In this document: piece after piece, positions 1 to 38,305 of the stretch
Layout of the letters: each line of letters starts with the position of its first letter
Numbering within the stretch: position 1 is the stretch's first letter
DNA from: a virus
IMG/VR virus record: IMGVR_UViG_3300035128_000027
Span: 1 to 38,305 of that record
Strand: one strand, 5' to 3'
Length of the DNA stretch: 38,305 nucleotides
Translations under genes and position numbers: made by a program
The notes under the pieces: model-generated
The model's database searches: none
What the model saw: only the letters and a program-made list of their open reading frames with translations
What the model was told of the DNA's origin: nothing

Positions 1-127
1 TTTATTATTTTTGCTGTAATAGATTTTACATTTTCTTTTATTCTATGGGATTCTTGATTTTTTATAAATCTAATTCTTCTATAAAATGTTTTAAATCCTT
101 TTTTCAATTCTGCAGTCGATTTTTTTA
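1..127. repeat. terminal direct repeat, left copy
   Basis: These 127 bases are identical to the last 127 bases of the window (38179-38305). An exact repeat of this odd length at both contig ends is typical of a circular molecule assembled with a 127-base k-mer. It is therefore read as an assembly overlap, not a biological terminal repeat. It lies inside the minor head protein gene, whose reading frame continues uninterrupted across the join. Confidence 0.9.
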
Positions 128-479
128 CATATTTTTCAAAATTAGTAGATATTTGTTTAATATTTAATTTAAATTCTCTACTAACATTTTTAAATATAAT
201 ATTAATTTTCTTTTGAAGTTTTAATAAATGATTGTCTATTCTTTTCTTAAAATTATATTTAGTTATTACAGCTTCAAAATTTATTTCATTATATTTAATA
301 TTAAATCTTTTAAGTAAGTTTTTATGTGTATCATTCGCTAAAACCCTAAATAATCTATCAAAATAATCTTTAATTGATTTTACAGGCTTGACCATAACTT
401 TTATAAAAAATGGTTTCAAAGACAATAATCTTTTATTCACATATTCAAATAAATCATTAATCACCTTCTGGATCTTCAT
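1..479 (-). CDS. minor head protein (SPP1 gp7 / Mu gpF-like), N-terminal part
   Basis: The gene runs off the left end of the contig and continues at 38178 down to 37977, giving about 226 residues in total. The chosen ATG at 479 has a GGAGGG ribosome site about 10 bases upstream and overlaps the end of the portal gene by 23 bases. The frame from 479 was checked by hand for about 220 bases; it is open and begins MKIQKVINDLFEYVNKR. The N-terminal part is lysine-rich and helical. The family signature is in the C-terminal part on the other contig end. Minor head proteins of this family bind the portal and a few copies enter the procapsid. Position directly after the portal fits. Confidence 0.82.
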   Translation of the reverse strand, partial: MKIQKVINDLFEYVNKRLLSLKPFFIKVMVKPVKSIKDYFDRLFRVLANDTHKNLLKRFNIKYNEINFEAVITKYNFKKRIDNHLLKLQKKINIIFKNVSREFKLNIKQISTNFEKYVKKSTAELKKGFKTFYRRIRFIKNQESHRIKENVKSITAKII

Positions 480-1761
480 TTTCTTCTGACCCTCCATTCA
501 TTTCTTTTTTAAGTTTATTATATTCGTCCTCAGTAGAATATGGGTTTAACATGGTCCTGGTTTCTTGAGATAACATATCATCACTTTTAACCAAATTATC
601 AATTAATTCAGATTCATTAATTAATAACCTCTTATTAAATATAATCTTTGCTTTATTAATATCTAATTCCTTCAAATTTTTTAATTTTCTAAAAATATTC
701 TCAAAAATCATTATTTCTTTAATAAACATTTTAAGTTGTTTAATAAATTTATTTGCCTTTTGATCCAAGCTTTCAAATTTACTTTTAATTACTATATTAG
801 TTAAATTTGATCCTGTTAATGTATCGGTGTCAACCGCTTGACTAAACAGATAGATATTCTTCCTTATTGTTTCCAAAAATTCTTTTCTTGCGGCGACTGG
901 TATTTCTTTTGTTAGAAATTCTACATTACCATTTTCATCAACATTAATTATGCCATATTTTTTTATAGATTCTAATAATTGACCTAGATCCGCTTCTGTT
1001 TTTGTATTTCCTTTATAATTAACTAATTTAATAATAATATCCTGGAAATCTTCAAAATTATTTGCAAAATCACTTAAACAAATATCATAAGCATCAATTA
1101 GATCCTTTATAATTTCTAAATCATTTAAATTTCTTTTAGTGTTAGATAAACAAATAAATGGAACCCTACCAAATGATAATTCACTATCTTGCTTTTCCTG
1201 ATCCTTACTTAAAACATGATTGATTTTATTTTGAAACTCGAGTTCATGTCTTGCCGTTAATATAAAAGTAGATTTGATTTTATTATCATAAGTTTCAACA
1301 TATTCTTTATTATTCTTTTTGTAAAATCTAATTAAGAATATCAATTCATCTAAATCATTATAATATGGAATAACTTCTTCAGTTGGTATTATTTTATAAC
1401 TTAATTCAGATAATCCATTAATATAAATATGTAACCAGGATTTCTTTTTGATACTAGCTTCCTCTGCTGATTCATCAATAAAGTCATTAATATTTAATAA
1501 TGGCTCATAATCTTCAAATGTAATATCTTTTCCAACACAATAACTTACTTTTTGATCCACTATCATTTTAAAGAAGTTATTAGCAATTCTATTATTTGCC
1601 CTGTATGGATCTTTTTTTAATGAATTATTATAAAAATAATTAAATATTCTATTCTTAATTTTAGATTTACTTTCATAATATCTTTCAGCTTCCAGTATAT
1701 CTTTATAATCTTTAGATGCTTTAAATTTATCAATTGCTTCTAATATTGTATCCTTATCCAA
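457..1761 (-). CDS. portal protein, SPP1 gp6-like
   Basis: A 434-residue protein that should form the dodecameric ring at one capsid vertex through which DNA enters and leaves. The order TerS-TerL-portal-minor head is diagnostic, and the N-terminal region (YYESKSKI..., RANNRIANNFFKMIVDQKVSYCVGK) matches the SPP1 gp6 portal type. The middle part (about residues 300-330, with a TLTGSNLTNIVIKSKF-like segment) resembles the usual wing/stem region, and the C-terminus is acidic. The start is a TTG at 1761 behind a strong GGAGGTGAG site. It begins 18 bases after the TerL stop, so the two are probably translated from one message. Confidence 0.88.
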   Translation of the reverse strand: MDKDTILEAIDKFKASKDYKDILEAERYYESKSKIKNRIFNYFYNNSLKKDPYRANNRIANNFFKMIVDQKVSYCVGKDITFEDYEPLLNINDFIDESAEEASIKKKSWLHIYINGLSELSYKIIPTEEVIPYYNDLDELIFLIRFYKKNNKEYVETYDNKIKSTFILTARHELEFQNKINHVLSKDQEKQDSELSFGRVPFICLSNTKRNLNDLEIIKDLIDAYDICLSDFANNFEDFQDIIIKLVNYKGNTKTEADLGQLLESIKKYGIINVDENGNVEFLTKEIPVAARKEFLETIRKNIYLFSQAVDTDTLTGSNLTNIVIKSKFESLDQKANKFIKQLKMFIKEIMIFENIFRKLKNLKELDINKAKIIFNKRLLINESELIDNLVKSDDMLSQETRTMLNPYSTEDEYNKLKKEMNGGSEENEDPEGD

Positions 1762-1779
1762 TGTTGCTCACCTCCTCGA

Positions 1780-3057
1780 TTAATAATATACAGGTTTAAC
1801 TTTCGGTACGGTCCAGCCATCAACGAATATATGTTCGTCTAATGCATATCTGATTGAATCTATACAATCATCATTTAGTTTTGGAAATTCTTCTACTATT
1901 ATTCCGTCTTTATTTCTTTTGGACATATAAGAATTTAATTCTCTAAATGTATTTGGGCATCTATTAGGATCAACATAAATATTTGAAAGATTTTGCAGCC
2001 ATTTAAAACTATGATCCCTACCATCTTTTCCCTTGACTTTTGTACATGGTATAACATTTAATCCCATGTTACATAGTTCTCTTATTTGGTTTCTAGCTGC
2101 ATTGTCACCTTTTATAAGTTCTTCAAAGGATATTCTTTTATCAATTTCTTTTTTCAATTCTTTATTCAAAATATCCCTTCTATAAATTTCATCAAATACA
2201 TACAAATCATTTTCATATAAATAATTTCTTGTAAATACTGTTGGATGAGCTGATCCAAAATCTAATCCATTGTAAATTCTGTCAAAATCCTCTATCATAT
2301 ATGGAATATCATTCATATTTAAAGGTTTAACATTTCTAAAAACTTCGCCACCTGTTCCAGTTACTTGTCCTTCATAAATATTTAAATACTTTTCATAATT
2401 TTCTCTTTTCATACGTTCTATAGTATTTATTTGTCTTTGGTTAATCCATTTAGATGGAACAGTTGTATAATCTGAATGAATTCTAATTCGATCAGGATAT
2501 TCTTTTATCATTTCAATATTGATCCAATGTTGTTTACTTGGAGGTGGATTATAAGTATACATTATTATTGATTTTGGACCTCTGGCTAATGAAATATTAA
2601 CACTTTGTATTTCATCCATACCAGCGAATTCCTCAGCTTCCTCATATAAAATATATCTACAGTATCCTTCCTCAAATTCTGTTGATTTTAATTTTGTTGG
2701 TTCATCACAACCATGGAATCTAATTTCTTGTCCTGATGGTTTATATACACATTTCAAAGGGCTTTTAGTACATTTCCACAAATGCGATATTCCAAAATTA
2801 TTTAATGTCCATATAATTTTAGAATATATAGTACCTTTTAAAGTATTACCAATCTTACGTATACAAGTAGCATGAGTTTTTTCACCCTTAACGTGAAAAT
2901 CTTCCATCATACCAAATATTGTTATTTCTGTCGAAAAAGAGCTTTTTGTTGAATGCCGACCGCCTTCGTTAACCACTTCTATATGTTTAGAATCTAAAAT
3001 AGTATCTATATGTTTTTGAAATGGTTTGGTTACATGATCCCTTAATCTAACGTTCAA
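1780..3057 (-). CDS. terL: terminase large subunit (PBSX-like)
   Basis: The 425-residue packaging ATPase/nuclease. A Walker-A-like loop GGRHSTKSS lies at about residues 32-40 and a Walker B RYILYEEAEEF with the catalytic acidic pair at about 133-144. The RNase H-like nuclease half contains NGLDFGSAHPTVF (about 265), GDNAARNQIREL (about 317) and the C-terminal DDCIDSIRYALDEH acidic cluster. Length is usual for PBSX/SPP1-like TerL. The TTG start at 3057 lies inside the end of terS (11-base overlap) with AAGGATG upstream, so translation is probably coupled. Confidence 0.95.
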   Translation of the reverse strand: MNVRLRDHVTKPFQKHIDTILDSKHIEVVNEGGRHSTKSSFSTEITIFGMMEDFHVKGEKTHATCIRKIGNTLKGTIYSKIIWTLNNFGISHLWKCTKSPLKCVYKPSGQEIRFHGCDEPTKLKSTEFEEGYCRYILYEEAEEFAGMDEIQSVNISLARGPKSIIMYTYNPPPSKQHWINIEMIKEYPDRIRIHSDYTTVPSKWINQRQINTIERMKRENYEKYLNIYEGQVTGTGGEVFRNVKPLNMNDIPYMIEDFDRIYNGLDFGSAHPTVFTRNYLYENDLYVFDEIYRRDILNKELKKEIDKRISFEELIKGDNAARNQIRELCNMGLNVIPCTKVKGKDGRDHSFKWLQNLSNIYVDPNRCPNTFRELNSYMSKRNKDGIIVEEFPKLNDDCIDSIRYALDEHIFVDGWTVPKVKPVYY

Positions 3058-3448
3058 ATATTATTTCATCCTTTTCATCATCATCTAATACTGGATATCT
3101 TCTTAAAATTAATTCGGCGGCTCTTATTCTATCTGAATCTTTTGCGTTTTTATCTGCCATTAATTCAGATAAAAATTTTAAGGCATCTTCTTTATCTGCT
3201 ATTTTACCTTTGTAATTTTCATTGGTTATTTCTTCTATTCTTTTTTTTATTTCCTTTTTATTTAATAGTAAACAAGCTTGTCGTCTTAATAAGCTATGTT
3301 CGCTCTCTCTAGCTTCTTTTGTTTGTTCTTTTTCAGCTTTTTTAACAGCTTTTTTACAATATCCAGCGTTTCGGGCTGCTTTGATTGTATTACCATGCAG
3401 TACATATTCAATACAGAATTTTTCTTGTAATGCATTTAAACCCAACAT
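3047..3448 (-). CDS. terS: terminase small subunit
   Basis: A 133-residue protein directly before TerL. It begins LNALQEKFCIEYVLHGNTIKAARNAGY, the N-terminal helix-turn-helix pattern of the Terminase_2 small subunits, which recognise the packaging start site on phage DNA. The rest is highly charged and helical, as expected for the oligomerising part. ATG at 3448 follows AAGGTGG. The phage packaging site would be expected in or near this gene, but none can be pinpointed by eye. Confidence 0.88.
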   Translation of the reverse strand: MLGLNALQEKFCIEYVLHGNTIKAARNAGYCKKAVKKAEKEQTKEARESEHSLLRRQACLLLNKKEIKKRIEEITNENYKGKIADKEDALKFLSELMADKNAKDSDRIRAAELILRRYPVLDDDEKDEIIFER

Positions 3449-3457
3449 TTAACCACC

Positions 3458-3877
3458 TTATTTAGCCATACTATGTTTTACTATAAATTCATAAGCAGCT
3501 CCAAGCCCTTGAAACATATTGTTAAAAAATGATAAGCTTGTAGTTTTACCATTATCATGTCCACAACTAACCAGATATTTATTTCTATCTACAGAATATT
3601 TAATATAAATATCATATGGTTTGTTATTACATTTAACTAATGATTTTCTTACATCTAAGTTAGTTATCATACTTCCATTATCATTAAGTTTTTTACTACC
3701 ATCATTATTTAAATAATCATCTTCTTTAATTTGTTTATTAAATAATATGCTTTCTTCTAATTGAGATCCTAATAATGATTTGGTAATCTTTTTAGTTACT
3801 GGATATTGTATTTTATCATTTCTGAATACATAACCTTTTACTTGTGTACCTGTCTTAGCTTTGTTATTATTATCCAA
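3458..3877 (-). CDS. hypothetical protein upstream of terS
   Basis: A 139-residue soluble protein of unknown function. It has no membrane segment or recognisable motif; the C-terminal half (about residues 85-139) is more structured, with KPYDIYIKYSVDRNKYLVSCGHDNGK and a final helix. It is the first gene of the head/packaging cluster behind an extended -10 promoter at 3931-3939. The start is TTG at 3877 with an excellent GGAGG site nine bases upstream. Its place before terS suggests a packaging or regulatory role, but that is inference only. Confidence 0.7.
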   Translation of the reverse strand: MDNNNKAKTGTQVKGYVFRNDKIQYPVTKKITKSLLGSQLEESILFNKQIKEDDYLNNDGSKKLNDNGSMITNLDVRKSLVKCNNKPYDIYIKYSVDRNKYLVSCGHDNGKTTSLSFFNNMFQGLGAAYEFIVKHSMAK

Positions 3878-3930
3878 TTTGTATTACCTCCTTTTTTTTA
3901 ATAACTATATTACTAACAAATATATGTTCT

Positions 3931-3939
3931 ATTATACCA
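3931..3939 (-). promoter_or_regulatory. extended -10 promoter for the packaging/head operon
   Basis: On the minus strand the sequence reads TGGTATAAT, a perfect -10 with a TGN extension. No good -35 is visible. Transcription would start near 3925 and reach the TTG at 3877 through a short A-rich leader containing ATAGTTATT (3900-3908). The same 9-mer occurs at the promoters near 6.11 kb and 11.54 kb. Confidence 0.5.
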
Positions 3940-3970
3940 TAAATTAAAGTAATATAAACATTCCAGGCAA

Positions 3971-4132
3971 TTAAATTTGTTCATCACCCATATATATTGG
4001 AAAATCTTCCTTTTCTTCCAAATCTGATAAATTTAATTTTTCTATTTCTTCTTCAGTAAAAAAATAAATTGTAACGTTTTTATTTCTATTTGCAATTATT
4101 TGTAAAACAACCTTTATTATGGTAATAAACAA
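3971..4132 (-). CDS. small hypothetical protein, 53 aa
   Basis: A 53-codon frame starting at TTG 4132, with GAGGAGG eight to nine bases upstream. The product has a hydrophobic N-terminus (FITIIKVVLQIIA) followed by a basic patch and a strongly acidic C-terminus (EEEIEKLNLSDLEEKEDF). It could be a one-pass or amphipathic membrane protein. It sits between the amidase and the packaging genes, so a lysis accessory role (spanin-like or antiholin-like) is possible but unsupported. Its ribosome site is a one-mismatch copy of the dispersed AGGAAGCTAAGAA element. Confidence 0.5.
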   Translation of the reverse strand: MFITIIKVVLQIIANRNKNVTIYFFTEEEIEKLNLSDLEEKEDFPIYMGDEQI

Positions 4133-4163
4133 TTTCTTAGCCTCCTCTATTCCCTATTCAAAA

Positions 4164-4204
4164 CCTACCCTATTATACGATTTTTTACTAAATAATAGGG
4201 TAGG
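4164..4204 (-). terminator. long hairpin between lysis and packaging genes
   Basis: CCTACCCTATTAT (4164-4176) and ATAATAGGGTAGG (4192-4204) form a perfect 13-bp stem with a 15-base loop. On the minus strand it follows the amidase stop and is followed by TTTTGAA. It could act as a weak intrinsic terminator or a processing/stability element separating lysis from packaging messages. The U-run is short, so termination is uncertain. Confidence 0.5.
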
Positions 4205-4216
4205 GGATAGGTAAAA

Positions 4217-4942
4217 TTATTTCAAATTATATTTCTTTTTCATGTAATTCTCAAAGTTTTTTAAGATATGACAAAGTTTTCCAAAATCAATATTAGTTTT
4301 TTCTTCGTAATCTTTTCCTGTAAACAAACCTTTATCATATGATTCTTTTAATATTCCTGTATAACCTTCGACTTTTTCAACTTTATATGTATAACCGTAA
4401 TATTTATAAATTGCTTTTGTGGTTGCAATTGCAAATTTATTTATATTACTTAAAAAGAAATTAACATCTTTTATATTAGTGTGAAATATAAATTCAGCCA
4501 ATACCGCTATGGCTTTTGTATTTCTCAATTCTGCAAAGCCTGTTGAATATACTGTATTGTCCTTCTTTACACCTCGATCAGATGTCGGAGTAATTGGGGA
4601 AATTTCATTATACCAAAGAGTAGCTGCTCTTTTGCCTGAGTTATTTGTATTCAAGTATGAATAATAAACTTCGCAACCACGAGCTGAACTAGCCCCAGCA
4701 TTTGTATGAAATGCCCAATGTGTATTGGCATTAAAGCTATTTGATTCATTAATAATTGCAGATAAAGAAGAACTTTTATTATTATTTTTTTCGATTATAA
4801 AGTCCTTGCCATGATTACCACTTTTTATAAGCTGTTCAACTAAATCACGAAGAATAAACATTCTTTGTTCTTCTGTTCCATAATTTCCAACACCTTTGTT
4901 GTCTTGCTGTGTTGAAGCACTTAAGTAAATTTTATGTGCCAT
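4217..4942 (-). CDS. endolysin, N-acetylmuramoyl-L-alanine amidase
   Basis: A 241-residue lysin predicted to cleave the lactyl-peptide amide bond of peptidoglycan at the end of infection. The N-terminal 180 residues read as the Amidase_3 subfamily that begins YLSASTQQDN...YGTEEQRM, with the zinc-site segments THWAFHTNAG (about residue 80) and LAEFIFHTN near residue 150. The C-terminal 55 residues (GYTGILKESYDKGLF...) are a short helical tail, probably for wall binding. No signal peptide is present, so export depends on the holin just upstream. ATG 4942 is preferred over the ATG two codons earlier because GGAGG lies seven bases from it but only one from the earlier one. Confidence 0.87.
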   Translation of the reverse strand: MAHKIYLSASTQQDNKGVGNYGTEEQRMFILRDLVEQLIKSGNHGKDFIIEKNNNKSSSLSAIINESNSFNANTHWAFHTNAGASSARGCEVYYSYLNTNNSGKRAATLWYNEISPITPTSDRGVKKDNTVYSTGFAELRNTKAIAVLAEFIFHTNIKDVNFFLSNINKFAIATTKAIYKYYGYTYKVEKVEGYTGILKESYDKGLFTGKDYEEKTNIDFGKLCHILKNFENYMKKKYNLK

Positions 4943-4984
4943 TTTCATTCCTCCATTTCATTATTATTTATTCTTAGCTTCCTT

Positions 4985-5182
4985 TTAAAATTTATCTGGT
5001 GTTTTAGGATTGTTTAAAATCCCGAATACTACAAAAATGGTTAATACTGCGTCAGCTGCATTTTTTATTGAATCAGATTGTACAGCATTTAAAATTCCAA
5101 ACTGATTAAATACTAATAATATAGTTGACACAATACTGATCCAAACGATTTTACTTTTAAGTCTGTTTTGAAAATTACTCAT
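4985..5182 (-). CDS. holin, phi LC3 family-like
   Basis: A 65-residue membrane protein with two hydrophobic segments (IVWISIVSTILLVF at about 12-25 and AADAVLTIFVVFGIL at about 42-56) joined by a short turn. It ends in the NNPKTPDKF tail typical of phi-LC3-type holins. It would permeabilise the membrane to release the amidase encoded next. ATG 5182 follows AAAGGAGGG. It is the first protein-coding gene of the late region and lies immediately after the large structured leader/ncRNA. Confidence 0.88.
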   Translation of the reverse strand: MSNFQNRLKSKIVWISIVSTILLVFNQFGILNAVQSDSIKNAADAVLTIFVVFGILNNPKTPDKF

Positions 5183-5215
5183 ATTACCCTCCTTTTAAAA
5201 ATGTATTTATAAATA

Positions 5216-5999
5216 ACATTAGATGTTACGATACTAAGTAAAAAATATCAATAACATCTAATGTCGAATAAACTAATTTATATGGATAAAATTTATTATT
5301 TGGACTAGTTTCTACTTGATTTAGTCCCTAAATGAAACTAGTAAACGGTTGGACACAAACAATAATTTTTTCTAAAATGAAACCTTGGATCGCTAAGTAA
5401 ATAATTTATATATTATTTAGATTTCTAATAACCCAATACTGGAATTTTTGTTTATGGTCTATGTTTCCACCTACTTTTTTATTTCGGTTTGTTTCCATAC
5501 CATATTATAAAACGCTCTTGGGTATTAGATTTATTTTATTTCTAATCTTCGACTATACACGTTATTATCGCATGTATAGCCTACTAATTAGAACCATCCT
5601 GCCACCTATCATTTATTAATATGCTTTGTTAACGTTCCCAACTAGTATGGTTAACTTAAGGCGTTTAAAAATAATCAAAAACTTTTACCTGAATAGGTAG
5701 TAAGGACTTGCACCTTATACAACGACTTTGTCAAAGCCAATTGACTTCGTAAGGACTTGCACCTTAGTAACTCACTATGTCTACCTATGAAAGGATTGAC
5801 TACCTCTCTATTTGTTAAGGTCTTACAACATTTCCCGCACTAGGTACTGAATGCCTTGCTCTTCCACAGTTTTTTTAATTATGATATTTAAAAAGAAGTT
5901 GTTAAACTCTGGTTTTCCCGCCTTGAGCTTATCAACTTCCAATGTATACTAACTATTAATATAGTTTGGTCTGGACGGGAATCAAAACAAACTATATTA
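5216..5999 (-). ncRNA. large structured non-coding RNA candidate (ROOL/GOLLD-like class)
   Basis: About 780 bases with no credible gene but many long helices on the minus strand: a 12-bp hairpin (5988-5999/5957-5968), a stacked hairpin (5933-5939/5895-5901 plus 5925-5930/5904-5909), an 8-bp stem (5781-5788/5693-5700) enclosing two identical 17-base hairpins (5750-5766 and 5701-5717), a 10-bp hairpin (5571-5580/5552-5561), a 9-bp bulged helix (5518-5526/5427-5436), a 9-bp stem with a nested hairpin (5334-5342/5304-5312) and a closing 13-bp hairpin (5252-5264/5216-5228). Loop TTCCCG (5976-5981) is complementary to loop CGGGAA (5915-5920). A sigma70-type promoter lies at 6114-6142, so the transcript would start near 6107. 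Size, ornate folding and phage setting resemble ROOL or GOLLD RNAs, but family membership is not established. Confidence 0.7.
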
Positions 6000-6113
6000 C
6001 ATCAACAAAAATTAAAAAATCTTCTAACAATTCCATTAAAAAAGAATTTTCTCCTACGACATTAAAATTTCAAGGTTTAAAAAAAGGTCTTTTTATAATG
6101 TACTACAATAACT

Positions 6114-6142
6114 ATTATATCAATTATTATGTATTAATTCAA
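6114..6142 (-). promoter_or_regulatory. leftward (late/ncRNA) promoter
   Basis: On the minus strand TTGAAT (6142-6137) and a perfect TATAAT (6119-6114) are separated by exactly 17 bases. It would transcribe the structured RNA and then holin and amidase. The -10 and start region contain TATAATAGTTATT (6119-6107). The same 13-mer occurs in the operator-bearing promoter at 11.5 kb, so one regulator may control both. Confidence 0.65.
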
Positions 6143-6154
6143 TGATTATTTTAT

Positions 6155-6198
6155 TTCTTAGCTTCCTCATAAAATTACATAAAAAAGGAAGCTAAGAA
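6155..6198. repeat. inverted repeat 1 of the AGGAAGCTAAGAA element
   Basis: TTCTTAGCTTCCT (6155-6167) and AGGAAGCTAAGAA (6186-6198) are perfect 13-base inverted copies around an 18-base spacer. The same element forms the inverted repeat at 6628-6715 and recurs singly elsewhere. It lies just upstream of the leftward promoter and at the left edge of the origin-like region. It may be a protein-binding site or a cruciform-forming element. Confidence 0.7.
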
Positions 6199-6220
6199 TA
6201 TATTTAAATTATAATTTCCA

Positions 6221-6616
6221 TTTAGGGAATTTTCACTAGGGAAAAATGACGACATTTTAAATATCAAAAGGGAAAACTTAAAAAAAAACACTGACAAAAA
6301 AAACATTTAACACCCTTCAAACTATGATTAATACTAGATAGGGAAATTAGGGAAGTTTCAATTTTTTTTTAGCTCTCTATAGGAATTTTCACTATGGGAT
6401 ACATTTGTCCATGTTGTTTTTGTTTGATGGAATATGTTGGTTACGATAATATATATTTAAAATCTTAGTTGAGTATATTAAATTAATAGATTGTAAATTC
6501 CCTAAATTCCCTTTGAATATGACTGATTTATAGAGATGGAAATAATTACAATAACGTATTGTATAATAGTCTATGACTAAATAGGGAAATTAGGGAAACG
6601 CCATTTTTCCCTAAAC
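6221..6616. other. putative replication origin: TAGGGAA iterons
   Basis: About ten copies or near-copies of TAGGGAA lie in both orientations in 400 bases. Two nearly identical tandem pairs read ATAGGGAAATTAGGGAA (6338-6354 and 6581-6597). An inverted pair is at 6496-6512, and two spaced pairs share AATTTTCACTA between the half-sites (6221-6243 and 6378-6399). The stretch holds no gene on either strand, lies between divergent promoters and next to a DnaA box and the helicase/polymerase operon. These are properties of an iteron origin for a phage-encoded initiator. The initiator is unidentified. Confidence 0.55.
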
Positions 6617-6627
6617 AGTCATTTGAC

Positions 6628-6715
6628 TTCTTAGCTTCCTCATTATTACATATTTCAAAAAATAGTTATCCACAGAGAAAACATACCAGCATTTTACATA
6701 AAAGGAAGCTAAGAA
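6628..6715. repeat. inverted repeat 2 with consensus DnaA box in its loop
   Basis: TTCTTAGCTTCCT (6628-6640) and AGGAAGCTAAGAA (6703-6715) flank a 62-base AT-rich loop. The loop contains TTATCCACA (6666-6674), the exact consensus DnaA box. The flanks share further identity with inverted repeat 1 (ATTACATA next to the left arm, TTACATAAAA next to the right arm), so the two repeats look like duplicates. The arrangement suggests host DnaA acts at the phage origin. Confidence 0.6.
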
Positions 6716-6731
6716 AATATTACAAAATTAG

Positions 6732-6760
6732 TTGTAATATTAAAAAACATGTAGTATAAT
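6732..6760 (+). promoter_or_regulatory. rightward early promoter
   Basis: TTGTAA (6732-6737) and TATAAT (6755-6760) are separated by exactly 17 bases. It should drive the HTH gene, D5 helicase and DNA polymerase. Its position shows that the HTH gene must start at 6790, because an ATG at 6763 would lie at or before the transcription start. Confidence 0.75.
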
Positions 6761-6789
6761 TAATGTATATTATAAAGGAGCGTGAGAAT

Positions 6790-7005
6790 ATGACAAGGTT
6801 AAAGATTAAATTAATAGAAAAGGAAATTTTAATTAAAACATTAGCTGATAAATGTGGTGTAACTTCTTATATCATGGGGCAAAAAATAAAGTATAATAAT
6901 AGATTAAAACTACCTGAAATAAAAATCATTTTAAAAGAATTAAATTCAACTTTTGAAGAAATTTTCATTGATGATAATAATGATGATTTTGAGGTAGAAC
7001 TATAG
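6790..7005 (+). CDS. small HTH (XRE/Cro-like) DNA-binding protein
   Basis: A 71-residue protein. Residues about 13-50 (KTLADKCGVTSYIMGQKIKYNN...LPEIKIILKEL) fit the Cro/CI helix-turn-helix pattern, followed by an acidic tail. It is the first early gene, just behind the rightward promoter and next to the iteron cluster. It may therefore regulate the divergent promoters or take part in origin recognition. The start at ATG 6790 is set by AAAGGAG eight bases upstream and by the promoter position. It lacks the long C-terminal domain of CI repressors. Confidence 0.75.
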   Translation: MTRLKIKLIEKEILIKTLADKCGVTSYIMGQKIKYNNRLKLPEIKIILKELNSTFEEIFIDDNNDDFEVEL

Positions 7006-7020
7006 TTAGGAGCTGATTGG

Positions 7021-8886
7021 ATGAAGCATAAAAGGATAGTGTTTGATGATCCAGGGACGTTATTAGATAGTGAAAAATATAGTCAAATGGATGATGATAC
7101 ATTTGAAGCATATATCGAAGATAAAAACAACATAAATATACTTTTTGATGCAGAAATTCAAAATTTAAAGGATCAAAAAATCAATATAATTAGCATTGAT
7201 AAAGACGTTGAGAACGTTGCATTGTGTTGCATTATTGAAGATCCTGAAGATAAAAAAATACCTAGATTGAATTTATTGCCACAAATTACAGATTGTGACA
7301 AACAGGGAAAATCAATTACAGAGGTTAAAAGCCAAGGTGATACTGAAACGAGTAATATTATAACCCAATTATTAAAAAGTCAAGGAATAGCTGTTTGTAT
7401 ACATAAAGAAGATGGCATAGAATTTGACTGTCCTATCTGCAACCAGCACGATATAAAATGTAAAATATTTTATAATACTGGTTTAATAAATGCATTTAGG
7501 AATACATGTTCTACAGATAAAGAACATATAAAACTTTTCAACACTCTATCCAATAAAGCAAGGGCTTTAATAAAAGAAGCCAAAAAAAATAAAAATCAGG
7601 AACTATTATCTGAAAAAGCTCATAAATTACAGGTACCGATCAAAGTAGATAAAAATCTTGAAATGTATGAGTTCTCAGATGAAAAAGGCTACTGGATTAA
7701 ATTATCGACTCGTAGATTAGAAAAATACATATACGATCAATGTGAGCCAGTAGATAGAAAAGAATACAATGATTTATTAGGGGAAATCAGAAATGATTAT
7801 ACACCAGAAGAATTTGCCCCAGGTCATTTAATGAATATGCAAAATGGGATCTATGATATTAAAGAAGATAAACTATTAGAAAAAGATGAAAACGCTTTTT
7901 TTACTTATTTAATACCAGCTAATTATGATCCAGCAGCTAATTCAGAATTACTATATAATACAGTAAAACAAATATTTGGTAATAATGATAAAATGATAAC
8001 TGAATTTAAAAAAGCCCTTGGCTATTCAATACATGATACATGCCAATTTGAAAAAGGGTTTGTATTAAGAGGCACTAAAAATGGATCAAATGGTAAAGAT
8101 ACAATTCTTGGATTATTAGTAGGCTGTAAAGAAAATAACTATAGAGGTCTTTTCAGTCATTTATCAGTTATTTCATCAATCACACGATTAAACGATACGT
8201 TTTCACATAACTTAATTGAAAATAAAAAATTATGGGTTGATACTGATTATAACGAAATGTATCTTAAGGGAACAGCTATAATAAGGAAAATGATATCAGG
8301 TGTAACTATAGAAATACGAGAACCTTTTAAACCTCCAAGAAATATAAATGCAAATTGTAAGCCATGGATAGCTTGTAATACACTACCAAAACTTGAAAAT
8401 AATGACGGTGGTTGGTGGCGTAGATGGACTATATTTGATTGTCAATTAACATTTGGTGGAAAAGGTGGGGCTAAAAAAGATCCAACTTTGAAATTCAAAT
8501 TAAATACTGATGTTGTTTATAGTACATTATTTAATTGGATGGTAGAAGGTTATAAGATGGTAGAAAATTATAATATTACTGATGGTGAATTTTTCATGGA
8601 AAATGATGCAGCTATTGATTCCTGGAAAAAACAAGCCAATAACATAATATTATTTATTGAAGAAGAATGCAATATAACTCCAGATAAGAAAACCAAACGA
8701 GCAACATTATATAAATATTATAAGCAACATTGTCAAAATTCTGGAACTAAACCACTAGGAAAACAAAATTTTTATGAAAGGTTGATATATGAGTCTTCTA
8801 TATTTCATAAAAGATCCAACGGAATAGATTATTTTGAAGGAATAGAATTGAAAGGGGAATTTAATAATGAAGATACTGGACTTTGA
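7021..8886 (+). CDS. D5-like primase/SF3 replicative helicase
   Basis: A 621-residue replication protein. Residues about 130-160 hold a CPIC-type zinc-finger remnant (CPICNQHDIKC). About 265-310 contain the D5_N pattern (GHLMNMQNGIYDIKEDKLL). The SF3 ATPase has its Walker A variant GTKNGSNGKDT at about 352-362, Walker B NKKLWVDTDYNEM, then KPWIACNTLPKL and the arginine-finger segment GGWWRRWTIFDC. The C-terminal part resembles the D5/Pox helicase winged tail. No clear AEP primase catalytic motif is visible at the N-terminus, so priming activity is uncertain. It follows the HTH gene by 15 bases and overlaps the polymerase by 20, showing a replication operon. Confidence 0.9.
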   Translation: MKHKRIVFDDPGTLLDSEKYSQMDDDTFEAYIEDKNNINILFDAEIQNLKDQKINIISIDKDVENVALCCIIEDPEDKKIPRLNLLPQITDCDKQGKSITEVKSQGDTETSNIITQLLKSQGIAVCIHKEDGIEFDCPICNQHDIKCKIFYNTGLINAFRNTCSTDKEHIKLFNTLSNKARALIKEAKKNKNQELLSEKAHKLQVPIKVDKNLEMYEFSDEKGYWIKLSTRRLEKYIYDQCEPVDRKEYNDLLGEIRNDYTPEEFAPGHLMNMQNGIYDIKEDKLLEKDENAFFTYLIPANYDPAANSELLYNTVKQIFGNNDKMITEFKKALGYSIHDTCQFEKGFVLRGTKNGSNGKDTILGLLVGCKENNYRGLFSHLSVISSITRLNDTFSHNLIENKKLWVDTDYNEMYLKGTAIIRKMISGVTIEIREPFKPPRNINANCKPWIACNTLPKLENNDGGWWRRWTIFDCQLTFGGKGGAKKDPTLKFKLNTDVVYSTLFNWMVEGYKMVENYNITDGEFFMENDAAIDSWKKQANNIILFIEEECNITPDKKTKRATLYKYYKQHCQNSGTKPLGKQNFYERLIYESSIFHKRSNGIDYFEGIELKGEFNNEDTGL

Positions 8887-11503
8887 TATAAAATTTGCAA
8901 TTATTGACTTGGAATGCTTGGAGGACTATTTCAGTCTCCAAGTATCCAATGAAAAAAATGACATAGTAGGTATAATAGAGTGTACTGAAAACAGCCATTT
9001 TTTTAAATTATATAATAAGTTGAAAAAAAGTACTAGACCAATGTATGTTTTTTCCATAGATTATGACAAAACAATGTTAAATGCAATGTGTAAAGTTATA
9101 GAACAAATAAATAGAGGTTTTTTAAAAAATGTAAATATAAATAAAATGCTAAGAGAAATCAATAATTATTTGATTCCAAAAGTACCAGCTGACAAAGTAA
9201 ATTACTTTAGATTAAATCGGGAATTTTGGCAATATAAAATAAAATATGAAAAAGAGAATCCAACAAGGGATTTTAAAGATTGTTATGATTATGCATTACA
9301 AAGAATAAAAACTCAATATACTGGAAAACCTTTAGAATTTATAGAAAAATATCATTTTTTATTTGGAAAATCACCATTATTTAAAAAACTAACAATAAAT
9401 GAAATACCCAGGATCTATTATTATATAGTGATTAATAAAGATAAAGAAGTAAGACCGTCAATATCATTAAAGAAATTACAATTGATTAGAGAAGGATATA
9501 ATGTAAAATTTGATTTCAATAAATATAAAACTATTGCAGCAGTAAAAGAAGATGGATTATATAACGATTGGATAAAATATAGTAAAAATGATATAAGCTC
9601 ACTAAAAAAATTATTCATGGATAAGCCATTAGATGATATTAGAAAAAGAATATATGCAATAAAAGCGGTCCAGAAAATAAAACCAGATTTTAAATGGACC
9701 AATGATATGATTTTTTCAGAAAATAACACTAATTTAATATGTGGTATTTTAGGTATAAATAATCCTAATAAAAAAATAGTAATAGATTATCCGAATTATA
9801 TTAAGACTAATTTTAAACCTTTTAATGATTTTGTGAATTTTGTAAATCAAAATAGCTCCATAGAAAAAGATAGAGATATTAAAAAGATGTATTGTGCAAA
9901 ATATAATGTTGATTATATAGAAGATGATAAGAATATAGTTGATGGAAACAATGTAGATCTTAGGGTCGGATCTTTCAATAGTTTCTTTTATAAGGATTTA
10001 GAACTTGTGTTTGGTTTAGGTGGTATTCATGCAGCTGTTTCCGATTATATAGGTAAAGATCTGGATCATTTAGATTATACAAGTCAATATCCATCTGTAA
10101 TTTTACAATATAAAGAATTGTTTAAAAATATTATAGATGTAGATTTATATGAAGCCATTTATAATATGCGTGTAGAATATAAAGCAAAATTAAAAACTTT
10201 AGAATATGGTACTGATGAATATAATGAATGTTTAATGGTTTGTGAAGGTTTAAAATTAATTCTAAATTCAACATATGGATTAATAAATAGTAATTTCAAT
10301 CTACCTATAAGCTGTAAACCACTAGGCAGATTTATTTGTCTTAAATGTCAAAGTTTATTATTAAATTTATTAGAAAAACTAATAAATCCTATCAATGTTA
10401 ATACTGATGGTGTTATATGGAAAAATGATGGTAGCTTAAATATAGACCAGATTATAAAAGAAGATGAAGATAAATATTTTAAATTAGATAATACTAAAAT
10501 TGAAAAAATAATTCAAAACAATGTAAATAACTATATAAAAGTAGTTAATGGCAGAATGAAAACAAAAGGAAAATATAATATCTCCATAAAACAAAGGATT
10601 AATACAGATGAAAAATTAAGTGTCAATTTAGAAAATGCCTTAAACCTTTTCCAAAATAAAGAAATAGAATGTTATCCGATCTATTTCGGGAAAAAAATAG
10701 ATATAAAACATGGTACCGATATTCCATATTATTTGACAAATGAAAAACAAGGTTATCCAGCTATTAAAGCACTAGTAAAACCACTGATATTAAATATAGA
10801 TAATCAAAAACTTTATTTTACAAGTGATAAAGATAAAGCTGATAAAGAAATATATCAACTTTATGCCGAAAAAACATTAAAAAAAATATATGATTTTACT
10901 TTATTTACTAAATCTAAATCTATAATGCCATTTATCGAATGTGTATTAACTCCAGATTCAGATGAAAATAATAAGATTAAAAATAAAATCAAGTTGAAAT
11001 TATATAGAATGTTTGGTAGTGAATTAATTAATTTTAAAGGTTATAAAGGAGATTTAAAGCATGATAGTTTTAGAGATAATACACCTTTAAAGCCATTAAT
11101 TCATTATAAAAAAACAGAAATATTAAAATCAACATATTGTAAGGGTTTTGGATTATCTCCAAAAGGAAAATTTTTAATTATTGATGTTGACATTTATGAT
11201 AAAAAAACTGGAAAACATAAAGAAGGATGGGAAATTATAAAGTCTTTATTAGAAGAATTAGATAAATTAGAAACTTTTCAATGTTGGAATGATAAAACAT
11301 TAGAATACGGTAATAAAAAATATATATTTAAATATCCTCATGAGAAAATATTGAAAATAAATCCTGAATATAAAAATTATATAGAAATATTAACAAACAC
11401 AGCTGCTATCTGGTCATTGCCGAAATGTACACCAACATATGATAATAATTGGATATCACCAAATAATATACCGATAACTTTGTCGAAAAAAATTATTAAA
11501 TAA
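8867..11503 (+). CDS. family B DNA polymerase with 3'-5' exonuclease
   Basis: An 878-residue replicative polymerase. The N-terminal proofreading domain shows Exo I DLE (about residues 13-15), an Exo II-like FSIDYD (about 62-67) and Exo III YSKNDI (about 238). Palm motif A reads DYTSQYPS (about 401), motif B LKLILNSTYG (about 460-469) and motif C NTDG (about 511) in place of the usual DTDS. The second aspartate, the catalytic one, is kept. About 300 residues follow motif C and match no motif I recognise. Whether it is protein- or RNA-primed cannot be told by eye; no terminal protein gene is visible. It overlaps the helicase gene. Confidence 0.88.
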   Translation: MKILDFDIKFAIIDLECLEDYFSLQVSNEKNDIVGIIECTENSHFFKLYNKLKKSTRPMYVFSIDYDKTMLNAMCKVIEQINRGFLKNVNINKMLREINNYLIPKVPADKVNYFRLNREFWQYKIKYEKENPTRDFKDCYDYALQRIKTQYTGKPLEFIEKYHFLFGKSPLFKKLTINEIPRIYYYIVINKDKEVRPSISLKKLQLIREGYNVKFDFNKYKTIAAVKEDGLYNDWIKYSKNDISSLKKLFMDKPLDDIRKRIYAIKAVQKIKPDFKWTNDMIFSENNTNLICGILGINNPNKKIVIDYPNYIKTNFKPFNDFVNFVNQNSSIEKDRDIKKMYCAKYNVDYIEDDKNIVDGNNVDLRVGSFNSFFYKDLELVFGLGGIHAAVSDYIGKDLDHLDYTSQYPSVILQYKELFKNIIDVDLYEAIYNMRVEYKAKLKTLEYGTDEYNECLMVCEGLKLILNSTYGLINSNFNLPISCKPLGRFICLKCQSLLLNLLEKLINPINVNTDGVIWKNDGSLNIDQIIKEDEDKYFKLDNTKIEKIIQNNVNNYIKVVNGRMKTKGKYNISIKQRINTDEKLSVNLENALNLFQNKEIECYPIYFGKKIDIKHGTDIPYYLTNEKQGYPAIKALVKPLILNIDNQKLYFTSDKDKADKEIYQLYAEKTLKKIYDFTLFTKSKSIMPFIECVLTPDSDENNKIKNKIKLKLYRMFGSELINFKGYKGDLKHDSFRDNTPLKPLIHYKKTEILKSTYCKGFGLSPKGKFLIIDVDIYDKKTGKHKEGWEIIKSLLEELDKLETFQCWNDKTLEYGNKKYIFKYPHEKILKINPEYKNYIEILTNTAAIWSLPKCTPTYDNNWISPNNIPITLSKKIIK

Positions 11504-11506
11504 CTA

Positions 11507-11551
11507 TTGTAACTATTATAGTTATATGATATAATAACTATAATAGTTATT
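11507..11551 (+). promoter_or_regulatory. operator-bearing promoter
   Basis: TTGTAA (11507-11512), a 17-base spacer and TATAAT (11530-11535) form a strong promoter. Two copies of the near-palindrome AACTATNATAGTT (11511-11523 and 11536-11548) flank the -10 box. Together they form a larger inverted repeat (15-bp arms 11511-11525/11534-11548). Binding there would block RNA polymerase, so this is a likely repressed promoter. GGAGGTG and the small acidic-protein gene follow. Confidence 0.7.
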
Positions 11552-11565
11552 AAGGAGGTGAACAA

Positions 11566-11736
11566 ATGGAAAAAGATGGAGTAAATACAGTTGGTGGTGG
11601 ACCGTTGAAGTCTGATTTTAAGAAAGAAGGCGAACAACCGAATATAAGACCAGCTACTACAACACCAGAAATACAATCAGATAGTAAACACATTGATGAA
11701 ATACCTGAAGAAATACCAGAATCAGATTGGACTTAA
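11566..11736 (+). CDS. tiny acidic, probably disordered protein, 56 aa
   Basis: A 56-residue product with 13 acidic and 6 basic residues, many prolines and threonines (IRPATTTPEIQSDS, IPEEIPESDW) and no hydrophobic core. It is probably unstructured alone. It starts at ATG 11566 behind a perfect AAGGAGGTG and has its own operator-controlled promoter and a downstream hairpin, so it is a separately regulated unit. Small acidic early phage proteins often inhibit or mimic nucleic-acid-binding host targets. That is only a guess here. Confidence 0.65.
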   Translation: MEKDGVNTVGGGPLKSDFKKEGEQPNIRPATTTPEIQSDSKHIDEIPEEIPESDWT

Positions 11737-11739
11737 AAA

Positions 11740-11762
11740 TTAAGAGGGTTAAACCCTCTTAA
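11740..11762 (+). terminator. hairpin after the small acidic gene
   Basis: TTAAGAGGG and CCCTCTTAA form a perfect 9-bp stem with a TTAAA loop, four bases after the stop codon. The following TACTATAATAAA is not a proper T-tract, so it may be a partial terminator or an RNA stabiliser. Confidence 0.45.
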
Positions 11763-11785
11763 TACTATAATAAATGGAGGTAATT

Positions 11786-12034
11786 ATGAATACTAATTTA
11801 ATTAAAATATCAGAAAACAAAGAGTTAAAAGTAAAACTTTACACAGATAAAAAGGGATTTGAAAAAATACAAGATAAATTTGACATTGAGGTAGGATTTA
11901 TATTCCTACCAGGATATATAAAAGTAGCGGGTGGATTAGGAAAACCAGGTAATTATGATATTAGAATTCAGGGCGTAATTATAGAAGATATATATTTAAA
12001 AAGGGAGAAAGTTATTGAACCATGGGAAAATTAA
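11786..12034 (+). CDS. hypothetical protein, 82 aa
   Basis: An 82-residue, mostly beta-type protein (ELKVKLYTDKKGFEKI, EVGFIFLPGYIKVAGG, IRIQGVIIEDIYLK) that I do not recognise. The start is ATG 11786: GGAGG lies six bases upstream and includes the earlier in-frame ATG at 11774, which therefore is not used. It overlaps the AbrB-like gene by 13 bases and is probably translationally coupled to it. Confidence 0.65.
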   Translation: MNTNLIKISENKELKVKLYTDKKGFEKIQDKFDIEVGFIFLPGYIKVAGGLGKPGNYDIRIQGVIIEDIYLKREKVIEPWEN

Positions 12035-12189
12035 AAAATAACAATATAAGAAAAATTAGAAAGCAGAATTCATCTTATGTAATTACAATACCACCTGAAT
12101 ATTTGAAATATTGTAAATTAAGTGTTGGATCTCCAGTTTGGATAAATTTGATTGATGAAAATACAATTATAATTAAAAAAATAAACTAA
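12022..12189 (+). CDS. AbrB/SpoVT/MazE-type swapped-hairpin DNA-binding protein
   Basis: A 55-residue protein with the pattern RKIRKQNSSYVITIPPEYLKYCKL followed by GSPVWINLIDENTIIIKK. This is the complete AbrB-type beta-alpha-beta fold (basic strand, ITIP-x-E, G-x-x-V, terminal III strand). Such dimers bind DNA as transition-state or antitoxin-type regulators. No toxin gene is adjacent, so a regulatory role is more likely than a toxin-antitoxin pair. It starts inside the previous gene, upstream of the RecD2-like helicase. Confidence 0.72.
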   Translation: MGKLKNNNIRKIRKQNSSYVITIPPEYLKYCKLSVGSPVWINLIDENTIIIKKIN

Positions 12190-12214
12190 ATATAAAAAGA
12201 AAGGGTTTTTTATA

Positions 12215-14449
12215 ATGAGTGAAAAGATTAGTGTAAAAATAATAAATGAAAGATGGGCGTCAGATGATGGTAGCTTTTATGTATATAGTGGTTTACATGA
12301 TAGTAGAGATATAGGTATAACAACTCCAGGCTTTGAGTTAAGACCTGGTAAAACTACTTTAGTTGGTAATTGGACAGAATATAGAGGTCAGCCAAGTTTT
12401 AAAGCTGATTATGAAGAATTCGATAAAAATTCATATGATGCTAAATATAATTTACTTTGTTCCATTACAGGAATAAAGGATAAAACAGCAAAGAGAATAT
12501 TAGATAATATTCCAGATAATAATATTGAAATTTTTTATGAAGAAGAAGCACCGAAAATAAAAGGTATAGGACCTAAAACAATAGAAAAAATACATCAAGG
12601 ATTAAAATTCTTTAGGGATAATGCAGTATTAAAAGAATTAATATCATTGTTAGGTAATTATTTATCAAGTAATAAAATTCATAATTTACATAAATATATG
12701 ATTAAAGAAAAAATTAAAATAGAAGAATTCAGACATGATCCATATCAAATATTGATAGAAGAATTAGGATTTAAATTTAAATCGGCTGATTTGTTAGCTC
12801 AAAAAAAATTAAATTGTGATCCAGAATTAGAAAGTAGGATAAATTATTTAGGTGAATATGCAACAAAAAATATACTTTTAAAGTCTGGTAATACCTATAC
12901 AGATTATAATTCATTCTCAGAAGCTATGAGCGTACATGATATAAATGTAAATGAATACAATGATTTATTTGAGTCAGATAAGTCAAAAATACATATAGAT
13001 GAAAATATAGTTCAATTAAAAAATATCCATAATGCGGAAATAGAAATTCCAAAACAATTAAATAATTTTATGGATCTTAATACACTAGTTACACAAGGCG
13101 AAATGAGACAACTAGAGGAATACATTGGTGATTATGAAAAGAAAAATGAAATTAAATTACATGAGGTTCAAAAAGAAGCCGTTATAAATTCCATTACTAA
13201 ACATGCCTTGATTATATGTGGTGGTGCTGGATCAGGTAAAAGCACAATAATTAAATGTATTATGTATGTATTAAATAGATTAAATAATAGCGTACTTTGT
13301 TTGGCTCCTACTGGTAAAGCTAGTAGAAGAATAACAGAAGTAACAGAAAGTTTAGCCTATACATGTCATAGATTTTATTTGACTGAATTTAGTAATGAAT
13401 TTAATGAAGGAACTGTCCCATGGATAACTTATAATAATTGTACTTTAATCATAGATGAATTTTCAATGGTTGATACGTTGTTATTCCACAATGTATTACA
13501 AGCAATGGAAAAAAGCGATAATACATTTACCAGGATTATTTTAGTTGGTGATCCTGGACAGTTACCATCTGTTGGAGCTGGAAAAGTTATGACAGATATT
13601 ATAGAAAATAAATATATTGATGTAATTGAATTAACTAAAACTTTTAGACAAGGTAAAGACAGTAATATTATTAATATGGCAAACTTAGTAAGAAATAAAA
13701 ACCCATTAAGACCAATGAATGAAAAAGATTTTATGATCGCTTGTCCAGCTGAATCAACAGATTATATTTTAAGATGTTTTAAATCTTTATATGATAAATA
13801 TGATGATTTAGATAAATTATATGATGATTTTCAAATGTGTACTTCGACCAATGGAAAATGCAATCTTATAAATGCCGAAATACAAAAACAAATTACAAAT
13901 ACTGTATTACTTAAATTAGGTAAAAACACATTGTCATTTGGTTTAAATGATAAAGTTATGTGTATTCAAAATGATTATGATAATGATATATACAATGGAG
14001 AATTTGGTCGTATAACATCATATTCATATAGATTAAAAAATAATGATTTTTGTGACGAAGTAATAACAGATCCAAATGAACTACAGACTTTTTATTTAAG
14101 TCACGAATTTTTAAATAAGCGAATAAAAGATATTAAATTTAGTGTTTATTATAGTGGTTTAAATAGAACTGTAGAATATGACATGGATTGGGTAGATATT
14201 AATAAATTTAAACCAGCCTTTATAACTACTATACATAAACTTCAAGGATCTGAATTTAAATTTGTATTATGCGATTTAAGCGATTTTAACATGATAACAG
14301 ATTCAAGATTGCTATATACCGCTATTACTAGAGCAAAAACAAAATTTGTATTAGTAAGTAAGAACATGGATCTTATAAACAAAGTCGCATTAAATAACTA
14401 TTCATCAAAAAGAAAAACATTATTATTCCAGCATAAAGTCGAAAATTAA
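12215..14449 (+). CDS. RecD2-like SF1B 5'-3' DNA helicase
   Basis: A 744-residue protein with the RecD2 layout: an N-terminal OB-like region (GKTTLVGNWTEYRGQPSFKA), helix-hairpin-helix segments (ITGIKDKTAKRILDNI, IKGIGPKTIEKIH, near residues 80-130), then the motor. Walker A GGAGSGKST is at about 335, Walker B IIDEFSM at about 412, motif III LVGDPGQLPSVGAGK at about 445, motif IV TKTFRQ, motif V TTIHKLQGSEF at about 670 and motif VI YTAITRAK at about 700. It would unwind DNA during phage replication or recombination. GAAAGGG precedes ATG 12215. Length matches RecD2. Confidence 0.93.
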   Translation: MSEKISVKIINERWASDDGSFYVYSGLHDSRDIGITTPGFELRPGKTTLVGNWTEYRGQPSFKADYEEFDKNSYDAKYNLLCSITGIKDKTAKRILDNIPDNNIEIFYEEEAPKIKGIGPKTIEKIHQGLKFFRDNAVLKELISLLGNYLSSNKIHNLHKYMIKEKIKIEEFRHDPYQILIEELGFKFKSADLLAQKKLNCDPELESRINYLGEYATKNILLKSGNTYTDYNSFSEAMSVHDINVNEYNDLFESDKSKIHIDENIVQLKNIHNAEIEIPKQLNNFMDLNTLVTQGEMRQLEEYIGDYEKKNEIKLHEVQKEAVINSITKHALIICGGAGSGKSTIIKCIMYVLNRLNNSVLCLAPTGKASRRITEVTESLAYTCHRFYLTEFSNEFNEGTVPWITYNNCTLIIDEFSMVDTLLFHNVLQAMEKSDNTFTRIILVGDPGQLPSVGAGKVMTDIIENKYIDVIELTKTFRQGKDSNIINMANLVRNKNPLRPMNEKDFMIACPAESTDYILRCFKSLYDKYDDLDKLYDDFQMCTSTNGKCNLINAEIQKQITNTVLLKLGKNTLSFGLNDKVMCIQNDYDNDIYNGEFGRITSYSYRLKNNDFCDEVITDPNELQTFYLSHEFLNKRIKDIKFSVYYSGLNRTVEYDMDWVDINKFKPAFITTIHKLQGSEFKFVLCDLSDFNMITDSRLLYTAITRAKTKFVLVSKNMDLINKVALNNYSSKRKTLLFQHKVEN

Positions 14450-14458
14450 ATTATTAAA

Positions 14459-14492
14459 ATAGGTATTTAGTAAATAATTACTAAATACCTAT
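14459..14492 (+). terminator. 15-bp hairpin after the helicase gene
   Basis: ATAGGTATTTAGTAA and its exact complement (14478-14492) enclose a 4-base ATAA loop, ten bases after the helicase stop. The stem is AT-rich and no T-run follows, so it may be a pause or operator site or a stabilising 3' end instead of a true terminator. Confidence 0.5.
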
Positions 14493-14518
14493 AAAATTAA
14501 ATGGAGGATGATTAAAAA

Positions 14519-14782
14519 ATGAAAGAACAAAATGACTATAAACCAAATTTATTATTCAAAACAATGAAAAGCTTGACAAACATAACACCAGATAAGGAAA
14601 AAATATTAATAATTGAGGATTTAAGGATAGATTTTAAAAATCTATCTGCAAAAATAATCAATCTAGGTATAGAGGAAACATATCTCAATGAAGCTGTTAA
14701 ATCACTAGAATTAGGATTATTTTGGACCCTTAAATCTATGTTAGTAGATGATTATGAAGATATGAGGAATGAAAATGAATAA
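14519..14782 (+). CDS. Acb2-like candidate (anti-CBASS cyclic-nucleotide sponge family)
   Basis: An 87-residue, all-helical protein. Its core, IIEDLRIDFKNLSAKI (about 33-48) then LNEAVKSLELGLFW (about 58-71), follows the pattern I..lR..f..La..I...A...LE.g.fW that I associate with Acb2/DUF7681 proteins. These bind cyclic di- and trinucleotides and block CBASS immunity. Length fits. The resemblance is short and eye-based, so this is a hypothesis. GGAGGATG precedes ATG 14519. It heads a run of small early genes of unknown role, a common place for anti-defence genes. Confidence 0.45.
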   Translation: MKEQNDYKPNLLFKTMKSLTNITPDKEKILIIEDLRIDFKNLSAKIINLGIEETYLNEAVKSLELGLFWTLKSMLVDDYEDMRNENE

Positions 14783-15002
14783 TAAAAAATTTATAGAATT
14801 TATACTAAATGATAAAAAATATTATAAATTACTAATACAAAATGAATGTATAAAAGATATATTATACGAACATCAATCCAATAATTGTTTACATTTAAAA
14901 CTATTTAATTTAAATAGGATCGATGCAGAAGATTTTGAAGAAAAATGTTTAACTTGTTTTAAGAAAAATTTAGATTTGGAGGATAAAACAATTGAAATAT
15001 GA
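14775..15002 (+). CDS. hypothetical protein, 75 aa
   Basis: A 75-residue charged helical protein (FIEFILNDKKYYKLLIQNECIKDIL...) with three cysteines, two near the C-terminus (CLTCFKK). I do not recognise it. ATG 14775 is preferred to ATG 14769 because GAGG then lies at normal distance. It overlaps both the Acb2-like gene before it and the next gene. Confidence 0.55.
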   Translation: MNNKKFIEFILNDKKYYKLLIQNECIKDILYEHQSNNCLHLKLFNLNRIDAEDFEEKCLTCFKKNLDLEDKTIEI

Positions 15003-15414
15003 AAGGACTTTAGAATATTTTTTTGATAAATATTTAGGCAGTCATATATCAATAGGAAAATTAACAATATATGGTCATAATGCCATGCACTGGGGATGTA
15101 ATCTCAGAACAAAAAAATACGGTTATATATGTTTTAGATTGCCATTTCCTAGTTTTTCAATTAATAAACCATTTTTTAGACCGTTATATTTATATTTTAG
15201 TCCAAATGGTACGCCATGGGCTTCTACATTTGCAATTGGGAAGGAACATAACAGACACAATCATGATTTTACTAAAGCGAAGCTAAGAAAATTATATTTA
15301 GGACATAATTTTGACACTGATAAACATTATGGAAAATTAAAGCAAATAAATAATTTTTACCCTGATAGTAAATTAACTCGAGAAGAATATTTTAGATTAG
15401 AGGATGATTATTAA
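14992..15414 (+). CDS. hypothetical protein, 140 aa
   Basis: A 140-residue soluble protein rich in aromatic residues (GYICFRLPFPSF, FFRPLYLYFSPNGTPWASTFAIG) with a His-rich stretch (KEHNRHNHDF) and a C-terminal REEYFRLEDDY. It probably folds as a beta protein with a helical tail. I know no family for it. It starts at TTG 14992 with GGAGG eight bases upstream and overlaps its left neighbour by 11 bases. The alternative frame at 15071 is a shadow. Confidence 0.65.
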   Translation: MKYERTLEYFFDKYLGSHISIGKLTIYGHNAMHWGCNLRTKKYGYICFRLPFPSFSINKPFFRPLYLYFSPNGTPWASTFAIGKEHNRHNHDFTKAKLRKLYLGHNFDTDKHYGKLKQINNFYPDSKLTREEYFRLEDDY

Positions 15415-15665
15415 TGAAACTAATATCAATAAGAAAAAATATCTTACATACACAACATAAAAATTGTTTATTATGTTTACATATAAGATATACAGTTTTT
15501 TATATAATAAGTCCCTGGAAACATAAAAGTTTTAAAATATGTTTATTTACAGATGATGTTAGATATGGATTTTACAGTAACATGTATGTCGATTTTGAAA
15601 TTAGAAAGGAAGCTAAGAAAAAATGTTTAAAAAAATCGAAACAAAAATTAAAAATGAAGGTTTAA
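15414..15665 (+). CDS. hypothetical basic protein, 83 aa
   Basis: An 83-residue protein with a mixed hydrophobic N-terminal part (HIRYTVFYIISPW) and a very basic end (RKEAKKKCLKKSKQKLKMK). Its ATG shares a base with the preceding stop (TAATG), which suggests coupled translation, and it overlaps the next gene by 43 bases. Function unknown. Because the basic C-terminus lies wholly in the overlap, the true gene could be shorter. Confidence 0.5.
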   Translation: MKLISIRKNILHTQHKNCLLCLHIRYTVFYIISPWKHKSFKICLFTDDVRYGFYSNMYVDFEIRKEAKKKCLKKSKQKLKMKV

Positions 15666-15889
15666 AATTAATACATCAAAGTGATACCGTCATACAATAT
15701 GAAATAACATGTACACAATTTAATTATGTTCAAGGTATAGATATAATCAGAAAAACAGGAAGAGTACCGATTATTCAGTCATATCAAAAATTTCCTAAAA
15801 ATGATGATAAATTTGATATTATGGTTGGTTTAGATATTTATAAAATTAAATTATTATTGAAATTAATTAAAAAATTAAAATGGATCTAG
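15623..15889 (+). CDS. hypothetical protein, 88 aa
   Basis: An 88-residue lysine-rich protein (MFKKIETKIKNEGLKLIHQSDTVIQYEI...) with a beta-strand N-terminal half and a helical KIKLLLKLIKKLKWI end that could bind membrane or nucleic acid. Function unknown. Its ribosome site is an exact copy of the dispersed 13-mer AGGAAGCTAAGAA (15607-15619). Confidence 0.6.
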   Translation: MFKKIETKIKNEGLKLIHQSDTVIQYEITCTQFNYVQGIDIIRKTGRVPIIQSYQKFPKNDDKFDIMVGLDIYKIKLLLKLIKKLKWI

Positions 15890-15910
15890 AAATTAGAAAG
15901 GTGATAAATT

Positions 15911-16210
15911 ATGAGTGATAAAGTTAAAATAGGTGGTATTTTATATAGTATTTCAAAAATTAAAGATTTAGCTAGGGATAAAGGTCATTTAGGCGAATGT
16001 TGCGGTAATAATGCAACCATCAATTTAGATGATAATCTACAGCCAGATATTGAAAGAAAAGTATTATTGCATGAAATTATTGAAGCGATTAACTTTGAAT
16101 TTGAATTAAATTTAGAACATAATAAAATTTCTGTTTTAGAAAGTACATTATATCAGGTGATAATAGATAATAAAGAATTAATAAAAAGTTTTTGGAAGGT
16201 TGATGATTAA
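15911..16210 (+). CDS. metallopeptidase-like phage protein (HEIIEAI motif)
   Basis: A 99-residue protein with the pattern LLHEIIEAINFEFELNLEHNKISVLESTLYQVIIDN, common in small phage proteins related to zincin peptidases. The usual HExxH is HExxE here, so a complete canonical zinc site is not visible; the later H in LEH might contribute. It may be a reduced or non-peptidase relative. AGAAAGGTG precedes ATG 15911. Function in the phage is unknown. Confidence 0.65.
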   Translation: MSDKVKIGGILYSISKIKDLARDKGHLGECCGNNATINLDDNLQPDIERKVLLHEIIEAINFEFELNLEHNKISVLESTLYQVIIDNKELIKSFWKVDD

Positions 16211-16211
16211 T

Positions 16212-16415
16212 ATGAAACTTAAAATTGATGATGATTTTTTTGAAAGTATAAAAGATTGTGAGTTTGATATTTGTAAACAGTTAAAATTAACATTGCCAGA
16301 ATTTCATAATAAATTATCAACTGGAGAATTAAATATTTTTGAATTAACAACTGTATTGCATTATTTAAGGATGGATTTTGATACTTTTGTAAACTATTAT
16401 GGATTATATAATTAA
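16212..16415 (+). CDS. hypothetical small protein, possible HTH-like
   Basis: A 67-residue acidic helical protein (ICKQLKLTLPEFHNKLSTGELNIFELTTVLHYLRMDFDTF). The spacing of helices resembles a truncated XRE-type helix-turn-helix, but no strong basic recognition helix is seen. The start is uncertain: ATG 16212 has GGAAGG twelve bases upstream, while ATG 16203 is only three bases from it. Function unknown. Confidence 0.5.
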   Translation: MKLKIDDDFFESIKDCEFDICKQLKLTLPEFHNKLSTGELNIFELTTVLHYLRMDFDTFVNYYGLYN

Positions 16416-16433
16416 TATGAAAGGAATGGTTAA

Positions 16434-16685
16434 ATGGTAGATGATAGAGCATTTGAAATGTTAAATACTAATGTTGAAAATCTTCAAAATGAAGTTAGGA
16501 GTGGATTTAAATCTGTTAATGAAAAACTTGACGGAATGGTAGATAAAGAATTATGTAAAACATTTAGATCCACGTGTAACAATAAACAAGAATGGTCAAT
16601 AAAAAAAATTACTGCTGTTAGTGGAGCTATAGCAGCAGTAGGCAGTATTTTAATAGGATTGGCTAAAATACTATTTGGAGGTTAA
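16434..16685 (+). CDS. small coiled-coil protein with C-terminal membrane anchor
   Basis: An 83-residue protein. Residues 1-35 are an amphipathic coiled-coil helix (LNTNVENLQNEVRSGFKSVNEKLDGMV); residues about 57-82 are hydrophobic (ITAVSGAIAAVGSILIGLAKILFGG). The layout is that of XhlA-like small phage membrane proteins, but this copy sits in the early region, not next to the holin. An early role at the membrane is possible (replication anchoring or exclusion of other phages). AAAGGAA precedes ATG 16434. Confidence 0.65.
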   Translation: MVDDRAFEMLNTNVENLQNEVRSGFKSVNEKLDGMVDKELCKTFRSTCNNKQEWSIKKITAVSGAIAAVGSILIGLAKILFGG

Positions 16686-16687
16686 TT

Positions 16688-16855
16688 ATGTTTCATTGTA
16701 AGACATGTTTCGGAAAAAAATTTTATATTAAAAAAGTAGGTCCCCATATTGGTTTATATTGTTATAGTTGCGGACAATTTTTAAAATGGGGAAAACAATC
16801 TGATATTGATTTATTAAGAGTTAGAAAACAATTAGAAGAAGAAAACACAAAATAA
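16688..16855 (+). CDS. zinc-ribbon microprotein, 55 aa
   Basis: A 55-residue protein with two CxxC pairs (CKTC near residue 4 and CYSC near residue 25), giving a zinc ribbon with a basic middle, then a charged helix (DIDLLRVRKQLEEEN). It follows the membrane-anchored protein by two bases and ends just before a strong terminator. Such phage zinc ribbons usually bind nucleic acid or partner proteins; the partner is unknown. Confidence 0.65.
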   Translation: MFHCKTCFGKKFYIKKVGPHIGLYCYSCGQFLKWGKQSDIDLLRVRKQLEEENTK

Positions 16856-16864
16856 ATTATTTCG

Positions 16865-16893
16865 TAGCTGCTGCGGTTGCAGCTATTTTTTTT
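16865..16893 (+). terminator. rho-independent terminator of early operon 1
   Basis: TAGCTGC (16865-16871), loop TGCGGTT, GCAGCTA (16879-16885), then eight consecutive T residues: a textbook intrinsic terminator ten bases after the zinc-ribbon gene. Confidence 0.9.
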
Positions 16894-16913
16894 AATTTTT
16901 ATTCATAAAACCA

Positions 16914-16942
16914 TTGACTTATACGTATAAACCATGTATAAT
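16914..16942 (+). promoter_or_regulatory. promoter of early operon 2 with palindromic operator
   Basis: TTGACT (16914-16919) and TATAAT (16937-16942) are 17 bases apart. The perfect palindrome TTATACGTATAA (16919-16930) fills the spacer next to the -35 box, which suggests control by a dimeric repressor. It follows the terminator at 16865 and drives the second early operon. Confidence 0.78.
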
Positions 16943-16975
16943 ATAAATATAGTAAAGAAAACGGAGGGAATTTAA

Positions 16976-17356
16976 ATGACAAAATATAAATGTGTTATAA
17001 CAAGTTTGATAATGGTAAAGGCTCATAAACTAACTAAAGCAATGGTTGAACATGATGACAGTTTAGATTATAGGTTACAACTTTCAATAAACATTAGATA
17101 TTTTTTAGAATCAGAAAAAGAAAGCTGGAAAAGAAATCAAGAAAATAAACTATTAAGAAATAAAGCTTTAAAGTGGATTGAACAGTATATTAAACATGGA
17201 GAAAATATCCACAGCGAAGAAATGAAAATGATTTTAAATCAAATGAATTATGACTTAATGATAAATAAATTTTATTGGGGACAAAGTTATAATAAATGGC
17301 ATTTGGCTAATAGCCTAGTTTGTCACCATAGAAGAAATATTAAAATGTGGGCATAG
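16976..17356 (+). CDS. hypothetical phage protein, 126 aa
   Basis: A 126-residue helical protein, first in early operon 2, with ACGGAGGG before ATG 16976. Its N-terminus (SLIMVKAHKLTKAM...DYRLQLSINIRYFL) resembles a short repeated motif found in many small Firmicutes phage proteins (IMKxAHxL...YRxxLSxxL), whose role is unknown to me. The middle is charged and the C-terminus has clustered H and W (CHHRRNIKMW). Confidence 0.6.
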   Translation: MTKYKCVITSLIMVKAHKLTKAMVEHDDSLDYRLQLSINIRYFLESEKESWKRNQENKLLRNKALKWIEQYIKHGENIHSEEMKMILNQMNYDLMINKFYWGQSYNKWHLANSLVCHHRRNIKMWA

Positions 17357-17380
17357 TCCCACATTGAAAGAAGGTATCAA

Positions 17381-17569
17381 ATGTTAAAATGTTGGAATTG
17401 TAAATATAATAAAGCTATGAGTAAAGGATCATTAACACCAGGTGGTAAACAAATTTATATTATCACCTGTACAAAAGAAAGTATATGTTTTAGTATTCCC
17501 TTTGATGGTCATATATCAGATCTACCATGTTATGAAAGAGGTGAAAATATTTTAAATGAATCTAAATGA
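17381..17569 (+). CDS. cysteine-rich small protein, 62 aa
   Basis: A 62-residue protein with CWNC near the start, then single cysteines in TCTKESICF and LPCYERGE. It probably binds zinc through four of them. Function unknown. GAAGG precedes ATG 17381; the end overlaps the next small gene by 14 bases. Confidence 0.6.
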   Translation: MLKCWNCKYNKAMSKGSLTPGGKQIYIITCTKESICFSIPFDGHISDLPCYERGENILNESK

Positions 17570-17723
17570 ATTAAATAAATTAGGTCAAAAAGTAAGCAAA
17601 ATTACAAAAAAGATATCAGATGTAAATGCAATTAATGAAGTGACAAAAGGTAATACAAGACCTGTTAAAAGAAAGCTAAAAAATAAAATAAAAAATAAAT
17701 TATGGCAAAAATTAGGAGGTTGA
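17556..17723 (+). CDS. very basic microprotein, 55 aa
   Basis: A 55-residue protein rich in lysine and arginine (KVSKITKKISD, RPVKRKLKNKIKNKLWQKL), suited to binding nucleic acid. It starts at ATG 17556 inside the preceding gene, with GAGGTG about 12 bases upstream; its last codons (GGAGGT) form the ribosome site of the next gene. Function unknown. Confidence 0.5.
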   Translation: MNLNELNKLGQKVSKITKKISDVNAINEVTKGNTRPVKRKLKNKIKNKLWQKLGG

Positions 17724-17727
17724 TTAA

Positions 17728-17862
17728 ATGGGTTGGTTAAAGACTATGTATGAAGTTTTAAAACATAAAGATTTAGATACTTATACATGTTGTGATAATC
17801 CAATAATAGTAACTGTAAACGATAATACATACTGTCAAAATTGTGGTACTGAATATAAATGA
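17728..17862 (+). CDS. zinc-ribbon microprotein, 44 aa
   Basis: A 44-residue protein with CC near residue 21 and CQNC near residue 36, consistent with a minimal zinc ribbon (TCCDNP...YCQNCGTEYK). GGAGG precedes ATG 17728. It is the third cysteine-rich microprotein within about 1.2 kb. Confidence 0.5.
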   Translation: MGWLKTMYEVLKHKDLDTYTCCDNPIIVTVNDNTYCQNCGTEYK

Positions 17863-17871
17863 GGTGAAAAA

Positions 17872-18036
17872 ATGGAAAAAGCAAAAAATAAAACTATTAC
17901 TATTTATCCATCAGCACAAAAACTTCTAACAGAATTGGGTAAAAAATTAAAATTATCAGATAGTAGAATTATTGATTTGGCAATTACTCAATATCATGAA
18001 AAAGAAATTAATAAAAATAGAAAGGGTGTTTTATAA
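17872..18036 (+). CDS. ribbon-helix-helix-like small protein, 54 aa
   Basis: A 54-residue protein: a beta strand TITIYP, helix SAQKLLTELGKKLKL, turn SDS, helix RIIDLAITQYHEKE. This fits the Arc/CopG ribbon-helix-helix fold, a dimeric DNA binder. It is a candidate repressor for one of the palindromic operators. Its stop overlaps the ATG of the ERF gene (TAATG), so the two are coupled. Confidence 0.6.
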   Translation: MEKAKNKTITIYPSAQKLLTELGKKLKLSDSRIIDLAITQYHEKEINKNRKGVL

Positions 18037-18773
18037 TGGCGAATACAGCAGCAGAACAAAAGAAAACTATAACATTAAATCAAAAAATATTTGAAATCTC
18101 TGAATTATTAGAAATTACTAAGGATAAGTCAAAATCAGGACATTACAGATTTTATAATATTGAGGACGTTTTAACCATTCTTAAACCGTTATTACATGAA
18201 AGACGGTTACTATTAAGATTTAAACATGGCGGTATAAGAGACAACATATATAATTTATGTCTGGAAGTAATTGATTTAGAAACTAATGAAAAGATAGAAG
18301 ATGAAGATTCTCAATTAATTGATGTTAACCCAAAAGTAATGAGCCTAGCACAATCAGTAAATGTAAGTAAAACATTTTTAAAGAAAAATTTATTGAATAA
18401 TTTATTTAATATAAAAGAACCTGATCCAGATTATGATCCAACACAACCACCAAAACCAAAAACACCACAGCAAACACCTAATGATAAACCACAAACACCG
18501 ACACAACCATCAAAACCAAATGATAAAAAAGCAACTGAAGGTCAACTAAAAAGATATTTTGCTATAGCTAAGAGTAGAGAAGTAGATGTCGCTTATATGG
18601 ATGAATTAATATTAAAGGCATTTAATTTAGCCAAAAAAGAAGATTGGCTGATGAATGATTATAATAAATTTATGGAATATTTTGCTGGGGATGATAAAAA
18701 GAATATCAAAGGTCATAGTAATGAAGAAACTATTAGTATGTTAATTAAGAAGGAAAAATCTAAAAAAAAATAA
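18036..18773 (+). CDS. erf: ERF-family single-strand annealing protein
   Basis: A 245-residue recombinase. Residues about 12-125 show the ERF pattern: GHYRFYNIEDVLTILKPLL, LEVIDLETNEKIE and LAQSVNVSKTFLKKNLLNNLFNIKEPDPD, which corresponds to the AQ.yG.aqTYa.RyaL...gi..dD signature. A proline/threonine-rich linker (about 130-165) leads to a C-terminal helical domain (TEGQLKRYFAIAKSREVD...) seen in many ERF proteins. It would anneal complementary strands during replication-linked recombination, probably with the RecD2-like helicase and ERCC4 nuclease. Confidence 0.85.
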   Translation: MANTAAEQKKTITLNQKIFEISELLEITKDKSKSGHYRFYNIEDVLTILKPLLHERRLLLRFKHGGIRDNIYNLCLEVIDLETNEKIEDEDSQLIDVNPKVMSLAQSVNVSKTFLKKNLLNNLFNIKEPDPDYDPTQPPKPKTPQQTPNDKPQTPTQPSKPNDKKATEGQLKRYFAIAKSREVDVAYMDELILKAFNLAKKEDWLMNDYNKFMEYFAGDDKKNIKGHSNEETISMLIKKEKSKKK

Positions 18774-18805
18774 TAAAGTGTAAATGTGGAGGTACAATCC
18801 ATATT

Positions 18806-18931
18806 ATGATTATTAAAGGTCACGTATCACATGGGATTTGTGAAGATTGCCTAAAAAATATGGTTTTACCTTCATATAAACTTTTTCAATGGTTTGATGA
18901 ATATAAAAATGAATATTTTTGTGAGGTGTAA
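18806..18931 (+). CDS. cysteine-rich small protein, start uncertain
   Basis: From ATG 18806 this encodes 41 residues (MIIKGHVSHGICEDCLKN...). In frame upstream, from just after the ERF stop, lie codons for KCKCGGTIHI. Those add a CKC that would pair with CEDC to make a zinc site, as in phage proteins of the pattern CkCG...G.vSHGiC..C. The biologically likely protein therefore starts near 18774, perhaps at a rare ATA or ATT codon with the ribosome site in the ERF gene. Function unknown. Confidence 0.45.
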   Translation: MIIKGHVSHGICEDCLKNMVLPSYKLFQWFDEYKNEYFCEV

Positions 18932-18933
18932 AT

Positions 18934-19098
18934 ATGAAAGAAAAAACAATATGTTTAGTTTCTGAAGATAAAGAACAAACCGTTATTAAAAAATTAATAC
19001 CCTTAGTACAACTAATAGATGATAATTATAGATTAGAAACTAAGGTATATGATACTGATAATCAAATTTGGTATAAGATATCGATATCAAAAGTATAA
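18934..19098 (+). CDS. hypothetical small protein, 54 aa
   Basis: A 54-residue mixed alpha/beta protein (TICLVSEDKEQTVIKKLIPLVQLIDD...IWYKISISK) preceded by GAGGTG. No motif recognised. It starts two bases after the stop of the cysteine-rich protein, within the same operon. Confidence 0.5.
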   Translation: MKEKTICLVSEDKEQTVIKKLIPLVQLIDDNYRLETKVYDTDNQIWYKISISKV

Positions 19099-19114
19099 AG
19101 GAGAATGAAAAATA

Positions 19115-19354
19115 ATGGCACATTTAACTTTTAAATTAAATTCTAATGGGAAAACAACTGTTAGAATAAGTAAAAAGTTTTATCCATATGAATTTATACA
19201 GTTTTTAAAAACAAAAAGCGATTTTGAATATAAAGAAACAAATAAAATAAATCATGTATTTGTTTATCTTGGGACTGTAGGAAATGCAGAATTTTATTTA
19301 AAAACTCATTGGTTAGTTTTTAGAAATATGAATAATAAATTAAAAATGAGTTAA
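19115..19354 (+). CDS. hypothetical protein, 79 aa
   Basis: A 79-residue basic protein, probably a small beta fold (HLTFKLNSNGKTTVRISKKF...HVFVYLGTVGNAEFYLKT). Function unknown. The leader AAAGGAGAATGAAAAAT before ATG 19115 is nearly repeated before the genes at 19646 and 19927, which suggests that neighbouring genes arose or were shuffled with their ribosome sites. Confidence 0.55.
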   Translation: MAHLTFKLNSNGKTTVRISKKFYPYEFIQFLKTKSDFEYKETNKINHVFVYLGTVGNAEFYLKTHWLVFRNMNNKLKMS

Positions 19355-19394
19355 TGGAATAATATGTAAATATTCCTAAGGAAGGTGTAAAATA

Positions 19395-19622
19395 ATGGAA
19401 AAATTATATTTCAGAGGTATACTTAATGGTAAAAAATATGAAGTAATTAAAAATGATTATTGGTTGAGATATTGTCCAGAATGTAAAACTAAATTGCATG
19501 GAAATAGTTATAAAGATTTATATGTTAATAGAACTACTAATTATAGTCAAGATATAAGCATTTCAATAGGCATGGAATATTGTTCTAAATGTTGTGAATT
19601 GTATATAAGAAATGATTATTAA
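19395..19622 (+). CDS. zinc-ribbon protein, 75 aa
   Basis: A 75-residue protein with YCPECKTKL (about residues 26-34) and YCSKCCELYI (about 62-71), the two knuckles of a classical zinc ribbon separated by beta strands. It probably binds nucleic acid or another protein. AAGGTG precedes ATG 19395. Role unknown. Confidence 0.6.
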   Translation: MEKLYFRGILNGKKYEVIKNDYWLRYCPECKTKLHGNSYKDLYVNRTTNYSQDISISIGMEYCSKCCELYIRNDY

Positions 19623-19645
19623 TATAAAAAGGAGAATGAAAAATT

Positions 19646-19930
19646 ATGATTAATGATAAAAAAAATGAAATTTTAAAAGAAAGTTTAGCAGTACAAAAAG
19701 AAAGAGTTAAAATCTTAATAGCTGATAATGAAGCATTAAGAGAAAATAATAAGGAATTATTGAATCAAAGAAATGAATATATGGAGCAAATAGAAGTTTT
19801 AGAAAATGAATCTTTAAAACTTCAAGCATTGCAAGAAGCTGGTGTAGATAATTGGGACGGTTATAGTTATGCAATGGATATTTTGGACGATTTAGAAAAA
19901 AACATTAAAAAGGAGAATGAAAAATTATGA
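19646..19930 (+). CDS. coiled-coil phage protein, 94 aa
   Basis: A 94-residue protein whose residues 5-60 form a continuous heptad-type coiled coil (KERVKILIADNEALRENNKELLNQRN...EVLENESLKLQALQ). A conserved-looking end follows: EAGVDNWDGYSYAMDIL. This type is common in phage early operons, but its role is unknown to me. Leader AAAAGGAGAATGAAAAATT. The stop overlaps the next ATG. Confidence 0.65.
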   Translation: MINDKKNEILKESLAVQKERVKILIADNEALRENNKELLNQRNEYMEQIEVLENESLKLQALQEAGVDNWDGYSYAMDILDDLEKNIKKENEKL

Positions 19931-20049
19931 AAGAAAACAGTGGGTCATCTAAAACATTTACGTGTAGTAAATGTGGTGCTAGAGTAATTACAACTATAAA
20001 AAAACTTATTGAATCGGGATTATGTTCCGATTGTTATAAGAAAAAATAA
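19927..20049 (+). CDS. zinc-ribbon microprotein, 40 aa
   Basis: A 40-residue protein with CSKC (about 13-16) and CSDC (about 33-36) in a basic background (VITTIKKLIESGLC), a minimal four-cysteine zinc ribbon. It starts within the coiled-coil gene's last codons (ATGA overlap). Confidence 0.55.
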   Translation: MKENSGSSKTFTCSKCGARVITTIKKLIESGLCSDCYKKK

Positions 20050-20073
20050 ATTAAAAGGAGATTAAGAAAAACT

Positions 20074-20325
20074 ATGAAAAGATCCAATAAAAGAAAAATC
20101 AACAGAAGAAACATAATAAAAAACGAAATTACACCTATATTTTTTAGAAAATTTGCAAGAAACTTCATGAAAAATAAATTCAATACAAATGAAATTCAAT
20201 TTGAATGGAGATCTCAACAAGTCAAATTAATAGGACCAAAAGCATTTTTAGTGGAATATAAAGCTACTAATAGAAAGCATATTGGATTAAAAGAAATTTT
20301 TGATGCTGGTATGATGAAATTATGA
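20074..20325 (+). CDS. hypothetical basic protein, 83 aa
   Basis: An 83-residue protein with a strongly basic N-terminus (KRSNKRKINRRNIIKN) and a beta-type C-terminal half (FEWRSQQVKLIGPKAFLVEY). It may bind nucleic acid. Function unknown. AAAGGAG precedes ATG 20074; the stop overlaps the next start by four bases. Confidence 0.55.
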   Translation: MKRSNKRKINRRNIIKNEITPIFFRKFARNFMKNKFNTNEIQFEWRSQQVKLIGPKAFLVEYKATNRKHIGLKEIFDAGMMKL

Positions 20326-20510
20326 GTATTAATGAAGCTAAAAATAATATAGGTAAAATGGTAATTTATAAACCATATGATGGATGCCCCAATCAGTTAT
20401 GGCAAACAGGGAAAATAAAAAGTGTAAATGAAAAATATGTATTTGTGCTATATAACCATAATACAATTTTTGGTGAAGCTACAAAACCAGAAGACTTAAC
20501 ACTATTTTAA
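20322..20510 (+). CDS. small SH3/KOW-like phage protein, 62 aa
   Basis: A 62-residue protein: EAKNNIGKMVIYKPYDG..., then WQTGKIKSVNEKYVFVLYN, then EATKPEDLTLF. The strand pattern is that of a small SH3-like barrel, and similar short proteins are frequent in Firmicutes phages. Function unknown. ATGA overlap with the preceding gene indicates coupled translation. Confidence 0.6.
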   Translation: MSINEAKNNIGKMVIYKPYDGCPNQLWQTGKIKSVNEKYVFVLYNHNTIFGEATKPEDLTLF

Positions 20511-20529
20511 AAGGAGATTTACAGAATAT

Positions 20530-20847
20530 ATGAGTGATAATAAAAGTAAAGTTAATAAAACATGTATATCAATTGTACTTTGCTTAAATGATAACCAGGA
20601 TGCATTAAATTGTTCAAGATTGATAGTAAAATTTAATGATGGTACACGTATTAGATTTAATATAGACATTGAAAAATCTTTTGATTTCGATCATTTAAAT
20701 GATATATTATTCACTAAAATTAAAGAAGTAGATATATTAGAAGATTATATAACATTTAAAGTAACTGAGTTTAACGATAATGATATATACGATATTAAAG
20801 TAATTAGATTAAATATTAAGGTCCTCAGTTTTTATTGGAGGGCTTGA
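20530..20847 (+). CDS. hypothetical protein, 105 aa
   Basis: A 105-residue, mostly beta protein (CISIVLCLNDN, SRLIVKFNDGTRIRFNIDIEKS, DYITFKVTEFN). No family recognised. AAAGGAG precedes ATG 20530. The last codons contain an imperfect inverted repeat (GTCCTC...GAGGGC), but no T-run follows. Confidence 0.55.
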   Translation: MSDNKSKVNKTCISIVLCLNDNQDALNCSRLIVKFNDGTRIRFNIDIEKSFDFDHLNDILFTKIKEVDILEDYITFKVTEFNDNDIYDIKVIRLNIKVLSFYWRA

Positions 20848-20877
20848 AATAAAAAAAATAAAAGGAGCGTTTTTATA

Positions 20878-21348
20878 ATGAAAAATTTTGAATTTGAATA
20901 TGAAGGTAAAAAATATTGGTATTCTAGGTCAATGGCTGTTGTAGCCGCTATTTATAGATATGAAAAAGGAAATGCTTATGTTTTAGCTAGTAAAAGAGGT
21001 GATAATGTACCTGATTTTAAAGGTCATTGGTGTATGCCTTGTGGATATTTAGATTTTAATGAAACTTTGAAAGAAGCAGCAGCCAGAGAAGTTTTTGAAG
21101 AAACAGGTTTTATAATAAAGCCAAATAGATTTGAATTATTTTATTTAAATGATGATCCAAAAGAGGATGCTAGGCAAAATATCACTGCACGTTTTAAAGC
21201 TTTTGTAGTAGATCCACAATTTAATAATTTAACAGCTCGATATTCAGAAAAAGAGGTAGACTATGTTAAATGGGTTGATATCAAATATATAGATGATTAT
21301 GAATGGGCATTCAATCATTATGATATCATTAAGGAACATATAAAATGA
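20878..21348 (+). CDS. Nudix hydrolase
   Basis: A 156-residue protein with a perfect Nudix box GX5EX7REUXEEXGU at about residues 57-79 (G in PCGYLDFNE, then REVFEETGF). A typical N-terminal strand region (AVVAAIYRYEKGNAYVLASKRG) and a C-terminal KEVDYVKWVDI segment follow the family. It cleaves nucleoside diphosphate derivatives; in phages such enzymes clean nucleotide pools, alter NAD or cap-like RNA ends, or remove alarmones. The substrate cannot be read from sequence. Overlaps the nuclease gene by four bases. Confidence 0.92.
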   Translation: MKNFEFEYEGKKYWYSRSMAVVAAIYRYEKGNAYVLASKRGDNVPDFKGHWCMPCGYLDFNETLKEAAAREVFEETGFIIKPNRFELFYLNDDPKEDARQNITARFKAFVVDPQFNNLTARYSEKEVDYVKWVDIKYIDDYEWAFNHYDIIKEHIK

Positions 21349-21857
21349 AAACTAATAAAATACTAACATATGACGAATTTATAAATAAAATAGATTATGT
21401 TGCAGTGGATCAACAAGAAAAGGTTAATTATTGGATCTTAGATTACTTTAGAAATAACAAAATTCCATTTAAGATCCAACATTTAAAAGCTGGGGATTAT
21501 GGGTTTTCTTTAAACGGAAAACCCCAAAAAATAATAATAGAACGAAAAAATTCACTAAATGAATTATCAGGAAATCTATCAACAGAAACAAAAAGAAATA
21601 GATTTTATATAGAATTTGATAAATTAGAAAATTGTGAAAAAGTATTATTAATAGAAAATGACTCCATAGATAATTTAATATCTGGAACTTATGGAACAGG
21701 ATTTAGTATAAATAGTTATATAGCAAATTTAATATTACTTCTAAAACGAAAAAATATACAACTATTTTTTATTAATAGATATAACATGGGTTTTTGGATA
21801 TTGAAGTTATTCTATTATCATTATTATCAAAATAAGAAAGAAGGGATAAAACAATGA
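21345..21857 (+). CDS. ERCC4/XPF-type nuclease
   Basis: A 170-residue protein with the ERCC4 nuclease layout: VAVDQQEK near residue 19, LKAGDYGF near residue 48, then IIIERKNSLNEL near residue 66 and KVLLIEND near residue 100. The family motif is GDXnERKX3D; here the last aspartate is asparagine (ERK-NSL-N), followed by glutamate. It likely cuts branched or flap DNA, possibly as a resolvase. Partners in the same operon are the ERF protein and the Nudix enzyme. No HhH domain is attached. Confidence 0.8.
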   Translation: MKTNKILTYDEFINKIDYVAVDQQEKVNYWILDYFRNNKIPFKIQHLKAGDYGFSLNGKPQKIIIERKNSLNELSGNLSTETKRNRFYIEFDKLENCEKVLLIENDSIDNLISGTYGTGFSINSYIANLILLLKRKNIQLFFINRYNMGFWILKLFYYHYYQNKKEGIKQ

Positions 21858-22171
21858 ATACATTTGACATTTTAGTATACGTAAGTTATAAGGAATCACT
21901 TAATAAATCAAAATTTAGTAATTATCAAATGGTTGAAGATTTTGGCAAAGAAATAAAATGCCTAGAAAAACATAAATATGTCATTGAAAATATTGATTTT
22001 GAATTATTTACAGTGATATTAAAAATTAAATTAAAAATGGATGCACCTGGTGATATTAAAAAAAATTATAAAAAAATAGACTTAGTACCATATTTAATAC
22101 ATAGACCATTTCAGGCAATTGCTGAAAAAAGAGGAAAAGATTGGAAAATTACAAATTTAGTTATTTCTTAA
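21854..22171 (+). CDS. hypothetical protein, last early gene, 105 aa
   Basis: A 105-residue protein with alternating strands and helices (FDILVYVSYKESLNKSK, FELFTVILKIKLKMDAPG, VPYLIHRPFQAIAEKRGKDWKITNLVI). No family recognised. The ATG overlaps the nuclease stop (ATGA), so it may work with the nuclease. It ends ten bases before the bidirectional terminator. Confidence 0.6.
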   Translation: MNTFDILVYVSYKESLNKSKFSNYQMVEDFGKEIKCLEKHKYVIENIDFELFTVILKIKLKMDAPGDIKKNYKKIDLVPYLIHRPFQAIAEKRGKDWKITNLVIS

Positions 22172-22180
22172 TTGCTAACT

Positions 22181-22226
22181 AAAAAATGAACCTAGCAACT
22201 TTATATATTGCTAGGTTCATTTTTTG
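22181..22226. terminator. bidirectional terminator between early and late regions
   Basis: An A-run plus TGAACCTAGCAA (to about 22198) pairs with TTGCTAGGTTCA plus a T-run (22208-22226). The strong stem has A/T runs on both sides, so it can stop transcription from either direction. It sits exactly where the rightward early and leftward late operons converge. Parts of its stem recur in the neighbouring LPXTG gene. Confidence 0.88.
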
Positions 22227-22303
22227 CTAATTACAAATTTTTAATCTAGTAACTGTTTTTAAAATTTAGAATTTATGTGCATAATCATATTAATATAATA
22301 TAA

Positions 22304-22990
22304 TTATTTTTTTAATTTAGCAACCAAATATAATGTACCTAGCAACATTATACATCCACCGCTAACCAGCATAAACAACGGTTTTTCTTCTCCAGTTTTA
22401 GGCAAGTTTTTATTATTAGCAAGTAACTTGCTAGTTTTATTTTTGCTATTGCTAGGTTCATTGCTAGGTAATACTGGGGAAATAGTAGGATTTAAAGTAG
22501 GTGTTATAATTGTTTCTGTTGGTTCAGGTGGTGTATTAGGTAAAGTAATCATTGGTGTTATAGTTGGTTCATCTGTAATAGTTGGTGTCGGTGTCGATAT
22601 TATTTCAGATCTACTAACTACAAAATAAAACCAATAATATAAATTATCATATTCACCTATTTCATTTTGTTTTTCAACTTTTACAAATATTATCTTTAAA
22701 CCTTTTTTTAAGAATTTTTCATTGTAACCAGAATAAACTAAAATATCATCTTTATAACTTTTCATATCGATTATACAATATGGATTTGTCGTAGTTATAG
22801 ATTCACCAATATTAATTTTATTTCCATCAATTGTAACATTTGTATCGTATTCTGGTTGATTGCTTATTTGGTCAATAGGTGTTATTTTCTTAAAAAATAC
22901 CTTATATTCATAAGTTGTATCGGCATAAGATAAATTTACGAATAAAACTAAAAATGCTACTACAAGTATAAAACTAATTAATTTTTTCAT
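22304..22990 (-). CDS. secreted, sortase-anchored (LPXTG) surface protein
   Basis: A 228-residue protein with a signal peptide (KKLISFILVVAFLVLFVNLSYA, cleavage near 23). A folded region of about 110 residues follows, then a Thr/Pro-rich stalk (about 112-170) and a complete cell-wall sorting signal: LPKTGE, a hydrophobic helix (MLVSGGCIMLLGTLYLVA) and a KLKK tail. Sortase would link it to host peptidoglycan, so it acts on the bacterial surface, not in the virion. It is the last gene of the late operon, behind AAAGGAG. A role in blocking superinfection or changing host adhesion is inferred from location only. The folded region is not recognised. Confidence 0.85.
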   Translation of the reverse strand: MKKLISFILVVAFLVLFVNLSYADTTYEYKVFFKKITPIDQISNQPEYDTNVTIDGNKINIGESITTTNPYCIIDMKSYKDDILVYSGYNEKFLKKGLKIIFVKVEKQNEIGEYDNLYYWFYFVVSRSEIISTPTPTITDEPTITPMITLPNTPPEPTETIITPTLNPTISPVLPSNEPSNSKNKTSKLLANNKNLPKTGEEKPLFMLVSGGCIMLLGTLYLVAKLKK

Positions 22991-23021
22991 GTTGTTTTTA
23001 TCTCCTTTATAATTTTATTTA

Positions 23022-23672
23022 TTATAAGCATTTTTCAACACTAAAATATAATTTATAGAACCCAGTACCTCCAATAGCACGATTACTACCTGAATCTTGC
23101 CAAGCTGCCATTTCTACATAATCATTAGCATTTAAATACTTTTTTATAGATAATGAATTCCCACCTCTTCCAGAACTACCGACTGACCTCATGTCAGCGT
23201 ATATGGAAGCACCATTGACGTTAGCATACATTGCCCGATCACTAGAGCCACCACCAGTAGCCCAACGGCTACCCATTGAAATTTCATATAATCCCGCACT
23301 AGGAACTATAATTCTATCATTGGCATCATTAAACATAGAACTTGGATCAAAGTCTACATCACCAGTACCAAAAGTAATTTTTGTAGTTGAACCACTAGAA
23401 ATAGTTTGTGAAGATGCTTTTATTAAAGAGCATTTTTCTTGTTTTGCTGTCCCAATAACTCCAATTATGACAAATTTATTTAAATATTTTATCATTAATA
23501 CATTACTACCTATACTTGCACCAATGATATTTAATGACCTGACCTTAATTGGATCATCTGAAGGAATAAATTTAATCTGTAATGGATCTAAACTGTATAC
23601 AATACCAGTAAATAATATTTCTTCTACTTTTCGATTAACCAAATATTTTAATGTATCTAATATATCAGACAT
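23022..23672 (-). CDS. baseplate/receptor-binding protein with C1q-like C-terminal domain
   Basis: A 216-residue protein. Residues 1-75 look like an OB-fold baseplate piece (EEILFTGIVYSLDPLQIKFIP...NVLMIKYLNKFVIIGVIG). Residues about 85-216 read as a C1q/TNF-like jelly roll (TKITFGTGDVDFDPSSMF, RIIVPSAGLYEISMGSRW, KKYLNANDYVEMAAWQDSG, GTGFYKLYFSVEK), a fold used by phages for trimeric receptor binding. It follows the Gp37-like hub with an 8-base overlap. Good candidate host-recognition tip. Confidence 0.75.
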   Translation of the reverse strand: MSDILDTLKYLVNRKVEEILFTGIVYSLDPLQIKFIPSDDPIKVRSLNIIGASIGSNVLMIKYLNKFVIIGVIGTAKQEKCSLIKASSQTISSGSTTKITFGTGDVDFDPSSMFNDANDRIIVPSAGLYEISMGSRWATGGGSSDRAMYANVNGASIYADMRSVGSSGRGGNSLSIKKYLNANDYVEMAAWQDSGSNRAIGGTGFYKLYFSVEKCL

Positions 23673-24768
23673 ATAATTTAAACCTCCTTATAATCGATTT
23701 TACACTAACACCAGGTGTTAATTTATAAGACTGTTTTACAATCTTATAAATATAATCTAGTCCCAGATCCGTATTTTTAAATCTATAAGCATCGCCTTGC
23801 CAGGGAATACCATCTGTTAATCTTGGAGTAATATAAGCATGTTTATAACTAATTGCTTCCTCTAGTTCTAACATTTTTCTTAATTCTCGTCTAGCACGTA
23901 AATCAACATAATCTTGACTTACTGCCTCAGACTGAAAAATTTTAGTTACATATCGCCCAATACTTGTATAACTAAATGGGTGTCCCGCTAATCCTTCGTC
24001 TTCCATACTTAAAGTCGCTTCAAGCGGCGGTGTATCTTGCTGTAATTGATTTACTATAATTTTAACGATATTATATCCATCACTATAATCAACATCTAAA
24101 TTTATATTATCTTCATATAATGACCTATTATTGTCTTCAAAAATATGAGCTATATTTGGAGTAGGACTCCAAGGAATACCCCTATAAACACCATTTCCAC
24201 TAACCCATAATGGATAGTAGTTAATCATGTTTAATAGACTATTTATAATAAATAATTTACTTCGTCCTAATTCATAACTTATATCCTCTGATAATGTCTC
24301 GTCACTAGGTTCTATATTATATATTACCCAGGTCCCAACTGAATCTAATAATGATTCTATTGCAGAAACTACATTGGTTCCTTCTGAAAAAGTTTGACTA
24401 ACCAATGTCTTATCCTGGTCTAATGCTTTCAATAAATCATATCCGCTTATTTTTCTACTTACATTACCTGTATTAAGATTTTTAGTTGGTGATAGTAACA
24501 TGTAATGCCCTAATGGAATTTCATAGGTAACTCCATCAACAGTCAAACAATACCATGGCTTTATTAAATCTTTTAAATAATTTATTTCTGATAAATGTTT
24601 AATTTCAAAATCGGCACCTGTAATAATATCTTGTTCAAAATCCATTTTAATATTTGCATTTTCGACGTAATTAGTTATAAATTGACTATGTTTATACATG
24701 TCATTTTGTAGGGTTAATAATTCAAATTTAAAAGTTTCTAATCCTCCATTATCAAAAATCGTAATCAT
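23665..24768 (-). CDS. tail hub/baseplate protein, ReqiPepy6 Gp37-like
   Basis: A 367-residue structural protein. The N-terminal half carries segments typical of Gp37-like and tail-hub proteins (GGLETFKFELLTLQND, GADFEIKHLSEINYLKDLIKPWYCLTVDG, YEIPLGHYMLLSPTK, SRKISGYDLLKALDQDK); the C-terminal half has RARRELRKMLELEEAISYKHAYITPRL and GDAYRFKNTDLGLDYIYKIVKQ, the strand pattern of the hub's lower domain. It should form the ring at the tail tip below the large fibre protein. Confidence 0.8.
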   Translation of the reverse strand: MITIFDNGGLETFKFELLTLQNDMYKHSQFITNYVENANIKMDFEQDIITGADFEIKHLSEINYLKDLIKPWYCLTVDGVTYEIPLGHYMLLSPTKNLNTGNVSRKISGYDLLKALDQDKTLVSQTFSEGTNVVSAIESLLDSVGTWVIYNIEPSDETLSEDISYELGRSKLFIINSLLNMINYYPLWVSGNGVYRGIPWSPTPNIAHIFEDNNRSLYEDNINLDVDYSDGYNIVKIIVNQLQQDTPPLEATLSMEDEGLAGHPFSYTSIGRYVTKIFQSEAVSQDYVDLRARRELRKMLELEEAISYKHAYITPRLTDGIPWQGDAYRFKNTDLGLDYIYKIVKQSYKLTPGVSVKSIIRRFKLYV

Positions 24769-24774
24769 ATATTA

Positions 24775-27700
24775 TCACTCTACCTTTTCTACTCTTGTCA
24801 TACTTGTATTAAATGTATATGCCTCTGGATCTTTAATTTTAAATCTAGATCCAGATAACATAACATAACACCAATTACCCCGCCAATCTCTGTAATATAT
24901 ATCACCTATAGATTCTATTATATCAACTAAAATAGCTCTTTTTGAGTCAATACAATATGCACTAAAATTAAAAGAATGATTTATATTATTTCCTTGATAT
25001 TTTACAGGATAAGTCCTGCCTAAATATTGTTTGATTGTTTCTTCTCTATTTCTATTTTCAGTTAATGAAACATCACCATCTAATTTGACGTAATCTTCAA
25101 AATTATTGCCACCATTTATAAAAAATGCACCTGTTAATAATACATCTAAATCAACTTCATCAGAATTATTGCTTGATGGTGTACTACTAATAGATTGTAC
25201 ATAATAATTATTATTTCCTCCTACAGATGGTATATGATCCCTAATAGTCGTATTAACTGGAACATTATCCTCTACTAATAACCATTCACCACCATCAATA
25301 CTTCGATAAACTTTATTATAATCAGTTTCAGCATTTAGCGGCGAAATTTCAATAGTTATTACAGGCTCACTGCCTTCAATAGTACTATCATAAAATTCAT
25401 CAATTGATCCGTCCGTAGTTGTTGGGACTATCGCAAGTCCCTCAAAATCTGTAATTGTTTCGTCTGCAATATCATCTAATAATAATTTTAAATCCCAGGT
25501 TTCAATTTCTCCAGCTATATGACTATGATCGTCATAATCTGTTGTATCCAATGTCGGTATCGTTCCATCTGTAACTAATGTTTCGTCCCAACTAGTCTTT
25601 ATGTAATTTACTTTACTTGCAATTCCAGGTGTTAAAGTAGTTTTTCTAAATAATTGCAAGTCAGCTGAAACAATAGTTTTTCCAACAAAGAAAGAAAAAT
25701 CAAAATCTAATAATATTCTTTTTACTGTTGTACCTCCTGTTGTATCATCTTCTAGTTGTAACTGACCATTATCATTATAATTAATACCTGAATTATCAGA
25801 ATCAATGTAAGTATCTTGAGTACTATTATTATTGTATTCTGTAATTATTTCAGGATTTGTAATATCTATATCAATAGATCCTGATGTATTATCTAATGTT
25901 AATTCAAAAGTTGGCTTCGTTGGTTGTAAAAATTCGGTTGTAAATTCTGTTTCGGTTTCTTCGCTCCAAAATTCATTTTCACTTTGAACTTGGAGTGTAA
26001 CTCTATAAGTTTGTTCGTTTTCTAAAGTATAGTTAAAAGTATAACTATCACTACCACCATTAGCAACATTACTTGATTCATAATGACTTTCTAATAATAC
26101 CCCAGTTGAATCATATAAATTTACTAAAAATTGTATTTGTTCGTCGCCTTCTACCTGAGTATAATTCCAATCCATTGTTAATTGAGATAGTCCATAATTA
26201 GCGGAATCTGTAGGTGATGTTATAATCCCTATTGGTCGTGATACTGTAAAATATGTTGCTGTATTACTCCAATCTGAACCAGTTGAGTATTCGCCCCAAG
26301 TTTTAACTTGCCAATTATAGGTATTTCCATTTTTAAAACTATTTGCAACAATGTTTAATTGTTCGGCTGTTAATTCCACTTCGTGATACTGTATAAAATA
26401 ATCACCAGCATAATTTGTGAAATCAGTTACTTTTACCAATTGAAGATATTGAGATACTATATAACTGTTATACGCTGAATTATCCAAAGCATATAACTCA
26501 ATTCTTACATATGTTATATCGTCCCATCCACTAGGACTACCAGCGGTCGTAAATGCCGATTTTGCGACTGATATCTGATTCCATCCATTTACTAAGCCAA
26601 CAGATGGATCAACTTCATAATAAAAACAATTTGAATTATCATCACCTAATTTAATAGCTAGATTTGTATAATAACTTACATCATAAATATATACAGTAAA
26701 AACTATTAAATCCGCTGTAGTTGATGCACTTGCATCGTCAAATTGTGTTAAATCTATTGAAGACGGATTTTTATACATTCCTACATATGATTCACTATCA
26801 TCTTCATCAGCCATATAAACGCCAGAATTAGGAAATGGTCCTTGAATTAAATCAACTATATCTGACCCCACCATAGTCCATTCATTATAATCTTTGAAAG
26901 ATTCTATTTCTTTAGGATAAGTGCCACCTGATACTTTTATCCTAAGACTAAATTTAGTTTGGGCTGTATTATCAGTTGGATTATGATTCCAACTAAATAT
27001 TTTATCTTCGTCTCCTATTCCGATATTGGCTGACAATCCTGTTGGGGCATCTGGTTGTGATAATGTTACAACATCACCAGATTCATTATATCCAGAGTAT
27101 AAAGTACTTTGATATGTCCCCTCTTCGGCTTGTACTCTATATTGTCCGTATGCGTACGGTGACAAATCTGTATATTCTGTTACTCCTGTTCCAACTGTAT
27201 CAAGATTTGACCAACTTCCCCAGGTGTCGCCACTGTCGGTTGATTCTCTTCTTTGGATTCTAAATAAATCTTCTTGGTATGAATTATCGGTCCATGTGAT
27301 TTTTACACTTGAACCGCTTCGAGCCGCCGATACATTTGTTGGCTTTGCTGGAGTAGTATGGATATAATTTGTGTAATCATATGCAGAATATCCAGCGGAA
27401 TTATACGACCTCATTCTATATCTATATTGACGATTTGCTACTGTTGTATTATCAGTGTAACTATGAGTTCCATTGGTTGTATAATCTGTAGTTACTGTTT
27501 TAATAGTGTACCAATTATTTGATACATTATCCCATCTTTGTAAATACTGCGTGTATACTGGTCTATCATCACTTGCATTACGAGTCCATGATATTGTTTG
27601 ACTTGTATCTGAATTTCTACTAACAGCTGCACTTGTTGGAGGATTTGGAACAGCAATCATAAATACTCCGACGTATGGTTCGTCGTTAGAATCCGTATTA

Positions 27701-28116
27701 TAACCAGACATTGATAATACAGACGGATAACTATTAGTATTAGTTTTCCTATAACCATTTCCGCTACCAGAGGCTGTACCCATTACATGAGAACCAGAAG
27801 GATGACGATAAACACCAACCCAAACAGTATCACCTTGCATTACATGGGCACTTACGCTTCTTTCATATGTATATTGTGTCGAAGAGCTACCATCAGCCAT
27901 TGTAAAAGTACTTGACTGAGTTACTGCAATACCACCAGGACCCCAAGCGACTAAACGAGTTTGAACAGCTCCAGTATATCCCGCTGCCCTTACTTTCAAT
28001 TTTATTATAGCTGTTCCAGGTGTTAAACCGCCAATAGCAGCACAATGTTGGTTATACGTATTTAATAAACTATATGCATACCCAGTAGCCCCACCATTTG
28101 AATAATGCCAGCCCAT
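24775..28116 (-). CDS. large tail-tip/fibre protein with Fn3, jelly-roll and DNRLRE domains
   Basis: A 1113-residue protein. The N-terminus (1-150) is a Gly/Ser/Tyr-rich beta domain. Residues about 155-355 hold two fibronectin type III repeats (PTSAAVSRNSDTSQTISWTR, PTNVSAARSGSSVKITW). About 400-570 is a carbohydrate-binding-like jelly roll (VDLIQGPFPNSGVYMADEDD to ITYVRIELYAL). Further Fn3-like repeats follow, then a DNRLRE domain (about 765-900, QDTYIDSDNSG...VKRILLDFDF). The C-terminal 130 residues resemble a distal-tail piece (GNNFEDYVKLDGDVSLTENRNREETIKQYLGRTYPVKYQG). The start directly follows the tape-measure stop. It is the likely adhesion device. Confidence 0.82.
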   Translation of the reverse strand: MGWHYSNGGATGYAYSLLNTYNQHCAAIGGLTPGTAIIKLKVRAAGYTGAVQTRLVAWGPGGIAVTQSSTFTMADGSSSTQYTYERSVSAHVMQGDTVWVGVYRHPSGSHVMGTASGSGNGYRKTNTNSYPSVLSMSGYNTDSNDEPYVGVFMIAVPNPPTSAAVSRNSDTSQTISWTRNASDDRPVYTQYLQRWDNVSNNWYTIKTVTTDYTTNGTHSYTDNTTVANRQYRYRMRSYNSAGYSAYDYTNYIHTTPAKPTNVSAARSGSSVKITWTDNSYQEDLFRIQRRESTDSGDTWGSWSNLDTVGTGVTEYTDLSPYAYGQYRVQAEEGTYQSTLYSGYNESGDVVTLSQPDAPTGLSANIGIGDEDKIFSWNHNPTDNTAQTKFSLRIKVSGGTYPKEIESFKDYNEWTMVGSDIVDLIQGPFPNSGVYMADEDDSESYVGMYKNPSSIDLTQFDDASASTTADLIVFTVYIYDVSYYTNLAIKLGDDNSNCFYYEVDPSVGLVNGWNQISVAKSAFTTAGSPSGWDDITYVRIELYALDNSAYNSYIVSQYLQLVKVTDFTNYAGDYFIQYHEVELTAEQLNIVANSFKNGNTYNWQVKTWGEYSTGSDWSNTATYFTVSRPIGIITSPTDSANYGLSQLTMDWNYTQVEGDEQIQFLVNLYDSTGVLLESHYESSNVANGGSDSYTFNYTLENEQTYRVTLQVQSENEFWSEETETEFTTEFLQPTKPTFELTLDNTSGSIDIDITNPEIITEYNNNSTQDTYIDSDNSGINYNDNGQLQLEDDTTGGTTVKRILLDFDFSFFVGKTIVSADLQLFRKTTLTPGIASKVNYIKTSWDETLVTDGTIPTLDTTDYDDHSHIAGEIETWDLKLLLDDIADETITDFEGLAIVPTTTDGSIDEFYDSTIEGSEPVITIEISPLNAETDYNKVYRSIDGGEWLLVEDNVPVNTTIRDHIPSVGGNNNYYVQSISSTPSSNNSDEVDLDVLLTGAFFINGGNNFEDYVKLDGDVSLTENRNREETIKQYLGRTYPVKYQGNNINHSFNFSAYCIDSKRAILVDIIESIGDIYYRDWRGNWCYVMLSGSRFKIKDPEAYTFNTSMTRVEKVE

Positions 28117-30582
28117 TTAACCACTTCCCATCATACTTTTATATTTTTTCACACTTTTTATCATTTCAATAAAATCATCTAGATCCTTATAATTTGACGG
28201 ATCTATTTTCATATTTATATTAAAAACATCTTGTATTGTCCTATTAACATTTGATACATTTGTTGATTGTGGTGTTAGATTATTATATATTACATCACTT
28301 GCCTGTTTTATTTTGGATATCCCAATATTATCTTTTAATCCTAAATTTAAACCTTCTACTATATTTACACCTATATCATACATGACTTTTGATGGTGATT
28401 TTAATTTTAATTTATCTTTTAATGCTTTTTCAACTGCTTTTGCTATTTCAGCAGCTTTATTTTTAACAGATTGTAATAAACTACCCAAGCCATCTATTAA
28501 GCCCTGTACAATATCGGCTCCTATATCATATAAATCAATAGATTTTAATTTTTTTGTAATAGCCTTCTTAAAATCTTCAAATTTATCCCTACCTTTTGAT
28601 ACTAAATCTTTAAATTTATTTATTAATTTAGTTACCATATTTTTTATTGTACTTATTGCCTTATCTTTTAAACTATTAAATTTATCGATTCCTTTTGATA
28701 CTAGATCCTTAATAAGACCCGCAATTTTACCAGGTAATTTTGAAAACCATTTAATTATATCATTTACTAAATCTGGGACTATTGAATTACCAACTAACTT
28801 ATCATATAACTTTTTAAACCAATATAATAATCCATCCAATATAGTTTTACCTACATGTATCAAAAAATCAGTGACTGGTTTTATCTTTTCCTTAACAACC
28901 AAAAATGTATTCCCTACCCAATCAATAGCTTTTACTATAAAAGATGCAGTATCATAAAATGCGGTACCCATTCCTATAAATAATTCAACACCGCCAACTA
29001 ATGCGGGTAAAGATAATAATACCAATCTTTCTATAGATGCAATTATTTCATCAAAAAATGGAGTTTGGGCAAAATCACCAATTGCATCCATAAAGTCAAA
29101 GTATGCGTTTATTACATTTCCAATCATTTCTTCAATAGTTGGTAATGATGCCTCTAAAAGCATCATATAATTTTCCATACTTTCAGAATCCCATAAATCC
29201 GAAATCTTTTCAATAATTATTTCAATGGTTTCTCTTAACCCAGCTAATTTTAAAACGAAATCATCAATATCAGCATTTGGAAATATATTTTTCAATGCTT
29301 CTTTCATTTTTTCAAAACTTTGATCGAAGTTACCATTTACCATAAATTCAAATAACCCCTCAAGTGCTTTTTTAACATCATCCGCATTATCATTTATAAA
29401 ATCAAACAATGGTTTAAATTTTGCCTGTATATGATCCGTTAGATCCGTTGCTTTATCTTTTATATTTTTTATTCCTTCTACTAATACAGGAACTATTTTT
29501 TTAGAAACAGGAAGTAATATTTCCATTTCTAAAGTCCTACCTATTACTTTCAATGCTTCATCTAAACTATCAAAATTAGTTTTATTTAATTCATCCATGT
29601 GATTTTTAGTCTTATCCATTCCATTGTCTATACCTAATAAAGAAGATATACCTTTAGGTCCTAAGTCTTCCCACATAGTACCAAATAAAGCGACTCCGAT
29701 TTCATTTTGTTTAACCTGGTCGTCTTCATCTAATAGAGCCTGAATTATTTTTTGTTGTGCTTTTTTTCCTTCTTCTCCACCTTTTGCAATGGTTTTTGAA
29801 TATTTTTTGTAACTAATGTCTAAATCGTCATAAGCTTTTAAAGTGCCTTTACTTCCATCAATGGATCTTATATTAAATTCTTTTTGAGCATCTATTAACT
29901 TATCTAATGAAAAAACACCGTTTTCATGACCAGCCATCATTATACTAAAAAATTCATCTGTAGTTAACCCAGCCTTTTTTATTTGTACAGCATACTCATT
30001 TAATACATCAAGATAATCACCATTTGCATTTAAACCGTTTTCCCATCCTTGTACAATAAGCTCGAAGGCTTCTTCACTGGTTATATTTAAATTTTTTGTC
30101 AGATTATCAACAGTTTTAACCGCTTCACCATAATCAACATCCATTTTTTTTGACAAAGTTATTATACTTTTTGTTTGATCTTCCAGGGCTTTTCCTGTTA
30201 ATCCTGTCTGTTGTTTTACTTGTTTCATAGCTTCGGCAACGTCTCTAATATCGTCACCATAACCAGCTTTATATACATTTTTTAATGATTTTCCTAGACC
30301 TTCGGTTTCACCTTTTGTTGTACCTGTAGAAGCACTCAGATCCCCTAATGTATCAACAAATTCATCTGCAACCTTAATTGATTTTCCTAATGGTACTAAT
30401 AAAGCGGCTGTTATAATACCGCCAACAATACCTATTGCCGCCCCAGCAATGCCTAATGTTTTCCCAACAGCTCCAAAAGCAACATCTAAACCCTTCGCCG
30501 ACTCTGTTGTTTCAGCTATACGTCCTTCTATGTCGCCTTCTTCCCTAAGTAACATAGTTCCGAAAACTCTAAATATTTCCAA
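28117..30582 (-). CDS. tail tape measure protein
   Basis: An 821-residue, helix-rich protein that sets tail length and leaves the tail first during DNA injection. Residues about 60-330 match the TP901-type core (VADEFVDTLGDLSASTGTT, MKQVKQQTGLTGKALEDQT, GENG-type HENGVFSLDKLIDAQ). The centre has hydrophobic helical stretches (IERLVLLSLPALVGGVELFIGMG), and the C-terminal part has repeated amphipathic helices (DKAISTIKNMVTKLINKF, LYDIGADIVQGLIDGL, KSPSKVMYDIGVNIVEGL). About 2.5 kb implies a tail of roughly 120 nm. The start is TTG 30582 behind GAGGTGAG. Confidence 0.93.
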   Translation of the reverse strand: MEIFRVFGTMLLREEGDIEGRIAETTESAKGLDVAFGAVGKTLGIAGAAIGIVGGIITAALLVPLGKSIKVADEFVDTLGDLSASTGTTKGETEGLGKSLKNVYKAGYGDDIRDVAEAMKQVKQQTGLTGKALEDQTKSIITLSKKMDVDYGEAVKTVDNLTKNLNITSEEAFELIVQGWENGLNANGDYLDVLNEYAVQIKKAGLTTDEFFSIMMAGHENGVFSLDKLIDAQKEFNIRSIDGSKGTLKAYDDLDISYKKYSKTIAKGGEEGKKAQQKIIQALLDEDDQVKQNEIGVALFGTMWEDLGPKGISSLLGIDNGMDKTKNHMDELNKTNFDSLDEALKVIGRTLEMEILLPVSKKIVPVLVEGIKNIKDKATDLTDHIQAKFKPLFDFINDNADDVKKALEGLFEFMVNGNFDQSFEKMKEALKNIFPNADIDDFVLKLAGLRETIEIIIEKISDLWDSESMENYMMLLEASLPTIEEMIGNVINAYFDFMDAIGDFAQTPFFDEIIASIERLVLLSLPALVGGVELFIGMGTAFYDTASFIVKAIDWVGNTFLVVKEKIKPVTDFLIHVGKTILDGLLYWFKKLYDKLVGNSIVPDLVNDIIKWFSKLPGKIAGLIKDLVSKGIDKFNSLKDKAISTIKNMVTKLINKFKDLVSKGRDKFEDFKKAITKKLKSIDLYDIGADIVQGLIDGLGSLLQSVKNKAAEIAKAVEKALKDKLKLKSPSKVMYDIGVNIVEGLNLGLKDNIGISKIKQASDVIYNNLTPQSTNVSNVNRTIQDVFNINMKIDPSNYKDLDDFIEMIKSVKKYKSMMGSG

Positions 30583-30601
30583 TTATTCTCACCTCACTTT
30601 A

Positions 30602-30922
30602 TTATGTGACGTTTTTAAATTTTTCTAGGTATACCAATGCATGATGGTTTAAATGTGCTGTATTTTCAGTATCTGATATAACCTGATAATTTTCGCCTTC
30701 ATATACTACAATATCACCAAACTTTATATCAAAATCATCAGTAAAAAATTTATATTGTGCCTTATAAAGTTGTTTACCCGCCGTTACTTGTCTAATAAAT
30801 GATTGTGTTCCCTTATATCCATTAATAGCTGTTGATGGTAATGTTTCAACAGGTTCTCCTTTAGCATCATATGTTTTAGTTGGTCTCTTACGAGTACAAG
30901 AAATATAAAAATCCTCAATCAT
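30602..30922 (-). CDS. head closure / neck protein
   Basis: A 106-residue beta-rich protein (RKRPTKTYDAKGEPVETLP, SFIRQVTAGKQLYKAQYKFFTDDFDIKFGDIVVYEGENYQVI, ALVYLEKF). The GDIVVYEGENYQVIS segment is typical of SPP1 gp16 / HK97 gp7-type stoppers that close the portal after packaging. It overlaps the connector gene by four bases. Its place after the tail chaperones and before the tape measure is unusual for this gene. Confidence 0.65.
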   Translation of the reverse strand: MIEDFYISCTRKRPTKTYDAKGEPVETLPSTAINGYKGTQSFIRQVTAGKQLYKAQYKFFTDDFDIKFGDIVVYEGENYQVISDTENTAHLNHHALVYLEKFKNVT

Positions 30923-31545
30923 AATATTTCCTCAGTTGATAAATTTTCATATATTCTTTCAAGATAAAGTTTTCTATAATCATTTAAGCCATTCATAATT
31001 ACTTTAGGATAACCACTGCTTGTAATTTCTCCTAAATTATATGAATAACTATCAATATGCTCTGATGACATACCAGGTGTTATTTTAGCCATATTAAATT
31101 TTATCATTTGAGCCGCAACAATCTCTAATGGTCTTGGATATTCTAATCTTACAACCATAACCGTATTGCCAGATTCATTTTTGACAATATTAATATCATT
31201 TAAAATAATACTTCCAGTAGTTATACTGTCTATAGTAAAACTTTTATTATTGAACTTACTGTTAAATACTCGTATACTGTCACCAACGTTAAAATCATAT
31301 GATGTTAGATCTTTTACACTATTATCTATACTATTGGTACTATTAACAAATTCTAAATCATTATTATACATATACACCCTAGGTATTCTTATTCCATTTA
31401 ATGAGATATCATCATCAATGAAATAATTATTACAATGGTCTACTATTACTTCTTCTACTAATGGAATTAAACTATTTATTAAAGTATCATATGTACTTCC
31501 AGATATTTGTAATAAGGTTTTTGCCTTTGATAATGTTATTATCAT
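30919..31545 (-). CDS. head-tail connector, gp6/gp15-like
   Basis: A 208-residue protein. It begins MIITLSKAKTLLQISGSTYDTLINSLIPLVEEVIVDHCNNYF, the helical start of gp6/gp15-like head-tail adaptors, and later has RPLEIVAAQMIKFNMAKIT and GLNDYRKLYLE, the closing helices of that family. A beta insertion of about 80 residues (IRIPRVYMYNNDLEFV to TVMVVRLEY) makes it longer than usual. It should form the ring under the portal. Confidence 0.68.
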   Translation of the reverse strand: MIITLSKAKTLLQISGSTYDTLINSLIPLVEEVIVDHCNNYFIDDDISLNGIRIPRVYMYNNDLEFVNSTNSIDNSVKDLTSYDFNVGDSIRVFNSKFNNKSFTIDSITTGSIILNDINIVKNESGNTVMVVRLEYPRPLEIVAAQMIKFNMAKITPGMSSEHIDSYSYNLGEITSSGYPKVIMNGLNDYRKLYLERIYENLSTEEIL

Positions 31546-31548
31546 ATT

Positions 31549-32205
31549 TTATCCCACCTTATAAACTTGCTTTATATTTTTATTCCCTCTTGAGAACTTT
31601 TCATTAATTCTTTTTGCCATTTTGTTTTTTTCTGATTGTGTCATATTGCTAATTTTATGCTTTCTTTTATATTCTTGAAAACTTCCATCAAAAGATCCAT
31701 TTTCAGATGCAGAAATATATAATTTAAATAATTTATCTTCGATTTCTTTATCATAATAATCTTTTACACCTTTTTTATAAATTTTATATGCTTTTTTAAA
31801 TTCTTTAGATAAAAGAATATTATAATAATTAAAATCTTTATAAACTTTCATGAACATATTGTCAATTTCTTCCTCTGAGAAATTATTTGATACATTTTTA
31901 ATAAAAGAATGAATGATATTGATTATATCATTCACTGATTTATTAATAGGTTCATCATCATCATTATCATTCTTTAATGTTAATATTATTTCAAAAAATA
32001 CTTTTAAAATATCATCAATATTCCATGTTTTTAATTCTGTATTTTTTAATATTTTAATATTTTCAAGAATGAACGAATCTAAATAATCATAAATTATAAA
32101 ATCAATATCATTGTATACAGGTTTAAATTCAAAATTAAAATTTAAAGAATCTATATTATCATTTAAAATGGTACATATTGTAATTACATTTTTAAATGTT
32201 ATCAT
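31549..32205 (-). CDS. tail assembly chaperone, -1 frame part (GT-type)
   Basis: A 218-residue helical, acidic/basic protein in the -1 frame relative to the gene before it. Its first codon (ATG 32205) overlaps that gene's stop, and no ribosome site is visible upstream. It is therefore probably made as the extension of a roughly 381-residue fusion through frameshifting at A_AAA_AAA (32205-32211), like G/GT chaperones that load the tape measure. The content (NMTQSEKNKMAKRINEKFSRGN near the end) fits such T domains only loosely. Confidence 0.6.
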   Translation of the reverse strand: MITFKNVITICTILNDNIDSLNFNFEFKPVYNDIDFIIYDYLDSFILENIKILKNTELKTWNIDDILKVFFEIILTLKNDNDDDEPINKSVNDIINIIHSFIKNVSNNFSEEEIDNMFMKVYKDFNYYNILLSKEFKKAYKIYKKGVKDYYDKEIEDKLFKLYISASENGSFDGSFQEYKRKHKISNMTQSEKNKMAKRINEKFSRGNKNIKQVYKVG

Positions 32206-32693
32206 TTTTTTATTAACGACTTAACACTTTCTAGATCCTTATCAGAAAATTTAAATAAACCTTTGATATCATCAATATTCATTCCTAATTTTTTAAGTAA
32301 TCTAATTGGTGTTATAGCTTCGATTAATTCAAAAACATATGTTATCAAATCATCTATTGTGAATTTTTCTACTTCTTCAATAGGTTTTTCTTTATGCAAT
32401 GAAATCAATTTTACAATTTCATTATGAGCCTTGCCCCAATTATCTTGTATAAATGTTAAAACATCTGTAGCCAAAATAATTTGTTTTTGTTTAATTGTTA
32501 GTGTTTTATCGCTATATGTTTTTATACAATACTTTACGAAAAAACCCTGATAAATTTTTAAACCCATTAACCTTGATATATCGCTTACTAGTGCTAATTC
32601 ACTTATAGTAAGTTGTCTTATTTTCGGATTGTCTGTTAAACGGTCTATCATGTCCTTTTCTTTGTTTGCATTTTCCATTTTATAGTCACTCAC
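32202..32693 (-). CDS. tail assembly chaperone, zero-frame part (G-type)
   Basis: A 163-residue, all-helical, charged protein directly after the tail tube gene (KIRQLTISELALVSDISRLMGLKIYQGFFVKYC..., DDLITYVFELIEAITPIRLLKKLG). Position and composition match the G-type chaperone that coats the tape measure during tail assembly. The start is a GTG at 32693 with only a weak AAAAGAAA upstream; ATG 32678 is a possible alternative. It ends at a slippery A-run allowing the longer fusion product. Confidence 0.68.
   Translation of the reverse strand: MSDYKMENANKEKDMIDRLTDNPKIRQLTISELALVSDISRLMGLKIYQGFFVKYCIKTYSDKTLTIKQKQIILATDVLTFIQDNWGKAHNEIVKLISLHKEKPIEEVEKFTIDDLITYVFELIEAITPIRLLKKLGMNIDDIKGLFKFSDKDLESVKSLIKK
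32205..32211 (-). other. predicted programmed -1 ribosomal frameshift site
   Basis: On the minus strand the zero frame reads ATA AAA AAA TGA: seven A residues in slippery phase immediately before the stop of the first chaperone gene. A one-base backward slip continues into the 218-residue frame (next codons ATG ATA ACA). No clear downstream pseudoknot was found by eye. Confidence 0.65.
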
Positions 32694-32703
32694 TTTCTTT
32701 TAA

Positions 32704-33270
32704 TTAAGTAGGATTTGTTTGATTAATTTGAAACGGTGGTGTAATAGCTGTCGTACTTGCATAAGCACCTTCAAAGGTTCTTTCTGTTTTTATTTCCCCT
32801 TTTTCTCCAAATTCATATGATATGGTTGGTGTAATATCCATTGCCCGATATAAATAAATGGTTATAGGTGATCCGTCATGTTTTTCCCCAACGAATGCTA
32901 TATTAGTTAAAATATCAGTAGATAACCAATTTAACCTAAGTATAACTTTTTTATAAGTATTTCCGTTTACATCTGTTCCATCACTAACAGTATGAGGAAT
33001 ACCATAAAAAGAATTTAAATAATCTATTTTCAACATATTTAAAATTAATTGAGGTTTCCAGACCTCGACTTTTTGCATTCCTTTTTTAGGTCCATATGCT
33101 CCATCATATTCTATTAATTTTAGTGTTCTACCAGCTTTATATTTACAACCACCCATAGTAGGTCCCATTTCTGTTTCTGTAACTTCGTCAAGATCTTTGA
33201 AGATCTTCCCATGACCTAATAAAATATCTTTACTTAATGCAACCGACGGTGTCCATGTATTTTTAGCCAT
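32704..33270 (-). CDS. tail tube protein B
   Basis: A 188-residue beta-rich protein (ILRLNWLSTDILTNIAFVGEKHDGSPITIYLYRAM, ISYEFGEKGEIKTERTFEGAYA), typical of major tail proteins of the tube fold. The HDGxPIxI segment is shared with the neighbouring larger protein, so the two look like diverged tandem copies. One may be the tube itself and the other a variant or decorating subunit. Its ATG overlaps the preceding stop. Confidence 0.7.
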   Translation of the reverse strand: MAKNTWTPSVALSKDILLGHGKIFKDLDEVTETEMGPTMGGCKYKAGRTLKLIEYDGAYGPKKGMQKVEVWKPQLILNMLKIDYLNSFYGIPHTVSDGTDVNGNTYKKVILRLNWLSTDILTNIAFVGEKHDGSPITIYLYRAMDITPTISYEFGEKGEIKTERTFEGAYASTTAITPPFQINQTNPT

Positions 33271-34415
33271 TATGAAATCACCTCCGCTACTGATCCAGAT
33301 GTATAAAAGTAAAATTTGATTGGTACTTCGTCCTCTTTTTCATCTCCATAATGTGGTACAAACTCCATTGGTGTTACAACATCTTCTCTATTACCTGGCA
33401 TTGATAATTCAATATCATTTACTATCAATGAATTCTCAAATACAATAACAATAGGAAGTCCGTCATGTGTCGAAGTTATAATCGCTACATTTTCATAATA
33501 TTCATCATTTTCTATATTAATACGACCTATTAATTTATAATAAGTGCTTTCATCTGTACAAGTTATACCATAACCGCCATTAACTGGTAAGATCTCTGAT
33601 TGAGTTTCAGCCTGTATTAATGATATAGAGTCAATATATGCTATTACTTCGGCTGATGGTGATCCAGCAATAACAAGACTTATACCTTTTACACCTGTCC
33701 ATGCTCCAGATCCTACTTGAGTAAATGAAGATTTAGCAATTAAGAAATTATTCCATGAATCGGCAACCAAATCGCCGACTGCAATATCTTTATAATATCC
33801 ATTTGTTAATGTACCTTCATCATCATTATGAAAATATAATCTTAAGGCAGCGGCATCTAAATCTGTTAAATCTTGAGATGCTATATAGATACTAAATCCT
33901 ATGTAATCAGCACTAACAGAGGATTCGCTGTTATCAAAAACAGTTAAATCTTTTGCTGAACTAAAAACGGTATGTATACCGTATGTATCAGTATCAGTTG
34001 TCATTTTAGCGGACAATAAACCATTATTAACAATGGTTGATTCTTCTGCATAAGTACCGCCATTACCGCCCCAATCATTATTTTCCCAAATTGAATCTAC
34101 AGTATTAGTCGAATCTTCACACCAATTAAGTCGTTTTTTATTTTCTGCTTTTAATGCTACCAGATCTGCACTTATTTTACCTGTAATTTTATCGGTACTT
34201 ACTAAAGGTACGCCGTTTTCATCCAATACTATACCATAATGACCGTTGGAATTATGAATAGTTATGGCTCTTTCAATATCGGCTTTACATTTTCCTTTTA
34301 TAATACCGAGTTCTTTTTTTTCTGGAAGTCCCCAATTAGCAAATAGATAACATTCGCTAAATACGGTACCACTACCATTTACTGCTGGTGATGAACTTTT
34401 AAATGTTCCTTGCAT
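33270..34415 (-). CDS. tail tube protein A with inserted jelly-roll domain
   Basis: A 381-residue protein. Residues 1-105 and 275-381 form a tube-like fold (CYLFANWGLPEKKELG..., ITSTHDGLPIVIVFENSLIVNDIELSMPGNREDVVTPMEF). About 110-270 is an inserted beta sandwich (LTVFDNSESSVSADYIGFSIYI, YYKDIAVGDLVADSWNNFLIAKSSFTQVG, AEVIAYIDSISLIQ) resembling carbohydrate-binding jelly rolls and a module of the large fibre protein. The insertion would project from the tail surface. GGAGG precedes ATG 34415. Confidence 0.68.
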   Translation of the reverse strand: MQGTFKSSSPAVNGSGTVFSECYLFANWGLPEKKELGIIKGKCKADIERAITIHNSNGHYGIVLDENGVPLVSTDKITGKISADLVALKAENKKRLNWCEDSTNTVDSIWENNDWGGNGGTYAEESTIVNNGLLSAKMTTDTDTYGIHTVFSSAKDLTVFDNSESSVSADYIGFSIYIASQDLTDLDAAALRLYFHNDDEGTLTNGYYKDIAVGDLVADSWNNFLIAKSSFTQVGSGAWTGVKGISLVIAGSPSAEVIAYIDSISLIQAETQSEILPVNGGYGITCTDESTYYKLIGRINIENDEYYENVAIITSTHDGLPIVIVFENSLIVNDIELSMPGNREDVVTPMEFVPHYGDEKEDEVPIKFYFYTSGSVAEVIS

Positions 34416-34436
34416 ATAAATATTACCTCCTTTACT

Positions 34437-34811
34437 TTAATATAAATGCACTTCGTATCTATGTTGAATCCGCTTTATTTTTGGTGTATCATCTGGAATA
34501 ATCCCCTCAAATATTTTATAACTTCTAAAAAATCCTTCTGACTCTGTTTGATATGATCCATGTAATGAATCTTTTACGGCTTCTGAAGCAATCCCGATAT
34601 TAGTTGAATTTCCTGTATTATCCCAAAAATCAATTTCTAATACCCATTTATCCTTATACAATGTTTCCATATTAGAACTAGGTAATTTAAAAACTATATA
34701 AGGGAAATCTGCATCTGTATCAGCTTCCTCAGAATATACACCTATTCCAGAACTTACAACATCTTCAATCCTAGCCTTTATATATTCCATAAGTTTGACC
34801 AATGACATCAT
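34437..34811 (-). CDS. tail terminator-like protein
   Basis: A 124-residue alpha/beta protein (MMSLVKLMEYIKARIEDVVSSGIGVYSEEADTDADFPYIVFKLPSS, WVLEIDFWDNTG, RIQHRYEVHLY). The pattern of a DFPYIVFKLP strand after a first helix fits gpU/gp17-type tail-completion proteins that cap the tube and join it to the head. It lies between the gp10-like neck protein and the tube proteins, where this gene is usually found. An ATG two codons after the first is equally possible. Confidence 0.68.
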   Translation of the reverse strand: MMSLVKLMEYIKARIEDVVSSGIGVYSEEADTDADFPYIVFKLPSSNMETLYKDKWVLEIDFWDNTGNSTNIGIASEAVKDSLHGSYQTESEGFFRSYKIFEGIIPDDTPKIKRIQHRYEVHLY

Positions 34812-34839
34812 AATACATCATTCCCCTCTAAATTTATTA

Positions 34840-35154
34840 TCATAATCCCCGACCTAGTTCTTTGGCTAATTGCTGATATTTTGGAATATAATTAAAAACA
34901 CATGGTCTTACAAATGGATGGGCTCTCATTTTGTAAGTACCTAATTCCTGATATCCAGCATAAGACGTATCATTGATAAATTGTAATACATCAACACCAT
35001 TTGTATTAAAATCATTTCTACTTTTTAGATATCCAGTATCTACCGCAACATGATGATCCATTTTACTTCTACCAAATTCACCAGCGGAATTTAAAAATTC
35101 TCTTTTATTGAATCGAAATCTATTTATAAATTCCTGTAAATTGTTTTCCATCAT
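34840..35154 (-). CDS. neck protein, HK97 gp10-like
   Basis: A 104-residue protein with the gp10 hallmarks: FGRSKMDHHVAVDTGYLKSRNDF, then INDTSYAGYQELGTYKMRAHPFVRP. The DTGYLKxS...YAxYQELGT...xxPFxRP pattern is distinctive. Such proteins act at the head-tail junction during assembly. AGGTG precedes ATG 35154. Confidence 0.85.
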   Translation of the reverse strand: MMENNLQEFINRFRFNKREFLNSAGEFGRSKMDHHVAVDTGYLKSRNDFNTNGVDVLQFINDTSYAGYQELGTYKMRAHPFVRPCVFNYIPKYQQLAKELGRGL

Positions 35155-35170
35155 ATTATAAACACCTCAA

Positions 35171-36163
35171 TTAATAACCAACTGTAATGGCTGCTCTTGC
35201 CCAATTAGCCCCCGCAACTGTATTATTTGCAGTACATAAATACATATAAGAACCATCAAACTTAACATCACCTTTATTTCCTACAGTACCATCAACACCA
35301 GCAACAGTGTCACCTAGAGTTGTTATTTCACTACCAAAAGTACCATTTGCCATACTTTCACTTACTGCAATTGAATTACCCGCTGTTCCTTTTGTTGCAG
35401 CTGTTACGGTTACACTTGTTCCAGTTCCTTGTGATAATGAATAAGTTGTTCCTTCGTCTGCTCCAATTAATGCACCATCAGCGTTAGCAGCTGTACAATC
35501 TGCACCCGCTTGTGTAGTTCCTAAAGTACCAGCACCATCAACCGATCCATTTGTAATATCTTCAGTAAATACTATTGAATCCCCAGCTGTGCCGCCGACT
35601 AATGCAGTAATAACGCAATCATCACCTACAAAATCAGCAGCACTTACATCAGGATGGGCACTATTGATTAAATCGGTACCATTTATAGCAGCCACTATAT
35701 TTAATTTTGTGGTTGCTTCATCAACACCGATTGCGATTTCACCAGCTTCATCAGCAACAGCCTTAAAAGTATAAGTAGTACTACCTATAACAAATGATTC
35801 GTCGGCACTGACTTGATCCGTAATAGTTAATGTACCTTGAGAAGCTGTTGCATGACTTGTAATATCAACCGCTATATTACTGGCTGATGTCTTTGTTTGT
35901 GCTGCATCTGCCAAAAATTCGTAAACATCACCATCAATAGTGACAGTCTCACCATCAATTACAACACCTGATAATGTCAAAGTACCTACAGCAGCAACGG
36001 CGTTTACTGGAGTTCCAGGAATACCCGCCGATTCACTGATAGCCTTTGAATTCAATCCGTCATGATCGTGACCTACTGCATTATCAAATATTTCTAATAA
36101 TAACTCTCTAATCTGAGGGTTTTTTACTTTTTGTTCTATTTTAGTCTTTAAATTTGTACTCAT
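35171..36163 (-). CDS. capsid decoration/head fibre protein with internal repeats
   Basis: A 330-residue, Ala/Thr/Gly-rich beta protein. Residues 1-45 are a short anchor (NPQIRELLLEIFDNAVGHDHDG). Two versions of a repeat follow (GTLTLSGVVIDGETVTIDGDVYEFLADAA from about 60; GTLTITDQVSADESFVIGSTTYTFKAVADEAGE from about 109). The unit (G)GTAG(D/N)SI..TE/SES..NG then recurs twice (about 190 and 258). The end, KFDGSYMYLCTANNTVAGANWARAAI, is a motif of phage head fibres. It follows the capsid gene and is clearly richer in G+C than most of the genome, which may reflect recent acquisition or high expression. Confidence 0.72.
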   Translation of the reverse strand: MSTNLKTKIEQKVKNPQIRELLLEIFDNAVGHDHDGLNSKAISESAGIPGTPVNAVAAVGTLTLSGVVIDGETVTIDGDVYEFLADAAQTKTSASNIAVDITSHATASQGTLTITDQVSADESFVIGSTTYTFKAVADEAGEIAIGVDEATTKLNIVAAINGTDLINSAHPDVSAADFVGDDCVITALVGGTAGDSIVFTEDITNGSVDGAGTLGTTQAGADCTAANADGALIGADEGTTYSLSQGTGTSVTVTAATKGTAGNSIAVSESMANGTFGSEITTLGDTVAGVDGTVGNKGDVKFDGSYMYLCTANNTVAGANWARAAITVGY

Positions 36164-36217
36164 TTATATTCCTCCTGTAGTATTAAATTTATTTAATACA
36201 TTAGTTCCAAGATTTTA

Positions 36218-37180
36218 TTATGAAGTTGATAAACCAGTTATTGACCCATGATGTTCTTCTGGACCATAATCCAAACCAGCCTGTAATAGAATTTGAATTT
36301 TATTACTTGCTCCTGTTCTTGCTAATGGTTCCACTACTGCTAAACCAGATGGCAAAGGTTGAATAACAATTTTTAGATCCGACATTTCAGTAAAATATAC
36401 CTCATCAGTTGGAGTATTATAATCATTTATTAATGTAAAGTCGCCATATGGTGTTGATATTCTTTGTATATTATATCCACCTTGGGAATTACTCTGTACT
36501 GGATAACCGTAAATATCATTCATTCTTTCAATTTGAATACCTGAACATACGCAAACAATATCCATTAATGGGGCTCCTGCCAATTGCATAGTCCTAAGTA
36601 TTTCATTAACCATTGCTTTTTCCAAATCAGCCGATGCAGCCGCAACATTATTAGTTGAAATTGCATTTGCTAAACCTCTTGTTTTACCCGCTGTACTTGC
36701 AGCAGCCGCTTGATAACTACCATTAAGACATGAATAATTTAAATCTACTGCTATCTGTGTCATATTAGATTGAACCTGAAAATCAAGTTCGCTAACTGGT
36801 TGAATGGGTTCATTAACATTTAATCCAGCTCTTTGACCATAGTTAGATTCTTTAATATCTGGTACTTCTGCAACTTGTTGATGGACCTGGATGGCATTTG
36901 TATCCTGTCCTCTTGTATATGTAGTAGGTGTCGGAGTTCTACTGTCATCTTCGGCAACAACTCTTGTTTGTGCTGGAGCTGTAATACTTGATGTTTGTGC
37001 TACTGTAAATAAATTAGAGTTTACAATTCTTACTTTCCCCGCTGAAATAGCTGTCATAATATTCCAATTAGTCATATCAACAGGTATATTTAGTAATTTT
37101 GCCAAAAATGGGGCTCTAATTTTACCTAATTTAAAAATATTACCAGCGTAATTACTGGTATCTAATCCTGTATAAGCCAT
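36218..37180 (-). CDS. major capsid protein (HK97 fold)
   Basis: A 320-residue protein located after the scaffold gene. It matches the DUF5309/SU10-type capsid pattern: TRVVAEDDSRTPTPTTYTRGQDTNAIQVHQQVAEVPDIKES, then LDFQVQSNMTQIAVDLNYSCLNGSYQAA, TRGLANAIS, and a C-terminal GDFTLINDYNTPTDEVYF...LKIVIQPLPSGLAVVEPLARTG. Copies assemble the icosahedral shell. G+C is above the genome's average, as in the decoration gene next to it. GGAAGTG precedes ATG 37180. Confidence 0.87.
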   Translation of the reverse strand: MAYTGLDTSNYAGNIFKLGKIRAPFLAKLLNIPVDMTNWNIMTAISAGKVRIVNSNLFTVAQTSSITAPAQTRVVAEDDSRTPTPTTYTRGQDTNAIQVHQQVAEVPDIKESNYGQRAGLNVNEPIQPVSELDFQVQSNMTQIAVDLNYSCLNGSYQAAAASTAGKTRGLANAISTNNVAAASADLEKAMVNEILRTMQLAGAPLMDIVCVCSGIQIERMNDIYGYPVQSNSQGGYNIQRISTPYGDFTLINDYNTPTDEVYFTEMSDLKIVIQPLPSGLAVVEPLARTGASNKIQILLQAGLDYGPEEHHGSITGLSTS

Positions 37181-37192
37181 TATTACACTTCC

Positions 37193-37879
37193 TTACGAAT
37201 TATTTTTTTTCCAGTCATCATACTGCATTTGAATTGAAATTTCCCTTGCTATATCGCCACTTTTCTTAGCTTCCTCTAAAGCTTCTTCAAACATATTAGA
37301 ATTAGTTTTCGATCCACCGACTGGAGGTGTACCAACAACATTTGAGTTTCCAAAATATTTTTTATATTTTTCTTTCATAGGCAATATAATACTATCTTCA
37401 TTTAAAATTTTACCCTCTTTGACAACCAATTGATCCAATGAAACTTTATTTATTAAAAGATCTGCATCCTCTTTACTAACACCATTATCAATTAACATTT
37501 GTTCAGCTAATGATAATTTAGTAGCATTTTCAAATTCTTTTTCCCTGGTTTCAATTTGTAGTTGAAAAGCTGATTCTTTTGATTCCATTTCACTTTTAAA
37601 TGTTTTTTCCATATCTGCTAATTTTGCTTTATGGTCGTCAGCTGTAATCATATCTTTATATTTATTTTTCTCAGCTTCATATAATGCTTTTGTATCTTCT
37701 AATTGTTTCTTATAATCTTTTAAGTCATTATTTTTTTTGTTAAACTCTTCTTTAGGCATATGCTTTTTACTATCATAAAGATATTTACCTTTGAGTTTTT
37801 GCCCAAACTCCTTATAAAATTCACTTTTTTCTAGCTTTGCAAACAGTTGTTCGCCTAATAGTTCTTTTAACCAATCCAT
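37193..37879 (-). CDS. capsid scaffolding protein
   Basis: A 228-residue charged protein with a long central coiled coil (NDLKDYKKQLEDTKALYEAEKNKYKDM to KEFENATKLSLAEQ, about 45-125). A compact KEDADLLINKVSLDQLVVKEGK region and a helical, charged C-terminus (EEALEEAKKSGDIAREISIQMQYDDWKK) follow, as in DUF4355-type scaffolds. It would guide capsid assembly and then leave. The strong AGGAGG fits high expression. The exact 13-mer AGGAAGCTAAGAA occurs inside the gene, encoding EEAKK. Confidence 0.8.
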   Translation of the reverse strand: MDWLKELLGEQLFAKLEKSEFYKEFGQKLKGKYLYDSKKHMPKEEFNKKNNDLKDYKKQLEDTKALYEAEKNKYKDMITADDHKAKLADMEKTFKSEMESKESAFQLQIETREKEFENATKLSLAEQMLIDNGVSKEDADLLINKVSLDQLVVKEGKILNEDSIILPMKEKYKKYFGNSNVVGTPPVGGSKTNSNMFEEALEEAKKSGDIAREISIQMQYDDWKKNNS

Positions 37880-37976
37880 ATTTTTCCTCCTATTTATAGA
37901 CCTTAGTCTGAAAATTATTTTTTATAGTGGTGTTAGTTCCACTTAATTTTTAATTTAAACTTCTTAGCTAAAAAGT

Positions 37977-38305
37977 TTATAATCTTACGATTCTTGTCTT
38001 ACATCTACAGCCTAAATCTAATCTTGATATCCCAAAACCTCCAGGAAATTTTGTTTCATAGCCATGGTAATTAAAAGTTCCTGATATAGTTCTAATTTGT
38101 CCATCAAGTATAGTATGCTCTTTTCTAACCTTTTTATCACCTTTTGAAATCCATTCCAAACCAACTCTTACTTTTTTATTTATTATTTTTGCTGTAATAG
38201 ATTTTACATTTTCTTTTATTCTATGGGATTCTTGATTTTTTATAAATCTAATTCTTCTATAAAATGTTTTAAATCCTTTTTTCAATTCTGCAGTCGATTT
38301 TTTTA
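37977..38305 (-). CDS. minor head protein (SPP1 gp7 / Mu gpF-like), C-terminal part
   Basis: This is the C-terminal part of the gene that begins at 479. The region 38179-38305 duplicates positions 1-127, and codons continue in phase across the join. The last 45 residues carry the Mu F signature: HTILDGQIRTISGTFNYHGYETKFPGGFGISRLDLGCRCKTRIV, i.e. DGQ...P...G....CRC. The TTG at 38285 is only an internal codon. About 100 bases with two small hairpins separate its stop from the scaffold start. Confidence 0.85.
   Translation of the reverse strand, partial: KKSTAELKKGFKTFYRRIRFIKNQESHRIKENVKSITAKIINKKVRVGLEWISKGDKKVRKEHTILDGQIRTISGTFNYHGYETKFPGGFGISRLDLGCRCKTRIVRL
38179..38305. repeat. terminal direct repeat, right copy
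   Basis: An exact copy of bases 1-127. See the left copy: it shows the contig is circular, with a unit length of 38,178 bp. Confidence 0.9.

Follow-up and report, generated by a model that had tools for sequence, protein, structure and literature searches.

What RNA, if any, is made from a gene-free stretch of nearly 900 nucleotides at the head of a phage late operon, and how much of that stretch does it occupy? The question is raised by positions 5216 to 6107, minus strand, of the viral DNA analyzed here over its full 38,305 nt ("the window"). The original prediction for this locus was of a giant structured RNA with a promoter just upstream, similar in size and complexity to ROOL and GOLLD and either a member of a known family or a new class, lying directly upstream of the holin gene, with lysis thereby implied.

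A structured, gene-free stretch on the minus strand

The minus strand of 5216-6107 holds no open reading frame (ORF) of at least 50 aa, and neither of the two short plus-strand ORFs (52 and 59 aa) is credible as a gene. Folded as minus-strand RNA, the 892 nt reach -201.8 kcal/mol (z = -5.7 relative to 20 dinucleotide-shuffled sequences), confirming a gene-free, helix-rich stretch and, together with the compensatory changes described below, supporting a structured noncoding RNA on this strand. The individual hairpins that had been named were also recovered, i.e., a perfect 13-bp hairpin (5216-5228/5252-5264), a 12-bp hairpin within 5957-5999, and one of about 11 bp within 5551-5581. The structure is nonetheless uneven across these roughly 900 bases, with minus-strand z values of -0.96 for the 5′ flank, -2.3 for the core, and -3.7 for the 3′ flank (-2.7 for the latter on the plus strand), and only positions 5412-5788 have a homologue. 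Upstream, the TTGAAT-N17-TATAAT sequence is present as described and includes an extended -10 TG, but sites resembling promoters exceed chance only modestly across the region (23 versus 16.1; standard deviation, 3.6).

A core conserved as RNA in two phages

Among IMG/VR phages, a relative found via its terminase (L002) matches the core with 90% identity over 382 columns and with sharp ends; homologues of both flanks are absent from it. The core is the top-ranking of 1190 windows of 380 columns compared between the two genomes (90.0% identity, with the runner-up at 87.4%), the mean across the alignable genome being 75.6% (standard deviation, 6.0). A second contig, L032, derives from the same phage as L002 (99.995% identity over 18.4 kb), and the distinct core sequences known number two, that of the window and that of the L002/L032 phage. 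A blastn search with the region found no homologue among phage and plasmid sequences, core-pattern scans of the collection recovered only the L002/L032 phage, and a D5 primase alignment scan yielded no further relatives. Certain candidates were rejected: the sole genome_contigs match to the core patterns (L048) falls within a Gramella coding gene and is a chance match, and matches to a double T-loop pattern were mostly collagen-like coding repeats.

A coding reading of the core was rejected, given indels of 1-2 nt relative to L002 and no frame in common. As RNA, the two sequences yield an RNAalifold consensus of 100 pairs, of which none is broken, five are changed on both sides, and seven on one side. 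With the same 42 substitutions placed randomly on the window core as the null, the five double compensatory changes compare with a mean of 1.4 (P about 0.01), and the consensus energy of -68.2 kcal/mol compares with -53.2 (standard deviation, 5.2; P = 0.005). The minus strand is preferred both by the consensus (-68 kcal/mol versus only -52 on the opposite strand) and by the fold of the window core (-81 versus -63 kcal/mol). The clearest single case is the hairpin at 5551-5581, with three doubly compensated pairs. Covariation, proposed from the outset as a means of judging this RNA, is represented by compensatory changes between two sequences, which support the predicted structure overall without settling each individual helix. 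The core is kept by evolution as an RNA, on the minus strand, in an equivalent genomic slot in two phages.

Table 1. Features of the RNA locus, in minus-strand order from upstream to downstream.
Feature	Positions	Strand	Basis
Promoter-like site TTGAAT-N17-TATAAT, extended -10	6114-6142	-	Consensus match only
Nonconserved 5′ flank that may be a leader and includes the 12-bp hairpin (5957-5999)	5789-6107	-	Without homologue in L002
Conserved RNA core, 377 nt	5412-5788	-	Homologue L002:6534-6913; consensus fold
5′ tRNA-like domain; P1 (5781-5788 with 5693-5700) closes a multihelix junction	5693-5788	-	Consensus fold
T-arm-like hairpin 1, sequence identical to hairpin 2, 49 nt upstream of it	5750-5766	-	Direct repeat D3; loop changed at one point in L002
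T-arm-like hairpin 2, UAAGG-UGCAAGU-CCUUA, stacked on P1	5701-5717	-	Invariant in L002
Domain 2, a branched stem containing a GUUAAC/GUUAAC helix	5601-5682	-	1 double, 1 single compensatory change
Domain 3, a stem that includes the long hairpin (5551-5581)	5540-5593	-	3 double, 3 single compensatory changes
Domain 4, long irregular stem	5432-5522	-	1 double, 1 single compensatory change
3′ flank, with perfect 13-bp hairpin (5216-5264); not conserved	5216-5411	-	Without homologue in L002
Holin gene, downstream, outside the conserved unit	4985-5182	-	PF04531; gene start at 5182

Genomic setting

The window and L002 genomes are collinear, and in both the small terminase gene lies downstream of the core, which heads the late strand. 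In the window, the core is followed by the holin gene and then by one for an amidase endolysin (PF01520). In L002, the core begins 9 nt past a tRNA-Gln; next come a tRNA-like stretch (6928-7013) and tRNAs at 7014 and 7091, and the gene past these tRNAs occupies the slot of window positions 3458-3877. The L002 RNA is thus not followed by a holin, and the terminase region comes after the tRNAs. Since tRNAs stand after the L002 core, the holin is not part of the conserved picture; its placement directly 3′ of the RNA region holds for the window but does not extend to the relative, and the proposed tie to lysis is unsupported. Moreover, because tRNA-like neighbors flank the core, the RNA is limited to approximately 0.4 kb in L002, and with a conserved unit of about 377 nt the designation "giant" is not supported. 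The tRNA-cluster location is a property of the L002 core, zero tRNA genes having been found in the window's genome.

Two of the L002 neighbors are themselves odd tRNA-like genes: the one at 6928-7013 has a good T-arm and a cloverleaf-like fold and receives no ARAGORN call, and the one at 7014-7085 has a defective anticodon loop.

A tRNA-like 5′ domain

In the consensus fold, helix P1 pairs AUAGGUAG with CUACCUAU over 8 bp, closes the first 96 nt of the core, and shows no sequence variation between the window and L002. The hairpin UAAGG-UGCAAGU-CCUUA, with its 5-bp stem and 7-nt loop of the T-loop type, ends 0 nt before the 3′ strand of P1. A helix of 7-9 bp directly after a 5-bp/7-nt hairpin, i.e., the layout of an acceptor stem and T-arm, is thus found in the window and also in L002, and the first 96 nt are predicted to reproduce, as geometry only, the acceptor/T-arm stack of tRNA. 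The likeness to tRNA and tmRNA lies in this stack; the core differs from both in that neither the tRNA and tmRNA models nor ARAGORN gave a match or call for it, and in that no recognizable anticodon arm, tag frame, or CCA end was found in the core RNA. A loop-loop kissing pair could form inside this domain, but alternative hairpins fit equally well and the contact is not claimed here.

The T-arm-like hairpin in other phages

A collection scan with a 16-mer of the T-arm-like hairpin returned 38 other viral loci. The hairpin lies in noncoding DNA in approximately 13 lineages, seven of which have it no more than 200 nt from a tRNA and in every case on the strand of that tRNA; in an eighth (L068), it follows a tRNA-Trp on the same strand. 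None of the 14 lineages with the hairpin in coding DNA has it near a tRNA (Fisher P = 0.002 versus noncoding), an association that is softer than the P value, phage noncoding DNA being rich in tRNA arrays. Loci away from tRNAs also occur (L051, L053, L064, L076, and L080). In the noncoding group, helices starting 0-2 nt past the hairpin exceed those of the coding group in length (Mann-Whitney P = 0.0008), and these adjacent closing helices differ from phage to phage (e.g., TGTTAGGAG/CTCCTAACA, TAATTGTAATAT/ATATTACAATTA, and TAGTAGGG/CCCTACTA). The 11-mer GGTGCAAGTCC is present as a single copy in 12 of 13 such records and as two copies in the other, with 0 matches for the reversed control. Rfam searches of 15 hairpin loci gave nothing beyond tRNAs, one tmRNA, and one manA RNA, and relatives of the L070 and L050 elements were not found in the named phage collection. 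On the minus strand of L071, at 1635, there is a second UGCAAGU hairpin, with the stem CTGAT/ATCAG and an adjacent closing helix GCTATAT/ATATAGC.

In phage Felix O1 (L097:3078-3146; AF320576.1, about 24189-24257), the identical 17-nt hairpin, closed by ATTTRGG/CCTGAAT, lies between tRNA-Asn and tRNA-Tyr, in a noncoding spacer element of about 57 nt. This spacer is conserved in approximately 106 records (Felixounavirus, Mooglevirus, and Suspvirus), its copies being too conserved to inform covariation. It resembles the core in its hairpin, in a closing helix 1 nt off, and in its position within a tRNA array; unlike the core, it is only about 57 nt long, is without domains 2-4, and carries no name in the annotations consulted.

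Relation to known RNAs

Against Rfam 15 at gathering thresholds, the whole window gave no match, the ROOL, GOLLD, OLE, and HEARO models put forward with the original prediction included. Permissive searches (E <= 5 and E <= 10) of 4800-6500 and 5400-5800 produced no credible match, and Rfam searches of the window, the core, and L002 returned only chance matches and tRNAs.

ROOL is a large, ornate RNA of phages and prophages that is often close to tRNA islands, and GOLLD is a phage RNA near tRNA islands with a conserved 3′ region and a variable 5′ region, many GOLLD RNAs exceeding 800 nt (PMC12286853). The proposed likeness to these RNAs holds for the general kind, that of phage tRNA islands, and for the pairing of a conserved with a variable part as in GOLLD, but not for identity: neither Rfam model matches, the core is shorter than ROOL, and the conserved unit is 377 nt where GOLLD RNAs are often more than twice that length.

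T4 RNA C (species 1) and RNA D (species 2) are small, stable, structured RNAs from the tRNA region of T4, with roles unknown (PMC3014915). When folded, T4 RNA C (rnaC; L096:1409-1547) presents CCGGG-UUCGAAU-CCCGG stacked on an acceptor-like stem of seven positions with two U-U mismatches, other hairpins replacing the D and anticodon arms. It is like the core in this stacking of a T-arm on an acceptor-like stem, a resemblance of layout only; it differs in its length of 139 nt and its canonical T-loop UUCGAAU, the T-loop of the core being UGCAAGU and some 270 nt of core continuing past the tRNA-like domain.

Proposed explanation and alternatives

Bacterial RNase P recognizes the coaxial stack of acceptor stem and T-arm, and RNase Z cleaves at the 3′ end of the acceptor stem. 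The 5′ domain would thus serve as a processing handle read by host RNase P and/or RNase Z, with host tRNA-processing enzymes freeing the RNA from the long late transcript in the manner of the adjoining tRNAs in L002. Once freed, the RNA would act in trans in the late phase, its body consisting of domains 2-4. We lean slightly toward this reading as a whole, i.e., a new RNA of the phage tRNA-island kind, about 0.38 kb long, that heads the late strand, is processed by tRNA enzymes, and acts in trans. Release by processing, to which the tRNA-like layout and the L002 tRNA neighbors point, is plausible while falling short of probable, and action in trans may be deemed somewhat probable. Speaking for the proposal are the top conservation, the compensatory changes, the strand preference, the tRNA setting in L002, the P1/T-arm layout, the recurrence of the hairpin elsewhere, and T4 RNA C; speaking against it are the two core sequences (n = 2), a tRNA-free window, the lack of a tRNA model match or CCA, and the hairpin loci away from tRNAs.

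First among the rivals stands a late-operon leader acting in cis, e.g., a processive antiterminator or attenuator, that would work on the nascent transcript to set the extent of late transcription. The equal slot and strand in both genomes, upstream of late genes, would suit such a leader, as would the finding that no intrinsic terminator was detected between the RNA and the holin. Yet in L002 the RNA is separated from the late genes by tRNAs, whose processing would cut it loose; none of the known antiterminator RNA families gives a match; and the T-arm hairpin is found elsewhere in tRNA arrays. We thus regard a cis-acting leader as unlikely.

Less likely still is a true giant RNA of approximately 0.9 kb, a cage former like ROOL or GOLLD with a conserved core and variable flanks. 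The folding of the entire 892 nt at z = -5.7 is in its favor, as is the location of ROOL and GOLLD near tRNA islands, GOLLD itself being conserved at its 3′ end and variable at its 5′ end (PMC12286853). It is countered by the absent Rfam match, the space of about 0.4 kb between tRNA-like neighbors in L002, and a 5′ flank without excess structure.

Very improbable is a 5′ UTR element timing holin and endolysin translation; it would suit the window, where the RNA immediately precedes the holin gene, but the L002 RNA precedes tRNAs and no holin, and the holin-proximal flank is the nonconserved part. A functionless, decaying remnant of a tRNA array, suggested by the tRNA-like pieces and by tRNAs that are present in L002 but not in the window, is the most improbable reading of all, given that the core is the most conserved stretch of the genome and has retained compensatory changes.

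Our overall verdict is a real and conserved RNA that forms a new family, outside Rfam, of an already recognized but unexplained kind of phage RNA. This distinct family would join ROOL, GOLLD, and T4 RNA C and D among the tRNA-island RNAs. It also offers a lead to a shared tRNA-mimic module, in that release by RNase P or RNase Z, if true, would account for the presence of such RNAs among tRNAs, and Felix O1 and T4 provide tractable laboratory models. A broader grouping is more doubtful, namely a widespread and so far unrecognized class of phage noncoding RNAs, mostly single-copy and mostly located in the tRNA island, that would combine the acceptor/T-arm module (T-loop UGCAAGU) with domains specific to each phage. 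Its members would come from the phage of the window, from those like Felix O1, and from several further lineages, and T4 RNA C, familiar for many years but unexplained, would be a cousin.

Other features of the window

A near-identical contig, L003, crosses the ends of the window (38305 to 1), and the window is therefore a complete, circularly permuted phage map. The plus-strand gene at 8867-11503 encodes an 878-aa protein without a Pfam match in which motifs like those of family-B DNA polymerases (DYTSQYPSV, NSTYG, and VNTDG) were recognized by eye. On the minus strand, 22304-22990 encodes a protein with a signal peptide, a TPT-rich linker, and an LPKTG cell-wall anchor, which suggests a Gram-positive host. 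Finally, the interval between the early and late operons (6150-6720) contains inverted repeats that may be operators or origin sites, with AGGAAGCTAAGAA present in four copies and TAGGGAAATTAGGGAA in two.
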